Shown here piece by piece: positions 1 to 64,000 of a stretch of DNA of 64,000 nt. The stretch comes from Streptomyces formicae (GTDB lineage: Bacteria; Actinomycetota; Actinomycetes; Streptomycetales; Streptomycetaceae). How positions within the stretch are numbered: the stretch's first letter is position 1; each line of letters begins with the position of its first letter. Where the stretch lies: positions 8,472,001 through 8,536,000 of the forward strand of contig NZ_CP022685.1 of assembly GCF_002556545.1 (NCBI RefSeq), read 5' to 3'. The notes below the pieces were generated by a model. It was not told the DNA's origin. It saw only the letters and a list, made by a program, of their open reading frames with translations, and ran no database searches. The position numbers and the translations under genes are program-made.

Positions 1-806
1 AGGCTGCGCCAGCGCATGGTGACGAGGCGCGCCCCGGTGAAGGTGGAGCGGATCCCGCTCTGCTCCCGCGCCGCGAGGAAGCACAGGCTGGTGGAGTCCA
101 TGCCGCCCGACAGGTCCGCGCTCACCGTGCCGCCGCCCGCCGTGCAGCTGCCCACCGCGGCGCTCAGCGCGTCGCGCACCGCGGGCACGCCCTGTCGCCA
201 CCCGAGCTCGGGATCGGGAGGGGTCCACCAGCGGCGGGTGGTGGCACGCCCTTCCGCGTCGAGCAGCAGGGAGTCGGAGGAGGGCAGGGCGTGCACGCCC
301 TGCCAGACGCAGCGGTCGTCCAGCGGATAGGGGAGGGGAGAGGCCAACAGATGGGCGGCCAGCAGTCGTTCGTCAGGACTCGCGCCCGTCAGCGCGGCGA
401 GCCGGTCCGACCTGTCGGCGGCCACCGTCACCCCGGCCACGCGCGTGTGGAAGAGCCGCCGCACCCCGGACGCGCTGCCCCTGGCGAGGACCGCGCCCTC
501 CGCCGAGGCGAGGAGGTGGAAGCTGCCGTGCAGCCCTTGGGCGACGCGCTCCACGTCCCCGACGCCGCGCAGCCGCCCCATGCGCGCGGAGAGGGTGTCG
601 GCGGTGACGGGACACCGTCCGACCACCGCAACTCGCCGCGCCCCTGCCACTCCCACCGTCACATGACCCTGCGGCCAACTGCCCAGCAGCCAGGGCCGAC
701 CTGAGTCGTGCGTGACGGTGTCGGTGATCCAGGGGCGCAGGAGCTGTGCCGCGGCCACGCCGGCTGCGCCGTCCGGGAGGACGGCGAACCACACGTCACC
801 ACTCAT
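1..806 (-). CDS. Lasso peptide macrocyclase (asparagine synthetase B-like), 3' part outside window
   Basis: Reading the minus strand from ATG at 806 gives 268 codons open to the left edge. The N-terminal half looks like a degenerate glutaminase-type domain. The PP-loop of the AsnB synthetase domain follows near residue 235 (SADLSGGMDSTSLCF, with SGGxDS). In lasso clusters this protein adenylates the Asp/Glu side chain of the core and closes the macrolactam. The gene lies 42 nt downstream of the lasso precursor on the same strand, in the precursor-cyclase order common in actinobacteria. RRE, leader peptidase and exporter genes would be expected beyond the edge. No strong ribosome site precedes 806, so translational coupling is likely. 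A primary-metabolism AsnB is less likely because the protein does not begin with the Cys of a class II amidotransferase. Confidence 0.85.
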   Translation of the reverse strand, partial: MSGDVWFAVLPDGAAGVAAAQLLRPWITDTVTHDSGRPWLLGSWPQGHVTVGVAGARRVAVVGRCPVTADTLSARMGRLRGVGDVERVAQGLHGSFHLLASAEGAVLARGSASGVRRLFHTRVAGVTVAADRSDRLAALTGASPDERLLAAHLLASPLPYPLDDRCVWQGVHALPSSDSLLLDAEGRATTRRWWTPPDPELGWRQGVPAVRDALSAAVGSCTAGGGTVSADLSGGMDSTSLCFLAAREQSGIRSTFTGARLVTMRWRS

Positions 807-848
807 GGCATGTCACCCGTCATAGATCCGTCGTTGAAGAGGCTTCGA

Positions 849-986
849 TCAGCTGGGGCCGAGGTACCACTCGTAAGGCGGGAACCCGCCTTCGTAGAAC
901 GCACCCAGTGCCTCACCGCGCGTCAGCTCGGCGAAGTCGCCGACCTCCACCATCGCCGGTGGTTGGTAGATCTCCTCGTGCTCCAT
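849..986 (-). CDS. Lasso peptide precursor (45 aa)
   Basis: A 45-codon ORF starts at ATG 986, 6 nt after a GGGGAGG ribosome site, and stops at 849-851. The leader carries YQPPAMVEVGDFAELT, matching the lasso leader signature Y-x2-P-x-hydrophobic-x3-G-x5-T that the RRE binds, with Thr at position -2. Cleavage after TR would release a 22-residue core starting with Gly. The ring segment is GEALGAFYE, with Glu at position 9 as acceptor for a nine-residue macrolactam, and the tail is GGFPPYEWYLGPS. There are no Cys, so it would be a class II lasso peptide. The bulky plug would be among Tyr15, Trp17 and Tyr18. I do not recognise the core as any named lasso peptide. Calculated monoisotopic mass of the cyclised core is about 2388.07 Da. 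Confidence 0.88.
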   Translation of the reverse strand: MEHEEIYQPPAMVEVGDFAELTRGEALGAFYEGGFPPYEWYLGPS

Positions 987-1024
987 GGAGAACCTCCCCT
1001 TCCTTCTGGTTGCTTCCGGTGTCC

Positions 1025-1065
1025 GTGCGGGGGATCCGCACTCGGCCGGAAAATGCCCAGGGCAT
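1025..1065. promoter_or_regulatory. Two palindromes in the leader region upstream of the lasso precursor
   Basis: Between the lasso precursor (start 986, minus) and the divergent ROK gene (start 1284) lie two perfect inverted repeats. GTGCGG/CCGCAC occupies 1025-1030 and 1036-1041, and ATGCCC-A-GGGCAT occupies 1053-1065. They lie 40-80 nt upstream of the precursor start. They could be operators or hairpins in the transcript leader. No clear -35/-10 pair could be assigned. Confidence 0.35.
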
Positions 1066-1283
1066 GCACCACTACGCCCAGCAGGGTGATTTGTCGCCCG
1101 AATGAGTGAATAAGGGTGTGTTTCAGAAGGTGCGCCCGGCGCTCACACCGGCGCTGCCCCGGGGGTTCCGTGGCCGGACGAGTTATGCAAAGGTCCTCAA
1201 TAATTTCGGTGCGCGGCAGGGCAAGAAGCCCGTTCACCGGGTCAACCATGCTGCCCCGGTGGCGAATTCGAGGTGAAGTACTG

Positions 1284-2414
1284 ATGCGAAACGGGGCACG
1301 CGGCCACGATCTGCTCGCGCTGCGGCGGCTCAACACCACCGTCGTGCTGCGCGCCCTGCACCGCCGCAGCCCCCGCACCCTCGCCGAACTCGCCGCCGAC
1401 ACCGGCCTGTCCAGGCCGACGGTGGAGGCGGCCGTCGAGGAACTCGCCGAACGGGGACTCGTCGGGGAGGCCGCCGAGGAGTCCGGCGAACGGCCGCCCG
1501 GCCGCCCCGCGCGCCGGTTCCGCTTCCGTACGGAGGCCGGTCACGTGCTCGGCGTCGACATCGGGCTGCACAAGATGGTGCTGCTCATCGCCGACCTCGG
1601 CGGCACCGTCATCGCTGCCCAGCGCACCTCCCTGGAGCCCGAGTCGAGCGGCAGCGCCCGCCTGGACCTGCTGCGCGACGGCATGGAGTCCTTCCTCGAC
1701 GCCCACGCGCCGCGCGACGGGGTCCTCGCCCGCTGCGTGGGCGTGCCCGGCATGGTGGACGCGGCCGGGGTCATCACCTCCGTCGTGATCCCCGAGTGGT
1801 CGGGCGTCGACCTCGGGCGGCTGCTTCCCGACGGCGGCACGGGTCCCACCCTGATCGAGAACGACGTCAACCTCGCGGTGCTCGCCGAACGCTGGCAGGG
1901 CGCCGCCACCCTGGTCGGCGACGTCGTCTGCGTGCTCACAGGACACCGCGTCTCCTGCGGACTCACCATCGACGGGCGGCTGCACCGGGGCAGGCGCGGC
2001 GGCGCGGGGGAGCTCGGCATGCTGCCGCTGCTCGGCATGAGCGGTGCCCAGGACGCCCTGCGCTGGCCGGGCGCGCTGCGCGCGGGCGAGTCCGAAGTGG
2101 CGGCGCTCGCCCGCGCGGCGGACGCCGCGGACCCGCGCGCCCTGGCCGCCGTCGCGGACTTCGCGGACCGCATAGCCCCGGGCATCGCGGCGATCTCGCT
2201 GGCCGTCGACCCGGAACTGCTCGTGCTGACCGGCGGGGCCACCCCGGTAGGCGGCCATCTGGTGCCGCTTCTTGCGGACCGGCTGCGCCCCATGACCCTG
2301 CACGTCCCGCGCATCGCCCTGAGCCCGCTCGGCGACCGGGGCGTGGCCATCGGCGCCGTGCGCAAGGCGCTCGACCAGGTGGAGGAGGAACTGCTCGGAG
2401 ACATGGCGTCGTAG
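1284..2414 (+). CDS. ROK-family transcriptional regulator (NagC/XylR type)
   Basis: The protein has 376 residues. An N-terminal winged helix (about residues 14-60, TLAELAADTGLSRPTVEAAVEELAERGLV) precedes a ROK sugar-kinase-like fold starting near residue 88 (VLGVDIGLHKMVLLIADLGG). The usual ROK zinc motif CxCGxxGC is absent, so it probably acts only as a sugar-sensing repressor. Start: ATG 1284 is chosen over an open extension back to 1116 because AGGTGA lies 7 nt upstream and homology begins here. It precedes the sugar ABC operon in the same direction and probably represses it. The effector sugar cannot be told from sequence. Confidence 0.85.
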   Translation: MRNGARGHDLLALRRLNTTVVLRALHRRSPRTLAELAADTGLSRPTVEAAVEELAERGLVGEAAEESGERPPGRPARRFRFRTEAGHVLGVDIGLHKMVLLIADLGGTVIAAQRTSLEPESSGSARLDLLRDGMESFLDAHAPRDGVLARCVGVPGMVDAAGVITSVVIPEWSGVDLGRLLPDGGTGPTLIENDVNLAVLAERWQGAATLVGDVVCVLTGHRVSCGLTIDGRLHRGRRGGAGELGMLPLLGMSGAQDALRWPGALRAGESEVAALARAADAADPRALAAVADFADRIAPGIAAISLAVDPELLVLTGGATPVGGHLVPLLADRLRPMTLHVPRIALSPLGDRGVAIGAVRKALDQVEEELLGDMAS

Positions 2415-2438
2415 CGCCGCCCCCGAACGGGGGGCGCT
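2413..2438 (+). terminator. Hairpin after the ROK gene
   Basis: AGCGCC...CCCC pairs with GGGG..GGCGCT around a GAAC loop with one bulged G, overlapping the ROK stop codon. There is no T-tract. It may attenuate rather than end transcription before the ABC operon. Confidence 0.4.
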
Positions 2439-2480
2439 CCGCGACGACGCCCGACCACTGCACAGGAGGCGAAGGCGCGC

Positions 2481-3737
2481 ATGCGCAGAAGGACTCTGCT
2501 CGGCGGGGCGTTGGCGGCCCCCTTGCTCGCCGCCTGCTCCGGCGGGGGCGACGACACGGACGGCGGGGGCGGCACCACCCTCACGTACGGAATGTGGGAC
2601 CCGGCGCAGGTGCCGGGCATGAAGAAGATCATCGCCGCGTTCCGCAAGGAGCATCCTCGAATATCCGTACGGATCGAGCTCACGCCCTGGGCGACGTACT
2701 GGACCACCCTGAAGACGTCGATGAGGGGCGGCACCGCGCCCGACGTGTTCTGGATGAACGCCGTCAACTTCCAGCTGTACGCGGCCAACGGCGTCCTCGA
2801 ACCGCTCTCCGGGCACATCAGGAGCGACCGGACGCCCGTCGGCAGCCACCCCGAGGCGCTGGTGAAGCTCTACGCGTACGAGGGCACGCAGTACGGGCTG
2901 CCCAAGGACTTCGACACCATCGGCCTCTGGTACAACAAGGCGCTCTTCGACAAGGCGGGCATCACGTACCCGGACGAGAGCTGGACCTGGGACGACGTGC
3001 GCGACGCGGCGGCCGAACTCACCGACCCGCACGAGCGCGTGCACGGATTCGCCGCCGAGATGGACCGGCAGGGCAAGATCTACCCCGCCGTCTGCGGCGC
3101 CGACGGATACGTCCTGAAGGACGGCCGGTCCGGCTTCGGCGAGGAACGGTCCATCGAGGGCCTGCGCTTCCTGACCGACATGGTCGACCGGGGCTGGTCC
3201 CCGCCGCAGAGCGCGATGGTCGAGTCCGTCGGACGCGTGCGCTACTGGTCGGAGAAGGTCGCCATGAACTACGACCTCTCCGCGATGGCGGGACAGATGT
3301 ACGCCGTGCCCGCGCTCAAGGACCACGGCGGCATCGCCGTCCTGCCCAAGGGGCGCCGCAGGGCCACCATCATCCACGGCCTGGCCAACGTCATCTCCGC
3401 CAAGAGCCGCAAGAAGGCCGCCGCCTGGCAGTTCGTCCACTTCATGGCGGGCAGGGAAGCCGCCGAGATCCAGGCGAGGGAGGGCGTCACCATCTCCTCG
3501 TACGCGGGAACGCAGGACGCCTGGCTCACATCGATGCCCGAATTCGACCTGAAGCACTTCATCGAGATGCAGAAGTACGCCGTCCCGTATCCGAGCTCCA
3601 AGAACACCGCCGTCTGGGAGAACCTCCAATACCCGATCCTCGGCGCCGCGTTCAGCGGAAAGGGCGGCATCGAGAGCGCGGCCCGCAAGCTCGGCGGACA
3701 GATGGACAGGGCCCTGAAGGAGGAGCGCGCCGTATGA
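2481..3737 (+). CDS. Sugar ABC transporter substrate-binding lipoprotein
   Basis: The protein has 418 residues and belongs to the extracellular solute-binding family 1 (MalE/UgpB-like). The N-terminus has twin arginines (MRRRTLLGGALAAPLLAAC) and ends in the lipobox LAAC, so it is a lipid-anchored, possibly Tat-exported binding protein. Typical family elements follow: GMWDPAQVPGMKKIIAAFRKEHP, TAPDVFWMNA and a C-terminal segment ending in helices. It is the first gene of an uptake operon and overlaps the next gene by ATGA at 3734. The ligand is unknown; the two downstream Gfo/Idh/MocA dehydrogenases suggest an inositol-like polyol or a sugar/sugar acid. Confidence 0.9.
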   Translation: MRRRTLLGGALAAPLLAACSGGGDDTDGGGGTTLTYGMWDPAQVPGMKKIIAAFRKEHPRISVRIELTPWATYWTTLKTSMRGGTAPDVFWMNAVNFQLYAANGVLEPLSGHIRSDRTPVGSHPEALVKLYAYEGTQYGLPKDFDTIGLWYNKALFDKAGITYPDESWTWDDVRDAAAELTDPHERVHGFAAEMDRQGKIYPAVCGADGYVLKDGRSGFGEERSIEGLRFLTDMVDRGWSPPQSAMVESVGRVRYWSEKVAMNYDLSAMAGQMYAVPALKDHGGIAVLPKGRRRATIIHGLANVISAKSRKKAAAWQFVHFMAGREAAEIQAREGVTISSYAGTQDAWLTSMPEFDLKHFIEMQKYAVPYPSSKNTAVWENLQYPILGAAFSGKGGIESAARKLGGQMDRALKEERAV

Positions 3738-4678
3738 GTGTCTTTCCCGCCACGGCCGCCGCGAAGGCGAAGGAGCGCCGCGCCTCCGCCGCCGCACCGC
3801 GCCCGGGCTCCCGCAACCAGCGCGCCGCCTACTGGTTCATCGCACCGCTCGGCATCGGCTTCGCCCTCTTCTACTTCTGGCCGCTGCTCCAGACCTTCTA
3901 CTTCAGCTTCACGGAATTCGGCGCGTTCGGCGGCCACACGTTCATCGGCACCGACAACTACGCCCGGGTGATCCAGGACGTCACCGTCTGGCAGGCGCTC
4001 GTCAACACGCTCATCTACAGCGTCATCGGACTCACCGCGCTGCCGATCGCGATCGTCGTCGCGTCCCTCCTGAACCGGCGCGGACTGCGCGGCGTCTCCG
4101 TCTACCGGGCCCTGTACTTCGTGCCGTTCGTGACGCTTCCCGTCGCCGTCGGCCTCGTCTGGAACTGGCTCTACAACGGCGACTTCGGACTCCTCAACGA
4201 AATCCTCGGATGGTTCGGCGTCGACCGTCACTACTGGGTCTCCGACCCGTCCACCGCCGTCTACGCGATCGGCACGGTGATGGTCTGGTCGACCACCGGC
4301 TACTACTTGATCATCTTCATGGCGGGCATCAAGGGAATTCCGCAGGACTACTACGAAGCCGCGGAACTCGACGGGGCGGGGGCGCTGCGCAGGTTCTTCA
4401 CCATCACGCTGCCGCTGCTCAGCCCGACCCTCTTCTTCGCCTCCATCATCTGCATGATCAATTCACTGCAGACCTTCGACCTGATCTACATCATGATGGG
4501 CGAGAAGAACCCCGCGATCGGCGATACGCAGTCTGTCGTCGGCCTCTTCTACAAATGGGCCTTCATCGAGAACGCGCAGGGCGCGGCCGCCGCGCTCGCC
4601 TTCCTGCTCATGGTGGTCATCGCCGCCCTCACTTATCTCCAGTTCAGGCTCCAGAAGAGGTGGGTGCACTATGCCTGA
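3734..4678 (+). CDS. Sugar ABC transporter permease (MalF-like)
   Basis: The protein has 314 residues and about six membrane helices. A soluble N-terminus is followed by YWFIAPLGIGFALFYFWPLL, and the EAA loop that contacts the ATPase reads EAAELDGAGALRRFFTITLPLLSP. The start is the ATG overlapping the stop of the binding protein gene (ATGA), implying translational coupling. It forms a heterodimer with the next permease. No ATPase gene is present in the operon; in Streptomyces such transporters are usually served by the shared ATPase MsiK. Confidence 0.9.
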   Translation: MSVFPATAAAKAKERRASAAAPRPGSRNQRAAYWFIAPLGIGFALFYFWPLLQTFYFSFTEFGAFGGHTFIGTDNYARVIQDVTVWQALVNTLIYSVIGLTALPIAIVVASLLNRRGLRGVSVYRALYFVPFVTLPVAVGLVWNWLYNGDFGLLNEILGWFGVDRHYWVSDPSTAVYAIGTVMVWSTTGYYLIIFMAGIKGIPQDYYEAAELDGAGALRRFFTITLPLLSPTLFFASIICMINSLQTFDLIYIMMGEKNPAIGDTQSVVGLFYKWAFIENAQGAAAALAFLLMVVIAALTYLQFRLQKRWVHYA

Positions 4679-5540
4679 CACCCAAGAGCACATGGCGCCG
4701 ATACGGCCCAGGAACAAGAAGCGGGTGACCGCGGGGTCCCTCGCCACCCACGCCGTGCTCTCGTTCGGCGCGCTGGTGATGGTCTTCCCGTTCTTCTGGC
4801 AACTGCTCACCGCGCTCAAGACCCTCGCGGAGACCTCCCGGGTGCCGCCCACGTTCCTGCCCGACGACTGGAACTGGCGGAGTTTCGACGACGTCTTCAC
4901 CGGCCTGCCCTTCCGGGAGATGCTCACCAACAGCGTCATCAACACCGTCGGCCGCACCCTGGGCCAACTGGTGTTCTGCTCCCTGGCCGCCTACGCGTTC
5001 GCGCGCATGCAGTTCCGGGGCCGCAACGTCCTGTTCGCGCTCTTCCTCTCCGTCCTGATGGTGCCGAGCTCGCTGCTCGTGCTCCCGCAGTACGACATCA
5101 TCCAGCGGTTCGGCCTGCTCAACTCCGCGCCCGCGCTGTTCCTGCCCGGCATGTTCAGCGCGTTCGGCACCTTCATGCTCCGCCAGTTCTTCCTCACGCT
5201 GCCCAAGGAACTGGAGGAGGCCGCCCGCATCGACGGCGCGGGATCCTTCCGGATCTTCTGGTCCATCATGCTGCCGCTGATCCGGCCCGCGCTCGCCGCG
5301 CTCGCCGTCATCACCGCCATGTGGTCCTGGAACGACCTGCTGTGGCCGCTGGTCGTCAACACCGACCCGGAGAAGATGCCGATCAGCGCGGGACTCACCT
5401 CCCTGGAGGGGCAGTTCGAGACCAACTACCCGGTGATGATGGCCGGTTCGCTCGTCGCGAGCCTGCCCATGCTGCTCGTCTACCTCTTCCTCCAGCGGCA
5501 TTTCGTCCAGAGCGTCGCCCTCTCAGGATCCAAGAGCTGA
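4671..5540 (+). CDS. Sugar ABC transporter permease (MalG-like)
   Basis: The protein has 289 residues with six predicted membrane spans and the second EAA loop (EEAARIDGAGSFRIFWSIMLPLIRPALAAL). It overlaps the MalF-like gene by 8 nt, so it is co-translated. It is the partner permease of the same importer. A 36-nt gap containing CAGGAAGG (about 15 nt before the next start) separates it from the first oxidoreductase. Confidence 0.9.
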   Translation: MPDTQEHMAPIRPRNKKRVTAGSLATHAVLSFGALVMVFPFFWQLLTALKTLAETSRVPPTFLPDDWNWRSFDDVFTGLPFREMLTNSVINTVGRTLGQLVFCSLAAYAFARMQFRGRNVLFALFLSVLMVPSSLLVLPQYDIIQRFGLLNSAPALFLPGMFSAFGTFMLRQFFLTLPKELEEAARIDGAGSFRIFWSIMLPLIRPALAALAVITAMWSWNDLLWPLVVNTDPEKMPISAGLTSLEGQFETNYPVMMAGSLVASLPMLLVYLFLQRHFVQSVALSGSKS

Positions 5541-5576
5541 GCCCGCACTCCTCCCACAGGAAGGCACCCCGCCCTC

Positions 5577-6611
5577 ATGGCACCCCTGCACATCGGACTG
5601 CTCGGCGCGGGCGGCATCGCCCGTGCCCATCTGCCCGGCTGGCTGGCGATCGGCGCCCGGGTCAGCGTGTACACCGTCGACGGCTCGGCGGAGAAGCTCA
5701 CCGCCGAGTACGCCGGACACGGGCACGACGTCCGCACCGCGGCCGGTCTCGACGACGTGCTCGACACCGTCGAGGCCGTCGACATCTGCACCCCCACCCC
5801 CACCCACAAGGAACTCGCCCTCGCCGCCGTCGCCGCGGGCCGGCACGTCGTGTGCGAGAAGCCGCTCGCGCTCACCGCACACGACGCCGGAGAGATCGCG
5901 GCTGCGGCCGACGCGGCGGGCGTCCGGCTCCACCCCGCACACGTGGTGCGCTACTTCCCCGCGTACGCGGCGATGCGCGAGGCCGTCCTCCGGGGCGACC
6001 TCGGCGAACTCGCCGTGCTGCGCTTCACGCGCGGCGGTGCGCGGCCGCAGTGGGCGCCCTGGTTCGGTGACCCCGCCCAGTCCGGCGGCGTCATCATGGA
6101 CCTGATGGTGCACGACATCGACATCGCCCGCTGGATCGCGGGCGACGTGGTCCGCGTGCACGCCCGCACCCGCGGCGCCGAGCACGCCACCGGCACACCG
6201 GCCGACGTCGTCACGGCGACCGCCGTGCTCACCCACGCCTCCGGCGCCGTCAGCCAGGTCAGCGGCCTGTGGGGCCTGCCCGACCAGCGGTTCCGTACGA
6301 CGTTCCGGATCGCGGGCGCGGACGGCCTGCTGCACCACGACTCCACCGCCGTGCCCGGCTTCCGGATCACCGCGCAGGGCGTACGGGCGGCCAACGAAGG
6401 CATCCCGTCCAGCCCCATGACCGAGAGCCCCTACCTCGCCGAACTGCGCGAATTCGCCGCGTCCTGGGCGCCCGACGGGCCCGAGCCGCGCGTGAGCGCA
6501 CACGACGGCGTGGAGGCGGTGCGGATCGCCGAGGCCGCCGTGGAGTCCAGCCGCACGGGCCGCGTCATCGAGATCGAACGAACCGAGCAGACCGAGGAGG
6601 CAGCGCGATGA
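5577..6611 (+). CDS. Gfo/Idh/MocA-family NAD(P)-dependent oxidoreductase
   Basis: The protein has 344 residues. An N-terminal Rossmann fold contains GLLGAGGIARAHL (GxGGxA), and the family motif CEKPLA lies near residue 97. The C-terminal domain holds the catalytic-loop region DLMVHDIDIARW, where MVHDID supplies the usual Asp/His. Such enzymes oxidise ring hydroxyls of sugars or inositols. It belongs to the ABC uptake operon and overlaps the next gene by ATGA, so it probably acts on the imported sugar. The substrate is unresolved. Confidence 0.88.
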   Translation: MAPLHIGLLGAGGIARAHLPGWLAIGARVSVYTVDGSAEKLTAEYAGHGHDVRTAAGLDDVLDTVEAVDICTPTPTHKELALAAVAAGRHVVCEKPLALTAHDAGEIAAAADAAGVRLHPAHVVRYFPAYAAMREAVLRGDLGELAVLRFTRGGARPQWAPWFGDPAQSGGVIMDLMVHDIDIARWIAGDVVRVHARTRGAEHATGTPADVVTATAVLTHASGAVSQVSGLWGLPDQRFRTTFRIAGADGLLHHDSTAVPGFRITAQGVRAANEGIPSSPMTESPYLAELREFAASWAPDGPEPRVSAHDGVEAVRIAEAAVESSRTGRVIEIERTEQTEEAAR

Positions 6612-7621
6612 AGGTGGCCGTCCTGTCGTTCGCCCACGTCCACGCGACCGCGTACCTGCGGCTGCTCGCACGCATGCCGGGCATCGAGGTGCTCGGCAGC
6701 GACCCGGACACGGACCTCGCCGCGCCCGGCGAGGTGCGCGGCCGCCCGCTCGCCGACGAGCTGGGCGTCGCGTACGCCGCCACGTACGAGGACGTCTTCG
6801 CCTGGCAGCCGGACGCCGTGATCGTCTGCTCCGAGAACGCCCGGCACCGCCCGCTGGTCGAACTGGCCGCCGCGCACGGCGTGGACGTCCTGTGCGAGAA
6901 GCCGCTCGCCGCGTCGGTCGAGGACGGCGAGGCGATGGTCGCCGCCTGCCGGGCCGCGGGGGTGCGTCTCGCGGTCGCCTTCCCGGTCCGCTTCAGCCCG
7001 GCGTACGCCGCCGTCAAAGCGGCGCTCGCGTCGGGCGAGGCCGGGCGGGTCCTCGCGGTGGCCGGGGCCAACAACGGCGCCATGCCCACGCGTGCGCGCC
7101 GCTGGTTCGCCGAGCCCGCACTCTCCGGCGGGGGCGCCCTGATGGACCACACCGTGCACATCGCCGACCTGCTCGACGACCTCTTCGCCGACGCGCGCCC
7201 CGTCGAGGTCTACGCACAGACCAACAACCTCCTGTACGCCGACGAGGTCGACGTCGAGACCAGCGGCCTGGTCAGCGTCACCTACTCCGACGGGGCCGTG
7301 GCCACCATCGACTGCAGCTGGTCCCATCCGCGCTCCCACCACTCCTGGGGCGGCCTTGAACTCACCGTCGTCGGCGAGCGGGCCACCCTGGAGATGGACG
7401 CCTTCGACCAGAAGGTGCACGGATTCAGCGAACGCCGGGGGAGGGGAACGGAGTTGCCGTTCGGCGTCGACCTGGACGAGCGGATGCTGCGCGCCTTCCT
7501 GCACGGCCCCGGCGAGGACGGCATGGACGTCGCCGACGGCGAGGGCGGACTGCGGACCCTGCGCGTCGTGGCGGCCGGGTACGCCTCGGCACGCGACGGT
7601 GCGCCGGTGCGGGTCGGCTGA
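6608..7621 (+). CDS. Second Gfo/Idh/MocA-family oxidoreductase
   Basis: The protein has 337 residues and is translationally coupled to the previous oxidoreductase (ATGA at 6608-6611). CEKPLAASVEDGEAM is intact, and LMDHTVHIADLLDDL contains the catalytic-loop Asp/His. The dinucleotide-binding start reads VAVLSFAHVHATAYL and lacks the usual GxGxxG, a feature of a divergent branch of the family. With its neighbour it probably catalyses successive oxidation and reduction or epimerisation of the imported compound. It ends the operon, 5 nt from the convergent response regulator gene. Confidence 0.85.
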   Translation: MKVAVLSFAHVHATAYLRLLARMPGIEVLGSDPDTDLAAPGEVRGRPLADELGVAYAATYEDVFAWQPDAVIVCSENARHRPLVELAAAHGVDVLCEKPLAASVEDGEAMVAACRAAGVRLAVAFPVRFSPAYAAVKAALASGEAGRVLAVAGANNGAMPTRARRWFAEPALSGGGALMDHTVHIADLLDDLFADARPVEVYAQTNNLLYADEVDVETSGLVSVTYSDGAVATIDCSWSHPRSHHSWGGLELTVVGERATLEMDAFDQKVHGFSERRGRGTELPFGVDLDERMLRAFLHGPGEDGMDVADGEGGLRTLRVVAAGYASARDGAPVRVG

Positions 7622-7625
7622 GCTC

Positions 7626-8321
7626 TCAGCGCCGCCCGACCTGGCCCGACTCCCAGGCCCACGCGGCGATCTCCACGCGATTGCGCACGGCCAACTTCGT
7701 CTGGATGTTGGCCAGGTGCGTTTTGACGGTCGCCAGGGAGATGAACAGCTCGTCGGCGATCTCCTGATTGGTCCTGCCCCGCGCGACGCGCCGCGCCACG
7801 TCGAGTTCGCGCTCCGAGAGCACCTCGGGCGCGGGCCCGACAGCCGCCGCGCCGCAGTGCGGTCCGTGCTGGTCCGCCATGCGTTCCAGGAGCCGCAGCG
7901 TCACGGCGGGGGAGACCAGCGCGTCGCCCTTCGCGGCGGCGCGCACCGCCTCCACGAGCAGCCCGGGCCCCGCGTCCTTCAGCAGGAACCCGACGGCGCC
8001 GCCGCGCAGCGCCTCGTCGAGGTAGTCGTCCTGGTCGAAGGTGGTGACGACCACGACGTGCAGCGGCTCGGCGACCCCGGGCCCGGCGAGCAGCCGGGTC
8101 ACCTCCAGGCCGTTCAGCTTCGGCATCCGCACGTCGACCAGACACACGTCGGGCCGCAGCCGCCGGGCGAGCTCGACGCATTCGGCGCCGTCGGCCGCCT
8201 CACCGATCACTTCGATGCCCGGCTGCGCGGACAGGATCAACCGGAACCCGGTGCGCACCATGTCCTGGTCGTCGGCGATGAGCACGCGCACCGGGCTCGC
8301 GGAGCGGTGGTTCTGCGGCAT
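7626..8321 (-). CDS. NarL/FixJ-type response regulator
   Basis: The protein has 231 residues. The receiver domain contains the acidic pair in [15 protein letters not shown], the phospho-acceptor Asp in [14 protein letters not shown] and Lys in LLKDAG. The C-terminal LuxR-type helix-turn-helix is [43 protein letters not shown]. The start at ATG 8321 fits the family N-terminus; a GTG 9 nt upstream is also possible, and neither has a clear ribosome site. Its cognate kinase is the next minus-strand gene upstream (8860-10062), separated by a small plus-strand gene. Confidence 0.92.
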
Positions 8322-8535
8322 TTCTTCCACGAGGAGAAGACTAGGACGGCCCGGGGCGTGCATGCGCGCCTGGCCTGTGCCGAGGGCACTTCCACGCGCC
8401 CCCACGATCACCACCGAGCGCCTCGGACGGCTCCGGCACGGGCCCGTGACCGGTGGCATGCTCCCTGGCGGGCGACCGTCCGCCGGGTGACACGGTCCGA
8501 CGGCAGGGCGCCCTCCGAGCCCAAGGGAGACCCTC

Positions 8536-8850
8536 ATGCGCCTGCCCCGCACCGTCGTCGCCGTCCTCGGCGCCCTCGCCCTCGTCACCGCCCTGCCGAC
8601 CTCCGCAGGCGCCGCGGGCGGCACGCTGCACTACGTCAACGTCAACGGAGACGACTTCAGCACCGACAACCCGGTGAACGGCGAGTGCTACCTGCTGGTC
8701 TCCGGCGCCGTGCACGTGGACAACGGCACGGACACGACGGCCACCGTCTACGCCGACCACGGCTGCGAGGAGCCCCTCGGGCCCCCGCTCGCGCCGTTCA
8801 GCGCGAGGGACTTCGGGGCGCCCGTGCCGCACAGCGTGATGTTCAGCTGA
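8536..8850 (+). CDS. Small secreted protein of unknown function
   Basis: The protein has 104 residues. A Sec signal peptide ([26 protein letters not shown], cleavage likely after AGA) leaves about 78 mature residues of beta-rich character ([14 protein letters not shown]...) with two cysteines that could form a disulfide. GGGAGA 6 nt upstream supports ATG 8536. It sits on the plus strand between a kinase gene and its regulator gene, both on minus, and converges on the kinase gene. I do not recognise a family. A signal related to the flanking two-component system is possible but speculative. Confidence 0.75.
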
Positions 8851-8866
8851 GCGTGATGTTCACCTG
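8833..8866. repeat. 17-bp tandem duplication at a convergent gene junction
   Basis: AGCGTGATGTTCAGCTG (8833-8849) is followed directly by AGCGTGATGTTCACCTG (8850-8866), with one mismatch. The duplication spans the stop of the small secreted protein gene and the stop of the sensor kinase gene on the other strand. It looks like a recent slippage event that reset the ends of both genes. Confidence 0.8.
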
Positions 8867-10062
8867 GCGGGCAGCGTGACGCGCAGCCGCCAGCCGCCGT
8901 CCGGCAGCGGACCCGCGTCCAGGTCGCCGCCGAGCGCCTCGACCCGCTCCCGCAGACCGATCAGACCGAGTCCACCGCGGCCGCCCGGCGGCGTCCGGTC
9001 CCTGGCACGGCCCTGCGGGGACGGGCCGTTGGAGACCTCGACGCGCAGGCGTCCCGCGTCCGTCGACACGCGCACCCGGACGTCATCGGCGCCGGGTGCG
9101 TGCCGGGTGACATTGGTGAGCGCCTCCTGGACGACGCGGTGCACGGACGTCTCCACCTCGGGCGCGAGCGCGGCGGCACGGACCCGCGCCGAGACCTCCA
9201 GGGTGGCGGCGTCGCCGTGGGCCGCCACAAGGGCGGCCAGCTCGGTGAGCAGGTCGGCGGGCCGGGTCGTGGCGCCGGGCTCCGCGCGCAGGACGTGCAC
9301 CAGGCGCCGCATCGACTCCAGCGTCTCGGTGCCCGCCTTCTCGATCCCGGCGAGCAGCGGTTCGAGCTGCTCGGGCGAGGTCTCGCGGACGGCGCGCGCG
9401 GCCTGCGCCTGGACGACGATCCCCGTCACGTGATGGGCGACGAAGTCGTGCAGATCGCGGGCGATGCGACGGCGCTCCTCCTCCTGCGTCGAGGTCACCG
9501 CGAGCGCCCGCCTGCCGTCGAGGGAGCGCAGATAGCCGCCGAGCGCGAGCGCGCCGCCCGCCGCGACCGTGAGCACGAACGCGAAGGTCTCGGCATCGGA
9601 GTGGAAGCCGGTCCGTACGGGCGCTGCCGCGACGGCGAGGGCGAGCAGCGCGCACAGGACGTACCCGGCGGGCAGCCGCGCCGTACGCGTGGTGACCGTG
9701 AGGAGGGCGAGCAGCGCGAAGGACTCCAGGAGGCCCCAGCTGCCCACCGGGACACCGCCGAGCGCCAGCGCGAGCGTGAGCCCGCCGGAGGCGAGCGCCG
9801 CGACCACGGCCCGCGCCTCGATACCGGGACCGCCCCGCACGAGCAGCACGGCGACGGCCAGCGGCCCGGAGACCAGGGGCAGCCAGGAGCCGTCGGGCTC
9901 GCTCGACACCAGGTCGAGCAGCCACAGGAACACCGCGGGGACGGCGAACAGGAGCGTCTTGGCGGCGCCGGGGCCTTCGCGGTGCGGGCCGGGCGCGGTG
10001 CGCGTACCGCCGGGCGGGGAGCGGTGATCATCCACGTACCGAATGTACGCATCAGGTCGCAT
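8860..10062 (-). CDS. Sensor histidine kinase, NarL-cognate (HisKA_3)
   Basis: The protein has about 400 residues. Several hydrophobic segments in the first 190 residues form a membrane sensor region without a recognisable ligand domain. The HisKA_3 dimerisation box RRIARDLHDFVAHHVTGIVVQAQAAR carries the phospho-accepting His. The C-terminal HATPase has the G-box GGLGLIGLRERVEALGGDL. ATG 10062 was chosen; GTG 10035 in the same frame is possible, and no strong ribosome site marks either. It pairs with the response regulator at 7626-8321. Confidence 0.88.
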   Translation of the reverse strand: MRPDAYIRYVDDHRSPPGGTRTAPGPHREGPGAAKTLLFAVPAVFLWLLDLVSSEPDGSWLPLVSGPLAVAVLLVRGGPGIEARAVVAALASGGLTLALALGGVPVGSWGLLESFALLALLTVTTRTARLPAGYVLCALLALAVAAAPVRTGFHSDAETFAFVLTVAAGGALALGGYLRSLDGRRALAVTSTQEEERRRIARDLHDFVAHHVTGIVVQAQAARAVRETSPEQLEPLLAGIEKAGTETLESMRRLVHVLRAEPGATTRPADLLTELAALVAAHGDAATLEVSARVRAAALAPEVETSVHRVVQEALTNVTRHAPGADDVRVRVSTDAGRLRVEVSNGPSPQGRARDRTPPGGRGGLGLIGLRERVEALGGDLDAGPLPDGGWRLRVTLPAR

Positions 10063-10206
10063 GCCGCGGATCAGCCGAAAGCCTGACCGGGGGTCCCGCG
10101 ATCCACCGAACGGGCGAGGCGCGCGAGGGGCCGGGGCGGCGAGCGTGGAGGCAGACACTCCGGCTCCGTCGACACGGGCCCCGACTCCCAGGAGAGCGTG
10201 ACCACC

Positions 10207-10665
10207 ATGCACCGACCGACCCACGTCAGCCCTCGTGCCGCCCGCACGACGCTCTGCGCGCTCGGCGCCGCCGCCCTCGCCGTGTCGCTGACGGCCTGCG
10301 GCAGCGGTTCGAGCAACCCCTTCGACGACCACCAGGAGAAGTCCTCCTACCAGGACGGCGCCGCGGCCAAGAGCGACAGGAAGTCCGTGCCGCGCTGGCT
10401 GCCCGACGACGCGAGCGACATCACGTACGTCATGTCGACCACCGGCGACGACCGGATCATGAAGTTCACGACGCCCGACGGAAAGTTCCCCGCCCAGTGC
10501 GCCAAGGGCGAGCCGCAGGGCAAGCCCCGCCTGAAGGCCGACTGGTTCCCCTCGGACCTCGCGGCGAAGGCCGACACGAACTGCGGCACCTGGTCCGGCG
10601 CCCGCGTCGACGGCGCGCTCTACGCGTGGCAGGACAAGGACGTCGCGATGAAGGCCCGCGGCTGA
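10207..10665 (+). CDS. Small lipoprotein of unknown function
   Basis: About 152 residues. The signal ends in the lipobox LTAC (LAVSLTACGSGSS), so the protein is membrane-anchored on the outside. The mature part (about 120 residues) has no motif I know and ends KDVAMKARG. Start is ATG 10207 or GTG 10198; GGAGA at 10191 is too far from the first and close to the second. Its stop overlaps the next start (TGATG), tying it to the following peptidase lipoprotein. Confidence 0.75.
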   Translation: MHRPTHVSPRAARTTLCALGAAALAVSLTACGSGSSNPFDDHQEKSSYQDGAAAKSDRKSVPRWLPDDASDITYVMSTTGDDRIMKFTTPDGKFPAQCAKGEPQGKPRLKADWFPSDLAAKADTNCGTWSGARVDGALYAWQDKDVAMKARG

Positions 10666-12185
10666 TGCGAACGCGCACGCGAGGAACGCTCGCGGCCGTG
10701 ACGGCGGGCGCCGCCCTGCTCTCGCTGGTGGCCTGCTCGTCGGGCGAGCGGGGCGAGCAGGGCGGCCAGGGCAGTCAGGGCACCGAGAAGCGCGGAGCCG
10801 AGCGGCAGCAGCGGATCGGCTGGAAGCCCTGTCCGGCCGACGCGACGGAGGGCGCGCCCAAGGGCGCCGAGTGCGGCACCGTCCGCGTCCCCGTGGACTG
10901 GACCGCGCCGGGCGGCGAGAAGCTCGACGTCGCGGTGGTGCGCAGGAAGGCGACCCGCAAGGACCAGCGCATCGGCACCCTGATGTTCCTGCCCGGCGGA
11001 CCCGGCAACTCCGGTGTCCAGAACGTGGCGCAGACCAAGGAGTGGGGCGGCGCCGAACACCGCTTCGACATCGTCAGCTTCGACCCGCGCGGCACCGGCC
11101 TCAGCAGCCCCGTCCAGTGCCCCGCGGGACCGCTGGCCGAGATGATCACGGACAAGCGGCCCGCCACGACGCCCGGCGACTTCGGGCGGCTGAAGAAGCG
11201 CGCCACCGCCCTGGCCGCAGGCTGTGCCCGTGCGTCCGGAGCGGTGACCGGGCACACCGACGCGAGCAGCGTCAGCCGCGACATGGACGCCATCCGCGCC
11301 GCGCTCGGCGCGGACCGGATCTCCCTCTACGGTCATTCGTACGGCACGGTCTACGGCCAGCGCTATGCCGCGATGCACGGCGACCGGGTGCGCGCCGCCG
11401 TCCTCGACGGCGTCATGGACCCCGCGATCGGCCGCCGGGCCTTCGGCGTCACCGGGGCGAAGGCGCTGGAGGGCGCCTTCGGCGAGTTCGCCCGGTGGTG
11501 CGAGCGCTCGCGCGACTGCGAGCTGGGGGAGCGGGACGCCTGGCGGGTGTACGAGGGCCTCGCCGCGCGGGCCGCCGGAGGGAAGCTGCGCAACGGCGGC
11601 AAGGACGTGCCGCTCGCCGAGCTCAACGGCACGATCGACGCGATGCTCCTCACCCCGTCCTGGCCCGCCGCCGCCCAGTACCTTCACGCCCTGGACACCG
11701 GGAAGCCGTGGGAGACGGACGAGGGCGACGCCCCGCCCGACGAGAAGCTGCTGCCCGGCGCCGATCTGTCCGTCTGCGCCGATCTGAGCCTGCGCGCCCC
11801 GAACGCCGCGGCCTACCTCGCCGACCGGCGGGCGGCCCACGAGGCCGCGCCCCGCTTCGGCTACTCCCCGAACACCGTGTCGTACGCGAACCTCTGCCAG
11901 GGCCTCCCCGCCCCCGAAGGCCCGTCGACGGAGCAGGTCCGCACGGACACGCCCCTGCTCCTGATCGGCGCCCGGTACGACAACGCGACGCCGCTGGACT
12001 GGGCGCGTTCCGCGCAGCGGCGGCTCGGGGACCGGGCGGCGCTCGTCGAGGTGAAGGGCTGGGGCCACGCCGTGAAGATCTTCAACGGCGGTGCCGAGCG
12101 GGACACGGTCCTGCGGTACCTCACGGACCTCGACGTGCCGAAGCCCGGAACCGTCATCGACGGAGCCACCCCACCCGGAGCCTAG
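10665..12185 (+). CDS. Secreted alpha/beta-hydrolase lipoprotein, S33 tripeptidyl aminopeptidase family
   Basis: The protein has 506 residues with lipobox LVAC after a short signal (MRTRTRGTLAAVTAGAALLSLVAC). The oxyanion region is FLPGGPGNSG, the nucleophile elbow GHSYGT (Ser), the acid is in LLLIGARYDNATP, and the His is in VKGWGHAV. A C-terminal TAP-like segment follows. This arrangement matches Streptomyces SlpD/SlpE/Tap mycelium-associated aminopeptidases that remove N-terminal peptides outside the cell. ATG 10665 overlaps the previous stop (TGATG). The stop codon lies within the left end of a MITE-like element, so the C-terminus may have been shaped by that insertion. Confidence 0.85.
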   Translation: MRTRTRGTLAAVTAGAALLSLVACSSGERGEQGGQGSQGTEKRGAERQQRIGWKPCPADATEGAPKGAECGTVRVPVDWTAPGGEKLDVAVVRRKATRKDQRIGTLMFLPGGPGNSGVQNVAQTKEWGGAEHRFDIVSFDPRGTGLSSPVQCPAGPLAEMITDKRPATTPGDFGRLKKRATALAAGCARASGAVTGHTDASSVSRDMDAIRAALGADRISLYGHSYGTVYGQRYAAMHGDRVRAAVLDGVMDPAIGRRAFGVTGAKALEGAFGEFARWCERSRDCELGERDAWRVYEGLAARAAGGKLRNGGKDVPLAELNGTIDAMLLTPSWPAAAQYLHALDTGKPWETDEGDAPPDEKLLPGADLSVCADLSLRAPNAAAYLADRRAAHEAAPRFGYSPNTVSYANLCQGLPAPEGPSTEQVRTDTPLLLIGARYDNATPLDWARSAQRRLGDRAALVEVKGWGHAVKIFNGGAERDTVLRYLTDLDVPKPGTVIDGATPPGA

Positions 12186-12411
12186 GGCCTGTCCGGCGGA
12201 TCATGGCGCTGTCGCGGGGTCTGGCACGCACTCCCCCAAGCTCTCGGCTCCGCTCGAGCAGGGAGGTACCCCCTCCGGCGTTGTCGTCGGTTGCCAACGC
12301 TCCGCGTTGCCGCCCTCCTCCGCCTTGCAGCTGCACGCACCAGACCCCGCTCGCCTGCACCGGACGGTGGACGCCACCCGAGCGCGCCCTGATCCGCCGG
12401 ACAGACCCTAG
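12182..12411. mobile_element. MITE-like 230-bp element with 22-bp terminal inverted repeats
   Basis: The ends are CTAGGG(C/T)CTGTCCGGCGGA followed by TCA, at 12182-12203 and inverted at 12390-12411, with 21 of 22 bases matching. A second nested inverted repeat (GCGGGGTCTG against CAGACCCCGC) lies inside, followed by the palindromic stretch ACTCCCCCAAGCTCTCGGC, a type common between Streptomyces genes. It holds no transposase. The left end supplies the TAG stop of the upstream peptidase. Mobilisation would need a transposase acting in trans. Confidence 0.7.
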
Positions 12412-12517
12412 CCCCGCGGCGTAGGAGCCCTCCGACCGGAGTCGGATCCGGAGCGGATCGGGCGGGTATTAGCGTGGTCGGGACAGATTGACGACAAGGA
12501 TCCGAGGTGCCCGGCCC

Positions 12518-13876
12518 ATGCCAAGCCGCAGCGAGAACCGTACCGAGCTCATCGAGTCACTCATGGAGCGGTTCCCGAACGTGCCGCGGGAAGCCGTGAT
12601 CAAGGAGGACCTGCTGCGCGGCGGGATCGCCTTCGACGAGTCGGCGCTCAGCGACAACGAGGGCGGCGAGGTCAAGCCGAAGTCGTACTTCATCTTCTCC
12701 TTCGACCACGGCACCCTGCCCGAACTGGGCGCCGCGGCCCTGCGCCGCCCGCCCGAGGAGATCGTCCTCACCGGCGGCCCCTACGAACTGCGCCGCACCG
12801 TCGTCTCGGTCCGCGTGAACCCGGCGTCGCCCTACCGGGTCGCGGCCGACGACGACGGAGTGCTCGGCCTCTACCTGGACGGCGCGCGGATCTCCGACGT
12901 CGGCCTGCCGCCGATGCCGGACTACTACCGGCACACCCTGGAGAACGGCAAGTCCGTGATGGAGGTGGCGCCCACCATCCAGTGGGGCTACCTGATCTAC
13001 CTGACGGTCTTCCGGGTCTGCCAGTACTTCGGCGCCAAGGAGGAGTGCCAGTACTGCGACATCAACCACAACTGGCGCCAGCAGAAGGCGGCGGGCCGCC
13101 CCTACACCGGTGTGAAGCCGATGGACGAGGTCCTCGAAGCCCTCGCCATCATCGACAAGTACGACACGAACAAGTCCTCCACCGCGTACACGCTCACCGG
13201 TGGCGCCATCACCACGCAGCTCCAGGGCAAGGACGAGGCCGACTTCTACGGCCAGTACGCGAAGGCCATCGAGGAGCGCTTCCCCGGCCGCTGGATCGGC
13301 AAGGTCGTCGCCCAGGCCCTGCCCAAGGCGGACGTGCAGCGCTTCCACGACTACGGCGTGCGGATCTACCACCCCAACTACGAGGTGTGGGACCCGTACC
13401 TGTTCGAGCGCTACTGCCCCGGCAAGGAGCGCTACGTCGGCCGTGACGAGTGGCACCGCCGCATCCTGGACTCCGCAGACGTCTTCGGGCCGCGCAACGT
13501 CATCCCGAACTTCGTGGCGGGCGTGGAGATGGCGGAGCCCTTCGGCTTCAAGACCGTCGGCGAGGCCATCGACTCCACCGTCGAGGGCCTGCAGTACTTC
13601 ATGTCGCGCGGCATCACGCCCCGCTTCACCACCTGGTGCCCGGAGCCCACGACGCCGCTGGGCAAGGCCAATCCGCAGGGCGCCCCGCTGGAGTACCACG
13701 TGCGGCTCCTTGAGGCCTACCGCGCGACGATGGAGGCCAACGGCCTTTCCTCGCCCCCCGGTTACGGCCCCGCCGGACCCGGCAACGCGGTGTTCTCGGT
13801 GAGCTCCTTCATGGACAGCCTGCCCGCGGAGAAGGCCGCTCCGGAGGACGCCGTTATCCCGGCGACGCCCCAGTAG
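12518..13876 (+). CDS. Radical SAM protein with C-x8-C-x2-C cluster motif
   Basis: The protein has 452 residues. The putative [4Fe-4S] ligands are CQYFGAKEECQYCD (about residue 168), spaced C-x8-C-x2-C instead of the classical C-x3-C-x2-C. The aromatic before the last Cys and TLTGGAITTQ (a GGE-like SAM-binding strand) support the assignment. C-terminal conserved Trp/Cys in FTTWCPEPTTPLGKANPQ resembles metabolic radical SAM enzymes. ATG 12518 lies about 10 nt after GAGGT. It is monocistronic between the MITE and the SAM-IV riboswitch. The reaction is unknown; no RiPP precursor or partner enzyme is adjacent. Confidence 0.8.
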   Translation: MPSRSENRTELIESLMERFPNVPREAVIKEDLLRGGIAFDESALSDNEGGEVKPKSYFIFSFDHGTLPELGAAALRRPPEEIVLTGGPYELRRTVVSVRVNPASPYRVAADDDGVLGLYLDGARISDVGLPPMPDYYRHTLENGKSVMEVAPTIQWGYLIYLTVFRVCQYFGAKEECQYCDINHNWRQQKAAGRPYTGVKPMDEVLEALAIIDKYDTNKSSTAYTLTGGAITTQLQGKDEADFYGQYAKAIEERFPGRWIGKVVAQALPKADVQRFHDYGVRIYHPNYEVWDPYLFERYCPGKERYVGRDEWHRRILDSADVFGPRNVIPNFVAGVEMAEPFGFKTVGEAIDSTVEGLQYFMSRGITPRFTTWCPEPTTPLGKANPQGAPLEYHVRLLEAYRATMEANGLSSPPGYGPAGPGNAVFSVSSFMDSLPAEKAAPEDAVIPATPQ

Positions 13877-13891
13877 AGCCGTGTTACGGTC

Positions 13892-14031
13892 GGGGCGGGT
13901 CACGAGTTCCAGCGTCAAGCCCCGGCTGGCTGGACGGCACCCCGCTCCGTCGCGGGTGCCCCGGGTGACGACCCGCCCCGCGCGAGGCGCGCGGGGAACG
14001 GCGGATCACCGGGGCCGGTTCCCGGGGTCCA
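13892..14031 (+). promoter_or_regulatory. SAM-IV riboswitch
   Basis: The closing helix is GGGGCGGGTC (13892-13901) with GACCCGCCCC (13970-13979). Inside it are AGCGTCAAGCCCCGGCTGGC, then TGGACGGC, a hairpin GCACCCCGC..GCGGGTGC, and CCGGGTGACGACC. These match the SAM-IV aptamer consensus (AGCGUCAAGCCCCGGCUnGCUGG and GGGUGCCCCGGGUGAnGACC) known from Streptomyces and mycobacteria. A GGGAAC/GTTCCC pair further down and the GGAGG at 14042-14046 could form the expression platform. It should lower expression of the downstream 121-aa gene, and possibly the SDR, when S-adenosylmethionine is high. Confidence 0.85.
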
Positions 14032-14049
14032 CGACTCCGGAGGCGCTCC

Positions 14050-14415
14050 ATGACGCACCCGCACACCATCTGCGACCACGACACCTGCGAAGCCCGCACG
14101 CCGGGACACCAGGTCCACTGGATCCAGGCCCGCGACAGCGCGAAGGACCCGGGGCCGCTCGTCGACGTGCTGCTCTCCTCGCACGACGTACGGGACGACG
14201 GCCGCATCGCCCTCCATGTGCTCGGCCCGACCCGGGGCGTGCCCGCCACGCTGTGGACGCACGACCCGGGACGGCTGCGCGGGCTGCTGCGCGAGCACCG
14301 GGGCCTCGCCCAGTGGCAGCCCCGCTGGAACCTGCTCCGGCTGCGGCGCGACACCGTCGCCACCACGCTGGTCTGCGTGGCACCCGACGGGGAGCCCGCC
14401 GCCCCTGGCCGCTGA
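14050..14415 (+). CDS. Uncharacterised 121-aa protein under SAM-IV riboswitch control
   Basis: The start at ATG 14050 follows GGAGG by about 3 nt. The N-terminus holds a Cys/His-rich cluster (HPHTICDHDTCEARTPGHQVHW) that could bind metal. The rest is a compact alpha/beta sequence (RIALHVLGPTRGVPATLWTHDP...) with no recognised family. It is preceded by a SAM-IV riboswitch, so its expression should follow methionine/SAM status. It could be a small regulatory or repair protein of sulfur metabolism. No function is assigned. Confidence 0.75.
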   Translation: MTHPHTICDHDTCEARTPGHQVHWIQARDSAKDPGPLVDVLLSSHDVRDDGRIALHVLGPTRGVPATLWTHDPGRLRGLLREHRGLAQWQPRWNLLRLRRDTVATTLVCVAPDGEPAAPGR

Positions 14416-14513
14416 CGAAGATCACCGCTCCGTAGGATGACGCCGTGCCGGACGAGGGCGATCCCCGCGTCCGGGCGGCGCGACAGTCAGCCACCCAGAG
14501 CCGGAGGTCCCCC

Positions 14514-15248
14514 GTGCAGCACCACCCCGTCACCGTCGTCACCGGCGGCAGCCGAGGCATCGGCGCGGCTGTCAGCGCCCGTCTCGCCCAGGAAGGGCAC
14601 GACGTCGCCATCGGCTACCGCTCCGACGAGGCCGCCGCGGCGAAGGCGGCCGACGCCGTCCGCGCCGCGGGCCGCTGCTGCGTCACCGTCCAGGTCGACA
14701 CCGCCGACGAGGCCGCCGTCGACCGTCTCTTCGACACCGCTGCCGCCGAACTCGGCCCCGTCACGGGCCTGGTCAACAACGCGGGAGTGAGCGGGCCCGT
14801 CGGGCCGCTCGCCGACGCCGACGCCGAGGGCATGCGCCGCGCGCTCGACGTGAACGTCCTCGGCTATCTGCTCTGCGCCCGGCGCGCGGTGCGGGACCTG
14901 AAGGCGAACGGCGGCGGCGCGATCGTGAACGTCTCGTCCGCCGCCGCCACGCTCGGCGCCCCCGGCGAGTACGTGCACTACGCGGCGGCCAAGGGCGCCG
15001 TCGACACCCTGACCGTCGGCCTTGCCAAGGAGGTCGCGGGGGACGGCATCCGCGTCAACGCCGTTGCCCCGGGCGTCATCTGGACCGAGTTCCACGCGGA
15101 CCCCGAGCGCCCCGCGAAGCTCGCCGACGGCATTCCGATGGGGCGCTCGGGCCGGCCGGAGGAGATCGCGGCGGCCGTCTCCTGGCTGCTCTCCGCCGAT
15201 GCCTCCTACGCGACGGGCACGGTCCTGCGGGTCGCGGGCGGCCGCTGA
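14514..15248 (+). CDS. Short-chain dehydrogenase/reductase (SDR)
   Basis: The protein has 244 residues and is a classical SDR: TGGSRGIG cofactor loop, NNAG (LVNNAGVSG), catalytic Ser in VNVSSAAA and YxxxK as YAAAK. Arg/Ser in YRSDE suggests NADP(H). GTG 14514 is chosen because GGAGG lies 5 nt upstream; an in-frame extension to 14445 lacks a site. Glucose/ribitol or 3-oxoacyl reductase-like substrates are both possible. It lies 98 nt after the riboswitch-controlled gene, in the same direction. Confidence 0.88.
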   Translation: MQHHPVTVVTGGSRGIGAAVSARLAQEGHDVAIGYRSDEAAAAKAADAVRAAGRCCVTVQVDTADEAAVDRLFDTAAAELGPVTGLVNNAGVSGPVGPLADADAEGMRRALDVNVLGYLLCARRAVRDLKANGGGAIVNVSSAAATLGAPGEYVHYAAAKGAVDTLTVGLAKEVAGDGIRVNAVAPGVIWTEFHADPERPAKLADGIPMGRSGRPEEIAAAVSWLLSADASYATGTVLRVAGGR

Positions 15249-15285
15249 CCCCGCCCCACCGAGGGGGGCCTCGTACGCTGGGCGC

Positions 15286-15840
15286 ATGATCAGTGGAGAG
15301 GTCTCCCTCACGTCAGACGTCCTCATACGGCCGGTCACGCTCGACGACGCGGAGGCGCTCGCCCGCGCCTACCGGCGCAACCGCGCCCACCTCGAACCCT
15401 GGGACCCGGACAGGCCCGCCGCCTTCTTCACCACGCAGGGGCAGAGCGACCGGCTCCGGGTGCAGTTGGAGGAGGGCCGCGCGGGCCGGTCCGCGCACTG
15501 GGTGCTGGTCGGCGGCGGTGAGGTCCTCGGGCACGCCGCCCTGTCGAACATCGTGCTCGGCCCGGTCCGCAGCGGGAACCTCGGCTACTGGATCGACGCC
15601 GAGCACCAGGGAAGGGGCCTCGCCTCCGGCGCGGCGAACGTCGTCTGCGAGGCCGCCGACGGCCAACTGGGCCTGCACCGCGTCGAGGCGGGCACGCTCC
15701 TGCACAACACCGCGTCGCAGCGCGTGCTCACCAAGTGCGGCTTCGAGGAGTACGGCGTCGCGCCGGGCTTCCTGTACATCCAGGGCGCCTGGCGCGACCA
15801 CCGGCTCTTCCAGAAGATCCTCAACGACCGCCCCGCGTGA
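15286..15840 (+). CDS. GNAT N-acetyltransferase, RimJ/RimL type
   Basis: The protein has 184 residues. Beta-strand 4/alpha 3 holds the acetyl-CoA loop in YWIDAEHQGRGLASGA (QGRGLA = Q/RxxGxG/A), and the C-terminal RVEAGTLLHNTASQRVLTKCGF matches RimJ-like enzymes acting on protein N-termini. ATG 15286 fits the family N-terminus (VLIRPVTLDDAEALARAYRRNRAHLEPW). It converges with the permease gene 18 nt away. Confidence 0.88.
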   Translation: MISGEVSLTSDVLIRPVTLDDAEALARAYRRNRAHLEPWDPDRPAAFFTTQGQSDRLRVQLEEGRAGRSAHWVLVGGGEVLGHAALSNIVLGPVRSGNLGYWIDAEHQGRGLASGAANVVCEAADGQLGLHRVEAGTLLHNTASQRVLTKCGFEEYGVAPGFLYIQGAWRDHRLFQKILNDRPA

Positions 15841-15858
15841 GGCGGTTCGCGCGGAGTC

Positions 15859-17382
15859 TCAGACGATGCCCTCGGCGACCTCGGCCTGCTCGCGGTCCGA
15901 GCCGTACGCCTGCGGAGTGCTGTACGAGCGGCGCGCCACGAACCACCACACGGTGGCCAGAATCAGCACCACGGCGAGCGCGATCGACGCGTAGTTCATC
16001 GACTGGACGGTGACGGGCGAGGCCTGCGGCAGGCAGAACAGGACCGTCACGAACGCCACCCAGATCACCGCGATCCAGCCGATCGGCTTGCTCCAGCGGC
16101 CCAGGTTCCACGGGCCCTGCTGGAAGCGGTCGCCCGCGCGCAGGCGCAGGAAGATCGGGATGGCGTAGGCGGGCGTGATGCCGATGACGTTGATGGCGGT
16201 CACGGCCGTGTACGCGGTCGCCGAGTACAGGGACGGCAGGGCGATCACCGCGGCCAGGCCCACCGAGAGCCACACCGCGGGCACCGGGACCTGGGTGCGG
16301 GAGCTGACCTTGCGCCAGATCGCGGAGCCCGGCAGCGCGTTGTCGCGGGAGAAGGCGAACACCATGCGGCTGGCCGCGGCCGTCTCGGCGTTGCCGCAGA
16401 ACAGCTGCGCCACGATCACGATGAGCAGCAGCGCCGTCGCGCCGGACTCGCCGATCGCGTCGATCATGATCTGGGCGGGCGGCACGTTGGTGGCGGTCTC
16501 CAACGTGCCCTTGTAGTCCTGGATGGCGAAGGTGAGCCCGGCCAGCAGGACGAAACCGGCGATCCAGGAGGCCCAGATGGCGCGCACGATGCCGCGCGCA
16601 GCGGACACCGACGCGTTGGACGTCTCCTCCGAGAGGTGCGCGGAGGCGTCGTACCCGGAGAACGTGTACTGGGCGAGGAGCAGGCCGATCGCGGTGACGT
16701 AGAGCGGGTTCTCCCAGCCGGTGCCGTTGTAGAACTCGCCGAAGACGAACGACGGCGACTGGTGGTGGTCGGGCACGATCGCGAGGACGCCGACGATCAC
16801 CGTGACACCGGCCACGTGCCACCACACGCTGATCGAGTTGAGCAGGCTGACCAGGCGTACGTTGAAGAGGTTCAGGACGGCGTGCAGGAACAGGATGCAC
16901 AGGAAGATCAGGAAGGTCTTCTCGGCCGTCGGCGTGAAGCCGAACTTCAGATTGAGGAACGCGCCGGTGAACAGGGCGGCGCCGTAGTCGATGCCCGCTA
17001 TCGCGCCGAGCAGGCCGAGCAGGTTCAGCCAGCCCGTGTACCAGCCCCAGCGGCGCCCGCCGAGCCGGTCGGCCATGTAGTAGAGCGCCCCCGACGTCGG
17101 ATACGCGCTGGTCACCTCGGCCAGCGCGAGGCCCACGCAGAGGACGAAGAGGCCGACGCCCGCCCAGCCCCAGAGCATCACGGCCGGGCCGCCGGTGCCC
17201 AGGCCGAAGCCGTAGAGCGTCATGCATCCGGACAGGATGGAGATCACCGAGAAGCTGATGGCGAAGTTGCCGAAGCCGCCCATGCGGCGGGCGAGTACGG
17301 GTTGGTAGCCGAGCTCTCTGAGCCGTTCCTCCTCGTCCTGGCGTGGCACGGGGACGGAGCTCGACCAGGTGGTGCGGGACAC
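15859..17382 (-). CDS. APC-family amino acid/polyamine permease
   Basis: The protein has 507 residues and about 12 membrane helices. GFGNFAISFSVISILSG and AEVTSAYPTSGALYYMADRLGG are the APC signatures of GABA/choline-type permeases. GTG 17382 is preferred over 17406 because GGAGG lies 7 nt upstream. The C-terminal tail (ARRSYSTPQAYGSDREQAEVAEGIV) is cytoplasmic. It lies 60 nt downstream of an unrecognised gene on the same strand and may be co-transcribed. The substrate is unknown. Confidence 0.88.
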   Translation of the reverse strand: MSRTTWSSSVPVPRQDEEERLRELGYQPVLARRMGGFGNFAISFSVISILSGCMTLYGFGLGTGGPAVMLWGWAGVGLFVLCVGLALAEVTSAYPTSGALYYMADRLGGRRWGWYTGWLNLLGLLGAIAGIDYGAALFTGAFLNLKFGFTPTAEKTFLIFLCILFLHAVLNLFNVRLVSLLNSISVWWHVAGVTVIVGVLAIVPDHHQSPSFVFGEFYNGTGWENPLYVTAIGLLLAQYTFSGYDASAHLSEETSNASVSAARGIVRAIWASWIAGFVLLAGLTFAIQDYKGTLETATNVPPAQIMIDAIGESGATALLLIVIVAQLFCGNAETAAASRMVFAFSRDNALPGSAIWRKVSSRTQVPVPAVWLSVGLAAVIALPSLYSATAYTAVTAINVIGITPAYAIPIFLRLRAGDRFQQGPWNLGRWSKPIGWIAVIWVAFVTVLFCLPQASPVTVQSMNYASIALAVVLILATVWWFVARRSYSTPQAYGSDREQAEVAEGIV

Positions 17383-17442
17383 GGAACTACCTCCGGTGGG
17401 GAACAAAGGGGGGAGCGGGGGAGTGGGGGCCCTGCCCGGGGG

Positions 17443-18435
17443 CTAGCCCGGGGCGCGGGAGGAGTTGGAGCAGCGGGCGCGGGCCTGGACGAAGACCTCG
17501 GCGGCCGCGTCCGCGTCGCCGGGCGAGCGGGTGCGGTAGGTCCAGGGCACGACGGTGAAGAACGGGTCCATGGCCTCGAACACCCGTAACGCGTCCTGGA
17601 ACTGGTGCGCTCCCCACAGCGCGTGCGCGAGGTGGTTGAGGTCCAGGAGCGAGGCCGCGGCGGGCGGCGAGTAGTCGAACCACAGCTGCAGGGCGCGCAG
17701 CGCGCCGCGCGTGGAGTCCTCGGAGATCCAGTGCAGGTCGAGGGCCCGCTCTCCGCCGCCCTCCCTGCGGTAGCGCTCGACGCGCACGTACAGCGGGAGC
17801 AGGTGCAGCGAGGAGCCCGCGGGGGCGCCCGCCGACGCCCACTGCACGAAGTTGTACGCCTCGGTGAGCGGCCCGTCGGGCCTGCGCCCGTACACGAACT
17901 GGAGCATCCGGTGGTAGGCCTCGCGATTGCCGGGATCGCGCTTGTCGGCCTCGCCGAGCAGGTGCCAGGGCCCGGGGAAGAGCATCGGCTCCGGCGGCGC
18001 GACGCGGTGCTCGTCCCACCGCTGGCCCTCGTCGAGCCGGGCGAGCGCGAGCAGGCAGACCCAGGGGACCGGGTCCTCGGGCGACATCGACGACGCGGTG
18101 CCGCAGGCCGAAACGGCCTCGCGCCACAGGTCGTTGGTCTGCCGGTGTCCGGCGCGGTGGGCCCGCAGGGCGCGTTCCACCGCGACCCGGGCGTACAGGA
18201 CGGCCGCGGACGCGCTGTGCGGCTCCTCGGCGCGCCAGGCGCGCACCACGTCGGAACCGGCGACGGCCGCCGCGAGGATCTGGGTCCGCTGGGTCCACAG
18301 TCCCCAGTCGGGTGTTTCGGTGAGCAGGTTGCGCGTGGACACCCAGCGGCCGGCCCTGAGGTCCTGAAGCACGGCACGCAGGGCTTCGTCGTGGCCCGCC
18401 GGGTGGTACACCGGGCGGCCTAACGGCATGGGCAT
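17443..18435 (-). CDS. Unrecognised 330-aa helical protein
   Basis: A cytosolic protein without signal or membrane segments, rich in Ala, Trp and aromatic residues, with helix-pair texture reminiscent of TPR-like repeats (ALRAVLQDLRAGRWVSTRNLLTETPDWGLW, EAYHRMLQFVYGRRP, LNHLAHALWGAHQFQDALRVFEAM). ATG 18435 has GAGGA 4 nt upstream; ATG 18429 is an alternative. It precedes the APC permease by 60 nt. Codon use is typical of a real gene. Function unknown. Confidence 0.7.
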   Translation of the reverse strand: MPMPLGRPVYHPAGHDEALRAVLQDLRAGRWVSTRNLLTETPDWGLWTQRTQILAAAVAGSDVVRAWRAEEPHSASAAVLYARVAVERALRAHRAGHRQTNDLWREAVSACGTASSMSPEDPVPWVCLLALARLDEGQRWDEHRVAPPEPMLFPGPWHLLGEADKRDPGNREAYHRMLQFVYGRRPDGPLTEAYNFVQWASAGAPAGSSLHLLPLYVRVERYRREGGGERALDLHWISEDSTRGALRALQLWFDYSPPAAASLLDLNHLAHALWGAHQFQDALRVFEAMDPFFTVVPWTYRTRSPGDADAAAEVFVQARARCSNSSRAPG

Positions 18436-18705
18436 GAGTCCTCGGTCGGGGAGATGGGGGGTTGAACGGGCCTGTTGTCGGGGTGTGTTGATGATGTTGT
18501 TCGGCGGTCAGTGTAGAGCTGGCAGTTCCGGTTTCCAGGTCCATTCATGGATCTTTTCTGTCCCGTTCTGTCAAACCGGCGCACCGAAAAGGCATTTGAC
18601 GAACAGTCAGGGTCATTTCGTTCTCTTTGAGGTGTCCTTAACCGTCCTTGGCCCGTCCATTGGTAAGCCTTGACGCCCTCGGGCGCCCTGTAGCAGTCTT
18701 CCGCG
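18436..18705. promoter_or_regulatory. Divergent intergenic region, relatively AT-rich
   Basis: 270 bp between the minus-strand 330-aa gene and the plus-strand kinase. It is visibly lower in GC than its surroundings. TTGACG occurs at 18670-18675 with TAGCAG at 18691, followed 9 nt later by the GTG start, so a short-leader or leaderless transcript is possible, though the 15-bp spacing is short. No operator palindrome was clear. Confidence 0.35.
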
Positions 18706-20172
18706 GTGATCACCTACGAGCGGACCGCCGGGAGCGACCGGCCCGTGCTCGCCGTCGACCAGGGCACGTCGGGCACCAAGGCCCTCGTCGTCTGCCCGGA
18801 GCGCGGTGTGATCGGCTCGGGTGAGGCGCCGGTGCGCCCCCGCCATCTGCCGGGCGGCCTGGTCGAGGTCGACCCCGCCGAGCTCCTTTCCTCCGTCGTC
18901 GACGCCGGACGCCGCGCGCTGGCCGACGCCGGTGAGCCGGTCGCGGCCGTCGGCCTCGCCAACCAGGGCGAGACGGTGCTCGCCTGGGACCCGCGGACCG
19001 GCGAACCGCTCACCGACGCCCTCGTGTGGCAGGACCGCCGCGCGGAGTCGGTCTGCGCGGAACTCGCCCCGCACGCGGACGAGTTGCGGCACCTCACGGG
19101 CCTGCCCCTCGATCCGTACTTCGCCGCCCCCAAGATGGCGTGGATACGCCGCCACCTCACCCGGCACGGCGTGGTCACCACCAGCGACTCCTGGCTGGTC
19201 CACCGGCTCACCGGCGCGTACGTCACCGACGCCGCGACGGCCGGCCGCACCCAGCTCCTCGACCTCGACACCGTCGGCTGGTCGCCCCGCGCCCTCGACC
19301 TCTACGGACTCGCCGACGAACGACTGCCCCGTGTCGTCGATGCCGCGGGCCCGGTCGGCACGACCACCGCGTTCGGACCCGAACTCCCGCTCACCGGGCT
19401 CCTGGTGGACCAGCAGGCGGCACTCCTCGCCCAGGACGTGACCGAGCCGGGCAGCGCCAAGTGCACCTACGGCACCGGCGCCTTCCTGCTCGCCCAGACC
19501 GGCTCGCGGCCCCTGCGCGGCGCGTCGGGCCTGGTCAGCTGTGTCGCCTGGCGGCTCGCGGGGGAGAGCAGCTACTGCCTCGACGGACAGGTCTACACGG
19601 CCGCGTCCGCCGTCCGCTGGCTCACCGACCTCGGCGTGCTCACGGGCGCCGAGGACCTCGACCCGGTCGGCTCCGCCGTGCCGGACACCGGCGGCGTCAC
19701 CTTCGTGCCCGCGCTCGCCGGGCTCGCGGCCCCCTGGTGGCGCGGCGACGTGCGCGGCTCGCTCACCGGCCTCGGCCTCGACACCACCCCCGGCCACCTG
19801 GTCCGTGCCCTGTGCGAGGGCATCGCGGCCCAGGTCGCCGAGCTCGCCGACGCGGCCGCCGCCGACCTGGGCGCACTCCTGAAGAGTCTGCGTGTCGACG
19901 GCGGTCTGACGCGCTCGGCCCTGCTCATGCAGACCCAGGCGGACCTGCTCCAACTGCCCGTCGAGGTGTCCGCGTTGCCGGACGTGACCGCGCTCGGCGC
20001 GGCCGCCGTCGCCCGGATCGGCCTCGACCCCGCGCTGCCGGTCGGCGACGCGATCCCCGCCTGGCGGCCCGCCGCCGTGTACGAACCGCGCATCAGCGCG
20101 GCATCGGCCGCCGAACGGCTCGAAGGCTTCCGTGCGGCCGTGGCGACCCTCGTCGAACGGCCCGTGTCATGA
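18706..20172 (+). CDS. FGGY-family carbohydrate kinase (glycerol kinase-like)
   Basis: The protein has 488 residues. N-terminal phosphate-1 loop is VLAVDQGTSGTKALV; GLANQGETVLAWDPRTGEPL and VWQDRRA are glycerol kinase-like; FGGY-type C-terminal region contains YGTGAFLL and LRVDGGLTRSALLMQ. The start is GTG 18706 with no good ribosome site. It is the first gene of a tightly coupled set (ATGA then GTGA overlaps) with two FAD oxidoreductases. Phosphorylation of glycerol or a related polyol followed by oxidation of the phosphate is the likely route. The divergence leaves the exact polyol open. Confidence 0.85.
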   Translation: MITYERTAGSDRPVLAVDQGTSGTKALVVCPERGVIGSGEAPVRPRHLPGGLVEVDPAELLSSVVDAGRRALADAGEPVAAVGLANQGETVLAWDPRTGEPLTDALVWQDRRAESVCAELAPHADELRHLTGLPLDPYFAAPKMAWIRRHLTRHGVVTTSDSWLVHRLTGAYVTDAATAGRTQLLDLDTVGWSPRALDLYGLADERLPRVVDAAGPVGTTTAFGPELPLTGLLVDQQAALLAQDVTEPGSAKCTYGTGAFLLAQTGSRPLRGASGLVSCVAWRLAGESSYCLDGQVYTAASAVRWLTDLGVLTGAEDLDPVGSAVPDTGGVTFVPALAGLAAPWWRGDVRGSLTGLGLDTTPGHLVRALCEGIAAQVAELADAAAADLGALLKSLRVDGGLTRSALLMQTQADLLQLPVEVSALPDVTALGAAAVARIGLDPALPVGDAIPAWRPAAVYEPRISAASAAERLEGFRAAVATLVERPVS

Positions 20173-21617
20173 CGCCGGTCGGGAGCGTCGACGACGGCAC
20201 GAGCGTGACCAGGGACGGCGCGCTGCCCGACGTGACGTACGACGTGACCGTCGTCGGCGCCGGAGTGGTCGGCTGCGCCGTCGCGCGCGAACTGGCCGCG
20301 CGCCCGGGCCTGCGCGTCGCCCTGGTCGACGCGTCCAACGACGTCGGCGACGGCACGTCCAAGGCGAACACGGCCATCCTGCACACCGGCTTCGACGCCG
20401 TGCCCGGCTCCCTGGAGGCCCGTCTCGTCCGCGAGGGCAGTCGGCTGCTCGCCGCGTACGCCGCCGATTCCGGCATCCCCGTCGAGCCGGTCGGCGCCCT
20501 GCTCGTCGCCTGGGACGAGGAACAACTCGACGCCCTGCCGACTCTGTTGGCGAAGGCGGAACGCAACGGCTACGACGCCGCGCGGATCATCGGCCCCGAA
20601 GAGGTCAGGTCCAGGGAACCGCACCTCGGCCCCGGCGCCCTCGGCGCGCTCGACGTACCCGGCGAGAGCGTCATCTGCCCCTGGATGACGGTCCTCGCCT
20701 ATGCGACACAGGCGGTACGCGCGGGTGTCGACCTGCATCTCAACTGCCGCGTGAACACGGTCGATGCGTTCGACGGCGACGTGCGGGTGCTCGGTACGGG
20801 GCGGGGCGCCCTGCGGACCCGCTGGCTGGTGAACGCGGCGGGGCTGCACGCCGACGCCGTCGACCGCCTGCTCGGCCACGACGACTTCACCGTCACCCCG
20901 CGCAGGGGCCAGCTCATCGTCTTCGACAAGCTCGCCCGCGACCTGGTGCGCCACATCCTGCTGCCCGTACCCACCGCACTCGGCAAGGGCGTCCTCGTCG
21001 CCCCGACCGTGTACGGGAACGTCCTGCTGGGCCCCACCGCCGAGGACCTCGACGACAAGTCGGCCACCGGATCGACCGCCGAAGGCATCGCCACGCTGCG
21101 CGAGAAGGGCCGAGCGATCCTGCCCGAACTCCTCGACGAGGAGGTCACCGCCGTGTACGCCGGGCTGCGTGCCGCCACCGAGCACGACGACTACCGCATC
21201 AGCGCCGACCCCGGTCGGCGCTGCGTCACGGTGGGCGGCATCCGCTCGACCGGCCTCACCGCTTCCCTGGCCATCGCCGCGTACGTCACCGCGCTCCTCG
21301 ACGACGCGGGCGCGGGCCTGCCCGAGGCCGGTGACCTGCCGCCCGTGCGCATGCCCAACCTCGGCGAGGCGTTCCCGCGCCCCTACCAACGCGCGGATCT
21401 CATCGCCGCCGACCCCGCGTACGGCACCGTCGTCTGCCACTGCGAGCGGGTGACGCGCGGCGAGATCAGGGACGCGCTCGCCGCCACCGTGCCTCCTGGC
21501 TCGCTGGAGGGCCTGCGCCGCAGGACGCGGGCGCGCGGCGGGCGGTGCCAGGGCTTCCACTGCGGGGCCGTCGTGCGGGAACTCTTCGAGCGCGGGGCGG
21601 AGTTGGGGGACCGGTGA
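20169..21617 (+). CDS. FAD-dependent glycerol-3-phosphate dehydrogenase-like oxidoreductase (GlpA-like) with BFD Fe-S domain
   Basis: The protein has 482 residues. DAO-fold FAD motif is VTVVGAGVVGCAVARELA, with NTAILHTGFDAVPGSLE typical of GlpA/LhgO relatives. The C-terminus (from about residue 415) has a BFD-type [2Fe-2S] region: CHCERVTRGEI and CQGFHCG give four cysteines. ATG 20169 overlaps the kinase stop. Together with the next flavoprotein it resembles anaerobic-type GlpAB rather than the usual aerobic GlpD, feeding electrons through an Fe-S relay. Confidence 0.85.
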   Translation: MTPVGSVDDGTSVTRDGALPDVTYDVTVVGAGVVGCAVARELAARPGLRVALVDASNDVGDGTSKANTAILHTGFDAVPGSLEARLVREGSRLLAAYAADSGIPVEPVGALLVAWDEEQLDALPTLLAKAERNGYDAARIIGPEEVRSREPHLGPGALGALDVPGESVICPWMTVLAYATQAVRAGVDLHLNCRVNTVDAFDGDVRVLGTGRGALRTRWLVNAAGLHADAVDRLLGHDDFTVTPRRGQLIVFDKLARDLVRHILLPVPTALGKGVLVAPTVYGNVLLGPTAEDLDDKSATGSTAEGIATLREKGRAILPELLDEEVTAVYAGLRAATEHDDYRISADPGRRCVTVGGIRSTGLTASLAIAAYVTALLDDAGAGLPEAGDLPPVRMPNLGEAFPRPYQRADLIAADPAYGTVVCHCERVTRGEIRDALAATVPPGSLEGLRRRTRARGGRCQGFHCGAVVRELFERGAELGDR

Positions 21618-22849
21618 GGCATGAGCGGATGGTCGACGTCCTGGTCGTGGGGGCGGGTCCCGCGGGCCTGGCAGCGGCGGCGGTGCTCGCCGCGCTGGGT
21701 GCGGGCGAGGTCGAGGTGCTCGACCGTGAGCCGAGGGCGGGCGGCACGCCGCGCCACTGCCATCACGGCGGGTTCGGCCCGCTCGGGCTCGAAGGGCCCG
21801 GCTTCGCCGAGCGGTGGGTGCGGACCGCCGAACGGAGCGGCGCTGCGCTGCGCACCGGCGTCACCGTCACGGACTGGGCGGGGCCGCTCACCCTGGACAC
21901 CACGAGTCCGCACGGCCTGGAGCGGATCACCGCCCGCGCCGTCGTCCTCGCCACGGGCGCGCGCGAACGGCCGCGCGCGGCACGCCTGGTGCCGGGCACC
22001 AGGCCCGCCGGTGTCCTCACCACGGGCGAACTCCTGCGCGCCGTCCATGTCCACCGGCAGCACGTCGGCACCCGGGCCGTCGTGGTCGGCGCCGAGTCCG
22101 TGGGCTTCGCGGCCCTCGACGCCCTGCGGCTCGCGGGCGTCGACGTCGCCGCCCTGGTCACCGAGCACCCGCGCCACCAGACCTCGCCAGCCCGCGCCCT
22201 CGACGCCAGGCTGCGGCGCGGGGTTCCGCTACTCACCGGGGCCACCGTGGCCGACATCCTCGGACGCGGACGTGTGTCAGGGGTCAGGCTCACCCACCGG
22301 GACGGCAGGACGGCGCACGTCCCTTGCGACACGGTCGTCTTCACCGGCGACTTCGTGCCCGAACACGAACTGGCCAGACGCGGCGGCCTGTTGCTCGACC
22401 CCGGCACCAAGGGCCCCGCGACCGACGGGGCCTTCCGCACCGACCGGCGCGGCGTCTTCGCGGTCGGCAATCTGCTGCACGCCGTCGAACCGGCCCGTGC
22501 GGTGGCCCGCGAGGGCGCGGCGGCGGGAGCCGCCGTGCGGCGCTACCTCGCCGAAGGCGACTGGCCTTCGGCGTCCGCGTCCGTGCCGCTGCGGGTCGCC
22601 GCCCCGCTCGCCTGGATCGCGCCGAACCTGGTGACCCCGGACGAACCGCTGCCGTACGGCGGGCGGTTCGCCCTGCGCACGGCGGAGTTCGTCGGCCGCG
22701 CACCGCTGGTGATCACCCAGGACGGCCGGACCCTCCACCACGCCCGCCTGCCACGCCCACCGGTCCCGAACCGGCCGTTCCACATCGGCGGGGACTGGGC
22801 GGCGCGGGTGCGGGCGGACGGGGGTCCGGTGCGAATTGCCTTCGGCTGA
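21614..22849 (+). CDS. FAD/NAD(P)-binding oxidoreductase (GlpB / amino-acid-oxidase alpha-subunit-like)
   Basis: The protein has 411 residues. FAD motif VLVVGAGPAGLAAAAVLAALG; second nucleotide fold near VVGAESVGFAALDALRLAG; GVFAVGNLLHAVEPARAVAREG for the FAD ribityl site. GTG 21614 overlaps the previous stop (GTGA); ATG 21629 is possible. Such proteins act as electron-accepting subunits of sarcosine/hydrogen-cyanide oxidase or GlpB-type complexes. Here it probably pairs with the preceding BFD-containing flavoprotein. Confidence 0.8.
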   Translation: MRHERMVDVLVVGAGPAGLAAAAVLAALGAGEVEVLDREPRAGGTPRHCHHGGFGPLGLEGPGFAERWVRTAERSGAALRTGVTVTDWAGPLTLDTTSPHGLERITARAVVLATGARERPRAARLVPGTRPAGVLTTGELLRAVHVHRQHVGTRAVVVGAESVGFAALDALRLAGVDVAALVTEHPRHQTSPARALDARLRRGVPLLTGATVADILGRGRVSGVRLTHRDGRTAHVPCDTVVFTGDFVPEHELARRGGLLLDPGTKGPATDGAFRTDRRGVFAVGNLLHAVEPARAVAREGAAAGAAVRRYLAEGDWPSASASVPLRVAAPLAWIAPNLVTPDEPLPYGGRFALRTAEFVGRAPLVITQDGRTLHHARLPRPPVPNRPFHIGGDWAARVRADGGPVRIAFG

Positions 22850-22949
22850 GCGGCGTTCCGGTGCTGACGAGGCCGTGCCGTTCCTGTTCCCGGGGCCGGT
22901 TCCGATGAGGTGGGGCGGGGCTGGGGCGCGATTCGGGTGGGGCTGTGGG

Positions 22950-23700
22950 GTCTCGGTCCCGGCGAGGCCGGGTCGCTTCTGGTCTTGGTCCCGGGAGGCC
23001 GTGCTGGTTCAGGTCTCGGTCCTGGGCGGACCGTGCCGGTCTCGGTCCCGATCAGACCGGCTCGGCTGTCGTCTCGGCCCTGGGTGGACCGAGTTGGTTC
23101 TGGTCTCGGCTCCGGGAGGGCTGTGCGGGTTCCGGACCCGGCCCTGAGCGGGCTGCGCCGACCTTGTCTCGGCCGCGAGTGGGCCGTGCGGGTTTCGTCG
23201 CGGTTCTGAGCAGGCCGCGTTGGTTCCGGTCTCTGTCCTCGAGCGGGCTGCGCCGACCTTGTCTCGGCCGCGAGTGGGCCGTGCGGGTTTCGTCGCGGTT
23301 CTGAGCAGGCCGCGTTGGTTCCGGTCTCTGTCCTCGAGCGGGCTGCGCCGACCTTGTCTCGGCCGCGAGTGGGCCGTGCGGGTTTCGTCGCGGTTCTGAG
23401 CAGGCCGCGTTGGTTCCGGTCTCTGTCCTCGAGCGGGCTGCGCCGACCTTGTCTCGGCCGCGAGTGGACCGTGCGGGTTTCGTCGCGGTTCTGAGCAGGC
23501 CGCGTTGGTTCCGGTCTCTGTCCTCGAGCGGGCTGCGCCGACCTTGTCTCGGCCGCGAGTGGACCGTGCGGGTTTCGTCGCGGTTCTGAGCAGGCCGCGC
23601 TGGTTCCGGTCTCGGTCCCCGAGCGGGCTGCGTCGATCTGGTCTCGGCCGGGAGCGGACGGACCGCACGTGTCCCGGTCCCGGCCCCGATCAGGCCGTGC
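22950..23700. repeat. GC-rich hierarchical minisatellite: 32-bp units and 95-bp higher-order repeats
   Basis: Five head-to-tail copies of a 95-bp unit lie at 23166-23640. Each 95-mer splits into subunits of 31, 32 and 32 bp that all begin GTC(T/G)C(G/T)G and carry GAG(T/C)(G/A)GGC about 12 bases in. Degenerate single 32-mers of the same type extend left to 22950 and right to about 23700. The period of 95 is not a multiple of three and the long minus-strand reading frames through it change frame each copy, so it is not protein-coding. There are no unique spacers. It occupies most of the 1.27-kb gap before the thiolase gene. Confidence 0.9.
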
Positions 23701-24114
23701 CGACCCCGCTCTGGCCCTCGCGAGACCGTCTCGGCCCCGGTCCCGGCCGGATCCGGCCCTCGGCCGACTCGGCCCGATGGGGTACGGGGCATGCGGGCAC
23801 ACCCCGTACGGCGCGGTCCGCGACACCGCCACTCCCGAGCGACCCGCCGTAATCCGCCCCACTCGCTCTCGCACCCCGCCGACACGGCACGGCACGGTAC
23901 GACACGGCACGGCCCGCCCCGCGGCCTTCGCACTCCGCCGACACGCCACAACCATCCCCGCCCCCGCCCCCGCTCTCGCCAACGCCTCGCCCCTCGCGCC
24001 CGCAGGGTTACCGACAGGAGCCCCTTCCCACACCCCCGTCCCCCGCATAGACTCCAAAACTAGCACCGCTAATTTAAGCAGCGGGACCACCGCAGAACGA
24101 TCCGGAGCCGTATC
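23701..24114. promoter_or_regulatory. Spacer upstream of thiolase with hairpin and short repeats
   Basis: Contains an inverted repeat GTACGGGG (23782-23789) / CCCCGTAC (23802-23809), then short CGGCACGGCACG-like runs around 23880-23915. An AT-rich patch follows at 24050-24080 (AAAACTAGCACCGCTAATTT), the most promoter-like stretch, with CCGCT/AGCGG arms around AATTTAAGC. No gene is supported here. Confidence 0.45.
24090..24104 (+). repeat. 15-bp leader motif, copy 1 (thiolase leader)
   Basis: CCGCAGAACGATCCG lies 10 nt before the thiolase start. The identical 15-mer occurs at 25371-25385 ahead of the acyl-CoA ligase. It may be a shared regulator half-site or leader element. Confidence 0.6.
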
Positions 24115-25302
24115 GTGCGCACCGTCCACTTCGCCGCCGCCCGCCGCACCCCCATCGGCAAGCTCCGCGGCGCCCTGTCCACCGTCCGCCCCGACGACCT
24201 CGCCGCGGGCGTCGTGCGCGGCCTCATCGCCGACATCCCCCAGTTGGATCCCGCCAGGATCGACGACGTCTACTGGGGCGCCGCCAACCAGGCGGGCGAG
24301 GACAACCGCAACGTGGCCCGCATGGCCGCGCTCCTCGCGGGCCTCCCGGAGTCCGTGCCCGGTGCGACCGTGAACCGGCTCTGCGCCTCAGGGCTCGAAG
24401 CCGTCACCACCGCCGCGCGCACCATCGCGGCAGGCGAGGCCGAGGTCGTCGTCGCGGGCGGCTCCGAGTCGATGAGCCGCGCCCCCTTCGTACTGCCCCG
24501 GCCCGACGAGGCGCTGCCGCACCGCATGGAGACCGCCGACACCCGCCTCGGCTGGCGCCTGACGAACGCGAAGATGCGGGAGTTGCACGGCGTCCTGTCC
24601 ATGGGGGAGACCGCCGAGGAGGTCGCCGAGCGCTACGGGGTGCCGCGCGAGCGCCAGGACGCCTTCGCCCTGCGCAGCCATATGCGCGCCGCCGCCGCCC
24701 GCAAGGACGGCCACTTCGACGACGAACTGCTGCCCGTCACCCGCCAGGACGGCGTCGTCGTGGACACCGACGAGTGCGTGCGCGAGGACACCTCGTACGA
24801 GAAGCTGAGCGGCCTGCGACCCGTGTTCCGCGAGGGCGGCTCGGTCACGGCGGGCAACGCGTCGCCGATGAACGACGGCGCGGCGGGTCTCCTGCTCGTC
24901 AGCGAGGAGGCCCTCAACGAACTGGGCCTCGAATCGCTCGGCCGGTACGCGGCAGGGGCCTCGGCCGGCGTGCACCCCGACGTCATGGGGATCGGCCCCG
25001 TGCCCGCCACGCGCAAGGCACTCGACCGCGTCGGCTGGAGCGTCGGGGACCTCCAAGAGGCGGAGTTCAACGAGGCGTTCGCCGCCCAGGCGCTGGCCTG
25101 CGTGGACGCCATCGGCATCGATCCCGAGCTGGTGAACCCCTCGGGCGGCGCCATCGCGCTCGGCCATCCCCTCGGCTGCTCCGGCGCCCGCATCCTCACC
25201 ACGCTGCTCCACCGGATGCGTCGTACGGGCGCCACCCGGGGCCTCGCCACCATGTGCGTCGGCGTCGGCCAGGGCAGCGCGCTGCTCGTCGAGCGCGACT
25301 GA
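24115..25302 (+). CDS. Thiolase (acetyl-CoA C-acyltransferase)
   Basis: The protein has 395 residues. The acyl-accepting Cys is in NRLCASGLEAV (about residue 88). The C-terminal His in NEAFAAQ...GHPLGCSGARI and Cys in MCVGVGQG complete the triad. GGSESMSRAPF and NGGAIALGHPLG-type signatures indicate a degradative beta-ketoacyl-CoA thiolase (FadA/PcaF/PaaJ). Start GTG 24115. With the following ligase it suggests activation and thiolysis of a carboxylic acid. A strong hairpin separates the two genes. Confidence 0.92.
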   Translation: MRTVHFAAARRTPIGKLRGALSTVRPDDLAAGVVRGLIADIPQLDPARIDDVYWGAANQAGEDNRNVARMAALLAGLPESVPGATVNRLCASGLEAVTTAARTIAAGEAEVVVAGGSESMSRAPFVLPRPDEALPHRMETADTRLGWRLTNAKMRELHGVLSMGETAEEVAERYGVPRERQDAFALRSHMRAAAARKDGHFDDELLPVTRQDGVVVDTDECVREDTSYEKLSGLRPVFREGGSVTAGNASPMNDGAAGLLLVSEEALNELGLESLGRYAAGASAGVHPDVMGIGPVPATRKALDRVGWSVGDLQEAEFNEAFAAQALACVDAIGIDPELVNPSGGAIALGHPLGCSGARILTTLLHRMRRTGATRGLATMCVGVGQGSALLVERD

Positions 25303-25332
25303 CCCGTCGGTTCCGTCGACCCTGTCGACCCC

Positions 25333-25363
25333 GTGGTGCCCGCCCCCGCCGGGCGGGCACCAC
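25333..25363 (+). terminator. Strong hairpin between thiolase and ligase genes
   Basis: GTGGTGCCCGCCC (25333-25345) pairs perfectly with GGGCGGGCACCAC (25351-25363) around a 5-nt loop. There is no T-tract, as usual in Streptomyces. It probably limits readthrough, so the ligase may have its own promoter or be expressed at a reduced level. Confidence 0.7.
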
Positions 25364-25370
25364 CGCCGAG

Positions 25371-25385
25371 CCGCAGAACGATCCG
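25371..25385 (+). repeat. 15-bp leader motif, copy 2 (ligase leader)
   Basis: CCGCAGAACGATCCG is identical to 24090-24104, 33 nt before the ligase start and just after the hairpin. Confidence 0.6.
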
Positions 25386-25418
25386 CCACAGGCCGCACGG
25401 AAACGGAGCACCACCCCC

Positions 25419-26936
25419 ATGGCAACGCTGTCCCTCGCCGCGATCCTCGCCGAGCCCGCACGCCGCCACCCGGACCGCACCGCCCTCGTGGAGGGCGAAC
25501 TCCGGCTCTCCTTCAAGGAGACGTGGCACGCGGCCCGCGCCCAGGCCGCCGCCCTCGTGGGGCTCGGGGTGCGGCCGGGGGACCGCGTGGCCCTGATGGC
25601 GCCCAACACCACCGAGTTCCCGATGGCCTATTACGCGATCCTCGCCGCGGGCGGAGTCGTCGTCCCCGTACACCTGTTGCTCTCCGCGGAGGAGGTCGAG
25701 CACGTGCTGCGGGACAGCGGCGCCACGCTCCTCCTGTGCCATCCCGCGCAGACGGCGACGGGCGGCGCGGCCGCAGAGGCCACAGGGGTGCGCATGCTGG
25801 ACCTGGGCGAGCGGGGCGAGTTGGCGGCCCTCGCGCGCGAGAGCGAGCCGCTCGCGTCGTACGTCACCAGGGAGGCGGACGACCCGGCTGTCGTCTTCTA
25901 CACCAGCGGCACCACAGGCGTCCCCAAGGGCGCCGTGCTCAGCCACTTCAACCTGGTGATGAACGCGACGGTCAACGCCTTCGACGCCAACGACATCCGC
26001 CCCGACGACATCGCGCTCGGCGCGCTGCCGCTCTTCCACGCCTTCGGCCAGACCGTCTCCATGAACTCCACCTGGCGGGCGGGCGCCACCCTCGTCCTGC
26101 TGCCGCGCTTCGACGCGGCGCGCGCCATCGAGCTGATGGTGGCGGAGGGCGTCAACACCTTCCACGGCGTGCCCACCATGTTCGTCGGCCTGGTGGCCGC
26201 CGCCGCGGCCGCCACCGATCTGCCGCGGCTGCGGATCTGCATCTCGGGCGGCGCCTCGCTGCCCGTCGCCGTGCTCGAACAGTTCGAGAAGGCCTTCGGC
26301 ACGCCCGTGTACGAGGGGTACGGGCTCTCCGAGACCTCCCCGACGGCCTCCGTCAACCAGCCCGACTTCGGCACCAAGGCGGGCAGCATCGGCCACCCGC
26401 TCTGGGGCGTCGACGTGGAGATCGCCCGCGCCGACGTCGACGACCGGGTCGAACTCCTGCCCACCGGCGAGCTCGGCGAGGTCGTCGTCCGCGGCCACAA
26501 CGTCTTCTCCGGCTATCTGGGCAGGCCGGAGGCGAGCGCGCAGGCCCTGGTCGACGGCTGGTTCCGCACCGGCGACCTCGGCACCAAGGACGACGAGGGG
26601 TTCCTGACCATCGTCGACCGCAAGAAGGACGTCATCATCCGAGGCGGCTTCAACGTCTACCCGCGCGAGGTCGAGGAGGTCCTCGTCCGCCACCCGGACG
26701 TCGCCCAGGTCGCCGTGATCGGCCTGCCCGACCCGGTGCACGGCGAGGAGGTCTGCGCGGTCGTCGTCGCGGCGCCCGGCGCGTCCCCGGACCCGGCGGA
26801 CATCGTCGCCTGGTCGAAGGAGCACCTGGGCAAGCACAAGTACCCGCGCCGCGTGGAGCTCACCGACGCGCTGCCGCTCGGCCCCAGCATGAAGGTCCTC
26901 AAGAGGGAGCTGCGCGCCGCCTACGCCGTTTCCTGA
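25419..26936 (+). CDS. Long-chain/medium-chain acyl-CoA ligase (AMP-binding)
   Basis: The protein has 505 residues. The P-loop VVFYTSGTTGVPKGAVLSH, the A5 motif YEGYGLSETSP, DGWFRTGDLG and the A10 lysine region (GPSMKVLKRELR) are intact. FNVYPREVEEVL is the linker typical of fatty acyl-CoA synthetases. ATG 25419 follows CGGAG by about 12 nt. It overlaps the convergent LysR gene by 16 nt. It probably activates a fatty or aryl acid whose CoA ester is used by the neighbouring thiolase. Confidence 0.92.
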   Translation: MATLSLAAILAEPARRHPDRTALVEGELRLSFKETWHAARAQAAALVGLGVRPGDRVALMAPNTTEFPMAYYAILAAGGVVVPVHLLLSAEEVEHVLRDSGATLLLCHPAQTATGGAAAEATGVRMLDLGERGELAALARESEPLASYVTREADDPAVVFYTSGTTGVPKGAVLSHFNLVMNATVNAFDANDIRPDDIALGALPLFHAFGQTVSMNSTWRAGATLVLLPRFDAARAIELMVAEGVNTFHGVPTMFVGLVAAAAAATDLPRLRICISGGASLPVAVLEQFEKAFGTPVYEGYGLSETSPTASVNQPDFGTKAGSIGHPLWGVDVEIARADVDDRVELLPTGELGEVVVRGHNVFSGYLGRPEASAQALVDGWFRTGDLGTKDDEGFLTIVDRKKDVIIRGGFNVYPREVEEVLVRHPDVAQVAVIGLPDPVHGEEVCAVVVAAPGASPDPADIVAWSKEHLGKHKYPRRVELTDALPLGPSMKVLKRELRAAYAVS

Positions 26937-27796
26937 GCGTCCCGGAAGCGCCCTGCGGCGACCGCGGCCTCGACGAATGAGGCGACGAGCGGGCGCTGGT
27001 CGAGCCGTGACCACGCGACGACCATGTGGTTGGGCGGCGCGTCGACCACCGGCCGGTACACCAGGTCGGGGTGTGCGGGCTCGGTGAGCGAACGGGGCAG
27101 CACCGCGACCGTGCGCCCCACCATGATCAGCTGAATCAGCTGCGGCACGTCCGTGATCTCGGGCCCGCTTCCCTCGTCGACCACCCCCGCGCGGTGCACG
27201 CCCTTCCAGCGCGGCAGCGGCTCGCCGTCGAGATCGGCGAGGCGCAGCTCGTCGCGGGTGGCGAGGCGGTGCCCGCGCGGCAGGACCGCGACCCGTCCCT
27301 CCACCGCGAGCGTCCGGTGGTGGAGGTCGGTGAGATCGTCGAACGGCGCGTACAGGAGCGCGACATCGGCCCGGCCGTCGCGCACGTGGTCGGCCCGGTC
27401 GGTGGCCCCGCCGAAGAGGATGTCGACCCGGCGCGCGTCGGGCGTGCGGGCGTACTCGGCGAGGATCCCTGACAGCAGGTTGCCGTCGCCGCCCGGCTTG
27501 ATCACCAGGCGCAGCCGCGCCTGCGCGTCCCCGGCCCGGCGCGCGCTGCGGGCCGCGGCACTGACCGCGTCGAGCGCGTGCCGCCCGTGCCGAAGGAGCG
27601 CCTCGCCCGCCGGGGTGAGCGAGACATGACGGCTCGTACGGACGAACAGCGGAACGCCGAGGCGGGATTCGACGCGCCGGATCGCCTTGGACAGCGCGGG
27701 CTGCGCGATGGACAGCCGCTCGGCGGCCCGCCCGAAGTGCAGCTCCTCGGCGACCGCGACGACGTACTCGAGCTCCCGTGTCTCCAGATCAGCCAT
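26921..27796 (-). CDS. LysR-family transcriptional regulator
   Basis: The protein has 291 residues. The N-terminal helix-turn-helix (ELEYVVAVAEELHFGRAAERLSIAQPALSKAIRRVESRLGVPLF) is followed by a substrate-binding domain. It is divergent from the 104-aa gene with a perfect palindrome in between, so that gene and itself are the likely targets. It converges with and overlaps the acyl-CoA ligase end by 16 nt. Confidence 0.92.
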   Translation of the reverse strand: MADLETRELEYVVAVAEELHFGRAAERLSIAQPALSKAIRRVESRLGVPLFVRTSRHVSLTPAGEALLRHGRHALDAVSAAARSARRAGDAQARLRLVIKPGGDGNLLSGILAEYARTPDARRVDILFGGATDRADHVRDGRADVALLYAPFDDLTDLHHRTLAVEGRVAVLPRGHRLATRDELRLADLDGEPLPRWKGVHRAGVVDEGSGPEITDVPQLIQLIMVGRTVAVLPRSLTEPAHPDLVYRPVVDAPPNHMVVAWSRLDQRPLVASFVEAAVAAGRFRDAQETA

Positions 27797-27826
27797 GGCG
27801 CAAGGGTAGCGGCGATCGATGCCCGA

Positions 27827-27845
27827 GGTTCATCGCCGATGAACC
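27827..27845. promoter_or_regulatory. LysR-type operator palindrome
   Basis: GGTTCATC-GCC-GATGAACC is a perfect 8-bp inverted repeat with a 3-bp centre. It lies in the 94-bp divergent region, 31 bp from the LysR start and 46 bp from the small gene start. The ATC-N3-GAT core fits LysR recognition-site style. Confidence 0.65.
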
Positions 27846-27890
27846 AACGGGTCTTGGACGCCGGAGCCCTTCCGGGCCTTCAATGGACGC

Positions 27891-28205
27891 ATGATCCAGC
27901 ACACGATGATCGTCTCGTTCGACTCCGACATCCCGGAAACGGAGCTGCATCAATACCTCAAGGACATCGAAAACCTGATGATGGGTTCCGGTCGCGTCGA
28001 GAGGTTCTCGGCCCGGCAGCACATCCGCGTGCCCGGTGACGACCACAGCCCGCTCTGCGTCGCCACCGTGATCGCCCAGCTCGACCTCGCCGACCTCGAC
28101 GCGCTGAACGCCGTCTTCGCCCTGCCCGGGATCATGGAGATCAACAAGCGCTGGCAGCCCCGCTACCCCTACAAGGTCGTCTGGGCGAACCACGAAGCAC
28201 TCTGA
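27891..28205 (+). CDS. Small 104-aa protein, probably ferredoxin-like fold
   Basis: MIQHTMIVSFDSDIPETELHQYLKDIENLMMGSGRVERFSA... alternates strands and helices like dimeric alpha/beta-barrel (Dabb/EthD) proteins, but no signature is decisive. It is divergent from a LysR regulator across an operator-like palindrome, so it is likely its target. No good ribosome site precedes ATG 27891. Role unknown; a small catabolic or cofactor-free enzyme is possible. Confidence 0.7.
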   Translation: MIQHTMIVSFDSDIPETELHQYLKDIENLMMGSGRVERFSARQHIRVPGDDHSPLCVATVIAQLDLADLDALNAVFALPGIMEINKRWQPRYPYKVVWANHEAL

Positions 28206-28269
28206 TCGCCCGGCGTCACACCGACGGGCGGCACCACGGGGATAGTTGGGCCTAGCATGTGTTTCCGGC

Positions 28270-29040
28270 ATGGACATATCACTGTGGGACATCACGCCGG
28301 GACAGTTCGCCGCGCTCGCCGCGGCGGCGATGCTCGTCGGCTTCTCGAAGACGGCCGTCAGCGGGGCCAACACCATCAGCCTCGCGGTCTTCGCCGCGGT
28401 CCTGCCCGCCCGCGCGTCGACCGGAGTCCTGCTCCCCATCCTGATCGCGGGCGACGTCCTCGCCGTGCTCACCTACCGCAGACACGCCCACTGGCCCACC
28501 CTGTGGCGGCTGTTCCCCGCGGTCGCCGCGGGGGTGGTCGTCGGCACCGTCTTCCTCGTGTGGGCCGACGACTCCGTGATGCGTACGTCGATCGGGGCGA
28601 TCCTGCTGCTCATGGCGGGCGTCACGATCGCCCGGCGCAGAGCGGCGGCCCGCGCCGAACCGGCGGAGGACGCCGACGTGCGGGGAGGCCGCCTCAAGGC
28701 CCCCTCCTACGGCGTACTCGGCGGCTTCACCACCATGGTCGCCAACGCGGGCGGGCCCGTGATGTCGATGTATCTCCTCTCGGCGGGCTTCCGGAAGCTG
28801 GGATTCCTCGGCACGTCCGCGTGGTTCTTCCTGATCGTCAACACGACCAAGGTGCCGTTCAGCGTGGGCCTCGGCCTGATCGACGCCCAGTCCCTTCTCC
28901 TGGACGCGGCCCTGGTGCTCTTCGTGGTGCCGGGCGCCGTCCTCGGGAGGTACGCCGTGGGCCGCATCAACCAGCGCCTCTTCGAACAGCTGGTGATCGG
29001 CGCGACCGTCCTCGGCGGGCTGCAGCTCCTGCTGCGCTGA
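28270..29040 (+). CDS. TauE/SafE-family membrane transporter (DUF81)
   Basis: The protein has 256 residues with about eight hydrophobic segments in two repeats. The repeats carry GFSKTAVSGANTIS and the second-half GGFTTMVANAGGPVMSMYLLSAG, which are the TauE signatures for sulfonate/sulfoacetate or related anion export. ATG 28270 is in frame with weak upstream options. It stands alone between the LysR set and the convergent exporter. Confidence 0.88.
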   Translation: MDISLWDITPGQFAALAAAAMLVGFSKTAVSGANTISLAVFAAVLPARASTGVLLPILIAGDVLAVLTYRRHAHWPTLWRLFPAVAAGVVVGTVFLVWADDSVMRTSIGAILLLMAGVTIARRRAAARAEPAEDADVRGGRLKAPSYGVLGGFTTMVANAGGPVMSMYLLSAGFRKLGFLGTSAWFFLIVNTTKVPFSVGLGLIDAQSLLLDAALVLFVVPGAVLGRYAVGRINQRLFEQLVIGATVLGGLQLLLR

Positions 29041-29055
29041 GGCGCGATCGCCTGT

Positions 29056-31149
29056 TCAGCGCGAGCCGACCGAGGCCCCGGCCGTCTCCGGGGAGAGCCC
29101 GTGCTCCAGGTCCTCGGCGAGCAGCCGCTTGGCGATCGAGTCCAGTGCCACCGTGAGCTCCTTGTCCGGCGGCCTGCCGAGGTCCTTCTCGATCTCCTGG
29201 CCGAGCCACCCCGACCAGGCCCCCGAGATGACCTCCGCCTCGCGCTCACCGGCCGGGGTGAGCGAGAAGTACGTGCCGGTGCGGGTCAGATAGCCCTCCT
29301 CGACCATGCGGTCGAAGACGGGCACGAGGACCTCGGGCGGAATCCTGCGCCGGGCGCCGATGAGGCTGAGGTTGGCGTGCCCGACCATCCGGGTGAAGAG
29401 CGACACCTGCATGACCGCCCAGGCGCCCGCGATGTCCAGGCGGGTGTCGGAGTCCCTGATGATGCCGCGCGCGGTGTCCATGCCGACGTTGCGGATGATG
29501 TTGGCGACGCCCCGCTCCAGGAGGTGCCCCGAGTCGCCGCTCGTCGGCTGCGCGAAGCCCTCGCCCATGTCGGGGGCGCCCATGCGCGCGCTGTCGCGCA
29601 GCTCGACCTGCTTGAGGAAGAGGGCCACGACGAACCCGATCAGCGCGACGGGAACGGTCCACAGGAAGACCGTGTGCAGGGTGTCCGCGTACGCCTCGAC
29701 GATCGGCGCGGCCGCCGATGCCGGCAGCTCGTGCAGCCCCTCCGGACTCTGCGCCGCCTTGCCGACGGCGGCCGGATCCCCGCCCCCGGCCCGTACGGCG
29801 GCGGCGACCCCGTCCTTGAGGTTCGGCGCGAGCGTATTGGCGTAGATGGTGCCGAACACGGCCGTGCCGAAGGAGCTGCCGAGCGTACGGAAGAAGGTGA
29901 CGCCGGACGTGGCGGTGCCCAGATCGGTGTACGGGACGGTGTTCTGCACGGCGATCGTCAGGACCTGCATGCACAGGCCGATGCCGGTGCCGAGCACGAA
30001 CATGTACAGGGACTCCAGCCAGGTGCTGGTGGCGCTGCCCATGAGGGAGAGCAGATAGAGCCCCAGCGCCATCACCAGGGCGCCGACGATCGGGAAGATC
30101 CGGTACGTGCCGGTCTTGCTGACCACGTTGCCGCTGAAGATGGACGCGATGAGCAGACCGATCACCATGGGCAGCGTGCGCACGCCCGAGATGGTGGCCG
30201 AGTCCCCGTCGACGTACTGGAGATAGGTCGGCAGGAACGTCATCGCACCGAGCATGGCGAAGCCCACGATGAAGCTGAGGATCGAGCAGACCGTGAAGAC
30301 GGGATTGCCGAAGAGACGCATCGGCAGCATGGGTTCGGCCGCCCGTGTCTCGACGGCGCAGAACAGCGCGAGCGCGAGCACGCCGCCGACGAAGAGACCG
30401 ATGATGGTCGGTGACCCCCACGCGTACTGGTTGCCGCCCCAGCTCGTGGCCAGGATCAGCGCGCTCGCCCCCACCGCGACGAGCGCGATGCCCAGGTAGT
30501 CGATGACGGGCCGCACCGCCGACTTCACCACGGGGATGGTCCTGGCGGCCGCGATGACCACGACGATCGCGATGGGCACATTGACGTAGAACGCCCAGCG
30601 CCAGCTCAGATGGTCCGTGAAGAGCCCGCCGAGCAGCGGCCCGATCACCGTGGACACTCCGAACACGGCACCGATCGCACCCTGGTACTTGCCGCGCTCG
30701 CGCAGCGGGATGACGTCCGCGATCAGCGCCATGGACGTGACCATCAGGCCGCCCGCGCCGATGCCCTGCATCGCCCGCCAGGCGATGAGCAGCGTCATGT
30801 TGGTCGAGAGGCCGCACAGGAAGGACCCGGTGATGAAGATGATCGCCGAGAGCTGGAAGACGACCTTTCGCCCGAACAGGTCACCGAACTTGCCGACCAG
30901 GACCGTCGCGACGGTCTCCGCGAGCAGATACGAGGTGACGACCCACGACATGTGCTCGGCCCCGCCCAGGTCCGACACGATCGTGGGCAGCGCGGTGCCG
31001 ACGATGGTCTGGTCGAGGGCGGCGAGCAGCATGCCCAGCATGATCGTCACGAAGACGACGTTGCGGCGGCGCCGGTCGAGGACGGGCGGCGCCTGCGGCT
31101 GCGCGGCGGCGGGGGCGGAACCGGCGGCCGACTGATCGGTGGTGGTCAC
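29056..31149 (-). CDS. DHA2-type MFS drug exporter fused to a C-terminal winged-helix domain
   Basis: The protein has 697 residues. Residues about 30-530 form a 14-TM EmrB/QacA exporter ([19 protein letters not shown]; motif C-like [24 protein letters not shown]). The C-terminal ~150 residues are soluble and contain a MarR-like winged helix ([31 protein letters not shown]). GTG 31149 is the start. The tail exceeds the usual 500-550-residue exporter length. It may sense the substrate or regulate locally; similar fused exporters are known in Streptomyces but I know no defined role for the tail. Confidence 0.88.
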
Positions 31150-31307
31150 ACGGCCACCCTCACACCGGGGCCTGGCCCGTGCATGCGGGGTGAGGCCGGT
31201 TCGGTGACGGGGCGGGCCGGGGGCCTTGAGCGGGAGGTCGGCGCGGGGCGTCGCGCCGCAGGGCGCGCCCGGTCGCCGTCGGGGCTCTCCGCGAGCGCCG
31301 GGTGACG

Positions 31308-31847
31308 CTACTCCGGGGTGCCCCCTCGCAGCCGCGGCGCGTGGGCCGCCGCGTCGATCGGAACGGCATCATCGCTGTTCTCGGCGACACGGGCGGACAA
31401 CTCCCGTGCCCAGTCGGCGAGTTCGGCGACATCGATGCCGTACGGCCGAGGCAGGCCACTCGTCGCGCTCCACTCGGCGACGGCCTCCGCCCCCCGAAGG
31501 AGCAGCCTGGCACCGCCCTTCGTGTTGCCGCGCGCCGAGTGCGTGAGCCCCACGGCGACCTGGGCCAGGCCCTTCCACAGGCCGCGCTCCGCCTCGGGGC
31601 CCGTCTTCCACGCGTCCTCGAAGACCTCGTGGGCGTGGAAGGGCCGTCCCGCGTCCAACAGGGCCTGCGCCTGAGCGACGGACTCCTCGGGCGTGCGCAC
31701 GACACCCTCCGGCTGCCGGTCGACGCCCTCCGCGCCGTACGGCAACGGGCGCCCGAGCCCGTCGCGAGGCCGCTGGTTGCGGGCCCTGCCCTCCTCGTCA
31801 CGGTCTCGCTCGCGGCCACGGTCACGGGGTCCAGGTGCGGTGCTCAT
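31308..31847 (-). CDS. DUF309-family protein
   Basis: The protein has 179 residues. The core [58 protein letters not shown] carries HxxxExxW, the DUF309 signature. The N-terminal ~45 residues are charged and low-complexity ([14 protein letters not shown]). The function of the family is unknown. It lies 108 bp before the tRNA on the opposite strand. Confidence 0.82.
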
Positions 31848-31954
31848 ACGGCGATTGTCGCGCGTACCTGACGGCGGTCACCGGGGAACGGAGCACCCTC
31901 CGAGGTGGGGTAGAGTTCTTCTTGTGATCACGCGGGGCACCGCGAAGAACACAT

Positions 31955-32024
<70 letters not shown>

Positions 32025-32031
<7 letters not shown>

Positions 32032-32098
32032 GCTTTTCAGCAGGTCGGAGGCCGTATCGGAGTAATCCGGTACGGCCTTTTCGCTGTTTCTGGGGACC
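32025..32098 (+). repeat. 74-bp direct repeat, left copy at the tRNA-Pro 3' end (att-like)
   Basis: Starts within the last tRNA bases (CCGACCAG) and runs through the terminator to CTGTTTCTGGGG. It matches 34645-34718 with five differences, two of them one-base indels. A tRNA 3' end duplicated 2.6 kb away is the layout of attL/attR around an integrated element. Confidence 0.8.
32050..32081 (+). terminator. Rho-independent terminator of tRNA-Pro
   Basis: GGCCGTA pairs with TACGGCC, extended by CGGA/TCCG under a GTAA (GNRA) tetraloop, then TTTT at 32078-32081. This is a complete intrinsic terminator. Confidence 0.9.
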
Positions 32099-32162
32099 AG
32101 TTGGGGATCGGGTGGGCATCGGGTGGGGGCCGATGTCCTCGGCCGGTGCCACCGTGCCACCG

Positions 32163-32795
32163 TCAGGCGGCGCGCTTGACGTGGCGGACCAGCCACATCA
32201 GCAGCGCGTCCAGGTCGGCGGCGGCCGAGAGGGTCCGGTTCACCGCCTCGGGGGTGTGCAGCCACTCCTCGCAGCCGAGGGGACGGGCGGCGATCAGCGA
32301 ACGGTGGCGCAGCAGGTCCGCACGGGGATGGTTCGCCGGATAGCCGCGTGGGGGGCGTTTCATCACGTCCCCGGAGATGTCGTAGCCCTTCTTCCGTACG
32401 TCCTCGACGATGGCGGACAGCTCGCGGCCGCTCCCCTCGGAAGCGACGGCTTTACGGAACATGTCCACTTGGCCGGGATCGGGGTACCACCAGGCGCCCT
32501 GGATCCGCAGGCCGTCCAGGGAGAACCGGAGACCGATCTCGATCTTGCGGCCGAGCCGGATCACCGCGCTCTGGTGCTGCCACCACCAGGAGTCGGTGCG
32601 GTAGTGCCAGACGGAGAAGTCCTCGTAACGGGGGTCGGCGTCCGCGACCTCGTTGAGCAGGGCGATCATCGGCTGCCGGACCAGGCGTTCGCGGTCCGCG
32701 CGGCAACGCTCGCGGACCGCGTGGCTCGGCTCGCCCTGGAGCTGCCACAACACGTCCATGGCCTGTTCCGGCCAGCCGGTGAACTGTCCGCGCAT
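32163..32795 (-). CDS. DUF2461-family protein
   Basis: The protein has 210 residues. It contains FSVWHYRTDSWWWQHQSAVIRLGRKIEIGLRFSLDGLRIQGAWWYP and KRPPRGYPANHPRADLLRHRSLIAARPLG, matching the DUF2461 (TIGR02453) pattern RPPRGF-DHP-D-LK. Function unknown. It is the first of three minus-strand genes between the two att-like repeats, with 57 bp to the next gene upstream. Confidence 0.78.
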   Translation of the reverse strand: MRGQFTGWPEQAMDVLWQLQGEPSHAVRERCRADRERLVRQPMIALLNEVADADPRYEDFSVWHYRTDSWWWQHQSAVIRLGRKIEIGLRFSLDGLRIQGAWWYPDPGQVDMFRKAVASEGSGRELSAIVEDVRKKGYDISGDVMKRPPRGYPANHPRADLLRHRSLIAARPLGCEEWLHTPEAVNRTLSAAADLDALLMWLVRHVKRAA

Positions 32796-32852
32796 GCGGG
32801 CAGGTTAGCTCACGGCATGGCCCGCGGGCGGAGGGCGAGGACGCTGCTCGGC

Positions 32853-33704
32853 TCAGTCCCAGAACTCCCGCAGGGCGGCGTTGACGAGAACGGGCTCCTG
32901 GGTGTGCGGGTAGTACCCGGGGACCCGCAGGAGCCGACCGTCGAGGGAGTCGGCGAGGGACTCGGCCACGGTCGTGAGGGGCAGCCCCACGTGCTCGCGG
33001 TACGCGGCCGGGGCGTGCTCCCAGGTTCCGCAGATCACCAGGACCGGCGGGGCGGCGTCCCGGATCGCCGTCAGCGGGATGTCCGCCTCCCAGATGGGAC
33101 GCTCCCTCATGGAAGTGGCGACGGCGCGGAGTCGGCGGGGCGTGGGCTCGGGCATGTCCATCCCCAACCCCTCGGTGGACGCCCGCAGATACTGCTCCGG
33201 CGTGACGCCGTCCGGGATGCCAGGGGCGCCGTCGCGCACCCGGTCCAGGAGACCGGCGACTACGGGATGGTGCGCTGCGGCGGTGAAGGCGGAGGGCTGG
33301 ATGAGGGCGAGGGAGCGGACGAGGTCGGGTCGGCGCGCCGCTGCGATGAGCGCGGCGACGGCGCCGTTCCCGTGCCCCACGAGATGAGCGCCGCCCGGCC
33401 CCGCGGCGAACGCCTCGTCGCTGAGCACCTCCACGACGTCCTCGGCGTCGATGTCGAAGTCGCTGCGCGCGGTGTCGGCACTGTCGCCGTAACCCCGGCG
33501 GTCCATGAGGAGAAGTCGCCGACCGTCGGCGAGGGGGCGCTGCCCGGCGAACCCGTACGTGGAGTCGCTGCCCCAGGTGAAGATGTTGTGGACGAACAGG
33601 GCCGGGGCCGCGGCCGCCGTGGTCACCGGGCCCGTCGAAGCCGCCTGGGCCCGCCCGCCCGCCACCCGCTCGCGGTCGTCCCACACGGTCACGTGCACGG
33701 CCAT
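32853..33704 (-). CDS. Alpha/beta-hydrolase-fold protein lacking the nucleophile Ser
   Basis: The protein has 283 residues. FVHNIFTWGSDSTYGF (oxyanion region), LLLMDRRGYGDS, the elbow HLVGHGNGAVAALIAA and VPGYYPHTQEPVLV (His) lie in the expected order. The elbow is G-H-G-N-G, with Gly in place of the catalytic Ser; the codon is GGG, so it is not a one-step Ser change in a typical TCC codon. It may be a non-catalytic binding or scaffold protein, or use another residue. It lies between the att-like repeats. Confidence 0.8.
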   Translation of the reverse strand: MAVHVTVWDDRERVAGGRAQAASTGPVTTAAAAPALFVHNIFTWGSDSTYGFAGQRPLADGRRLLLMDRRGYGDSADTARSDFDIDAEDVVEVLSDEAFAAGPGGAHLVGHGNGAVAALIAAARRPDLVRSLALIQPSAFTAAAHHPVVAGLLDRVRDGAPGIPDGVTPEQYLRASTEGLGMDMPEPTPRRLRAVATSMRERPIWEADIPLTAIRDAAPPVLVICGTWEHAPAAYREHVGLPLTTVAESLADSLDGRLLRVPGYYPHTQEPVLVNAALREFWD

Positions 33705-33746
33705 GGGTCACCCTCCCGAAGCTGAGGAACGTCGACTCCCGTCAGC

Positions 33747-34475
33747 CTAGGGCCTGTTCGCCCGAGCCTCCTCGCCCTGACAGCCGTCGCCGTGCGGTCG
33801 GATGTCCCAGGCCGGTCGTTGGAGCTGATCGTTGTACACGATGATGTCGGCGTGGTCGGTTGGGCGGGCCGTGGCGAAGTAGAGCTGTTGCGAGGGGATG
33901 TAGCGGTTGCGCCAGGACCGTTCGATGGCGGTGGTGTCGGTGGCGGATCCGGTCAGTGCTGCGTCTCGGGCCCGCGCGCGATCCACTGTCTGCTCGAAGG
34001 GGACGGACACGAAGATGCGCAGGTCCCACCGGTCGATGAGTTCTGGGCGCAGGAGGAAGACGCCGTCGAAGAGCAGTACGGCGTCTGCGGGGGCGGTCGC
34101 GGTGGGCGGGGACGACGGGGTGTCGGTGTCTCTGTCGTAGACCGCGTGTTGGAACCTTCGGTCGCCGCCCGGGCCCAGCGGATCGAGCAGGACCCGGCAC
34201 AGCGCGGCACGGTCGTGGGCGTCGAAGTAGCAGCCCTCGGCCGAGTACTGGCCGCGTCGGTAGCGCTGTGCGCGGGGGAAGAGGAAGTCGTCGATGCCCG
34301 CGCGGATGACGCGGCTGTCCCGCGCGCGCAGGAAGTCCCCGAGTTCGTCGGCCAGCGTGGTCTTGCCGCAAGCGGGCGGTCCGTCGATGGCGACCCGCAG
34401 CGGGTGGGCGGCCCTGACGGTCCCGATCGCCTCGGCCAGCCGACTGATGAGCTCGCCGCGGGTGCCTCGCTCCAT
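33747..34475 (-). CDS. Uridine kinase-like P-loop kinase
   Basis: The protein has 242 residues. Walker A GPPACGKTT (residues ~32-40) and the downstream GIDDFLFPRAQRYRRGQYSAEGCYFDAHD resemble the uridine kinase/phosphoribulokinase superfamily; DAVLLFDGVFLLRPELIDRWDLRIFV is the acidic strand. ATG 34475 follows AGAGGGA. The stop lies in CCTAGGGCCTGT, which resembles the MITE end at 12182 over 11 bases. It lies inside the att-like pair. Confidence 0.85.
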   Translation of the reverse strand: MERGTRGELISRLAEAIGTVRAAHPLRVAIDGPPACGKTTLADELGDFLRARDSRVIRAGIDDFLFPRAQRYRRGQYSAEGCYFDAHDRAALCRVLLDPLGPGGDRRFQHAVYDRDTDTPSSPPTATAPADAVLLFDGVFLLRPELIDRWDLRIFVSVPFEQTVDRARARDAALTGSATDTTAIERSWRNRYIPSQQLYFATARPTDHADIIVYNDQLQRPAWDIRPHGDGCQGEEARANRP

Positions 34476-34644
34476 CGTTCCCTCTTTCACGGTGTCTCTG
34501 TTCGGCGTCAGCCACGAAGAGCGCGTCGGCGCCTCCTGTGACGGTCGCGCGGCTGGCATGTCTCCGCTTCGATCAGACGGTGTTCGCGCACCTGTACGGT
34601 AAGCGCGGGACCGCACGCTGCGCGTCCTGATTACTGGCCGTGCG

Positions 34645-34718
34645 CCGACCAGCCTTTTCAGCAGGTCGGAGGCCGTATTGGAGCAATCCGGTACGGCCAT
34701 TTCGCTGTTTCTGGGACC
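34645..34718 (+). repeat. 74-bp direct repeat, right copy (att-like)
   Basis: Copy of 32025-32098 without a tRNA upstream; only CCGACCAG of the tRNA end is kept. The hairpin persists (34671-34698): GGCCGTA/TACGGCC with TGGA/TCCG and a GCAA loop. The T-tract is broken by an A (CCATTT). It lies 16 bp before the PAP2-like gene. Confidence 0.8.
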
Positions 34719-34733
34719 CATTGAAGGACGAGA

Positions 34734-35336
34734 ATGCATTCGCCCCTAGCCCGACTCGGCACGAGGGACTCCGAGAGCGGTGTCGCCCGCCTCGTCACCA
34801 ATGCCCTCCAGCCCCGCAACGTGCTCGTGGTCGGCATGCTCGGGATCGGAGGCGTCGCGGGGGGCCTCGCCGGGCTGGCGTGGGGGCTTCTCGGCGCGCT
34901 CTGCGCGGGCCTTGTGCCCGCCGCCTACATCGAGTTCGAGCGGAAGCGCGGGACCTGGGGCGACCGCCACGTGGTGGACCGCACGAAGCGTGCCCCCATC
35001 TTCCTCGTCATTCTGGCGTCCGTCGGGACCGGCGCACTCCTGATGACCCTGGGCAACGCCCCGTCGGACGTCATCAGGGCGATGGTCGCGCTCTGGGCGA
35101 TGACCGTCGTGCTGCTGAGCGTCAACACGGTCTGGAAGATATCCGTCGACTCCGCGGTCGCGTCGGCCGTGGTCGCGCTGCTCGCGGTCGTGCACAGTCC
35201 GTGGTGGCTGGTGGGGTACGCCGCGACCGTGGTGGTGTGCTGGTCACGCGTGGCCCTGCGGTATCACACCGTGTGGCAGACGGTGGCGGGCGCGACCCTG
35301 GGCGCGCTGACCGCGGTCGCGTGGGTCGGGGCCTGA
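34734..35336 (+). CDS. PAP2-like integral membrane protein
   Basis: The protein has 200 residues and about five to six membrane helices. The C-terminal SRVALRYHTVWQTVAGATLGAL resembles the third PAP2 phosphatase motif (SR-x5-H-x3-D) with Gln instead of Asp, and the PSGH position reads VDSA. It is therefore a member of the divergent HTxxQ branch and may not be a classical phosphatase. ATG 34734 begins right after the att-like repeat. Confidence 0.75.
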   Translation: MHSPLARLGTRDSESGVARLVTNALQPRNVLVVGMLGIGGVAGGLAGLAWGLLGALCAGLVPAAYIEFERKRGTWGDRHVVDRTKRAPIFLVILASVGTGALLMTLGNAPSDVIRAMVALWAMTVVLLSVNTVWKISVDSAVASAVVALLAVVHSPWWLVGYAATVVVCWSRVALRYHTVWQTVAGATLGALTAVAWVGA

Positions 35337-35360
35337 TACGTGTGCACCTGAGGAACGCGG

Positions 35361-36200
35361 CTACGCGGTGAAGAAGTCGATGAGCGCGCGGGCGATCTCG
35401 GCCGGCGCGTTCTCCGTGGGGATGTGATCCGCGCCCGGGACACGTATGAGTGAGGTGTGGGGGATCTCCGCGGTGAACCGCTCGGCGTACGCCACCTTCT
35501 CGTGCCTGTCGTCCTCGCCCCAGACCAGCAACTTGGGTGTGGTGGAGCGTCGTAGCGCGGGCACCAGTTCCAGGGTGTAGCGGCTGTCGGCCGCGCACGC
35601 CATGGCCGTCCAGGAGCGGCGCACCCGCGCGTCGGTCCACGGGTCCAGGTAGTCCGCGACGCGCTCCTCGGTGGCGGCACCGGCCAGCGCCGACGTCACC
35701 GCCTCTCGGCGGGCGGCGAGAACGTCGTCGAGGGTGCTCCCGGCAGCAGCTCCCGAGTCCCGGAACCGGGCCACGTGGGGAGCGGGCCAGGAGTCGTAGA
35801 GGACCGAGTTCACCAAGGCGAGACGGGACACGTCCAGGCGGCCGTGGACGAGGAGGTGCTGGGCGATGGCGCCGCCGATGTCGTGCCCCGCCAGGGCGAT
35901 CGGCCCGGGGAGTTCCAGCGCGGACGCGAACCGCGTCACCCAGTCCGCGAGGGCGAGGACCGTGGCCGTCTCCGGGGTGAGCTCGCCTCCCGAGCGGCCG
36001 AGGCCGGGGAGATCGACGGCGACGGGCCGCAGCCCCGCCTCGGCCAAGGGGCCGACGACCGGGAGCCAGACCCGGCTCCAGTACGTGCCGTGCAGCAGCA
36101 ACACGGCCGGGCCGTCCCGCTCCACGGTCAGATAGCTGGCCGATGCGCCGTCCACCTGGACCGCGTTCCTCAGCACTTTCGGCTCGTCGGTTTCCCTCAT
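35361..36200 (-). CDS. Alpha/beta hydrolase with Asp nucleophile (dehalogenase/epoxide hydrolase type)
   Basis: The protein has 279 residues from ATG 36200. VLLLHGTYWSRVW (HG oxyanion), the elbow GHDIGGAIAQHLL with Asp nucleophile, LVWGEDDRHEKVAYAERF (acid) and VPGADHIPTENAP (His) fit the epoxide hydrolase/haloalkane dehalogenase group. An in-frame ATG at 36272 has the better ribosome site (AAGGAG, 4 nt) but its 24 extra codons have low third-position GC, so the start is uncertain. The gene diverges from the quinone reductase. Confidence 0.82.
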   Translation of the reverse strand: MRETDEPKVLRNAVQVDGASASYLTVERDGPAVLLLHGTYWSRVWLPVVGPLAEAGLRPVAVDLPGLGRSGGELTPETATVLALADWVTRFASALELPGPIALAGHDIGGAIAQHLLVHGRLDVSRLALVNSVLYDSWPAPHVARFRDSGAAAGSTLDDVLAARREAVTSALAGAATEERVADYLDPWTDARVRRSWTAMACAADSRYTLELVPALRRSTTPKLLVWGEDDRHEKVAYAERFTAEIPHTSLIRVPGADHIPTENAPAEIARALIDFFTA

Positions 36201-36457
36201 GGGACCACGGTGACCGGAGTGCGGCTCCGGGCCGAGAGTCCAGAAAGACACCCATGGGTACATTCCTGCCATGGGTCTCCTTCGAGTGGTGGCGCTGCTC
36301 AACCCGCCTCGGTCGCCCTTCGAACTCGCCTGCACCGCCGCGGGCCGCCCGGCGCCATGACCTCGGCCCCGGGACCCTTCGATCTTGGAATACCCGGCCC
36401 GAGGCGGGAGTTCACAGGAGGTGCGGTCCGCGGGGCGAGTGAGAGACAGGTGAAGCG

Positions 36458-37471
36458 ATGAAGTCCGTCATCCGGACGACGGCAGGTGGCCCGGAGGTTC
36501 TCCGACTCGTCGAGCGTCCGGTCCCCGAACCAGGGCCCGGCGAGGTACGTGTCCGGGTGCACGTGTCGGGCGTCAACCCGACCGACTGGCGCAGCCGCAG
36601 GCGCGCCCTTCCGCAGGGCATGGACGAGCAGGTGCCCCACCAGGACGGTGCCGGGGTGATCGACGCGGTCGGCCCGCAGGTCGACCCGGCGCGGGTCGGG
36701 CAGCGGGTGTGGCTCTGGGAGGCCGCGTGGGAGCGGCCCTGGGGAACGGCCCAGCAGTACACGCTGGTCCCCGACCGGCAGGCCGTCGCGCTGCCCGACC
36801 ACGCTCCGTTCGAACTCGGCGCGTCCTTGGGCATCCCGGCCCTGACCGCGCACCGCGCGCTGACCGTTCACGACGGCGGACCCGGGCGCATCGCGCCCGA
36901 CAGCCTGCGGGGGGTGACCGTCCTGGTGGCGGGTGGTGCCGGTGCGGTCGGCAACGCGGCGATCCAGCTCGCCCGATGGGCCGGGGCACGGGTGGTCACC
37001 ACCGTCAGCGGCCCCGCCAAGGCCGCGCTCGCGCGTGCGGCCGGTGCCCACGAGGCGGTCGACTACCGCACGCGGGACGCGGCGGCGGAGATCCTGGCGT
37101 GCGCACCCGAAGGCGTCGACATCGTGGTGGAGGTCGCACCGGGCGCCAACGCCGCCCTCGACATCGCGGTGGCCGCGCCGGGAGCCGTGGTGGCCTACTA
37201 CTCGGGTGGCGAGGGCGAGCAGCTGAGCGTCCCGGTGCTCTCCTCGCTGTCGGCGAACCTGCGCTGGCAGAGCGTCTTCGTCTACACCGTGCCGCCCGTG
37301 GCGAAACAGCACGCCGTCGCCGACGTCGCGGCGGCCGTGGAGGCGGGCGCGCTGCGGGTGGGCGAGGAGGCCGGACTGCCGTTGCACCGCTTCACACTCG
37401 CGCGCACCGCCGACGCCCACACCGCCCTCGAACAGGGCCTCGTCGGGAAGGTCCTGCTCGACGTCCCGTGA
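36458..37471 (+). CDS. NADPH:quinone reductase-like MDR oxidoreductase
   Basis: The protein has 337 residues. The medium-chain fold begins MKSVIRTTAGGPEVLRLVERPVPEPGPGEVRVRV. The cofactor motif VLVAGGAGAVGNAAIQLARWAGARV (GxGxxG variant AGGAGAVG) is typical of zeta-crystallin/QOR enzymes and there are no structural zinc cysteines. It should reduce quinones or enones with NADPH. GGAGG at 36417 is distant; AGACAGG lies closer to ATG 36458. It is followed by the pobA relic. Confidence 0.88.
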   Translation: MKSVIRTTAGGPEVLRLVERPVPEPGPGEVRVRVHVSGVNPTDWRSRRRALPQGMDEQVPHQDGAGVIDAVGPQVDPARVGQRVWLWEAAWERPWGTAQQYTLVPDRQAVALPDHAPFELGASLGIPALTAHRALTVHDGGPGRIAPDSLRGVTVLVAGGAGAVGNAAIQLARWAGARVVTTVSGPAKAALARAAGAHEAVDYRTRDAAAEILACAPEGVDIVVEVAPGANAALDIAVAAPGAVVAYYSGGEGEQLSVPVLSSLSANLRWQSVFVYTVPPVAKQHAVADVAAAVEAGALRVGEEAGLPLHRFTLARTADAHTALEQGLVGKVLLDVP

Positions 37472-37472
37472 C

Positions 37473-37690
37473 CGGTCGGGCGGTGACATCCGGTTCGGCG
37501 TACGCGACGTGGCGCTGCACGGCGTCGTCTTCGGCCTCCATCCGCGCGGCTTCGCCGCCCACATGGCACGCAGCCCGCGGATGACCCGCTACCACCTGGA
37601 GTGCCCGCCGGGCGACGACCCGGACAACTGGTCGTACGACCGGATCTGGTCCGAGCTGCGCACCTGGCTCGACGCGGCGGGGGCGCGGAG
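37473..37690 (+). pseudogene. pobA: Relic of 4-hydroxybenzoate 3-monooxygenase (pobA) with internal deletion
   Basis: An open stretch without start or stop of its own reads GGDIRFGVRDVALHG, then directly FGLHPRGFAAHMARSPR and YHLECPPGDDPDNWSYDRIWSELRTWLD. These align with two PobA segments about 90 residues apart (around residues 110-120 and 200-250 of the Pseudomonas enzyme). Both termini and the part between are gone, so this is a decayed gene. It is wedged between the quinone reductase and a convergent gene. Confidence 0.75.
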
Positions 37691-37698
37691 TTCGGCGG

Positions 37699-38193
37699 TC
37701 AGTCGGGCGTCGTGTGCCGGTGTCGTGCCCAGGCCGGCAGGACGAACCAGCACAGCAGGTACCAGGCGACCACGCCCGCCACCAGCCAGGGCACGAGGGT
37801 GTTGTCGGTGGCGACCCGCAGGATGAGCAGCAGCGCCGAGGTCAGCGTGCCCAGGAGGAGGACGAGACCGGCCAGGGTCAGCCGTGACGCCCAGACCACG
37901 GCCTGGGGCTTGATCCGGCGGCCCGAGACGATGCGGTGGAAGGAGACGGGGCCGATCAGGGCGCCGGTCGCGGCCGAGCCTAGGAGCACCGTCACGACGT
38001 AGATCGTCCGGTCCGTGTCCCCGAGCTCCACGAAGCGCGGGGTGAAGACGACGGTGAGCAGGAAGCCGAACAGGATCTGCACCCCGGTCTGCGCCACCCG
38101 CACCTCCTGGATGACATCGCCCCAGCGCCGGTCGGCGCGCTCCTCCGGTGTCTCGTCGCGCCCCCAGGGCCGCACGTCGCCCGAGTCAGTCAC
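37699..38193 (-). CDS. DUF6328-type membrane protein
   Basis: The protein has 164 residues and four hydrophobic segments after a charged N-terminus (DETPEERADRRWGDVIQEVRVAQTGVQILFGFLLTVVFTPRF). That opening is characteristic of the DUF6328 group widespread in actinobacteria. Function unknown. Its start overlaps the end of the aldehyde dehydrogenase gene by 8 nt, so the two are likely co-translated. Confidence 0.8.
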   Translation of the reverse strand: MTDSGDVRPWGRDETPEERADRRWGDVIQEVRVAQTGVQILFGFLLTVVFTPRFVELGDTDRTIYVVTVLLGSAATGALIGPVSFHRIVSGRRIKPQAVVWASRLTLAGLVLLLGTLTSALLLILRVATDNTLVPWLVAGVVAWYLLCWFVLPAWARHRHTTPD

Positions 38194-39592
38194 GGACGTC
38201 CTCGGGGCCGTACCAGACCGTCGTGGCGTTGCAGAACTCGCGGATGCCGTGACCCGCGAGCTCCCGCCCGTAGCCGGAGCGTTTGACGCCGCCGAAGGGC
38301 AGGCCGGGGTGGGAAGCGGTCATGCCGTTGAAGAAGATCCCGCCCGCCTGGAGGTCCCGTACGCAGCGTTCGGCCTCCGCGTCGTCACGTGTCCACACGT
38401 TGGAACTCAGCCCGAACGGCGTGTCGTTGGCGAGGGCGAGCGCCTCGTCCAGGTCGGCGACGCGGTAGAGCGTGGCCACCGGACCGAACGTCTCCTCCCG
38501 GTGGATCCGCATCCCCGGGGTGATGTCGGCGAGGACCGTGGGGGAGTAGAACCAGCCCCGCTCCTGCTCCTTGGGGCGCTGCCCGCCGCACAGCGCCGTG
38601 GCGCCCTTGGCCAGCGCGTCCTCGACGAGCTCCTCCAGGTCGTCGCGGCCCGCCCGGCTGGACAGCGGGCCGACGTCGGTGGCCTCGTCCATCGGGTCGC
38701 CGACCGTCAACTCCCGCATCCCGGCGACGAACCGGTCACGGAAGGCGTCGTAGACATCGGCGTGCACGATGAAGCGCTTGGCGGCGATGCAGGACTGTCC
38801 GTTGTTCTGCACGCGAGCGGTCACCGCGGTCTCGGCGGCGCGCGCGACGTCGGCGCTCGGCAGGACGACGTAGGGGTCGCTGCCGCCCAGTTCGAGGACG
38901 GTCTTCTTGATCTCGTCACCCGCGGTCGAGGCCACGGCGCGGCCCGCGGGCTCGCTGCCGGTGAGGGTCGCGGCCGCCACCCGCCCGTCCCGCAGGACGG
39001 ACTCGACGGCGTCGGAGCCGACGAGCAGCGTCTGGAAGCAGCCCTCGGCGAATCCGGCGCGGCGGAACAGGTCCTCCAGATAGAGGGCGGTCTGGGGCAC
39101 GTTGGAGGCGTGCTTGAGCAGGGCGACGTTGCCTGCCATGAGCGCGGGCGCGGCGAAGCGCACGACCTGCCAGAGCGGGAAGTTCCACGGCATCACGGCG
39201 AGGACGGGGCCGAGCGGGCGGTAGCGGACGACGGCCCGCGCCGCGCCGGAGTCGGTGACGTCGTCCTGTGCCGGGTGCTCGTCCGCCAGGAGCGACTCGG
39301 CGTGCTCGGCGTACCAGCGCATGGCCTTGACGCACTTGGCCGCCTCCGCCCTTGCCGCCTTGACGGGCTTGCCCATCTCCGTCGTCATCGTGCGGGCGAT
39401 GTCGGCGGTGTCCTCTTCGAGCAGGTCGGCGGCCCGGTGGAGCAGTCCGGCGCGCTCGGCGAAGGACGTGGCGCGGTGGACGGCGAACGCGGCGTCGGCG
39501 GCCGCGACGCACCGCTCGATCGCGGTGGCCGTCAGCGGCTCGAACGTCCTGAGCGTCTCACCGGTGGCGGGGTTGACCGTGGCGATGGGCAT
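38186..39592 (-). CDS. NAD(P)-dependent aldehyde dehydrogenase (succinate-semialdehyde type)
   Basis: The protein has 468 residues. The active-site Cys is in QNNGQSCIAAKRF and the Glu in LELGGSDPYVVLPSAD; PWNFPLWQVVRFAAPALMAGN is the cofactor-domain signature of GabD-like enzymes. ATG 39592 follows GAGGAGG by 5 nt, which rules out the longer frame to 39676. It is likely to oxidise a short aldehyde such as succinate semialdehyde. It is downstream of the DUF1348 gene on the same strand (99 bp). Confidence 0.92.
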   Translation of the reverse strand: MPIATVNPATGETLRTFEPLTATAIERCVAAADAAFAVHRATSFAERAGLLHRAADLLEEDTADIARTMTTEMGKPVKAARAEAAKCVKAMRWYAEHAESLLADEHPAQDDVTDSGAARAVVRYRPLGPVLAVMPWNFPLWQVVRFAAPALMAGNVALLKHASNVPQTALYLEDLFRRAGFAEGCFQTLLVGSDAVESVLRDGRVAAATLTGSEPAGRAVASTAGDEIKKTVLELGGSDPYVVLPSADVARAAETAVTARVQNNGQSCIAAKRFIVHADVYDAFRDRFVAGMRELTVGDPMDEATDVGPLSSRAGRDDLEELVEDALAKGATALCGGQRPKEQERGWFYSPTVLADITPGMRIHREETFGPVATLYRVADLDEALALANDTPFGLSSNVWTRDDAEAERCVRDLQAGGIFFNGMTASHPGLPFGGVKRSGYGRELAGHGIREFCNATTVWYGPEDVRD

Positions 39593-39691
39593 GCCGTTCC
39601 TCCTCGGGGTGCGTGGTGCGGCCCAGGATCGGGTTCCCTCCCCTTCGACCCTGAACCGGCACCGGCACCCGCGCAAGGCGGCGGGCGTCCC

Positions 39692-40165
39692 TCACAGGCC
39701 GAGGTCGGTCAGGCCGGGGTGGTCGTCGGGGCGGCGGCCGAGCGGCCAGTGGTAGAGGCGGTCGGACTCCGCGATCGGCAGGTCGTTGATGCAGGCGTGC
39801 CGGGCGCGCATCAGTCCTTCGTCGTCGAACTCCCAGTTCTCGTTGCCGTACGAGCGGTACCACTGGCCCGAGTCGTCGTGCCACTCGTAGGCGAAGCGCA
39901 CCGCGATGCGGCGGCCCTCGTGGGCCCACAGCTCCTTGATGAGCCGGTAGTCGAGCTCGCGGGCCCACTTGCGGGACAGGAAGCCGACGATGGCCTCGCG
40001 CCCGGTGACGAACTCGGCGCGGTTGCGCCAGCGGGAGTCCTCGCTGTAGGCGAGCGCCACCTTCTCGGGGGTGCGGCTGTTCCAGCCGTCCTCGGCGAGG
40101 CGGACCTTCTGGATCGCGGTCTCGCGGGTGAAGGGCGGGACGGGGGGCCGGGCGGCGGTGGGCAT
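39692..40165 (-). CDS. SnoaL-like DUF1348 protein
   Basis: The protein has 157 residues and the DUF1348 signature [75 protein letters not shown] 40165 follows AAGGAG by 7 nt. It is divergent from a TetR regulator across three identical palindromes, so it is the likely repressed target, perhaps with the downstream aldehyde dehydrogenase. The family resembles NTF2-fold small-molecule enzymes; the substrate is unknown. Confidence 0.88.
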
Positions 40166-40189
40166 GGGGGTCTCCTTGACCAGAGAGGC

Positions 40190-40298
40190 GAGAACGGTCG
40201 TTCTCTGCCGAGGTGCGCCACGATAGGAGAACGCTCGTTCTCGCGCAACGACGCGGGTGTGCCCGAGCACGTAGTAGCCTGAGAGAACGCACGTTCTC
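40190..40298. promoter_or_regulatory. Three TetR operators GAGAACGNNCGTTCTC
   Basis: Three 16-bp palindromes with identical 7-bp arms lie at 40190-40205 (centre GT), 40227-40242 (CT) and 40283-40298 (CA). They fill the divergent region between the DUF1348 gene and the TetR gene. Centre spacings are 37 and 56 bp. The site nearest the DUF1348 gene is 24 bp from its start, the one nearest the regulator 37 bp from its start, so both genes should be repressed. Confidence 0.92.
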
Positions 40299-40335
40299 GC
40301 CGAGACCGAAACCCGACGAACGGAGGAAGGGCTCC

Positions 40336-40887
40336 ATGCGGCACGCCGAAGCGGAGACCAGACTCCTCGACGCCGCCGAGCGGCTCTTCTACGAGCGCGG
40401 CATCCAGGCCGTCGGCATGGACCAGGTGCGCACCGCCTCAGGCGTCTCCCTCAAGCGGCTCTACCAGGTCTTCCCCTCGAAGTCGGAGCTGGTGCGCGCC
40501 TGCCTTGAGCGCCGCGACCGGCGCTGGCGCGAGCACCTCGCCGCGTACGTGGACGGCACCGAGGGCGCCGACGAGCGCGTCCTCGCGGTCTACGACTGGC
40601 TGTACGCGTGGTTCGCCGAGCCGGACTTCCGTGGCTGCGCCTTCATCAACTCCTTCGGTGAACTGGGCGCGGTGGACCCGGCGGTGGCCGACACCGTACG
40701 AGCACACAAGGCCGCGTTCCGCGAGTACCTGGCGGCTCTGGTGGCGGACGCGGGCGGCTCCGAGCGAGCCGTCGGGCCGCTGGTCCTGCTCGCCGAGGGT
40801 GCCATGACGACCGCCGCGATCACCGGTTCGCCCGAACCGGCCCGTCAAGCCCGCCTCGGCGCGGCGCAGTTGCTGGCCGCGACGTAA
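40336..40887 (+). CDS. TetR-family repressor
   Basis: The protein has 183 residues. The DNA-binding domain is [48 protein letters not shown], and the C-terminus is the TetR_C ligand domain ([18 protein letters not shown]). ATG 40336 follows GGAGGAAGG. It should bind the three palindromes upstream and control itself and the divergent DUF1348/aldehyde dehydrogenase genes. A reactive aldehyde or quinone-like ligand would suit the targets but is a guess. Confidence 0.93.
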
Positions 40888-40924
40888 GCTCCGAGCGTTC
40901 GACACTTCGGCACGAGGAGGGGCG

Positions 40925-41362
40925 ATGGCGAAGACGTACCGCGTGACCGCCGGCACACGGGCGATCAACCGGGTGTTCCACACGATGACCCGGTTCGGGA
41001 TCGGCAAGGGGTACCGGCACATCCTGACCGTGCGCGGCAGGAAGTCCGGGCGCCTGTACGCCACTCCGGTCGACGTGATGTCGGCCGAGGGCGGCCGCTG
41101 GGTCGTCGCCGCCTATGGAGTGGGCGACTGGGTGCGCAACGCGCGGGCGGCCGGAGAGATCGGTCTCAGCCGCGGCGGCAGGTCGGAGAGCGTCCGGGTG
41201 GTCGAGCTCGGGCCCGAGGAGAGCGTGCCGGTGCTCCGGCAGTATCTGCGCGAAGTGCCCGTGACGCGCCCCTACTTCGACGTGACCCAGGAGTCCACGG
41301 ACGAGGCGTTCGCCGCCGAGTCGGCGGGGCATCCGGTGTTCCGTCTCGAACCGCTCGCGTGA
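40925..41362 (+). CDS. Deazaflavin (F420)-dependent nitroreductase family protein
   Basis: The protein has 145 residues of the DUF385/Ddn-like split-barrel: LTVRGRKSGRLYATPVDVMSAEGGRWVVAAYG and DWVRNARAAGEIGLSRGGRSE. These motifs bind coenzyme F420. Start ATG 40925 follows GAGGAGGGG. It is 37 bp after the TetR gene and may be co-transcribed with it. The substrate is unknown. Confidence 0.88.
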   Translation: MAKTYRVTAGTRAINRVFHTMTRFGIGKGYRHILTVRGRKSGRLYATPVDVMSAEGGRWVVAAYGVGDWVRNARAAGEIGLSRGGRSESVRVVELGPEESVPVLRQYLREVPVTRPYFDVTQESTDEAFAAESAGHPVFRLEPLA

Positions 41363-41406
41363 GGTCCTGGGCCGTCGGCGTGAGGTGAGGCGTCCGGGGA
41401 CAAGGG

Positions 41407-41440
41407 GCCGGGCGGACCCGTGGGAGCGGGTCCGCCCGGC
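41407..41440. terminator. Bidirectional terminator hairpin
   Basis: GCCGGGCGGACCCG (41407-41420) pairs perfectly with CGGGTCCGCCCGGC (41427-41440) around a 6-nt loop, between the convergent F420 protein and chitinase genes. Confidence 0.85.
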
Positions 41441-41478
41441 TGGGTGGGCCGCGCGTGGAAGGGCGCGCGGCCGTGGTC

Positions 41479-42366
41479 TCAGCAGCTCAGGTTCGCGCCC
41501 GGCGTGGTGCCCAGGATCTGCGTGAACGCCTTGTACTTGTCGATGCGGCTCTGGACCTGGGCGGGGTTGCCGCCGTTGCACTCCAGGGTGCCGTTGATGG
41601 CGCGGATGGTCTCACCGAAACCGGCGCCGCTGACCATGGCGTTGTGCGGGGTCATCTTGCCGGGACCGCTCTGGGTGTTCCAGTACCAGAGGCCGGTCTT
41701 CCAGGCGATGGCCGGGTTCTGCTCGACCAGGTACGGGTTGTTGAGCAGGTCGATGCCGAGCGCGTCGCCCGCGGCCTTGTAGTTGAAGTTCCAGCTGAGC
41801 TGGATCGGGCCGCGCCCGTAGTAGGCGGCCTGTCCGGCCGGACAGCCGTAGGGCTGGGTCTTGTCGCAGTAGTGCGGGTAGTTGCTCTGGTTCTGCTCGA
41901 CGACGTACTTCAGGCCGCCCGTCTCGTGGTTGACGTTGGCGAGGAACGCCGCCGCCTCCTGGCGCTTGACGGTGTCGCTGCCGGTGTTCGCGAAGCCGGG
42001 GTAGGCGCTGATCGCGTCGGTCAGGCCCTTGTACGTGTAGAACGGGTTCCGGTTCGGGAACATCTGGTTGAACTGCGCCTCGGTGACGAGGAATCCGGAC
42101 GGGTCGGGGTTGCCCGGGTCCGTGCCGCCGCAGGCGCCCGAGTCCGTCCAGACGTCGGCGCGGCCCGGCGTCTCGTTCTGGGTCCACCACTTGGCGGTCC
42201 AGTTGTGCCCGTTGTACGAGGCGGACTTGCCGCCCGTGTAGACGGACGAGGAGTTCCACGGTGCGGCGCACGCGGCGGCGGACGCCGTGGTGGCGGCCGG
42301 ACCCAGGACGATCATCGTGCCGAGGGCGGCCAGTGCGGCCGCGAAGCCGGTGATTCGTTTGATCAT
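41479..42366 (-). CDS. Secreted GH19 chitinase with N-terminal chitin-binding module
   Basis: The protein has 295 residues. The signal peptide ends around TTASAA. A CBM5/12-type domain (WNSSSVYTGGKSASYNGHNWTAKWWTQNETPG) and a short linker lead to the GH19 domain from about residue 92 (LVTEAQFNQMFPNRNPFYTY). The general acid Glu is in NVNHETGGL and the second Glu region in the GH19 core; YYGRGPIQLSWNFNY is the family signature. Architecture matches Streptomyces ChiC/ChiF. ATG 42366 has AAGGAG 8 nt upstream. DasR-type boxes lie 74-101 bp upstream. It breaks down chitin outside the cell. Confidence 0.95.
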   Translation of the reverse strand: MIKRITGFAAALAALGTMIVLGPAATTASAAACAAPWNSSSVYTGGKSASYNGHNWTAKWWTQNETPGRADVWTDSGACGGTDPGNPDPSGFLVTEAQFNQMFPNRNPFYTYKGLTDAISAYPGFANTGSDTVKRQEAAAFLANVNHETGGLKYVVEQNQSNYPHYCDKTQPYGCPAGQAAYYGRGPIQLSWNFNYKAAGDALGIDLLNNPYLVEQNPAIAWKTGLWYWNTQSGPGKMTPHNAMVSGAGFGETIRAINGTLECNGGNPAQVQSRIDKYKAFTQILGTTPGANLSC

Positions 42367-42439
42367 GCCAACTCTCCTTAAGGGCGGGCAGGGGGAGGGC
42401 CCGGTGCCGCCAGGGGGTTGCCGGTGACTCAAGCGAAGG

Positions 42440-42467
42440 TGGTCTGGACCTGTCAAGGTCTAGACCA
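42440..42467 (-). promoter_or_regulatory. Paired DasR-type (dre) boxes at the chitinase promoter
   Basis: On the minus strand TGGTCTAGACCT (42467-42456) and AGGTCCAGACCA (42451-42440) form the paired 12-bp elements known from Streptomyces chitinase promoters; they match the DasR consensus ACTGGTCTAGACCACT. TTGACA lies between them, so a repressor bound to either box would cover the -35. This predicts N-acetylglucosamine-responsive control. Confidence 0.85.
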
Positions 42468-42679
42468 GGGGTGGAATCAGGCGCTTCGGTGGCCGAGAAG
42501 CGTCTTCGCTGTGAATTCGCCGGGCAAATCGCGCCCTCAACTGGGTCGACTTCCACGGGAGTTCGGCGGCGGGGAGGGGTGGGTGCGGCTCGGCGGGCAA
42601 GGTAAAGCTTGGCGGGTGTCCACTATGCGGACGGTGGGCGGGGCGGCTTCAGCGCTCGACGGCACCGTTTGACACTCAC

Positions 42680-42702
42680 AAACATGGGATGTTCCCATGT
42701 TT
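42680..42702. promoter_or_regulatory. GntR autoregulatory operator
   Basis: AAACATGGGA-TGT-TCCCATGTTT is a perfect 10-bp inverted repeat, 35 bp before the GntR start. TTGACA at 42669-42674 lies just upstream, so the operator would cover the core promoter of the GntR-CynX operon. Confidence 0.8.
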
Positions 42703-42737
42703 CTCGAAACTCGGAGAGAAAGAGAAGGTGCCGACCC

Positions 42738-43478
42738 ATGCCGCTGCGCAGTGCCGCACGGACCAACCTCGTCGATCTGGTCATCGCGCAGATGGAGAGC
42801 CTCATCGCCGACGGCGAGTGGAAGGTCGGCGAGAAGATTCCGGCCGAACCGCTGCTCGTGGAGCAGCTCGCCGTGGGCCGCAACACCGTGCGCGAGGCCG
42901 TCCGCGCCCTCGTGCACACCGGCATGCTGGAGCCCCGGCAGGGCGACGGCACCTATGTGCGAGCCAGCAGCGACTTCGGCGCCGCCGTGCAGCGCAGGCT
43001 CCGCCGCGCGGGCGCCATCGAGGCGTACGAGGTGCGGGCCAGCCTGGAGCGGGACGCCGCGCGCCATGCCGCGGCGCGCCGCACGGAGGACGACCTCGTC
43101 ACCCTGCGGGCCGCGCTCGTCGAGCGCGACCGGGCCTGGCAGAGCGGCAACATCGCGGCGTTCATCGACGCCGACGTCGCCTTCCACCGCACGGTCGCCG
43201 ACGCGGCGCACAACAGCGTCCTCGCCGATCTGTACGGGCACCTCAGCGACGCCCTGCGCGAGACGCTGCACTCCGTCGTCGCCGCGCCCGTGCCCGACGC
43301 GGTCCGCCACCAGCTCGACGCCCACGAGGCGATCGTCGACGCCATCGAGGCGCGGGACCCCGAGGCCGCGGAGGCGGCCGTGCTCGCCCATCTCGCCGAG
43401 GGCATGGCCGCGCTGCGCGACCAGCCGCAGGACGGCACCGACGACGGTATGCACACCGGGGGAGCGGCTCATGTCTGA
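42738..43478 (+). CDS. FadR-subfamily GntR regulator
   Basis: The protein has 246 residues. The winged helix is LVDLVIAQMESLIADGEWKVGEKIPAEPLLVEQLAVGRNTVREAVRALVHTGMLEPRQGDGTYV. The FCD ligand domain has the metal-binding Asp/His pattern (DADVAFHRTVADAAHNSVL, LDAHEAIVDAI). It overlaps the transporter gene by 8 nt, so the two form a translationally coupled pair. It probably represses itself and the transporter through the palindrome at 42680. Confidence 0.92.
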   Translation: MPLRSAARTNLVDLVIAQMESLIADGEWKVGEKIPAEPLLVEQLAVGRNTVREAVRALVHTGMLEPRQGDGTYVRASSDFGAAVQRRLRRAGAIEAYEVRASLERDAARHAAARRTEDDLVTLRAALVERDRAWQSGNIAAFIDADVAFHRTVADAAHNSVLADLYGHLSDALRETLHSVVAAPVPDAVRHQLDAHEAIVDAIEARDPEAAEAAVLAHLAEGMAALRDQPQDGTDDGMHTGGAAHV

Positions 43479-44757
43479 GGACACCCACGCCGCCGTGCGG
43501 GCGCGCCCCGGCACCGACATAGCCGCCGACACCGCGGCGGCCGCCGACGTCACCGGCACCGGCCAGACCCTGCCGACCGGGCGCCGCGCCCTCTACCTGG
43601 CCGTAGGCGTCGTCCTGCTCGCGCTCAACCTGCGCCCCGCCCTCGTCGCCGTCTCGCCGCTCGCCGACACCATCCGCGACGACAGCGGCATGTCGGCCGC
43701 CGCCACCAGCCTGCTCACCGCGCTGCCGCTGCTCTGCTTCGGGCTGCTCGCGCCCGTCGCCCCGCGCCTCGGCCGCCGCTTCGGCATGGAGCGTTCGCTG
43801 CTCGGCACCATGGCGCTGATCTGCGCGGGCACGGCCCTGCGCCTGCTCGACTCGGTGCTCGCGCTCTTCGCGGGCACCGTCGTCATCGGCGCGGGCATCG
43901 CCGTCGCCAACGTCCTGCTGCCGGGCCTGATCAAGCGCGACTTCCCCGCGAAGGCGGGTCTGATGACGGGCCTGTACTCCATGTCGCTGTTCGGCGGCGC
44001 CGCGCTCGCGGCCGGTGTCACGCTGCCCGTGCAGCAGGCGAGCGGCATGAACTGGCGCACCACGCTCGCCTGTTGGGGCGCGCTCGCGGCGATCGCGCTG
44101 CTCGTCTGGCTGCCGCAGATACGGTCGCGTACGCGGGTGAGCGCGGCGGCGGCGCGACAGGCGGCCCATCCCGTACGCGGTCTGTGGCGTTCCCCGCTGG
44201 CCTGGCAGGTCACCGCGTACATGGGGCTCCAGTCCCTCAACTACTACGCGGCGGCCGCCTGGTTGCCGACCGTGTTCCAGGACGCGGGGATGAGCGCGGG
44301 CGACGCGGGCTGGATGCTCTCCTTCTCCTCGCTGCTCGGCATCGTGGGGTCCTTCCTCGCCCCGGTCGTCGTCGGCCGGCGGCTGCGCTCGGGCACCCTC
44401 GCCGTACTCGGCGCGGTGCTCTGCGCGCTCGGCTTCGCGGGGCTGCTCGCCGCTCCGGTCGGCGGCGCCTACCTCTGGATGATCCTGCTCGGCCTCGGCC
44501 AGGGCGCGGCCATCAGTCTCGCGCTGCTCTTCATCGTGCAGCGCGCGCCCGACGCACGGCACGCGGCACAGCTGTCCAGCATGTCCCAGTGCTTCGGCTA
44601 CATCCTGGCGGCGACCGGGCCCACCATCCTGGGCGCGGTCCACGACGCCTCGCACAGCTGGACGGTGCCGCTCGTGCTGCTGTGCGCGCTGCTCGTGCCG
44701 CAGGTCGTGGCCGGTCTGGGCGCGGCGCGCGACCGTCACGTGGCGGGCATCGGCTGA
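43471..44757 (+). CDS. CynX/NimT-family MFS transporter
   Basis: The protein has 428 residues and 12 predicted membrane helices. ALNLRPALVAVSPLADTIRDDSGMSAAATSLLTALPLLCFGLLAPVAPRLGRRFG matches the CynX/NimT (cyanate / 2-nitroimidazole) transporter opening. GGGGGAG lies 5 nt before ATG 43471, within the end of the GntR gene. The substrate is unknown; export of a toxic small molecule that the FCD regulator senses is plausible. Confidence 0.88.
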   Translation: MSEDTHAAVRARPGTDIAADTAAAADVTGTGQTLPTGRRALYLAVGVVLLALNLRPALVAVSPLADTIRDDSGMSAAATSLLTALPLLCFGLLAPVAPRLGRRFGMERSLLGTMALICAGTALRLLDSVLALFAGTVVIGAGIAVANVLLPGLIKRDFPAKAGLMTGLYSMSLFGGAALAAGVTLPVQQASGMNWRTTLACWGALAAIALLVWLPQIRSRTRVSAAAARQAAHPVRGLWRSPLAWQVTAYMGLQSLNYYAAAAWLPTVFQDAGMSAGDAGWMLSFSSLLGIVGSFLAPVVVGRRLRSGTLAVLGAVLCALGFAGLLAAPVGGAYLWMILLGLGQGAAISLALLFIVQRAPDARHAAQLSSMSQCFGYILAATGPTILGAVHDASHSWTVPLVLLCALLVPQVVAGLGAARDRHVAGIG

Positions 44758-44828
44758 CCTCGACTCGGGCAGGATGCACCCGGTGCGGTTCTTCACGGCG
44801 CACCGTGTCGGATCAGAAGGGTGCAGCG

Positions 44829-45686
44829 ATGACGGATTCGGCCCACGGGGGGCTCGTGGTCTCACGGGCGACGCTCGACGACTGGCGCGTGGTGACGGGA
44901 TGGGCGGCGGACGAGGGCTGGAACCCGGGTCTCGCCGACGCCCCCTCGTTCTTCGCGCAGGACCCCGAGGGGTTCTTCGTGGGGCGCGTCGACGGTGCGC
45001 CGGTCTCAGCGGTCTCGGTGGTCAACTACGGGGAGCGGTACGCCTTTCTGGGCTTCTACCTCGTCAGGCCCGACCTGCGCGGCCGAGGTTACGGCCTGGC
45101 CACCTGGCAGGCGGGGCTCGCGCACGCGGGCGGGCGGACCGTGGGCCTGGACGGCGTGCCCGACCAGCAGGACAACTACCGCCGCTCCGGCTTCCAGCGG
45201 CGGCACGGCACCCTGCGCTACATCGGCCCGCTGCCCGCCGTCGACGTGCCCGACCGGCACGTACGACCCGTCGAGGCCGCGGGTCTTCGGGCCCTCATGG
45301 CGTACGACAGCGCCTGCCTGCCCGCCGACCGGCCGCGCTTCCTGGAGTCCTGGCTCGCCGCGCCGGGGCACCGCTCGCTCGCCCGCATCGTCGACGGGCG
45401 GCTCACCGGGTACGGCGTGCTGCGCCCGGGCCGCGACGCACGGCGCGTCGGGCCGCTCTTCGCGGACACCCGCGAGGACGCCGAGGCGCTCCTGGACGCG
45501 CTGGCGGCGGAGGCCGACGGCGCTCCCGTCGCGATGGACGTGCCCGAGAGCAACCCGGCGGCGGTCGCCCTCGCCGAGGCGCGCGGCATGAAGCCGACGT
45601 TCGACACCGCCCGCATGTACACGGGACCGGTCAGGGACTTCGCCGAGGAGCGGGTCTTCGGCGTCACCACGCTCGAACTCGGTTAG
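44829..45686 (+). CDS. GNAT acetyltransferase with C-terminal second domain
   Basis: The protein has 285 residues. The N-terminal GNAT domain contains YLVRPDLRGRGYGLATW (RGxGxG acetyl-CoA loop). A second half (about residues 140-285: RPVEAAGLRALMAYDSACLPADRPRFLESWLAAPGHRSL) resembles the YitH/acetyltransferase_18-type extension. ATG 44829 is used because GTG and other frames upstream belong to the shadow of the MFS gene. The acceptor is unknown. Confidence 0.85.
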   Translation: MTDSAHGGLVVSRATLDDWRVVTGWAADEGWNPGLADAPSFFAQDPEGFFVGRVDGAPVSAVSVVNYGERYAFLGFYLVRPDLRGRGYGLATWQAGLAHAGGRTVGLDGVPDQQDNYRRSGFQRRHGTLRYIGPLPAVDVPDRHVRPVEAAGLRALMAYDSACLPADRPRFLESWLAAPGHRSLARIVDGRLTGYGVLRPGRDARRVGPLFADTREDAEALLDALAAEADGAPVAMDVPESNPAAVALAEARGMKPTFDTARMYTGPVRDFAEERVFGVTTLELG

Positions 45687-45700
45687 CCGGGCGGCCCGAA

Positions 45701-45744
45701 GGGGCGGACCGCCGGGTTCCGGGGGACCCGGCGGCAGCCGCCCC
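45701..45744 (+). terminator. Nested terminator hairpin after the GNAT gene
   Basis: An outer stem GGGGCGG/CCGCCCC encloses an inner perfect 9-bp stem CCGCCGGGT/ACCCGGCGG. It insulates the next promoter, which starts 22 bp downstream. Confidence 0.8.
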
Positions 45745-45765
45745 GTACCCCGTTCGGGAAAGACG

Positions 45766-45796
45766 TTGACCTCAAGCTTGATTGAGGTCCTAACGT
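45766..45796 (+). promoter_or_regulatory. SoxR/MerR-type promoter with 19-bp spacer, near-leaderless
   Basis: -35 TTGACC (45766-45771) and -10 TAACGT (45791-45796) are 19 bp apart. CCTCAA-GCTTGA-TTGAGG (45770-45787) is centred in the spacer. This is the MerR-family activator design, and the box matches SoxR sites (CCTCAAG...CTTGAGG). The ATG of the ABC exporter is only 8 nt from the -10 hexamer, so the mRNA should be leaderless or nearly so, in line with the absence of a ribosome site. Confidence 0.8.
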
Positions 45797-45803
45797 TCCC
45801 CGC

Positions 45804-47690
45804 ATGAGCATGGAAACCACCGCCTGGACCCAGCTGCACAGCGTGATGAACGCCCAGCAGGACGACCGCCGCCCCTTCGCCCGCGCCACGCTGCGCCGCA
45901 TCGGCGCCTTCGCACGGCCCCACCGGCGGCGCATCTGGCAGTTCGTGCTGCTGAGCGTCGTCACCGCGCTGCTCGCCGTGGCCACCCCCGTACTCGCGGG
46001 GAACGTCGTCAACGCCATCGTCACCGGCGCCGAGTCCGGGACCGTGGTGCGCTACGCCCTGCTCATCGCCGTCATCGCGGTCGCCGAGGCCGGACTCGGC
46101 CTGCTCGCCCGCTGGCTTTCGGCGAACCTCGGCGAGGCCCTCATCCTCGATCTGCGGACCGCCGTCTTCGACCACGTGCAGCGCATGCCCGTCGCCTTCT
46201 TCACCCGCACCCGCACGGGCGCGCTCGTCAGCCGCCTCAACAACGACGTGATCGGCGCGCAGCGCGCCTTCAGCAACACGCTCTCCGGAGTGGTCGGCAA
46301 CGTCGTGACGCTGGTGCTCACGCTGGCCGTCATGCTCACCCTGTCGTGGCAGATCACGCTGCTCGCGCTGCTGCTCCTGCCCGTCTTCGTCGTGCCCGCG
46401 CGCCGCATGGGCTCCCGGATGGCCCGGCTGCAGCGCGAGGCCGCGGCCCACAACGCCGCGATGGGCACCCGGATGACCGAGCGGTTCTCCGCGCCGGGCG
46501 CCACCCTCATCAAGCTCTTCGGCAGGCCGGGCGACGAGTCCGCGGAGTTCGCCGCGCGGGCCCACCGGGTGCGCGACATCGGCGTCCGCACCGCCATGGC
46601 CCAGTCCACGTTCATCACCGCGCTCACCCTCGTCTCCGCCCTGGCGCTCGCCCTCGTCTACGGCCTCGGCGGCTACTTCGCCCTGGAAGGCACGCTCGAA
46701 GCGGGCGCCGTGGTCTCCCTCGCGCTGCTGCTCACCCGTCTCTACGCGCCGCTGACCTCCCTGGCGGGCGCACGGGTCGAGGTGATGAGCGCACTCGTCA
46801 GCTTCGAGCGGGTCTTCGAGGTGCTCGACCTGAAGCCGCTCATCGAGGAGAAGCCCGACGCCGTGCCGGTGCCCGAAGGCCCGGTCGCCGTCGAGTTCGA
46901 GAAGGTCAGCTTCGGCTACCCGTCGGCCGACAAGGTCTCCCTCGCCTCCCTCGAAGAGGTCGCCTCGCTCGACACCCGCGGCGGCGACGAGGTGCTCCAC
47001 GGCCTCTCCTTCCGCGCGGAGCCGGGACAGACCGTCGCGCTCGTCGGCTCGTCGGGGGCGGGCAAGTCGACCATCGCGCAACTGCTTCCCCGGCTGTACG
47101 ACGCGGACTCCGGAGTCGTCCGCATCGGCGGCGTCGACGTCCGCGACCTGTCGGCGGAGTCGATGCGGGCCACGCTCGGCATGGTCACCCAGGACGGCCA
47201 CCTCTTCCACGAGTCCGTCCGCGCCAACCTGCTCCTCGCCAGGCCGGAGGCGACCGAGGACGACCTGTGGGACGTGCTGCGCAGGGCACGCCTCGAAGAC
47301 CTGGTGCGCTCGCTGCCCGACAGCCTCGACACGGTGGTCGGCGAGCGCGGCTACCGGCTCTCCGGCGGCGAACGCCAGCGCATGACCATCGCCCGTCTGC
47401 TCCTGGCCCGCCAGCGCGTCGTCATCCTCGACGAGGCGACGGCCCACCTGGACAACACCTCGGAGGCCGCGGTCCAGGAAGCCCTCGGCGAGGCGCTCGC
47501 GGGCCGCACCGCCGTGGTGATCGCCCACCGCCTCTCCACGATCAGGTCCGCCGACCAGATCCTCGTCGTGGAGGCCGGACGCATCGTGGAACGCGGCACG
47601 CACGAGGAACTCCTCGATGTCGGCGGGCGCTACGCGGAGCTGTATCGGACGCAGTTCGCCAAGGGCACGGATGTCGTCGAGGCGGCCTGA
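45804..47690 (+). CDS. ABC exporter half-transporter (membrane + ATPase fused)
   Basis: The protein has 628 residues. Six membrane helices (residues ~38-330) precede the ATPase: Walker A GSSGAGKST, signature LSGGERQRM, Walker B VVILDEATAHLD, H-loop His in VVIAHRLSTI. It works as a homodimer or with a partner half. The SoxR-type promoter makes it a likely member of a redox-cycling-compound response; in S. coelicolor the SoxR regulon includes an ABC transporter (SCO7008) with similar control. It is followed by a hairpin terminator. Confidence 0.93.
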   Translation: MSMETTAWTQLHSVMNAQQDDRRPFARATLRRIGAFARPHRRRIWQFVLLSVVTALLAVATPVLAGNVVNAIVTGAESGTVVRYALLIAVIAVAEAGLGLLARWLSANLGEALILDLRTAVFDHVQRMPVAFFTRTRTGALVSRLNNDVIGAQRAFSNTLSGVVGNVVTLVLTLAVMLTLSWQITLLALLLLPVFVVPARRMGSRMARLQREAAAHNAAMGTRMTERFSAPGATLIKLFGRPGDESAEFAARAHRVRDIGVRTAMAQSTFITALTLVSALALALVYGLGGYFALEGTLEAGAVVSLALLLTRLYAPLTSLAGARVEVMSALVSFERVFEVLDLKPLIEEKPDAVPVPEGPVAVEFEKVSFGYPSADKVSLASLEEVASLDTRGGDEVLHGLSFRAEPGQTVALVGSSGAGKSTIAQLLPRLYDADSGVVRIGGVDVRDLSAESMRATLGMVTQDGHLFHESVRANLLLARPEATEDDLWDVLRRARLEDLVRSLPDSLDTVVGERGYRLSGGERQRMTIARLLLARQRVVILDEATAHLDNTSEAAVQEALGEALAGRTAVVIAHRLSTIRSADQILVVEAGRIVERGTHEELLDVGGRYAELYRTQFAKGTDVVEAA

Positions 47691-47719
47691 GGGGAGCCCC
47701 CGGAGGAAATCCGAGGAGA

Positions 47720-47771
47720 AAACGGCCCGTACCGGTACCGGCGGTAACCCCGCCCCCGGCGCGGGCCGTTT
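47720..47771 (+). terminator. Terminator after the ABC exporter
   Basis: AAACGGCCCG (47720-47729) pairs with CGGGCCGTTT (47762-47771), enclosing a GC-rich segment with its own ACCGGTACCGG fold. The stem ends in TTT. Confidence 0.7.
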
Positions 47772-47856
47772 CACAAGATCGCGAAGCCCCCGGACGTCCA
47801 CCAGGAGTTCATTGGTTCCCCACCAACGACACACCCTCCCGTGAGAGAAACCTCCC

Positions 47857-49077
47857 ATGTGCGATGACGAGTTGATACCGCCGAGCGCGGACATGACCGA
47901 GGACGAGTGGCTGCGGCGGGACCCCTCCCTGGGGGAAGGGCCCGTGGGGCAGCGGGTCAGGGAGATGCGGGCGCTGCGTCGGCGCTCGGTGCTCGGAGGC
48001 GTGGTGGCGGGGGCGGCGGCCCTCGCGGTGCTGCCGGGACAGGCGCCGGCGGCCGCGGCCGCCGGCACGCGGGAGCCGGGGAAGTTCCCGCTGCCGACGG
48101 GACCGAACCGTGCGGGGGAGTACGCGGTCCTGCTCACCGGCGACGCGGGAACGGGCGAGGAGTCGCAGCACGCGGTCGCCGCCGCCGCGCGCGAGGTGTG
48201 CACGGCGCAGGGCGTCAGCCTCGCCGTCGGCCTCGGCGACAACATCTACGAGAACGGTCCCGAGTCCGACCACGACTCGGAGTTCGCCAGCAAGTTCGAG
48301 GACCCCAACTCCGGCCTGGACATGCCCTGGCTGATGGTCCTCGGCAACCACGACTGCTCCGGGCTGATCCCCGGCAGCGGCGGCGACCCCTCGCGCGGCG
48401 ACCGCGAGGTCTCCTACGCCAAGAGCTCCCGGCGGTGGTACATGCCGAGCCGCTACTACAACGTGGCGCTGCCCGCCGCCGGCGGAGCACAGGGCGACCC
48501 ACTGGTGGAGTTCTTCGCGCTCGACACCAACCCCGTCACCTCGTACGTCATGCAGACCGATCCGCACTACTACTGGAACGGTCCGTACATGCGCGACCAG
48601 CGGGCCTGGCTCGACGGCGCGCTCAAGGCGTCGCGGGCCCGCTGGAAGATCGTCCTCGGCCACCACCCGTACCTGAACAACGGCAAGCACGGCAGCGCCG
48701 GTTCGTACGACGGTTTCGTGATCGGGAACTACACCAGCGGCATCCACCTGAAGGAGCTGTACGAGGAGGTGGTGTGCGGCCGCGCCGACCTCATCCTGTC
48801 CGGGCACGACCACACGCTGCAGCTCCTGGAGCCCACCGCGCGCACCGGCGGCACCCGGCAGATCGTCTGCGGCGCCGCGGCCAAGTCCGGTGACGGCAAG
48901 GCCCACTTCAACCACCCCTCGACCTGGCAGAACTTCTCCGACCACGGCTTCATGCTGCTCAAGGTGTCGGACCGGGCGATGACCGTGGAGGCGTACACGG
49001 TCGACGTCGCGACCCGCAAGGCGAGCCTCGCGCACCGCACGCGCACGGCGACGCCGGTGGCGGGCGCGCGGGTCTGA
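47857..49077 (+). CDS. Secreted (Tat) metallophosphoesterase, acid-phosphatase-like
   Basis: The protein has 406 residues. A long N-region leads to the twin-arginine LRRRSVLGGVVAGAAALAVLPG and an Ala-rich cleavage site. The metallophosphoesterase motifs are YAVLLTGDAGTGEE (GDxG variant), GLGDNIYENG (GDN), VLGNHDC (GNHD), LGHHPY and SGHDHTLQLL (GHDH). This is the purple-acid-phosphatase-like arrangement with a dinuclear metal site. It probably releases phosphate outside the cell. No convincing PHO box was seen upstream. Confidence 0.9.
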   Translation: MCDDELIPPSADMTEDEWLRRDPSLGEGPVGQRVREMRALRRRSVLGGVVAGAAALAVLPGQAPAAAAAGTREPGKFPLPTGPNRAGEYAVLLTGDAGTGEESQHAVAAAAREVCTAQGVSLAVGLGDNIYENGPESDHDSEFASKFEDPNSGLDMPWLMVLGNHDCSGLIPGSGGDPSRGDREVSYAKSSRRWYMPSRYYNVALPAAGGAQGDPLVEFFALDTNPVTSYVMQTDPHYYWNGPYMRDQRAWLDGALKASRARWKIVLGHHPYLNNGKHGSAGSYDGFVIGNYTSGIHLKELYEEVVCGRADLILSGHDHTLQLLEPTARTGGTRQIVCGAAAKSGDGKAHFNHPSTWQNFSDHGFMLLKVSDRAMTVEAYTVDVATRKASLAHRTRTATPVAGARV

Positions 49078-49093
49078 GGGGGCGCGAGCCCCC
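49078..49093 (+). terminator. Terminator after the phosphatase gene
   Basis: GGGGGC-GCGA-GCCCCC forms a 6-bp stem under a GNRA tetraloop immediately after the TGA. Confidence 0.75.
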
Positions 49094-49173
49094 TATCCGG
49101 ACGGTTCACGCCAAAGGAGGGCGCGGGCGGAGGCTGGAATTCCGCGAGCGGGGTTTGAACCGCTTTGCGGGGT

Positions 49174-50232
49174 ATGGATGCGATCATGACTGCGACCAGC
49201 GCACCCGGCCCCGCCACGCCCACCCGCACCCCGGCCGTCGCCATACTGCGCCTGCTCGGCGGGTTCCAGATCTCCCAGGCCCTCTACGTCGCGGCCCGCG
49301 CGGGCATCGCCGACGAACTGTGCGACGGAGCACGCCGGGTCCCCCGGGTGGCCGAGGCCACCGGCCTGCGGCCCGACCTGCTGCGCAGGCTCCTGCGCAC
49401 CCTCTCCGTCGAACAGGTCTTCACGTACGACGAGAGCCAGGACTCGGTGGCCCTCGGCCCGCTCGGCCACACGCTCCGCGGTGACACCGACGAATCCGTG
49501 CGCGACATCGCCCTCATGTGGATGGAGACCCACTACCGGCCCTTCGCCCAGTTGTGGGCCACGCTGCACGACGGAGTCCCGGCCGCCGAACGGGAGTTGG
49601 GCAAGCCTTTCTTCGACTGGCTCGGCGAGGACGCGGACCGCGTCGCCGGATTCACCTCCGCGATGGGCAACATGATGCGCGCCATCCGACAGGACGCCCT
49701 CGACGCCATCGACCTGCGCGACGTCGAGCACCTCGTCGACATCGGGGGCGCCGACGGCACGGCCATCGCCTCCCTCGCGCGGCGCCACCCCCGGCTGCGG
49801 GGCACCGTCTTCGACCTGCCGCACGTCGTCACGGCCGCGCCCGCGACCCTTGCGGTGCAGGGGCTCGCCGACCGGATCGACACCAGCGGCGGCGACTTCT
49901 TCCAGGCCGTTCCCGCAGGGGCCGACGCGTATCTCGCCTGCTTCATCCTCCACGACTGGAACGACAAGCAGAGCACCCGCATCCTGGAACGCGTCCACGA
50001 GGCCGCCGCCCCCGGCGCCCGGCTCTACCTCGTCGAGACCGTCATCGGCAAGGGCCCCGCGCCGGAGATCGCCACGATGCTGGACCTGACCATGATGGGC
50101 ATGCTCGACGGCAGGGAACGCACCCCGCAGGACTGGCGGGCCCTGCTCGCGGGCGCCGGGTTCCGGCTCACCGGGATCGTGGAGACGGCGGGCCCGATGT
50201 GCGTCGTCGAGGCGGTCAAGGTCGATTCCTGA
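49174..50232 (+). CDS. SAM-dependent O-methyltransferase (AOMT type)
   Basis: The protein has 352 residues. An N-terminal dimerisation winged helix (ILRLLGGFQISQALYVAARAGIADEL) leads to a class I methyltransferase: motif I HLVDIGGADGTAIASLA, then DLPHVV, and FILHDWNDKQSTRIL with the catalytic-type His-Asp. Such enzymes methylate hydroxyls of aromatic or polyketide natural products. Start ATG 49174; TTG 49165 and ATG 49186 are also in frame. The 3' end overlaps the convergent fusion gene by 17 nt. Confidence 0.9.
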   Translation: MDAIMTATSAPGPATPTRTPAVAILRLLGGFQISQALYVAARAGIADELCDGARRVPRVAEATGLRPDLLRRLLRTLSVEQVFTYDESQDSVALGPLGHTLRGDTDESVRDIALMWMETHYRPFAQLWATLHDGVPAAERELGKPFFDWLGEDADRVAGFTSAMGNMMRAIRQDALDAIDLRDVEHLVDIGGADGTAIASLARRHPRLRGTVFDLPHVVTAAPATLAVQGLADRIDTSGGDFFQAVPAGADAYLACFILHDWNDKQSTRILERVHEAAAPGARLYLVETVIGKGPAPEIATMLDLTMMGMLDGRERTPQDWRALLAGAGFRLTGIVETAGPMCVVEAVKVDS

Positions 50233-51322
50233 CGGCACTCGTGGGTGACTCCCCGTCCGTCCGCCGGTCGGCCTGATCGACCACGAGGTGCCGGTGGACG
50301 GGCGGCAGTCCGGGCAGCACCCCCGGCCAGACCGTGTCGATGACGTGGGCGCTGGGTGTGAACAGGGCCTGGCCCAGGGCGGGCAGATCGCGCACCTCGT
50401 GCCACTCCCAGCGCCGGATCAGCTCCGGCTCCGTCACCCGCGGCTCGCCGGTGTGCGCGGTGACGCGGACGGCGGCGGTCACCCGGGGCATCTCGTCCAC
50501 GGCGTCCATGAGGACGGCGAGCAGACGCGCGTCGTCCGCCCCGGCCCGGAGCCCCGTCTCCTCCGCGAGCTCGCGCACCGCCGCCGCGGTGAACGCCTCC
50601 CCGGGCTCGTTCTTGCCACCGGGCAGCTCCCACGCGCCGCCGACCGACAGGCCGAGCAGCACCCGCCCCGCCGCGTCGGTGACCACGACCCCGGCGCCCG
50701 TGAGCGCGTGCGGCCTCGGCCGTCCCTTGCCGCGGAAGGCGACCCGGGCGGGGGCGGGGTCGCGCAGCACCAGGAAGGCGAGTCCCTGCGCGTCGTACCG
50801 CTCGACCCGGCCCCAGCCCGCGCCGAGCAGGCCGATCTCGTCCTCGTCGAGCGCGATGTCCCGCCTGCCCTCCGGCACGTGGTCGGCGAGGAGCGTGATC
50901 ACGCACAGGGCACCGCCCGGCCTGAGCCGCTCGCGCAGCCGGTTCAGGACCCGGGTCCGGTCGGCGACGAACGCCAGGGAGAGCCGGAAGGTGATCAGGT
51001 CGTACGCCGGGTGCGGCAGACCGGCGATGTCGTCGCGCTCGACGTCGAACCGCAGGAATTCCACCGGGAGTTCGCCCACGCCGTCGACCGCGCTCGCGGC
51101 GGCGACGGCGGCGGGGGCGTAGTCGACCGCGTCGGTGCGGTATCCGGCCGCGGCGAGATGCCGGGCGAGTTCTCCGAGGCCGCACCCGACATCGAGGGCG
51201 AGAGCGCCGTCCGGGGCCGGGACGTGCGCGGCGAGCAGCTCCCGTTCGCTGTCGCCGAGCGGGCGGAACGAGGCGCCGCTCCGGTAGTGCGCGTCCCACT
51301 CTTCCTGCGAGGTGTATCCCAC
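50216..51322 (-). CDS. Bifunctional methyltransferase-Nudix hydrolase fusion
   Basis: The protein has 368 residues. The N-terminal half is a class I SAM methyltransferase (LALDVGCGLGELARHLAAAGYRTDAVDYAPAAV). The C-terminal half from about residue 205 has a full Nudix box (GGKNEPGEAFTAAAVRELAEETGL fits G-x5-E-x7-REUxEExGU). GTG 51322 lies 2 nt after the tautomerase stop, with AAGGAG upstream. The pairing suggests that a nucleotide-linked or nucleoside compound is hydrolysed and methylated, but substrates are unknown. Confidence 0.88.
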   Translation of the reverse strand: MGYTSQEEWDAHYRSGASFRPLGDSERELLAAHVPAPDGALALDVGCGLGELARHLAAAGYRTDAVDYAPAAVAAASAVDGVGELPVEFLRFDVERDDIAGLPHPAYDLITFRLSLAFVADRTRVLNRLRERLRPGGALCVITLLADHVPEGRRDIALDEDEIGLLGAGWGRVERYDAQGLAFLVLRDPAPARVAFRGKGRPRPHALTGAGVVVTDAAGRVLLGLSVGGAWELPGGKNEPGEAFTAAAVRELAEETGLRAGADDARLLAVLMDAVDEMPRVTAAVRVTAHTGEPRVTEPELIRRWEWHEVRDLPALGQALFTPSAHVIDTVWPGVLPGLPPVHRHLVVDQADRRTDGESPTSAVRNRP

Positions 51323-51324
51323 GG

Positions 51325-51741
51325 TCAGCTGCTCCTTGCCTCCGCGGCACGCGCGGCGCGGCGGTAGTGGTCGAGTTGGGTGATGCCGTTGTAGCCGTAG
51401 CTCTCCGGGTGGAGTTCGTGGAGGGCGACCCCGGTGAGCGGAGGCAGAAGCTCCAGTGTCTCGTGGAGCAGGGCGTAGGCCCCGGCGATGAAACGGGCCT
51501 TCTCCTCCGCGCTGTTGGTGCCCGCGGTGATGCTCACCTCCACATGTGCGCCGGTGGCCCCGCCGACCGGCAGGCCCGCGACGAAGTAGTGCGTACCGGG
51601 GATCGTGTGCACCTGGACCGTGGTGCGGGCGGCGTCCTTGCCGAGCGCGGAGACGGCCAGCTCCGTGAGGCCCTCGGCCAGTGCCGCGCGGTGTGCGGCG
51701 GGCAGGTCGGGGTCGGAGACGGTGACGCGGATGTACGGCAT
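51325..51741 (-). CDS. Tautomerase-family protein (4-oxalocrotonate tautomerase-like)
   Basis: The protein has 138 residues. MPYIRVTVSDPDLPAAHRAALAEGLTELAV places the catalytic Pro right after the initiator Met, which fixes the start at 51741 rather than 51780. It is about twice the length of a monomeric 4-OT subunit, like fused trimeric forms. It is translationally close to the methyltransferase-Nudix gene and divergent from a LysR regulator that likely controls both. Confidence 0.88.
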   Translation of the reverse strand: MPYIRVTVSDPDLPAAHRAALAEGLTELAVSALGKDAARTTVQVHTIPGTHYFVAGLPVGGATGAHVEVSITAGTNSAEEKARFIAGAYALLHETLELLPPLTGVALHELHPESYGYNGITQLDHYRRAARAAEARSS

Positions 51742-51842
51742 GCGGGGAGCCTTCCGTGAGGGGGGAGTGGATGACCGCAACCCTTCCTGGTCAGCGAAGA
51801 TGGGTCCAACACGGATCGTTCATGAGGGTATGAGAGGGGCTC

Positions 51843-52793
51843 ATGAGAGGGGTTCACGCGCTGAACCTGCCGCAACTGCGTGCCTTCGTCGCTGTCGTCG
51901 ACGCGGGCGGCTTCGGGGCGGCGGCGACGGATCTCGGGCTGAGCCAGTCCGCCGTCTCGCACGCCCTCGCCGCGCTGGAACGCGCCCTCGGCGCGTCGCT
52001 CGTCGTCCGCTCGGCTCCCGTACGCACCACGGCGCTTGGCGACACCGTCCTGCCGCACGCCCGCGCCGCGCTCGCGGCCACCGACGCGATCGGTGAGGCT
52101 GCCGCCCTGCACGACGCGGCGACGGGCGGCACGGTGCGCCTGGCCGCCACGCCCACGGTCCGCCAGGGGCTCCTGCCCGCGCTGCTGCGCCAGTGGTCCG
52201 AGCGGCTGCCCGGTGTCCGGGTCCGGGTGTTCGAGGGCAGCGGCGAGGAGATCGACGCGTGGCTCGCGGGCGGCGCCGCCGACGCGGCGGTCGTGGTCGA
52301 TCCGCCACAAGTGGCCGATGGCGAGGGCGAGTTGGGGACTCTGCTGCGCGTCGACCCCTTCTTCGCCCTGCTGCCGCTGAACCATCCCCTGGCGGGCGAG
52401 TCGAGCGTTCACGTGGGGGACCTCGCCGACGACCCGCTGATCCTCTCGCCCAACGGCTGTGAACGGCACATCCGTGTCATTCACCGGCTCGGGGGCGTGG
52501 CGTACTCCCTCGCCCACCGCGTACGCGACCTCGGCACGCTCATCAGCATGGTCCAGGCGGGGCTCGGCGTCTCGATCCTGCCGGAGGTCTCGCGGCCGCT
52601 GGTCCCCGACGACCTCGTCCTGGTGCCTGTCGTCCCGCACCACAGCAGACGGCTCGTGCTGACAGGACCCCGCGAACGGCCTTGGCAACTCCCGGTGCGG
52701 GCGCTCGTCGAGGCGGCCGCACGAAGCGGTCGGGAAACGGGTCCTGGGAGCGGCAGAACGGGCGCGACGGGCCCGGAGACGACCCTCTCCTGA
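51843..52793 (+). CDS. LysR-family transcriptional regulator
   Basis: The protein has 316 residues. The helix-turn-helix is LNLPQLRAFVAVVDAGGFGAAATDLGLSQSAVSHALAALERALGASLVVR; the effector domain has TVRLAATPTVRQGLLPALLRQW. It is divergent from the tautomerase/fusion operon across about 100 bp that contains a TCATGAGGGTATGAGAGGGG direct-repeat-like stretch, so these are probable targets. Confidence 0.92.
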   Translation: MRGVHALNLPQLRAFVAVVDAGGFGAAATDLGLSQSAVSHALAALERALGASLVVRSAPVRTTALGDTVLPHARAALAATDAIGEAAALHDAATGGTVRLAATPTVRQGLLPALLRQWSERLPGVRVRVFEGSGEEIDAWLAGGAADAAVVVDPPQVADGEGELGTLLRVDPFFALLPLNHPLAGESSVHVGDLADDPLILSPNGCERHIRVIHRLGGVAYSLAHRVRDLGTLISMVQAGLGVSILPEVSRPLVPDDLVLVPVVPHHSRRLVLTGPRERPWQLPVRALVEAAARSGRETGPGSGRTGATGPETTLS

Positions 52794-53636
52794 GAGCCCG
52801 ACCGCGCCCGCCGTGCGTCCTCGCACTCGGTATCGCGGTCGCGAAGCTTACGCGCGGTAATGCCTGATGGCGTGGGAGCGGGTGATTCGCTCCGGCATAT
52901 CTGACGGGGTGTTCGTCGCGCGGGGAGGCCGCCGTGTCAGAGAAATGAGAAGTAGCATTCCGCTTTTGATAACCACCGGCGGATTGGGTGGAACGGGCCC
53001 TGTCCGCTCCGATACCGTTGAGCCGGTCACAGGGCGCGGGTCGCGCATTCACTTGTTTTCTTTGACCCGCCCGCGCAACCGGCCGGGCTTTTCGAGCATC
53101 TTCCCTTGATCTCTGTATCGAGTCCGGCGCCCGCGCAAGGCCCCTGGGTCCATGGAGTCCACGTAAAGGGCGGACTAAGACTCAGTGGCTCGTGAGGCGG
53201 GTTCCGTACTTCCGGGCGTGCCGTCGCTGTCGCCGGACGCCGGTCTCTCGCCGAGCCCGAAAGGGTGTTGTCGTCGTGCGTTTACCCTTCCCCCACACCT
53301 ACGACCCCGTCGGCCTTCTCAATGTCATGATCACTTCATGGTGTCACGTCCGTGGTCCTGGCCCTTCTCGCGCCTCGCGCGAGCCCTGGGGGCCGGATGT
53401 CGTCGCGCGAAGACCGTGTGAACTGCGACACGTCGCACCTGTGAGTTGTTTTCGGCCTGACAGGTACTGGATTCTCGCCAATTGACGGATGGAAGGGCTG
53501 GCGCATTCCAGGGGGATGGCTGGCGCAATTTTAACGGTCTCATGACGGGCGGGTGCCGGGGAATGCGCCTGCCGTTTACTTTCCGGCCTCTTGGTGTGTG
53601 TCTGGCTTATGGGTCGTACAGGAAGGAACTCGTGAC

Positions 53637-53679
53637 CGTTAGGGCATGGCCGTTGTTCAAAAGGGCATCGGCCCTAACG
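53637..53679. promoter_or_regulatory. Inverted repeat CGTTAGGGC / GCCCTAACG upstream of the PKS
   Basis: Perfect 9-bp arms at 53637-53645 and 53671-53679 are separated by 25 bp, about 310 bp before the PKS start. This could be a split operator for a pathway regulator or a large hairpin. Confidence 0.5.
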
Positions 53680-53929
53680 CGGTCCTGACACGGCTGTGAG
53701 CTGGCAGTTCGTATGGTAGTTCCGCGCGCCTGTGCGTCCCTGTTCGTGCCCGCTCGTCCTGGGTGGGCATTGCCCGACCGAGGGCGTCGAGTCAACGCGG
53801 CATGCCGCACCCGGATCGCAAAAGTCCTTGGTTGACAATTTCTGGAGCGCTGGTCTTGACTTGCGATCGTTGTCGCGGCGGATTGGCTGAGAAATGCGCG
53901 AAGTCAATTCAGGCCAGTCTTGTGTGTGT

Positions 53930-53949
53930 CATGCATGGATTCATGCATG
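53930..53949. promoter_or_regulatory. CATGCATG palindrome before the PKS start
   Basis: CATGCATG-GATT-CATGCATG lies 41 bp before ATG 53991. It contains in-frame ATGs at 53931 and 53943, so it matters for both start choice and regulation. Confidence 0.55.
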
Positions 53950-53990
53950 CGTTCGGTTCTAGTGGACGACTGACGAGGGCAGAAGCTGCC

Positions 53991-56900
53991 ATGTGCGAAT
54001 TGGCGCGAGTGGACACGGACACTGTCGCCGTCATCGGCGTCGCACCCGCGGCGCCGGTACGGGCGGAATCGGGCGCGGGGGCACTGGCCGAGCTGACCGG
54101 CGCGGCGCTGCCCGCGGGTCGTACGGCCGAACTGGAGTCCGCGTGGCGGGCCTGCGAGGACGCGGGCATCCGCGTGGACGGCCGGGTAGACATCGATGTC
54201 TTTCTGGCCGCCGACACCGCGGGAAGCGACTTAGCCGGGGACGGCGCGGCAGGGAACGGCGCGGTGGACGACGGCGTGGTGCGGAACGGCGCGGCAGGAG
54301 ACGACGCCGCACGGGACGGCGCGTTAGCGGCAACCGACGGCGCAGCCGAACTGGCGGGCGCACTGGGCCTCTTCGGCCGCTGCCGGACCACGCACGACCC
54401 CGTCGCCGAAGCCGTCGCCGCCCTGCGGTCCGGTGACCGCACCCTCGCCCTGGTCGGGGCCGACGGTGCCTTCGCCGTCCTGACCCGGGCGGACGCCCCG
54501 CGCACCGAGACCTTCGCCTACCGCGTCGGCTCGCACCACGACACCGACCGCGCCTGGCCCGCCGGGGTTCCCGCCCTGGTCGAGGCCGCGCGACTGGCAG
54601 GACGCCCCGACCCCGGCCGCACCGCGCACGACGGACCCGCGATCCCGGTCCCGCTGTCCGCGCACAGCCAGGACGCCCTGCGCGCCCACGCCGCGGACCT
54701 GCACACGCTGCTCCGCGCCGAGCCCGAACTGCCGCTCGTCGACGTCGCCTACTCCCTCGCCACCACCCGGCCCGCACTCGGCCGCCGCGCCGTGTTCGCC
54801 GGCGGGGACCGCGAGCGCCTCGCCGCCGATCTGCTCGCCTTCAGCGAGGGCGACCTGGCCCTGCCGGGACTCGCGACCGGACGTCCCGCCCGCGCCGCCG
54901 CGGTCGACCCCGCCTTCGTCTTCCCCGGGCACGGCCCCCAGTGGCTGGGCATGGCCGAGGAACTCCTCGCCGTGTCACCGCTGTTCGCCGAGCACCTGCA
55001 CTCCTGCGTGGACGCCCTCGCGCCGCACCTGGACCAGCCCGTCCTCGACGCGCTGCGCGGCACCGCGGAACCCGCGTCCCTCGACCGTCCCGACGTGGGA
55101 CAGCCCGCGCTCTGGGCCATGATGGTGGCCCTCTCCGAGGTGTGGCGCTCCTGGGGCGTGCGGCCCGGCGCCGTGATCGGTTCCAGCTTCGGCGAGATCA
55201 CGGCCGCGACCGTCGCGGGCGCGCTGTCCGTCGAGGACGGTGCCCGCGTCGTGGCCCACTTCGTCAAGGCACAGGTGCGTCTGCTCGAACGCGGTGTGAT
55301 GGTCTCCGTCCTCGCCCCCGCCGACGAGGTGCGCGAGCGGCTCACCCGCTACGACGGACTCGACCTGGCCGCCGTGCACGCCCCCGGCTCGGTGCTGGTC
55401 TCCGGCGTCGAGGACGAGGCCACCGAACTCCTCGCCGAACTGGCCGCCGACGGCGTCAGAGCCAGAAGCATCGCCATCCGCATCGCGGCACACGGCCGAC
55501 AGGTCGACTCCGTGCTCGACGGCCTGCGCGCCGACCTCGCCGGGATCACCGCACGCCCGTCGGACGTGCCGGTCTACACGGCCACCACGGGTGCGCGGGT
55601 CGACCCGCGCACGCTCACCGCGGACCACTGGTGCCACAACCTCCGTGACACCGCGAACTTCGAGAGCGCCACCCGCGCCGTCCTCGCCGACGGACACCAC
55701 CTGCTCCTCGAACCCAGCCCGCACCCCGTCCTCACCAGGGCCGTCCAGGAGACCGCGGAGGACGCGGGCGTCGAGGCGACCGTCGTCGGCGCGCTGCACA
55801 GGGACCGCGGCGGCGTCCACAGCCTGACCGCCGCGCTCGGCGAACTGCACGCGCACGGCGTGCTCCCCGACTGGGAAGCCGTGTTCGACGGCCGGGACGC
55901 CCGCGCCGTGCCGCTGCCCGCCTACCCCCTGCACCCGGCCCCCTCGGCCGCCACCGCCCCCTCGCTCGCCGACCGGCTCGCGGCCGCACCCGACCGCCAC
56001 GCCTTCCTCGTCGACCTGGTCCACACGCAGGTCACCGCCGTCGTCGGCGGGACCGAAGCGTCCGATGCAGAGGCCGAAGCGGACACGCTGCTGCTGGCAC
56101 TCGGCATCGATTCCGCGGGCGCGGTGACCCTGCGGAACCTGCTGAACGCGGCCACCGGGCTGAACATCTCGGTGTCCGCCGTGTTCGACAACCCCACGTG
56201 CCGGGGCCTCGCCGCGCACATCGACCAGGTGCTGACCGGCGCACCGGCCGACGAGGACGAGACGGCGGCCTTCGCGGCGGCCGGTGACGGCGAGCCGATC
56301 GCCGTCGTCGCCATGGGCTGCCGCCTGCCCGGCGGCGTACGCGGCCCCGACGACCTGTGGGCGTTGCTCTCCGAGGGCGGCGAGGGCATCACCCCGTTCC
56401 CCACCGACCGGGGCTGGGACCTGGAAGGGCGCTACGACGAGGCTGCCGAGCGGCCCGGCGGCTACTACCAGCGCGAGGCCGGATTCCTGCACGACGCCGA
56501 CCAGTTCGACCCGGAGTTCTTCGGGATATCGCCGCGCGAGGCACAGGCGATGGACCCGCAGCAGCGCCTCCTTCTCGAGGTCGCCTGGGAGTCGATCGAG
56601 CGCGCGGGCATCGACCCCGCGGAGCTGCGCGGCAGCCGCACCGGCGTGTTCGTCGGCGCCATGACGATGGACTACGGCCCCCGCCTTCACGAGGCGTCCG
56701 AGGACCTGGCGGGCTACCTCCTCACCGGCAACACCGCGAGCGTCGCGTCCGGCAGGCTCTCCTACACGTTCGGATTCGGGGGCCCCGCGCTGACCCTCGA
56801 CACCGCGTGCTCCTCCTCGCTCGCCGCCCTGCACGTGGCCGTGCAGTCGCTGCGGCGCGGCGAGTGCCCGCTCGCGCTCGCGGGCGGTGTCACGGTCATG

Positions 56901-59900
56901 CCGTCACCGGGCATGTTCGTCGAGTTCAGCAAGCAGCGCGCGCTCGCCCCCGACGGCCGGTGCAAGGCGTTCTCCGGCAGCGCGGACGGCTTCGGCCTCG
57001 CCGAGGGCGCCACGATGGTGGTCCTCGAGCGCCTGTCCGACGCGCGGCGCAACGGACACCCCGTACTCGCCCTGATCAAGGGCACCGCGATCAACCAGGA
57101 CGGCGCGTCCAACGGCCTCACCGCCCCCAGCGGCCCCGCGCAGCGCAAGGTGATCCGGCAGGCGCTCGCCGACGCGGGCGTATCGGCCGCCGAGGTCGAC
57201 GCCGTCGAGGCGCACGGCACGGGCACGCGCCTCGGCGACCCGATCGAGGCGGACGCCCTGCTCGCCACCTACGGCCAGGAGCACCCCGCCGACCAGCCGC
57301 TGCTGCTCGGCTCCGTGAAGTCCAACATCGGTCACACGCAGGCGGCTTCGGGCGTCGCGGGCCTCATCAAGATGGTCCTCGCGCTGCGGCACGGCGTCCT
57401 GCCCAAGAGCCTGCACATCACCGAGCCCACACCGCACGTCGACTGGGCGTCCGGCGCGGTGTCACTGGTCACCGAGACCACGCCGTGGCCGCAGGTCACC
57501 CGCCCCCGACGGGCCGCCGTGTCCTCGTTCGGCATCAGCGGCACCAACGCACACGTGGTTCTCGAGCAGGCACCCGACGACTTCCCCGCCGAGGAGCCTT
57601 CGGCGTCCGGGCCGACGCCGTTGGTGCTCTCTGCCCGCACGGAAGACGCGCTGCGCGCGCACGCTTCTCAACTCACTCCCGTGGTGGGTGAGTTGGGTTC
57701 TGCGCGTGTGGCGGATGCGTTGTTGTCGCGGTCGGTGTTTGATCACCGGGCTGTGGTGGTGGCGGGCGGCGCGGAGGCGTTGGCGGCGGTTTCTCAGGGT
57801 GCTGAGTCGGCGCGTGTGGCGGTGGGGGTCGCGCGGTCTGCGGGCAAGACGGCGTTCGTGTTCCCCGGTCAGGGTTCGCAGTGGCTGGAGATGGGCGTGG
57901 CGTTGGCGGAGTCCTCGCCGGTGTTCCGTGCCTCCATGGACGCGTGTGCCGAGGCGCTCGCCCCTTATGTCGACTGGTCGTTGTGGGACGTGCTGTCCGA
58001 CGCGGATGCGTTGGAGCGCGTAGACGTAGTTCAGCCCGTGTTGTTCGCGGTGATGGTGTCGCTGGCCGCGTTGTGGCGTTCGTACGGCGTGGAGCCCGAT
58101 GCCGTGGTGGGTCACTCTCAGGGTGAGATCGCCGCCGCGCATGTGGCGGGCGCGCTCTCGCTGGAGGATGCGGCGCAGATTGTGGCGTTGCGCAGTCAGG
58201 CGATTCTGGCGCTGTCGGGCCAGGGCGGCATGGTGTCCCTGGCGATGACGGTCGAGGCGGCGCGTGAGCGGATCGCCCGTTGGGACGGCCGGATCTCCAT
58301 CGCTGCGGTCAATGGTCCCGGTTCGGTGGTCGTGGCGGGTGACGCGGATGCTCTGGACGAGCTGATGGACTCCTGCGCCGCCGATGAGGTACGGGCCCGT
58401 CGCGTTCCTGTCGACTACGCCTCCCACTCCCCGCACGTCGAGCGGATCCAGACGGAGTTGGCGACCCTCCTCACCGGAGTGGAGCCCCGGTCCGCGCAGG
58501 TCCCGATGCTCTCCACCGTGACGGGGGAGTGGCTGACCGGGACCGAGGTCGGTGCCGAGTACTGGTACCAGAACCTGCGGCACACCGTGCGCTTCGAGGA
58601 CGCCACCCGTGGCCTGCTGGAGCACGGCGTCGGCACGTTCATCGAATGCAGCCCCCACCCCGTCCTCACCTTCGGGGTGCGCGAGACGCTCGACGCGACG
58701 GGCCGTGACGCCATCGTCGTCGGCACGCTGCGCAGGACCGACGGCGAACTCGACCGGTTCCTGCTGTCGGCGGCCGAGGCGTACGTCGAGGGCCTGCCCT
58801 TCGACTGGCGTGCCCTGGTGCCCGCCGGACGACATGTCGACCTGCCGACGTACCCCTTCCAGCGCAAGCGCTACTGGCTCGACGACACGGCCCGCCCGAC
58901 GGCCGCCGCCGACCCGGCCCTCGAGGAGTTCTGGGCCTCGGTGGAGCGCGGCGACCTCGCCGCGACCCTCGACGTCCCCGCCGACGCGCCCCTCACCGAC
59001 GTCCTGCCCAGCCTGGCCGACTGGCGTCGGCGCGGGCAGGAGCGGTCCGCCGTCGACGCGTGGCGTCTGAAGGTCGCCTGGCGCCCGCTCGCCGCCGCCA
59101 CCGACACGCCCGTCCTGACCGGCACGTGGCTCGTGGTCGGCGCGCCGACCGAAGCGGCACACCCGTGGCACACCGCCGCCGTCGACGCCCTGCGCGCCCA
59201 CGGCGCCGACGTCATCGAGACCGAAGGATCCGTCGAGTCGCTGCGCGCCCTGGACGTCGTCCCCAGCGGCGTGCTGTCCCTGCTCGCCCTGGACGAACGG
59301 CCCGACCCCGAGGCGCCCGACGTCCCGAGCGGCCTCTCCGGCACGCTGGCGCTCGTGCGGGCCCTCGGCGACGCCGGGATCGCCGCGCCGCTGTGGCTGG
59401 CCACGACGGGCGCGGTGTCCGTCGGACGCTCCGATCCGCTCACCCACCCGACGCAGAGCCAGGTCTGGGGCCTCGGCCTGAGCGTCGGTCTCGAACACCC
59501 GGACCGCTGGGGCGGCATCGTCGACCTGCCCACCACCCCCGAGGGCAGGACCTCGACGCGCCTCGCCGCCGTGCTCACCCGGCACGACGACGAGGACCAA
59601 CTGGCGGTCCGGGCCTCCGGTGTCTCCGTACGACGGCTGGTCCCCGCCCCCGCACGGGCCACCGCGCCCGCCTGGCGCACCGGCGGCACCGCGCTCATCA
59701 CCGGCGGCACCGGCGCCATCGGCGGCCACGTCGCCCGCTGGCTCGCGGCAAGCGGCGCCGAGCACATCGTCCTGACCAGCCGCAGCGGCGCCGGTGCGCC
59801 CGGCGCCCGCGAGCTGGCGGACGAGCTGACCGCGCTCGGCGTACGGACCACCGTCGCCGCCTGCGACGCGGCCGACCGCGCCGCGCTCGCCGACCTGTTC

Positions 59901-62900
59901 GCGCGGCTCGACGCCGAAGGCACCCCCGTCCGCTCGGTGTTCCACGCGGCGGGTGTCGTGGTGTCCAAGGCGCTGGCCGACACGGACACCCCGGGCCTCG
60001 CCCACGCCCTCGCGGCCAAGGCCGTCGGCGCCGCCCACCTGGACGAGCTCTGCGCGGGGCGCGACCTCGATGCGTTCGTCCTGTTCTCCTCCGGATCCGC
60101 GGTCTGGGGCAGCGGCGAACTCGGCGCGTACGGCGCCGCCAACGCCTACCTCGACGCCCTCGCGCAGCGCCGCCGCGCGGCGGGACTGCCCGCCACCTCG
60201 GTGTCCTGGGGGATGTGGGCCGGCGAGGGCAAGGGCATGGTCACCGACGACCTGGACGAACAGTTGCGCCGCAGGGGCCTGCGCCCCATGAAGCCCCGGC
60301 TCGCCGTCGACGCGCTCGCCACCGCCCTCGCGGCGGACGAGACGACCCTGACGGTCGCCGACGTCGACTGGCCCCGCTTCGCCCCCGGCTTCACCGCGGC
60401 CCGCTCCCGCCCGCTGATCGGCGAGATACCCGACGTCGTGGCGCTCGCCGAGCAGGACGATGCGGAGCAGCCCGCCACGGGCGGCGCCCTCGCCGAACGC
60501 CTGGTCGGGCTCAACGAGGCCGACCAGCACCGGCACCTGCTCGACCTGGTGCGCGGCCACGCCGCCGCGGTCCTCGGCCACGAAGGACCCGAATCCGTCA
60601 CCCCCGACCGGGCGTTCCGCGAGCTCGGCTTCGACTCGCTCACCGCGATCGAGGTCCGCAAGCGGCTCAACACCGCCACCGGCACACGCCTGCCCACGAC
60701 CGTCGTGTTCGACCACCCGACGCCGGAGGCGCTCGCCCGCCACCTGCACACCGTGGTCCTCGGCGAGCGCGCCACCGCCGCGCGGACCGGGACCGCGGCC
60801 CGCGACACCGACGAGCCGATCGCGGTCGTCGCGATGAGCTGCCGCTTCCCCGGCGGCGTACGCGGCCCCGAGGACCTGTGGTCGCTCGTCCTCGAAGGAC
60901 GCGACGCCGTCGGCCCCTTCCCGGACGACCGGGGCTGGGACACCGACCGCCTCTACCCGGCCGACGCGGCGGCCCAGGGCCGCAGCAGCACCCTGGAAGG
61001 CGCCTTCCTCGACGACGCGGGCGGCTTCGACGCGAACTTCTTCGGCATCGCCCCGCGCGAGGCCCTCGCGATGGACCCCCAGCAGCGGCAGATCCTCGAA
61101 CTGGCCTGGGAGGCCTTCGAGCGGGCGGGCGTCGACCCGACGTCGGTCCGCGAGAGCCTCACCGGCGTGTTCGTCGGCGCGTCGCCGCAGAGCTACGCGG
61201 GCACCCTGGAGCAGGCCGCGCCCGAGATGGACGGCTACCGCCTGACCGGCGACGCGCTGAGCGTCGTCTCCGGCCGCATCGCCTACACGCTCGGCCTGCG
61301 CGGCCCCGCCGTCACCATCGACACCGCCTGCTCGTCCTCGCTGGTCGCCCTGCACCTCGCGGTGCAGGCGCTGCGGTCCGGGGAGTGCTCGATGGCGCTC
61401 GCGGGCGGCACGGCGATCATGGTGACGCCGACGCCCTTCGCCGAGTTCAGCCTCCAGGGCGGCCTGGCCCCCGACGGCCGCAGCAAGCCCTACGCCGACG
61501 CCGCCGACGGTGTCGGCTGGGGCGAGGGCGCGGGCCTGATCCTCCTGGAGCGGCTCTCGGACGCCCGCGCCAACGGCCGCGAGGTCCTCGCCGTCGTGCG
61601 CGGCTCCGCGATCAACCAGGACGGCGCGTCGAACGGCCTGTCCGCACCCAGCGGCCCCGCGCAGCAGCGCGTCATCCGCGCGGCACTCGACAGCGCGGGC
61701 CTGACCGCGCCGGACGTCGACGCCGTCGAAGGCCACGGCACGGGCACCCGGCTCGGCGACCCCATCGAGGCACAGGCCCTGCTCGCCACGTACGGCCAGG
61801 AGCGCCCCGCCGAACGGCCGCTGCTGCTCGGCGCGTTGAAGTCCAACATCGGCCACACCCAGGCCGCCTCCGGCATCGCGGGCGTCATCAAGATGGTGCA
61901 GGCGATCCGGCACGGCGTCCTGCCGCGCACCCTCCACCTCGACCAGCCGTCCCAGCACGTCGACTGGACGACCGGCGCCGTGGAACTGCTCGCCGAGCAG
62001 CAGCCGTGGCCGGAGGTCGGCAGGCCCCGGCGGGCCGCCGTCTCCGCGTTCGGCGTCAGCGGCACCAACGGCCACGTCATCATCGAACAGGCCGAAGAGG
62101 TCCACGAGTCCGAACAGGCCGCTCCCGCCGCGCCCGAAGGACCTCTCGCCTGGGCACTGTCCGCCCGCGACACCACCGCGCTGCGCGCCCAGGCCGCGCG
62201 CCTGGCCGCCACCGTGGACGAGCGCCCCGAGCTCTCGCCGGTCGACGTCGCCGCGACCCTCGCCAAGGGACGGGCCGCGCTCGACCACCGCGCGGTCGTC
62301 CTCGGCACGAGCACGCCCGAACTGCGCGCCGGACTCGACGCGCTGGCCGCGGGCACCGACGCGCCCACCGTGGTGCGCGGCGCCCCCGACGGCGGCAGGC
62401 TCGCCGTGCTCTTCGCCGGGCAGGGCTCCCAGCGCATCGGCATGGGCCGCGGCCTGTACGCGACGCAGCCCGTGTTCGCCGACGCGCTCGACGAGGCGTT
62501 CGCCCACCTCGACCCGCACCTCGCCACGCCGCTGCGCGACGTCGTCTTCGGCGACGACCAGGAAGCCCTCGACCGCACCGAGTACGCGCAGCCCGCGCTG
62601 TTCGCCGTCGAGGTCGCCCTCTACCGCCTGTGGGAGTCCTGGGGCCTGACGCCCGACGCGCTCGCGGGCCACTCGATCGGCGAACTGGCCGCCGCGCACG
62701 TCGCGGGCGTCTTCTCGCTCCCCGACGCCTGCGCGATCGTCGCCGCCCGCGGCGCGCTCATGCAGGCACTGCCCGAGGGCGGCGTCATGGTCGCGGTGCG
62801 GGCCACCGAGGACGAGATCGCGCCCGAGTGCTCCGAGCACGTCGGCATCGCCGCCATCAACGGCCCGGACTCCCTCGTCCTGTCCGGCAGCGCGGAGCAG

Positions 62901-64000
62901 GTGCTCGCCCTCGCCGACCGGCTCGAGGCACAGGGCCGCAAGGTCACCAGGCTGCGCGTCAGCCACGCCTTCCACTCGCCGCTGATGGAACCGATGCTCG
63001 CCGAGTTCCGCCGCGTCGTCGAGGGCACCACCGCCCACCCGCCCACGCTGCCCATCGTGTCCACGCTCACCGGCGCGCCGGTCGGCGCCGACGAACTGGC
63101 ATCGCCCGACCACTGGGTCCACCACGTGCGTCAGCCCGTGCGGTTCGCCGACGGCGTCACCGCGCTCGTCGCACAGGGCGTCACCACCATGGTCGAGGTC
63201 GGACCCGGCGGCGCGCTCACCGCGATGGGCCAGGACAGCGCCCCCGACGCGGTGTTCGTACCGTCGCTGCGCTCCGAGCACCCCGAGCCGGACGCGCTGA
63301 CCCGCGCCGCCGCACACCTGCACGTCAGGGGCGCCGGGATCGACCTGACGGCCGTCATCGGCGGCCGGGGCACCATGGTCGACCTGCCCACCTACGCCTT
63401 CCAGCACGACCGGTACTGGCTGACCGCCGCCGTCGCCCCCGCGGGCGAGGGCGCGACCACGGCCCTCGGCGTCGCCGCGGGCGACCACCCGCTGCTCCGC
63501 GCCGCCGTCGCGCTGCCCGACTCCGACGGCGTCGTCCTCACCGGCAGGCTGTCCACGCGGGCCCAGCCCTGGCTCGCCGACCACGGCGTCGGCGGCCGGG
63601 TGCTGTTCCCCGGCACCGGATTCCTCGACCTCGCCCTGCACGCGGCGGGACACTGCGGCCTCGACACCGTCGAGGAACTGACCCTGCACGCCCCGATGGT
63701 GCTGCCCGAACGCGGCGGCCTCGCCCTGCGCGTCACCGTCGGTGCGGAGAGCGACGGGCGACGCGGCATCCGGGTCCACTCGCGGGCCGAGGACGCCGAG
63801 AGGGACGAGCCGTGGACCGAGCACGCCACCGGCACGCTCACCACCGGTGACACCCCGCCGGCCGACCTCACCGTCTGGCCGCCCAAGGGCGCGACACCGA
63901 TGGACGTCGACGACGTCTACGACCGCCTCACCGAACTCGGCTACGGCTACGGCCCCGTGTTCCGCGCCCTGCGCGCCGCCTGGCGCCTCGACGACGACGC
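53991..64000 (+). CDS. Modular type I polyketide synthase: loading AT-ACP, module 1, start of module 2 (3' end outside window)
   Basis: One frame is open from ATG 53991 for at least 3336 residues. The N-terminal ~160 residues resemble a decayed KS. Loading AT: FVFPGHGPQW (~310), Ser399 in GSSFGE, IAAH at 498-501 at the specificity position. ACP Ser708 (LGIDS). Module 1: KS Cys940 (DTACSS), AT Ser1376 (GHSQGE) with YASH 1476-1479 (methylmalonyl), KR with TGGTGAIGG, Trp2039 and Tyr2047 and no LDD (A-type), ACP Ser2216. Module 2: KS Cys2447, AT Ser2895 with HAFH 2992-2995 (malonyl), DH His3198 (HGVGGRVLFPG), running off the edge. A non-standard starter, a propionate unit and an acetate unit with dehydration match the first steps of avermectin/milbemycin-type synthases, but this is inference. 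ATG 53991 is uncertain; 53931 and 53943 are in frame. Confidence 0.95.
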   Translation, partial: MCELARVDTDTVAVIGVAPAAPVRAESGAGALAELTGAALPAGRTAELESAWRACEDAGIRVDGRVDIDVFLAADTAGSDLAGDGAAGNGAVDDGVVRNGAAGDDAARDGALAATDGAAELAGALGLFGRCRTTHDPVAEAVAALRSGDRTLALVGADGAFAVLTRADAPRTETFAYRVGSHHDTDRAWPAGVPALVEAARLAGRPDPGRTAHDGPAIPVPLSAHSQDALRAHAADLHTLLRAEPELPLVDVAYSLATTRPALGRRAVFAGGDRERLAADLLAFSEGDLALPGLATGRPARAAAVDPAFVFPGHGPQWLGMAEELLAVSPLFAEHLHSCVDALAPHLDQPVLDALRGTAEPASLDRPDVGQPALWAMMVALSEVWRSWGVRPGAVIGSSFGEITAATVAGALSVEDGARVVAHFVKAQVRLLERGVMVSVLAPADEVRERLTRYDGLDLAAVHAPGSVLVSGVEDEATELLAELAADGVRARSIAIRIAAHGRQVDSVLDGLRADLAGITARPSDVPVYTATTGARVDPRTLTADHWCHNLRDTANFESATRAVLADGHHLLLEPSPHPVLTRAVQETAEDAGVEATVVGALHRDRGGVHSLTAALGELHAHGVLPDWEAVFDGRDARAVPLPAYPLHPAPSAATAPSLADRLAAAPDRHAFLVDLVHTQVTAVVGGTEASDAEAEADTLLLALGIDSAGAVTLRNLLNAATGLNISVSAVFDNPTCRGLAAHIDQVLTGAPADEDETAAFAAAGDGEPIAVVAMGCRLPGGVRGPDDLWALLSEGGEGITPFPTDRGWDLEGRYDEAAERPGGYYQREAGFLHDADQFDPEFFGISPREAQAMDPQQRLLLEVAWESIERAGIDPAELRGSRTGVFVGAMTMDYGPRLHEASEDLAGYLLTGNTASVASGRLSYTFGFGGPALTLDTACSSSLAALHVAVQSLRRGECPLALAGGVTVMPSPGMFVEFSKQRALAPDGRCKAFSGSADGFGLAEGATMVVLERLSDARRNGHPVLALIKGTAINQDGASNGLTAPSGPAQRKVIRQALADAGVSAAEVDAVEAHGTGTRLGDPIEADALLATYGQEHPADQPLLLGSVKSNIGHTQAASGVAGLIKMVLALRHGVLPKSLHITEPTPHVDWASGAVSLVTETTPWPQVTRPRRAAVSSFGISGTNAHVVLEQAPDDFPAEEPSASGPTPLVLSARTEDALRAHASQLTPVVGELGSARVADALLSRSVFDHRAVVVAGGAEALAAVSQGAESARVAVGVARSAGKTAFVFPGQGSQWLEMGVALAESSPVFRASMDACAEALAPYVDWSLWDVLSDADALERVDVVQPVLFAVMVSLAALWRSYGVEPDAVVGHSQGEIAAAHVAGALSLEDAAQIVALRSQAILALSGQGGMVSLAMTVEAARERIARWDGRISIAAVNGPGSVVVAGDADALDELMDSCAADEVRARRVPVDYASHSPHVERIQTELATLLTGVEPRSAQVPMLSTVTGEWLTGTEVGAEYWYQNLRHTVRFEDATRGLLEHGVGTFIECSPHPVLTFGVRETLDATGRDAIVVGTLRRTDGELDRFLLSAAEAYVEGLPFDWRALVPAGRHVDLPTYPFQRKRYWLDDTARPTAAADPALEEFWASVERGDLAATLDVPADAPLTDVLPSLADWRRRGQERSAVDAWRLKVAWRPLAAATDTPVLTGTWLVVGAPTEAAHPWHTAAVDALRAHGADVIETEGSVESLRALDVVPSGVLSLLALDERPDPEAPDVPSGLSGTLALVRALGDAGIAAPLWLATTGAVSVGRSDPLTHPTQSQVWGLGLSVGLEHPDRWGGIVDLPTTPEGRTSTRLAAVLTRHDDEDQLAVRASGVSVRRLVPAPARATAPAWRTGGTALITGGTGAIGGHVARWLAASGAEHIVLTSRSGAGAPGARELADELTALGVRTTVAACDAADRAALADLFARLDAEGTPVRSVFHAAGVVVSKALADTDTPGLAHALAAKAVGAAHLDELCAGRDLDAFVLFSSGSAVWGSGELGAYGAANAYLDALAQRRRAAGLPATSVSWGMWAGEGKGMVTDDLDEQLRRRGLRPMKPRLAVDALATALAADETTLTVADVDWPRFAPGFTAARSRPLIGEIPDVVALAEQDDAEQPATGGALAERLVGLNEADQHRHLLDLVRGHAAAVLGHEGPESVTPDRAFRELGFDSLTAIEVRKRLNTATGTRLPTTVVFDHPTPEALARHLHTVVLGERATAARTGTAARDTDEPIAVVAMSCRFPGGVRGPEDLWSLVLEGRDAVGPFPDDRGWDTDRLYPADAAAQGRSSTLEGAFLDDAGGFDANFFGIAPREALAMDPQQRQILELAWEAFERAGVDPTSVRESLTGVFVGASPQSYAGTLEQAAPEMDGYRLTGDALSVVSGRIAYTLGLRGPAVTIDTACSSSLVALHLAVQALRSGECSMALAGGTAIMVTPTPFAEFSLQGGLAPDGRSKPYADAADGVGWGEGAGLILLERLSDARANGREVLAVVRGSAINQDGASNGLSAPSGPAQQRVIRAALDSAGLTAPDVDAVEGHGTGTRLGDPIEAQALLATYGQERPAERPLLLGALKSNIGHTQAASGIAGVIKMVQAIRHGVLPRTLHLDQPSQHVDWTTGAVELLAEQQPWPEVGRPRRAAVSAFGVSGTNGHVIIEQAEEVHESEQAAPAAPEGPLAWALSARDTTALRAQAARLAATVDERPELSPVDVAATLAKGRAALDHRAVVLGTSTPELRAGLDALAAGTDAPTVVRGAPDGGRLAVLFAGQGSQRIGMGRGLYATQPVFADALDEAFAHLDPHLATPLRDVVFGDDQEALDRTEYAQPALFAVEVALYRLWESWGLTPDALAGHSIGELAAAHVAGVFSLPDACAIVAARGALMQALPEGGVMVAVRATEDEIAPECSEHVGIAAINGPDSLVLSGSAEQVLALADRLEAQGRKVTRLRVSHAFHSPLMEPMLAEFRRVVEGTTAHPPTLPIVSTLTGAPVGADELASPDHWVHHVRQPVRFADGVTALVAQGVTTMVEVGPGGALTAMGQDSAPDAVFVPSLRSEHPEPDALTRAAAHLHVRGAGIDLTAVIGGRGTMVDLPTYAFQHDRYWLTAAVAPAGEGATTALGVAAGDHPLLRAAVALPDSDGVVLTGRLSTRAQPWLADHGVGGRVLFPGTGFLDLALHAAGHCGLDTVEELTLHAPMVLPERGGLALRVTVGAESDGRRGIRVHSRAEDAERDEPWTEHATGTLTTGDTPPADLTVWPPKGATPMDVDDVYDRLTELGYGYGPVFRALRAAWRLDDD

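Follow-up and report, generated by a model that had tools for sequence, protein, structure and literature searches.

The window, that is, the whole 64,000-nucleotide stretch of Streptomyces formicae DNA analysed here (G000:C1:8472001-8536000), begins within a predicted lasso peptide gene cluster, which continues leftwards into the flanking stretch L008 of the same genome (G000), a single contig of 9.61 Mb. Four genes are read from one strand in the order A-C-B1-B2, and the gene of an ABC transporter, D, is convergent on B2; gene A occupies positions 16850-16987 of L008, on the same strand as C, B1 and B2. The features are as follows.

Window 849..986, minus strand: gene A, lasso precursor of 45 aa, MEHEEIYQPPAMVEVGDFAELTRGEALGAFYEGGFPPYEWYLGPS; from the open reading frame, NF033521 and homologues.
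Window 918..986, minus strand: leader, residues 1-23, ending in Thr(-2) and Arg(-1); from conservation, with a predicted cleavage site.
Window 852..917, minus strand: core of 22 residues, GEALGAFYEGGFPPYEWYLGPS, with predicted ring Gly1-Glu9 and tail 10-22; from conservation and the acidic position 9.
Window 987..1165, minus strand: partly conserved upstream region of A, possibly a promoter region; from the alignment of 14 loci.
L008:14900-16807 (G000:C1:8470899-8472806), minus strand: gene C, AsnB-like lasso cyclase, 635 aa; PF00733.
L008:14640-14903, minus strand: gene B1, RRE protein, 87 aa; NF033530 and TfuB1.
L008:14200-14643, minus strand: gene B2, leader peptidase, 147 aa; NF033537.
L008:12279-14162, plus strand: gene D, ABC transporter, with a putative start; PF00005.

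The product of gene A scores 35.2 bits against the NCBIfam model NF033521 (lasso_leader_L3; cut-off 19) and carries the lasso leader motif together with threonine at position -2, which is T22 of the precursor. A loose form of the leader pattern occurs a single time across all six reading frames of the 64 kb, and 100 dinucleotide resamples together yielded one occurrence, which gives a chance expectation of about 0.01 per window. Y7, P10, G16, F18 and R23 of the leader are invariant among 13 aligned precursors, and T22 is kept in 90% or more of them. The core lacks Lys; it also lacks Cys and hence a disulfide, the feature by which class II lasso peptides are defined in PMC13352647, and its Glu9 falls within core positions 7-9, where Asp or Glu acts as ring acceptor according to PMC9266682. 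No sigma-70-like site was found upstream of A by the promoter scan, and the promoter and terminator scan returned nothing useful.

Only the 5' part of gene C lies in the window (1..806, minus strand), where an open reading frame cut by the edge (3-806) gives the first 268 residues. A and C are spaced by 42 bases, while C and B1, as well as B1 and B2, overlap by four bases. C matches PF00733 with 132.8 bits (cut-off 21); G234, G235, D237 and S238 of the PP-loop, D354, E355 and the C-terminal K551 are invariant in 12 aligned cyclases, and K551 is presumably the catalytic lysine, by comparison with AsnB and beta-lactam synthetase. The profile match of C to beta-lactam synthetase (PDB 1jgt) is a remote alignment, and a single-sequence search of the PDB with C gave nothing informative. 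B1 scores 86.5 bits against NCBIfam NF033530 (cut-off 70), matches PF05402 in Pfam and is a homologue of TfuB1 (PDB 6jx3, chain 6jx3_B; E 8.5e-13 over residues 4-77), which we take to be the leader-binding protein of the fusilassin/fuscanodin lasso system; the fusilassin core is not known to be related to GEALGAFYEGGFPPYEWYLGPS. B2, for which a single gene was found in the window genome, is a transglutaminase-like leader peptidase by its score of 119.9 bits against NF033537 (cut-off 33), and matches PF13471; its C77 and H109 are invariant in eight aligned sequences, and the only match in a single-sequence PDB search was weak and unrelated.

The longest frame of D spans 11982-14162 (726 aa), and its relatives point to a start near 12279. 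D matches PF00005 with 98.6 bits, and also PF13304; no membrane-domain model of Pfam was matched and no NCBIfam cut-off was passed among the 25 families listed, so that the label of exporter derives from its overall likeness to full-length permease/ATPase proteins. In PMC13352647, PMC9266682 and PMC7549694, ABC transporters are tied to export, self-immunity or antibacterial activity.

The first-pass annotation, made from the window, had described a 45-residue precursor with the leader signature and Thr(-2), as now borne out by the model score, and a cyclised mass of 2388.07 Da (M+H 2389.08), recomputed here as 2388.074 Da ([M+H]+ 2389.081). It had placed the cyclase directly after A, which holds, but the region that it described contains only part of the protein. 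It had proposed looking to the left for an RRE protein, a leader peptidase and an exporter, and had named as refutation the lack of an RRE protein and peptidase within about 5 kb; this did not occur, for B1 and B2 end at most 2.8 kb from the start of A, and D at most 4.8 kb. The C-terminal synthetase residues that it expected in the AsnB-like protein are also retained, including K551.

AsnB-like matches at 9.44 Mb in the same genome were rejected as a second lasso locus, being sited in a clavam-type cluster (L009, G000:C1:9434000-9450000). This cluster contains a clavaminate synthase Cs1 match (557.9 bits, cut-off 450) and ArgJ above its cut-off, besides AsnB-like and acetolactate-synthase-like proteins, both below cut-offs, which we take to be a beta-lactam synthetase and a CEA synthase.

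Twelve homologous precursors of A were found at 76-89% identity, one of them a 29-aa partial sequence (P0012), and nine bear the NCBI name 'lasso RiPP family leader peptide-containing protein'. The NCBI-named precursors of S. diastatochromogenes, S. spectabilis, S. phaeochromogenes and other Streptomyces thus belong to the same family; they differ from A at core position 7, at the last residue and by a few further changes, and the listing names no product. The core consensus is GEALGAxYEGGFPPYEWYLGPx, with F, H, Y, R, N or Q allowed at position 7 and S, N or A at the end; the other positions are mostly near-fixed, P0010 and P0011 being the most divergent. A sample of 392 genomes of the genus gave a precursor match at E 0.01 or better in 37, six of which, the window genome included, hold the close family. 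The core had been called unfamiliar: indeed, no named product with it was found in open-access main texts (supplementary genome-mining tables may list it) or in the PDB, where a sequence search with the core returned nothing, a weak test for 22 residues; the precursor family, however, is already annotated in public genomes, and is therefore not new to databases. In the main texts searched, longer core strings were absent and a six-letter string occurred only in papers without lasso titles.

In the wider family, a stretch of S. mashuensis (L084:10001-10465, identical to L068) codes for three different lasso precursors in a row beside a single C-B1-B2 set. L066 (G337), L069 (G089) and L071 (G186) each hold a precursor and a cyclase, and comparison of the surrounding stretch with the window proteins revealed neither B1 nor B2; B2 genes lie elsewhere in G337 and G186, and the sole B2 match of G089 has an internal stop. 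These loci may use B proteins in trans or may be dead.

Leader, B1 and B2 score above NCBIfam cut-offs, B1 matches TfuB1, and all but one of the 14 close-family loci keep A, C, B1 and B2 side by side. On these grounds, together with the dN/dS values and the acidic core position 9 given below, we assign a probability of about 0.93 to a complete class II lasso peptide cluster, A-C-B1-B2 with convergent D, whose product has a Gly1-Glu9 ring; what counts against it is the score of C below the cut-off of the cyclase model discussed below, the broken genes in relatives, the one homologue of 12 (P0008) with Ile instead of Thr at -2, and the ten of 50 distinct cores without an acidic residue at position 9. 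B1 would bind the leader, and B2, with Thr(-2) as its guide, would cleave behind Arg(-1); C would then use ATP to activate the Glu9 side chain and link it to the Gly1 amine so that the ring encloses the threaded tail. This would most likely give an unmodified lasso of 22 residues, nine of them in the ring, whose Pro-Pro/aromatic tail offers Tyr15, Trp17 or Tyr18 as possible plugs. D would probably export the peptide and may give immunity; as for its role, antibacterial action or signalling between actinomycetes may be guessed. The cluster, almost certainly real, is an ordinary addition to a class of bacterial natural products that is well known; mildly surprising features are how strictly the core is conserved and that D was lost repeatedly.

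The ring, proposed in the first-pass annotation, gains from comparison of 50 distinct cores, which were chosen by leader pattern (Thr or Ile required at -2) from the listed loci, the shortened L065 core and the fused L082 core being among them. Position 9 is Asp or Glu in 40, position 8 is acidic in seven more and position 7 in one, leaving two with no acidic residue at any of the three; the exchange of Glu and Asp at position 9 is the best support from sequence for a Gly1-Glu9 ring. An unthreaded macrolactam, or closure through another acceptor such as Glu16, is very unlikely: threading is not visible from sequence, and Glu2 and Glu16 are likewise conserved in the close family, but among the 41 cores not beginning with GEA position 9 is Glu in eight and Asp in 24, whereas position 16 is acidic in just four, and Glu16 is replaced by Asp in P0010. 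Even less probable is a further modification such as the acetylation that albusnodin carries on a conserved Lys. The best NCBIfam model for C is indeed that of the albusnodin/ikarugamycin cyclases (NF033561), and A weakly matches the albusnodin precursor model NF033525, yet both scores fall below the cut-offs (253.8 of 300 and 17.9 of 30 bits, respectively), which places the cluster outside the albusnodin family; moreover, the core offers no Lys to acetylate and no extra gene lies between A and B2.

A different question is whether the window strain makes any peptide at all, and here the state of the genes in relatives is relevant. The 14 loci compared are the window, L065 (G128) and 12 of 35 listed loci (L072-L082 and L085), the other 23 belonging to the wider family and standing outside the count. 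Twelve of them have an uninterrupted A of 45 codons; in L065 it has a stop at codon 40, and in L082 (S. flavofungini) the core is truncated and continues into D sequence. No C, B1 or B2 was found in L082 either. A full-length C is present in 11 loci; that of L078 has a stop at codon 472 and that of L081 a frameshift. Many of the named records being draft contigs, an isolated frameshift or stop may be an error, whereas remnants and absences are harder to explain in this way; the broken genes of L065, L078, L081 and L082 reflect either decay of part of the family or draft errors. A silent or decaying cluster in the window strain is nevertheless unlikely: A or C is broken, or C missing, in four of the 14 loci, and D is broken, remnant or missing in nine of 13, but the window genome keeps an open frame for each of A, C, B1, B2 and D, and purifying selection on the core is strong across the family.

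Indeed, pooled pairwise Nei-Gojobori dN/dS values, calculated with no tree over 13 loci (L082 was left out throughout, and L078 and L081 also for C), are 0.097 for the 22 codons of the core (ring 0.16, tail 0.05), 0.30 for the leader, 0.49 for B1 and 0.31 for B2, and 0.31 for C in 11 loci. In the four loci with open D, D has a value of 0.16, close to that of the whole of A (0.15) in the same loci. The core is therefore the most constrained part of the cluster, under strong purifying selection in the close family, and a tail so strongly conserved points to a single conserved target for the peptide. The complete cluster, with its predicted mass, adds to the class a core almost fixed in many Streptomyces species, as would fit a specific conserved target.

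The surroundings of the genes differ among the loci. L073, L075, L082 and L085 have both flanks in common and therefore occupy one site, where L073 lacks D and L082 lacks C, B1 and B2. In the remaining loci, the same-strand matches listed at more than 150 bases reach no further than some 155-180 bases upstream of A on one side, and on the other they stop within D or where it ends; the upstream comparison covered 1.5 kb for the window and 0.9-1.0 kb for L074 and L079, and the downstream one was cut in L076 and L079. For the window itself, no pairwise match above 150 bases was found in the upstream region 987..1165 in the 14-locus comparison. A cassette in differing surroundings suggests horizontal transfer. 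Beside A, the translations of the window indicate a ROK-type regulator (1116-2414, plus strand) and a sugar ABC-transport operon (2481-5540, plus strand); no counterpart of the ROK-type frame was found in those loci of relatives with which it was compared. At the contig end in Streptomyces sp. uw30 (L079:1-1122), part of the precursor start occurs again in inverted orientation, with 98% identity over 124 bases; this is either an inverted duplication or an assembly artefact.

D varies in state among the loci. Of the 13 loci holding A, C, B1 and B2, four have it open (the window, L074, L075 of S. aureoverticillatus, and L076), two frameshifted (L079 and L085) and four as a 3' remnant (L065, L072, L077 and L078), while in three (L073, L080 and L081) it was not found. 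Repeated loss of D is probable, because on a tree of C, B1 and B2 its states need seven changes for five groups (outgroup counted), and L077, with a remnant, is sister to L074, with open D (support 100/99). In the same tree L075 stands apart from L073 and L085 despite the common flanks, the L073-L085 pair being weak (82/74). For L080 and L081, which branch off deepest, D may have been absent from the start. The remnants in L065, L072, L077 and L078, whose surroundings differ, may simply mark the edge of transferred DNA; this reading hardly fits L073, since both its flanks are shared with L075 and L085 and D is missing between them.

Loci devoid of the transporter offer a natural test of the need for export. 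In proteobacteria, most clusters without a transporter carry an isopeptidase, according to PMC7549694. An unlinked D homologue of 76-77% identity is present in the genomes of L073, where D is absent, and L078, where it is a remnant, and the best one reaches 44-46% in those of L065, L072, L077, L080 and L081 (90 candidates scored per genome); such homologues make a stand-in exporter possible in some D-deficient genomes. As the core is the most constrained part while D was apparently lost more than once, a speculative and rather doubtful proposal is that this lasso family needs no dedicated exporter, the peptide acting inside the producer, or having a target that requires no export-based immunity, or leaving by another exporter, with the transporter family of D found elsewhere in an undescribed system of an AsnB-like protein and a 42-aa peptide.

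Among the matches listed, D homologues form a group at 84-91% identity, followed by many at 72-80%. In two loci reached through these relatives, a D homologue is accompanied by an AsnB-like protein, a peptide of 42 aa and a regulator of the NsdA family that is read divergently:

L122:4427-9713: the set of Streptomyces sp. ISL-98.
L123:2387-7664: the set of S. aureocirculatus.

In the two cases for which it was measured, the transporter shares 76-77% identity with the lasso-linked D, and the AsnB-like protein of L122 has 526 residues and the PP-loop SGGKDS. The latter protein has a match at 1e-60 in 13 of 199 genomes of the genus, the window genome not being among them. One locus was examined in each of four of these 13: peptide, AsnB-like protein and transporter lie in a row in L139, L140 and L141, and L142 has neither peptide nor transporter, so that the set of three is present in five of six loci with L122 and L123 counted. 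In L141 the regulator is only weakly similar, and L123 and L140 each have an interruption in the AsnB-like frame. No RRE or leader-peptidase model matched the four L122 proteins scanned, and three strings of the 42-aa peptide do not occur in the open-access main texts searched. These genes, outside the window, may represent an undescribed AsnB-dependent peptide system. The 18 homologues of the peptide are called 'hypothetical protein' or are unnamed; PWESVFAGP is invariant in the 19 aligned rows and the SDQGRFED end is largely fixed.
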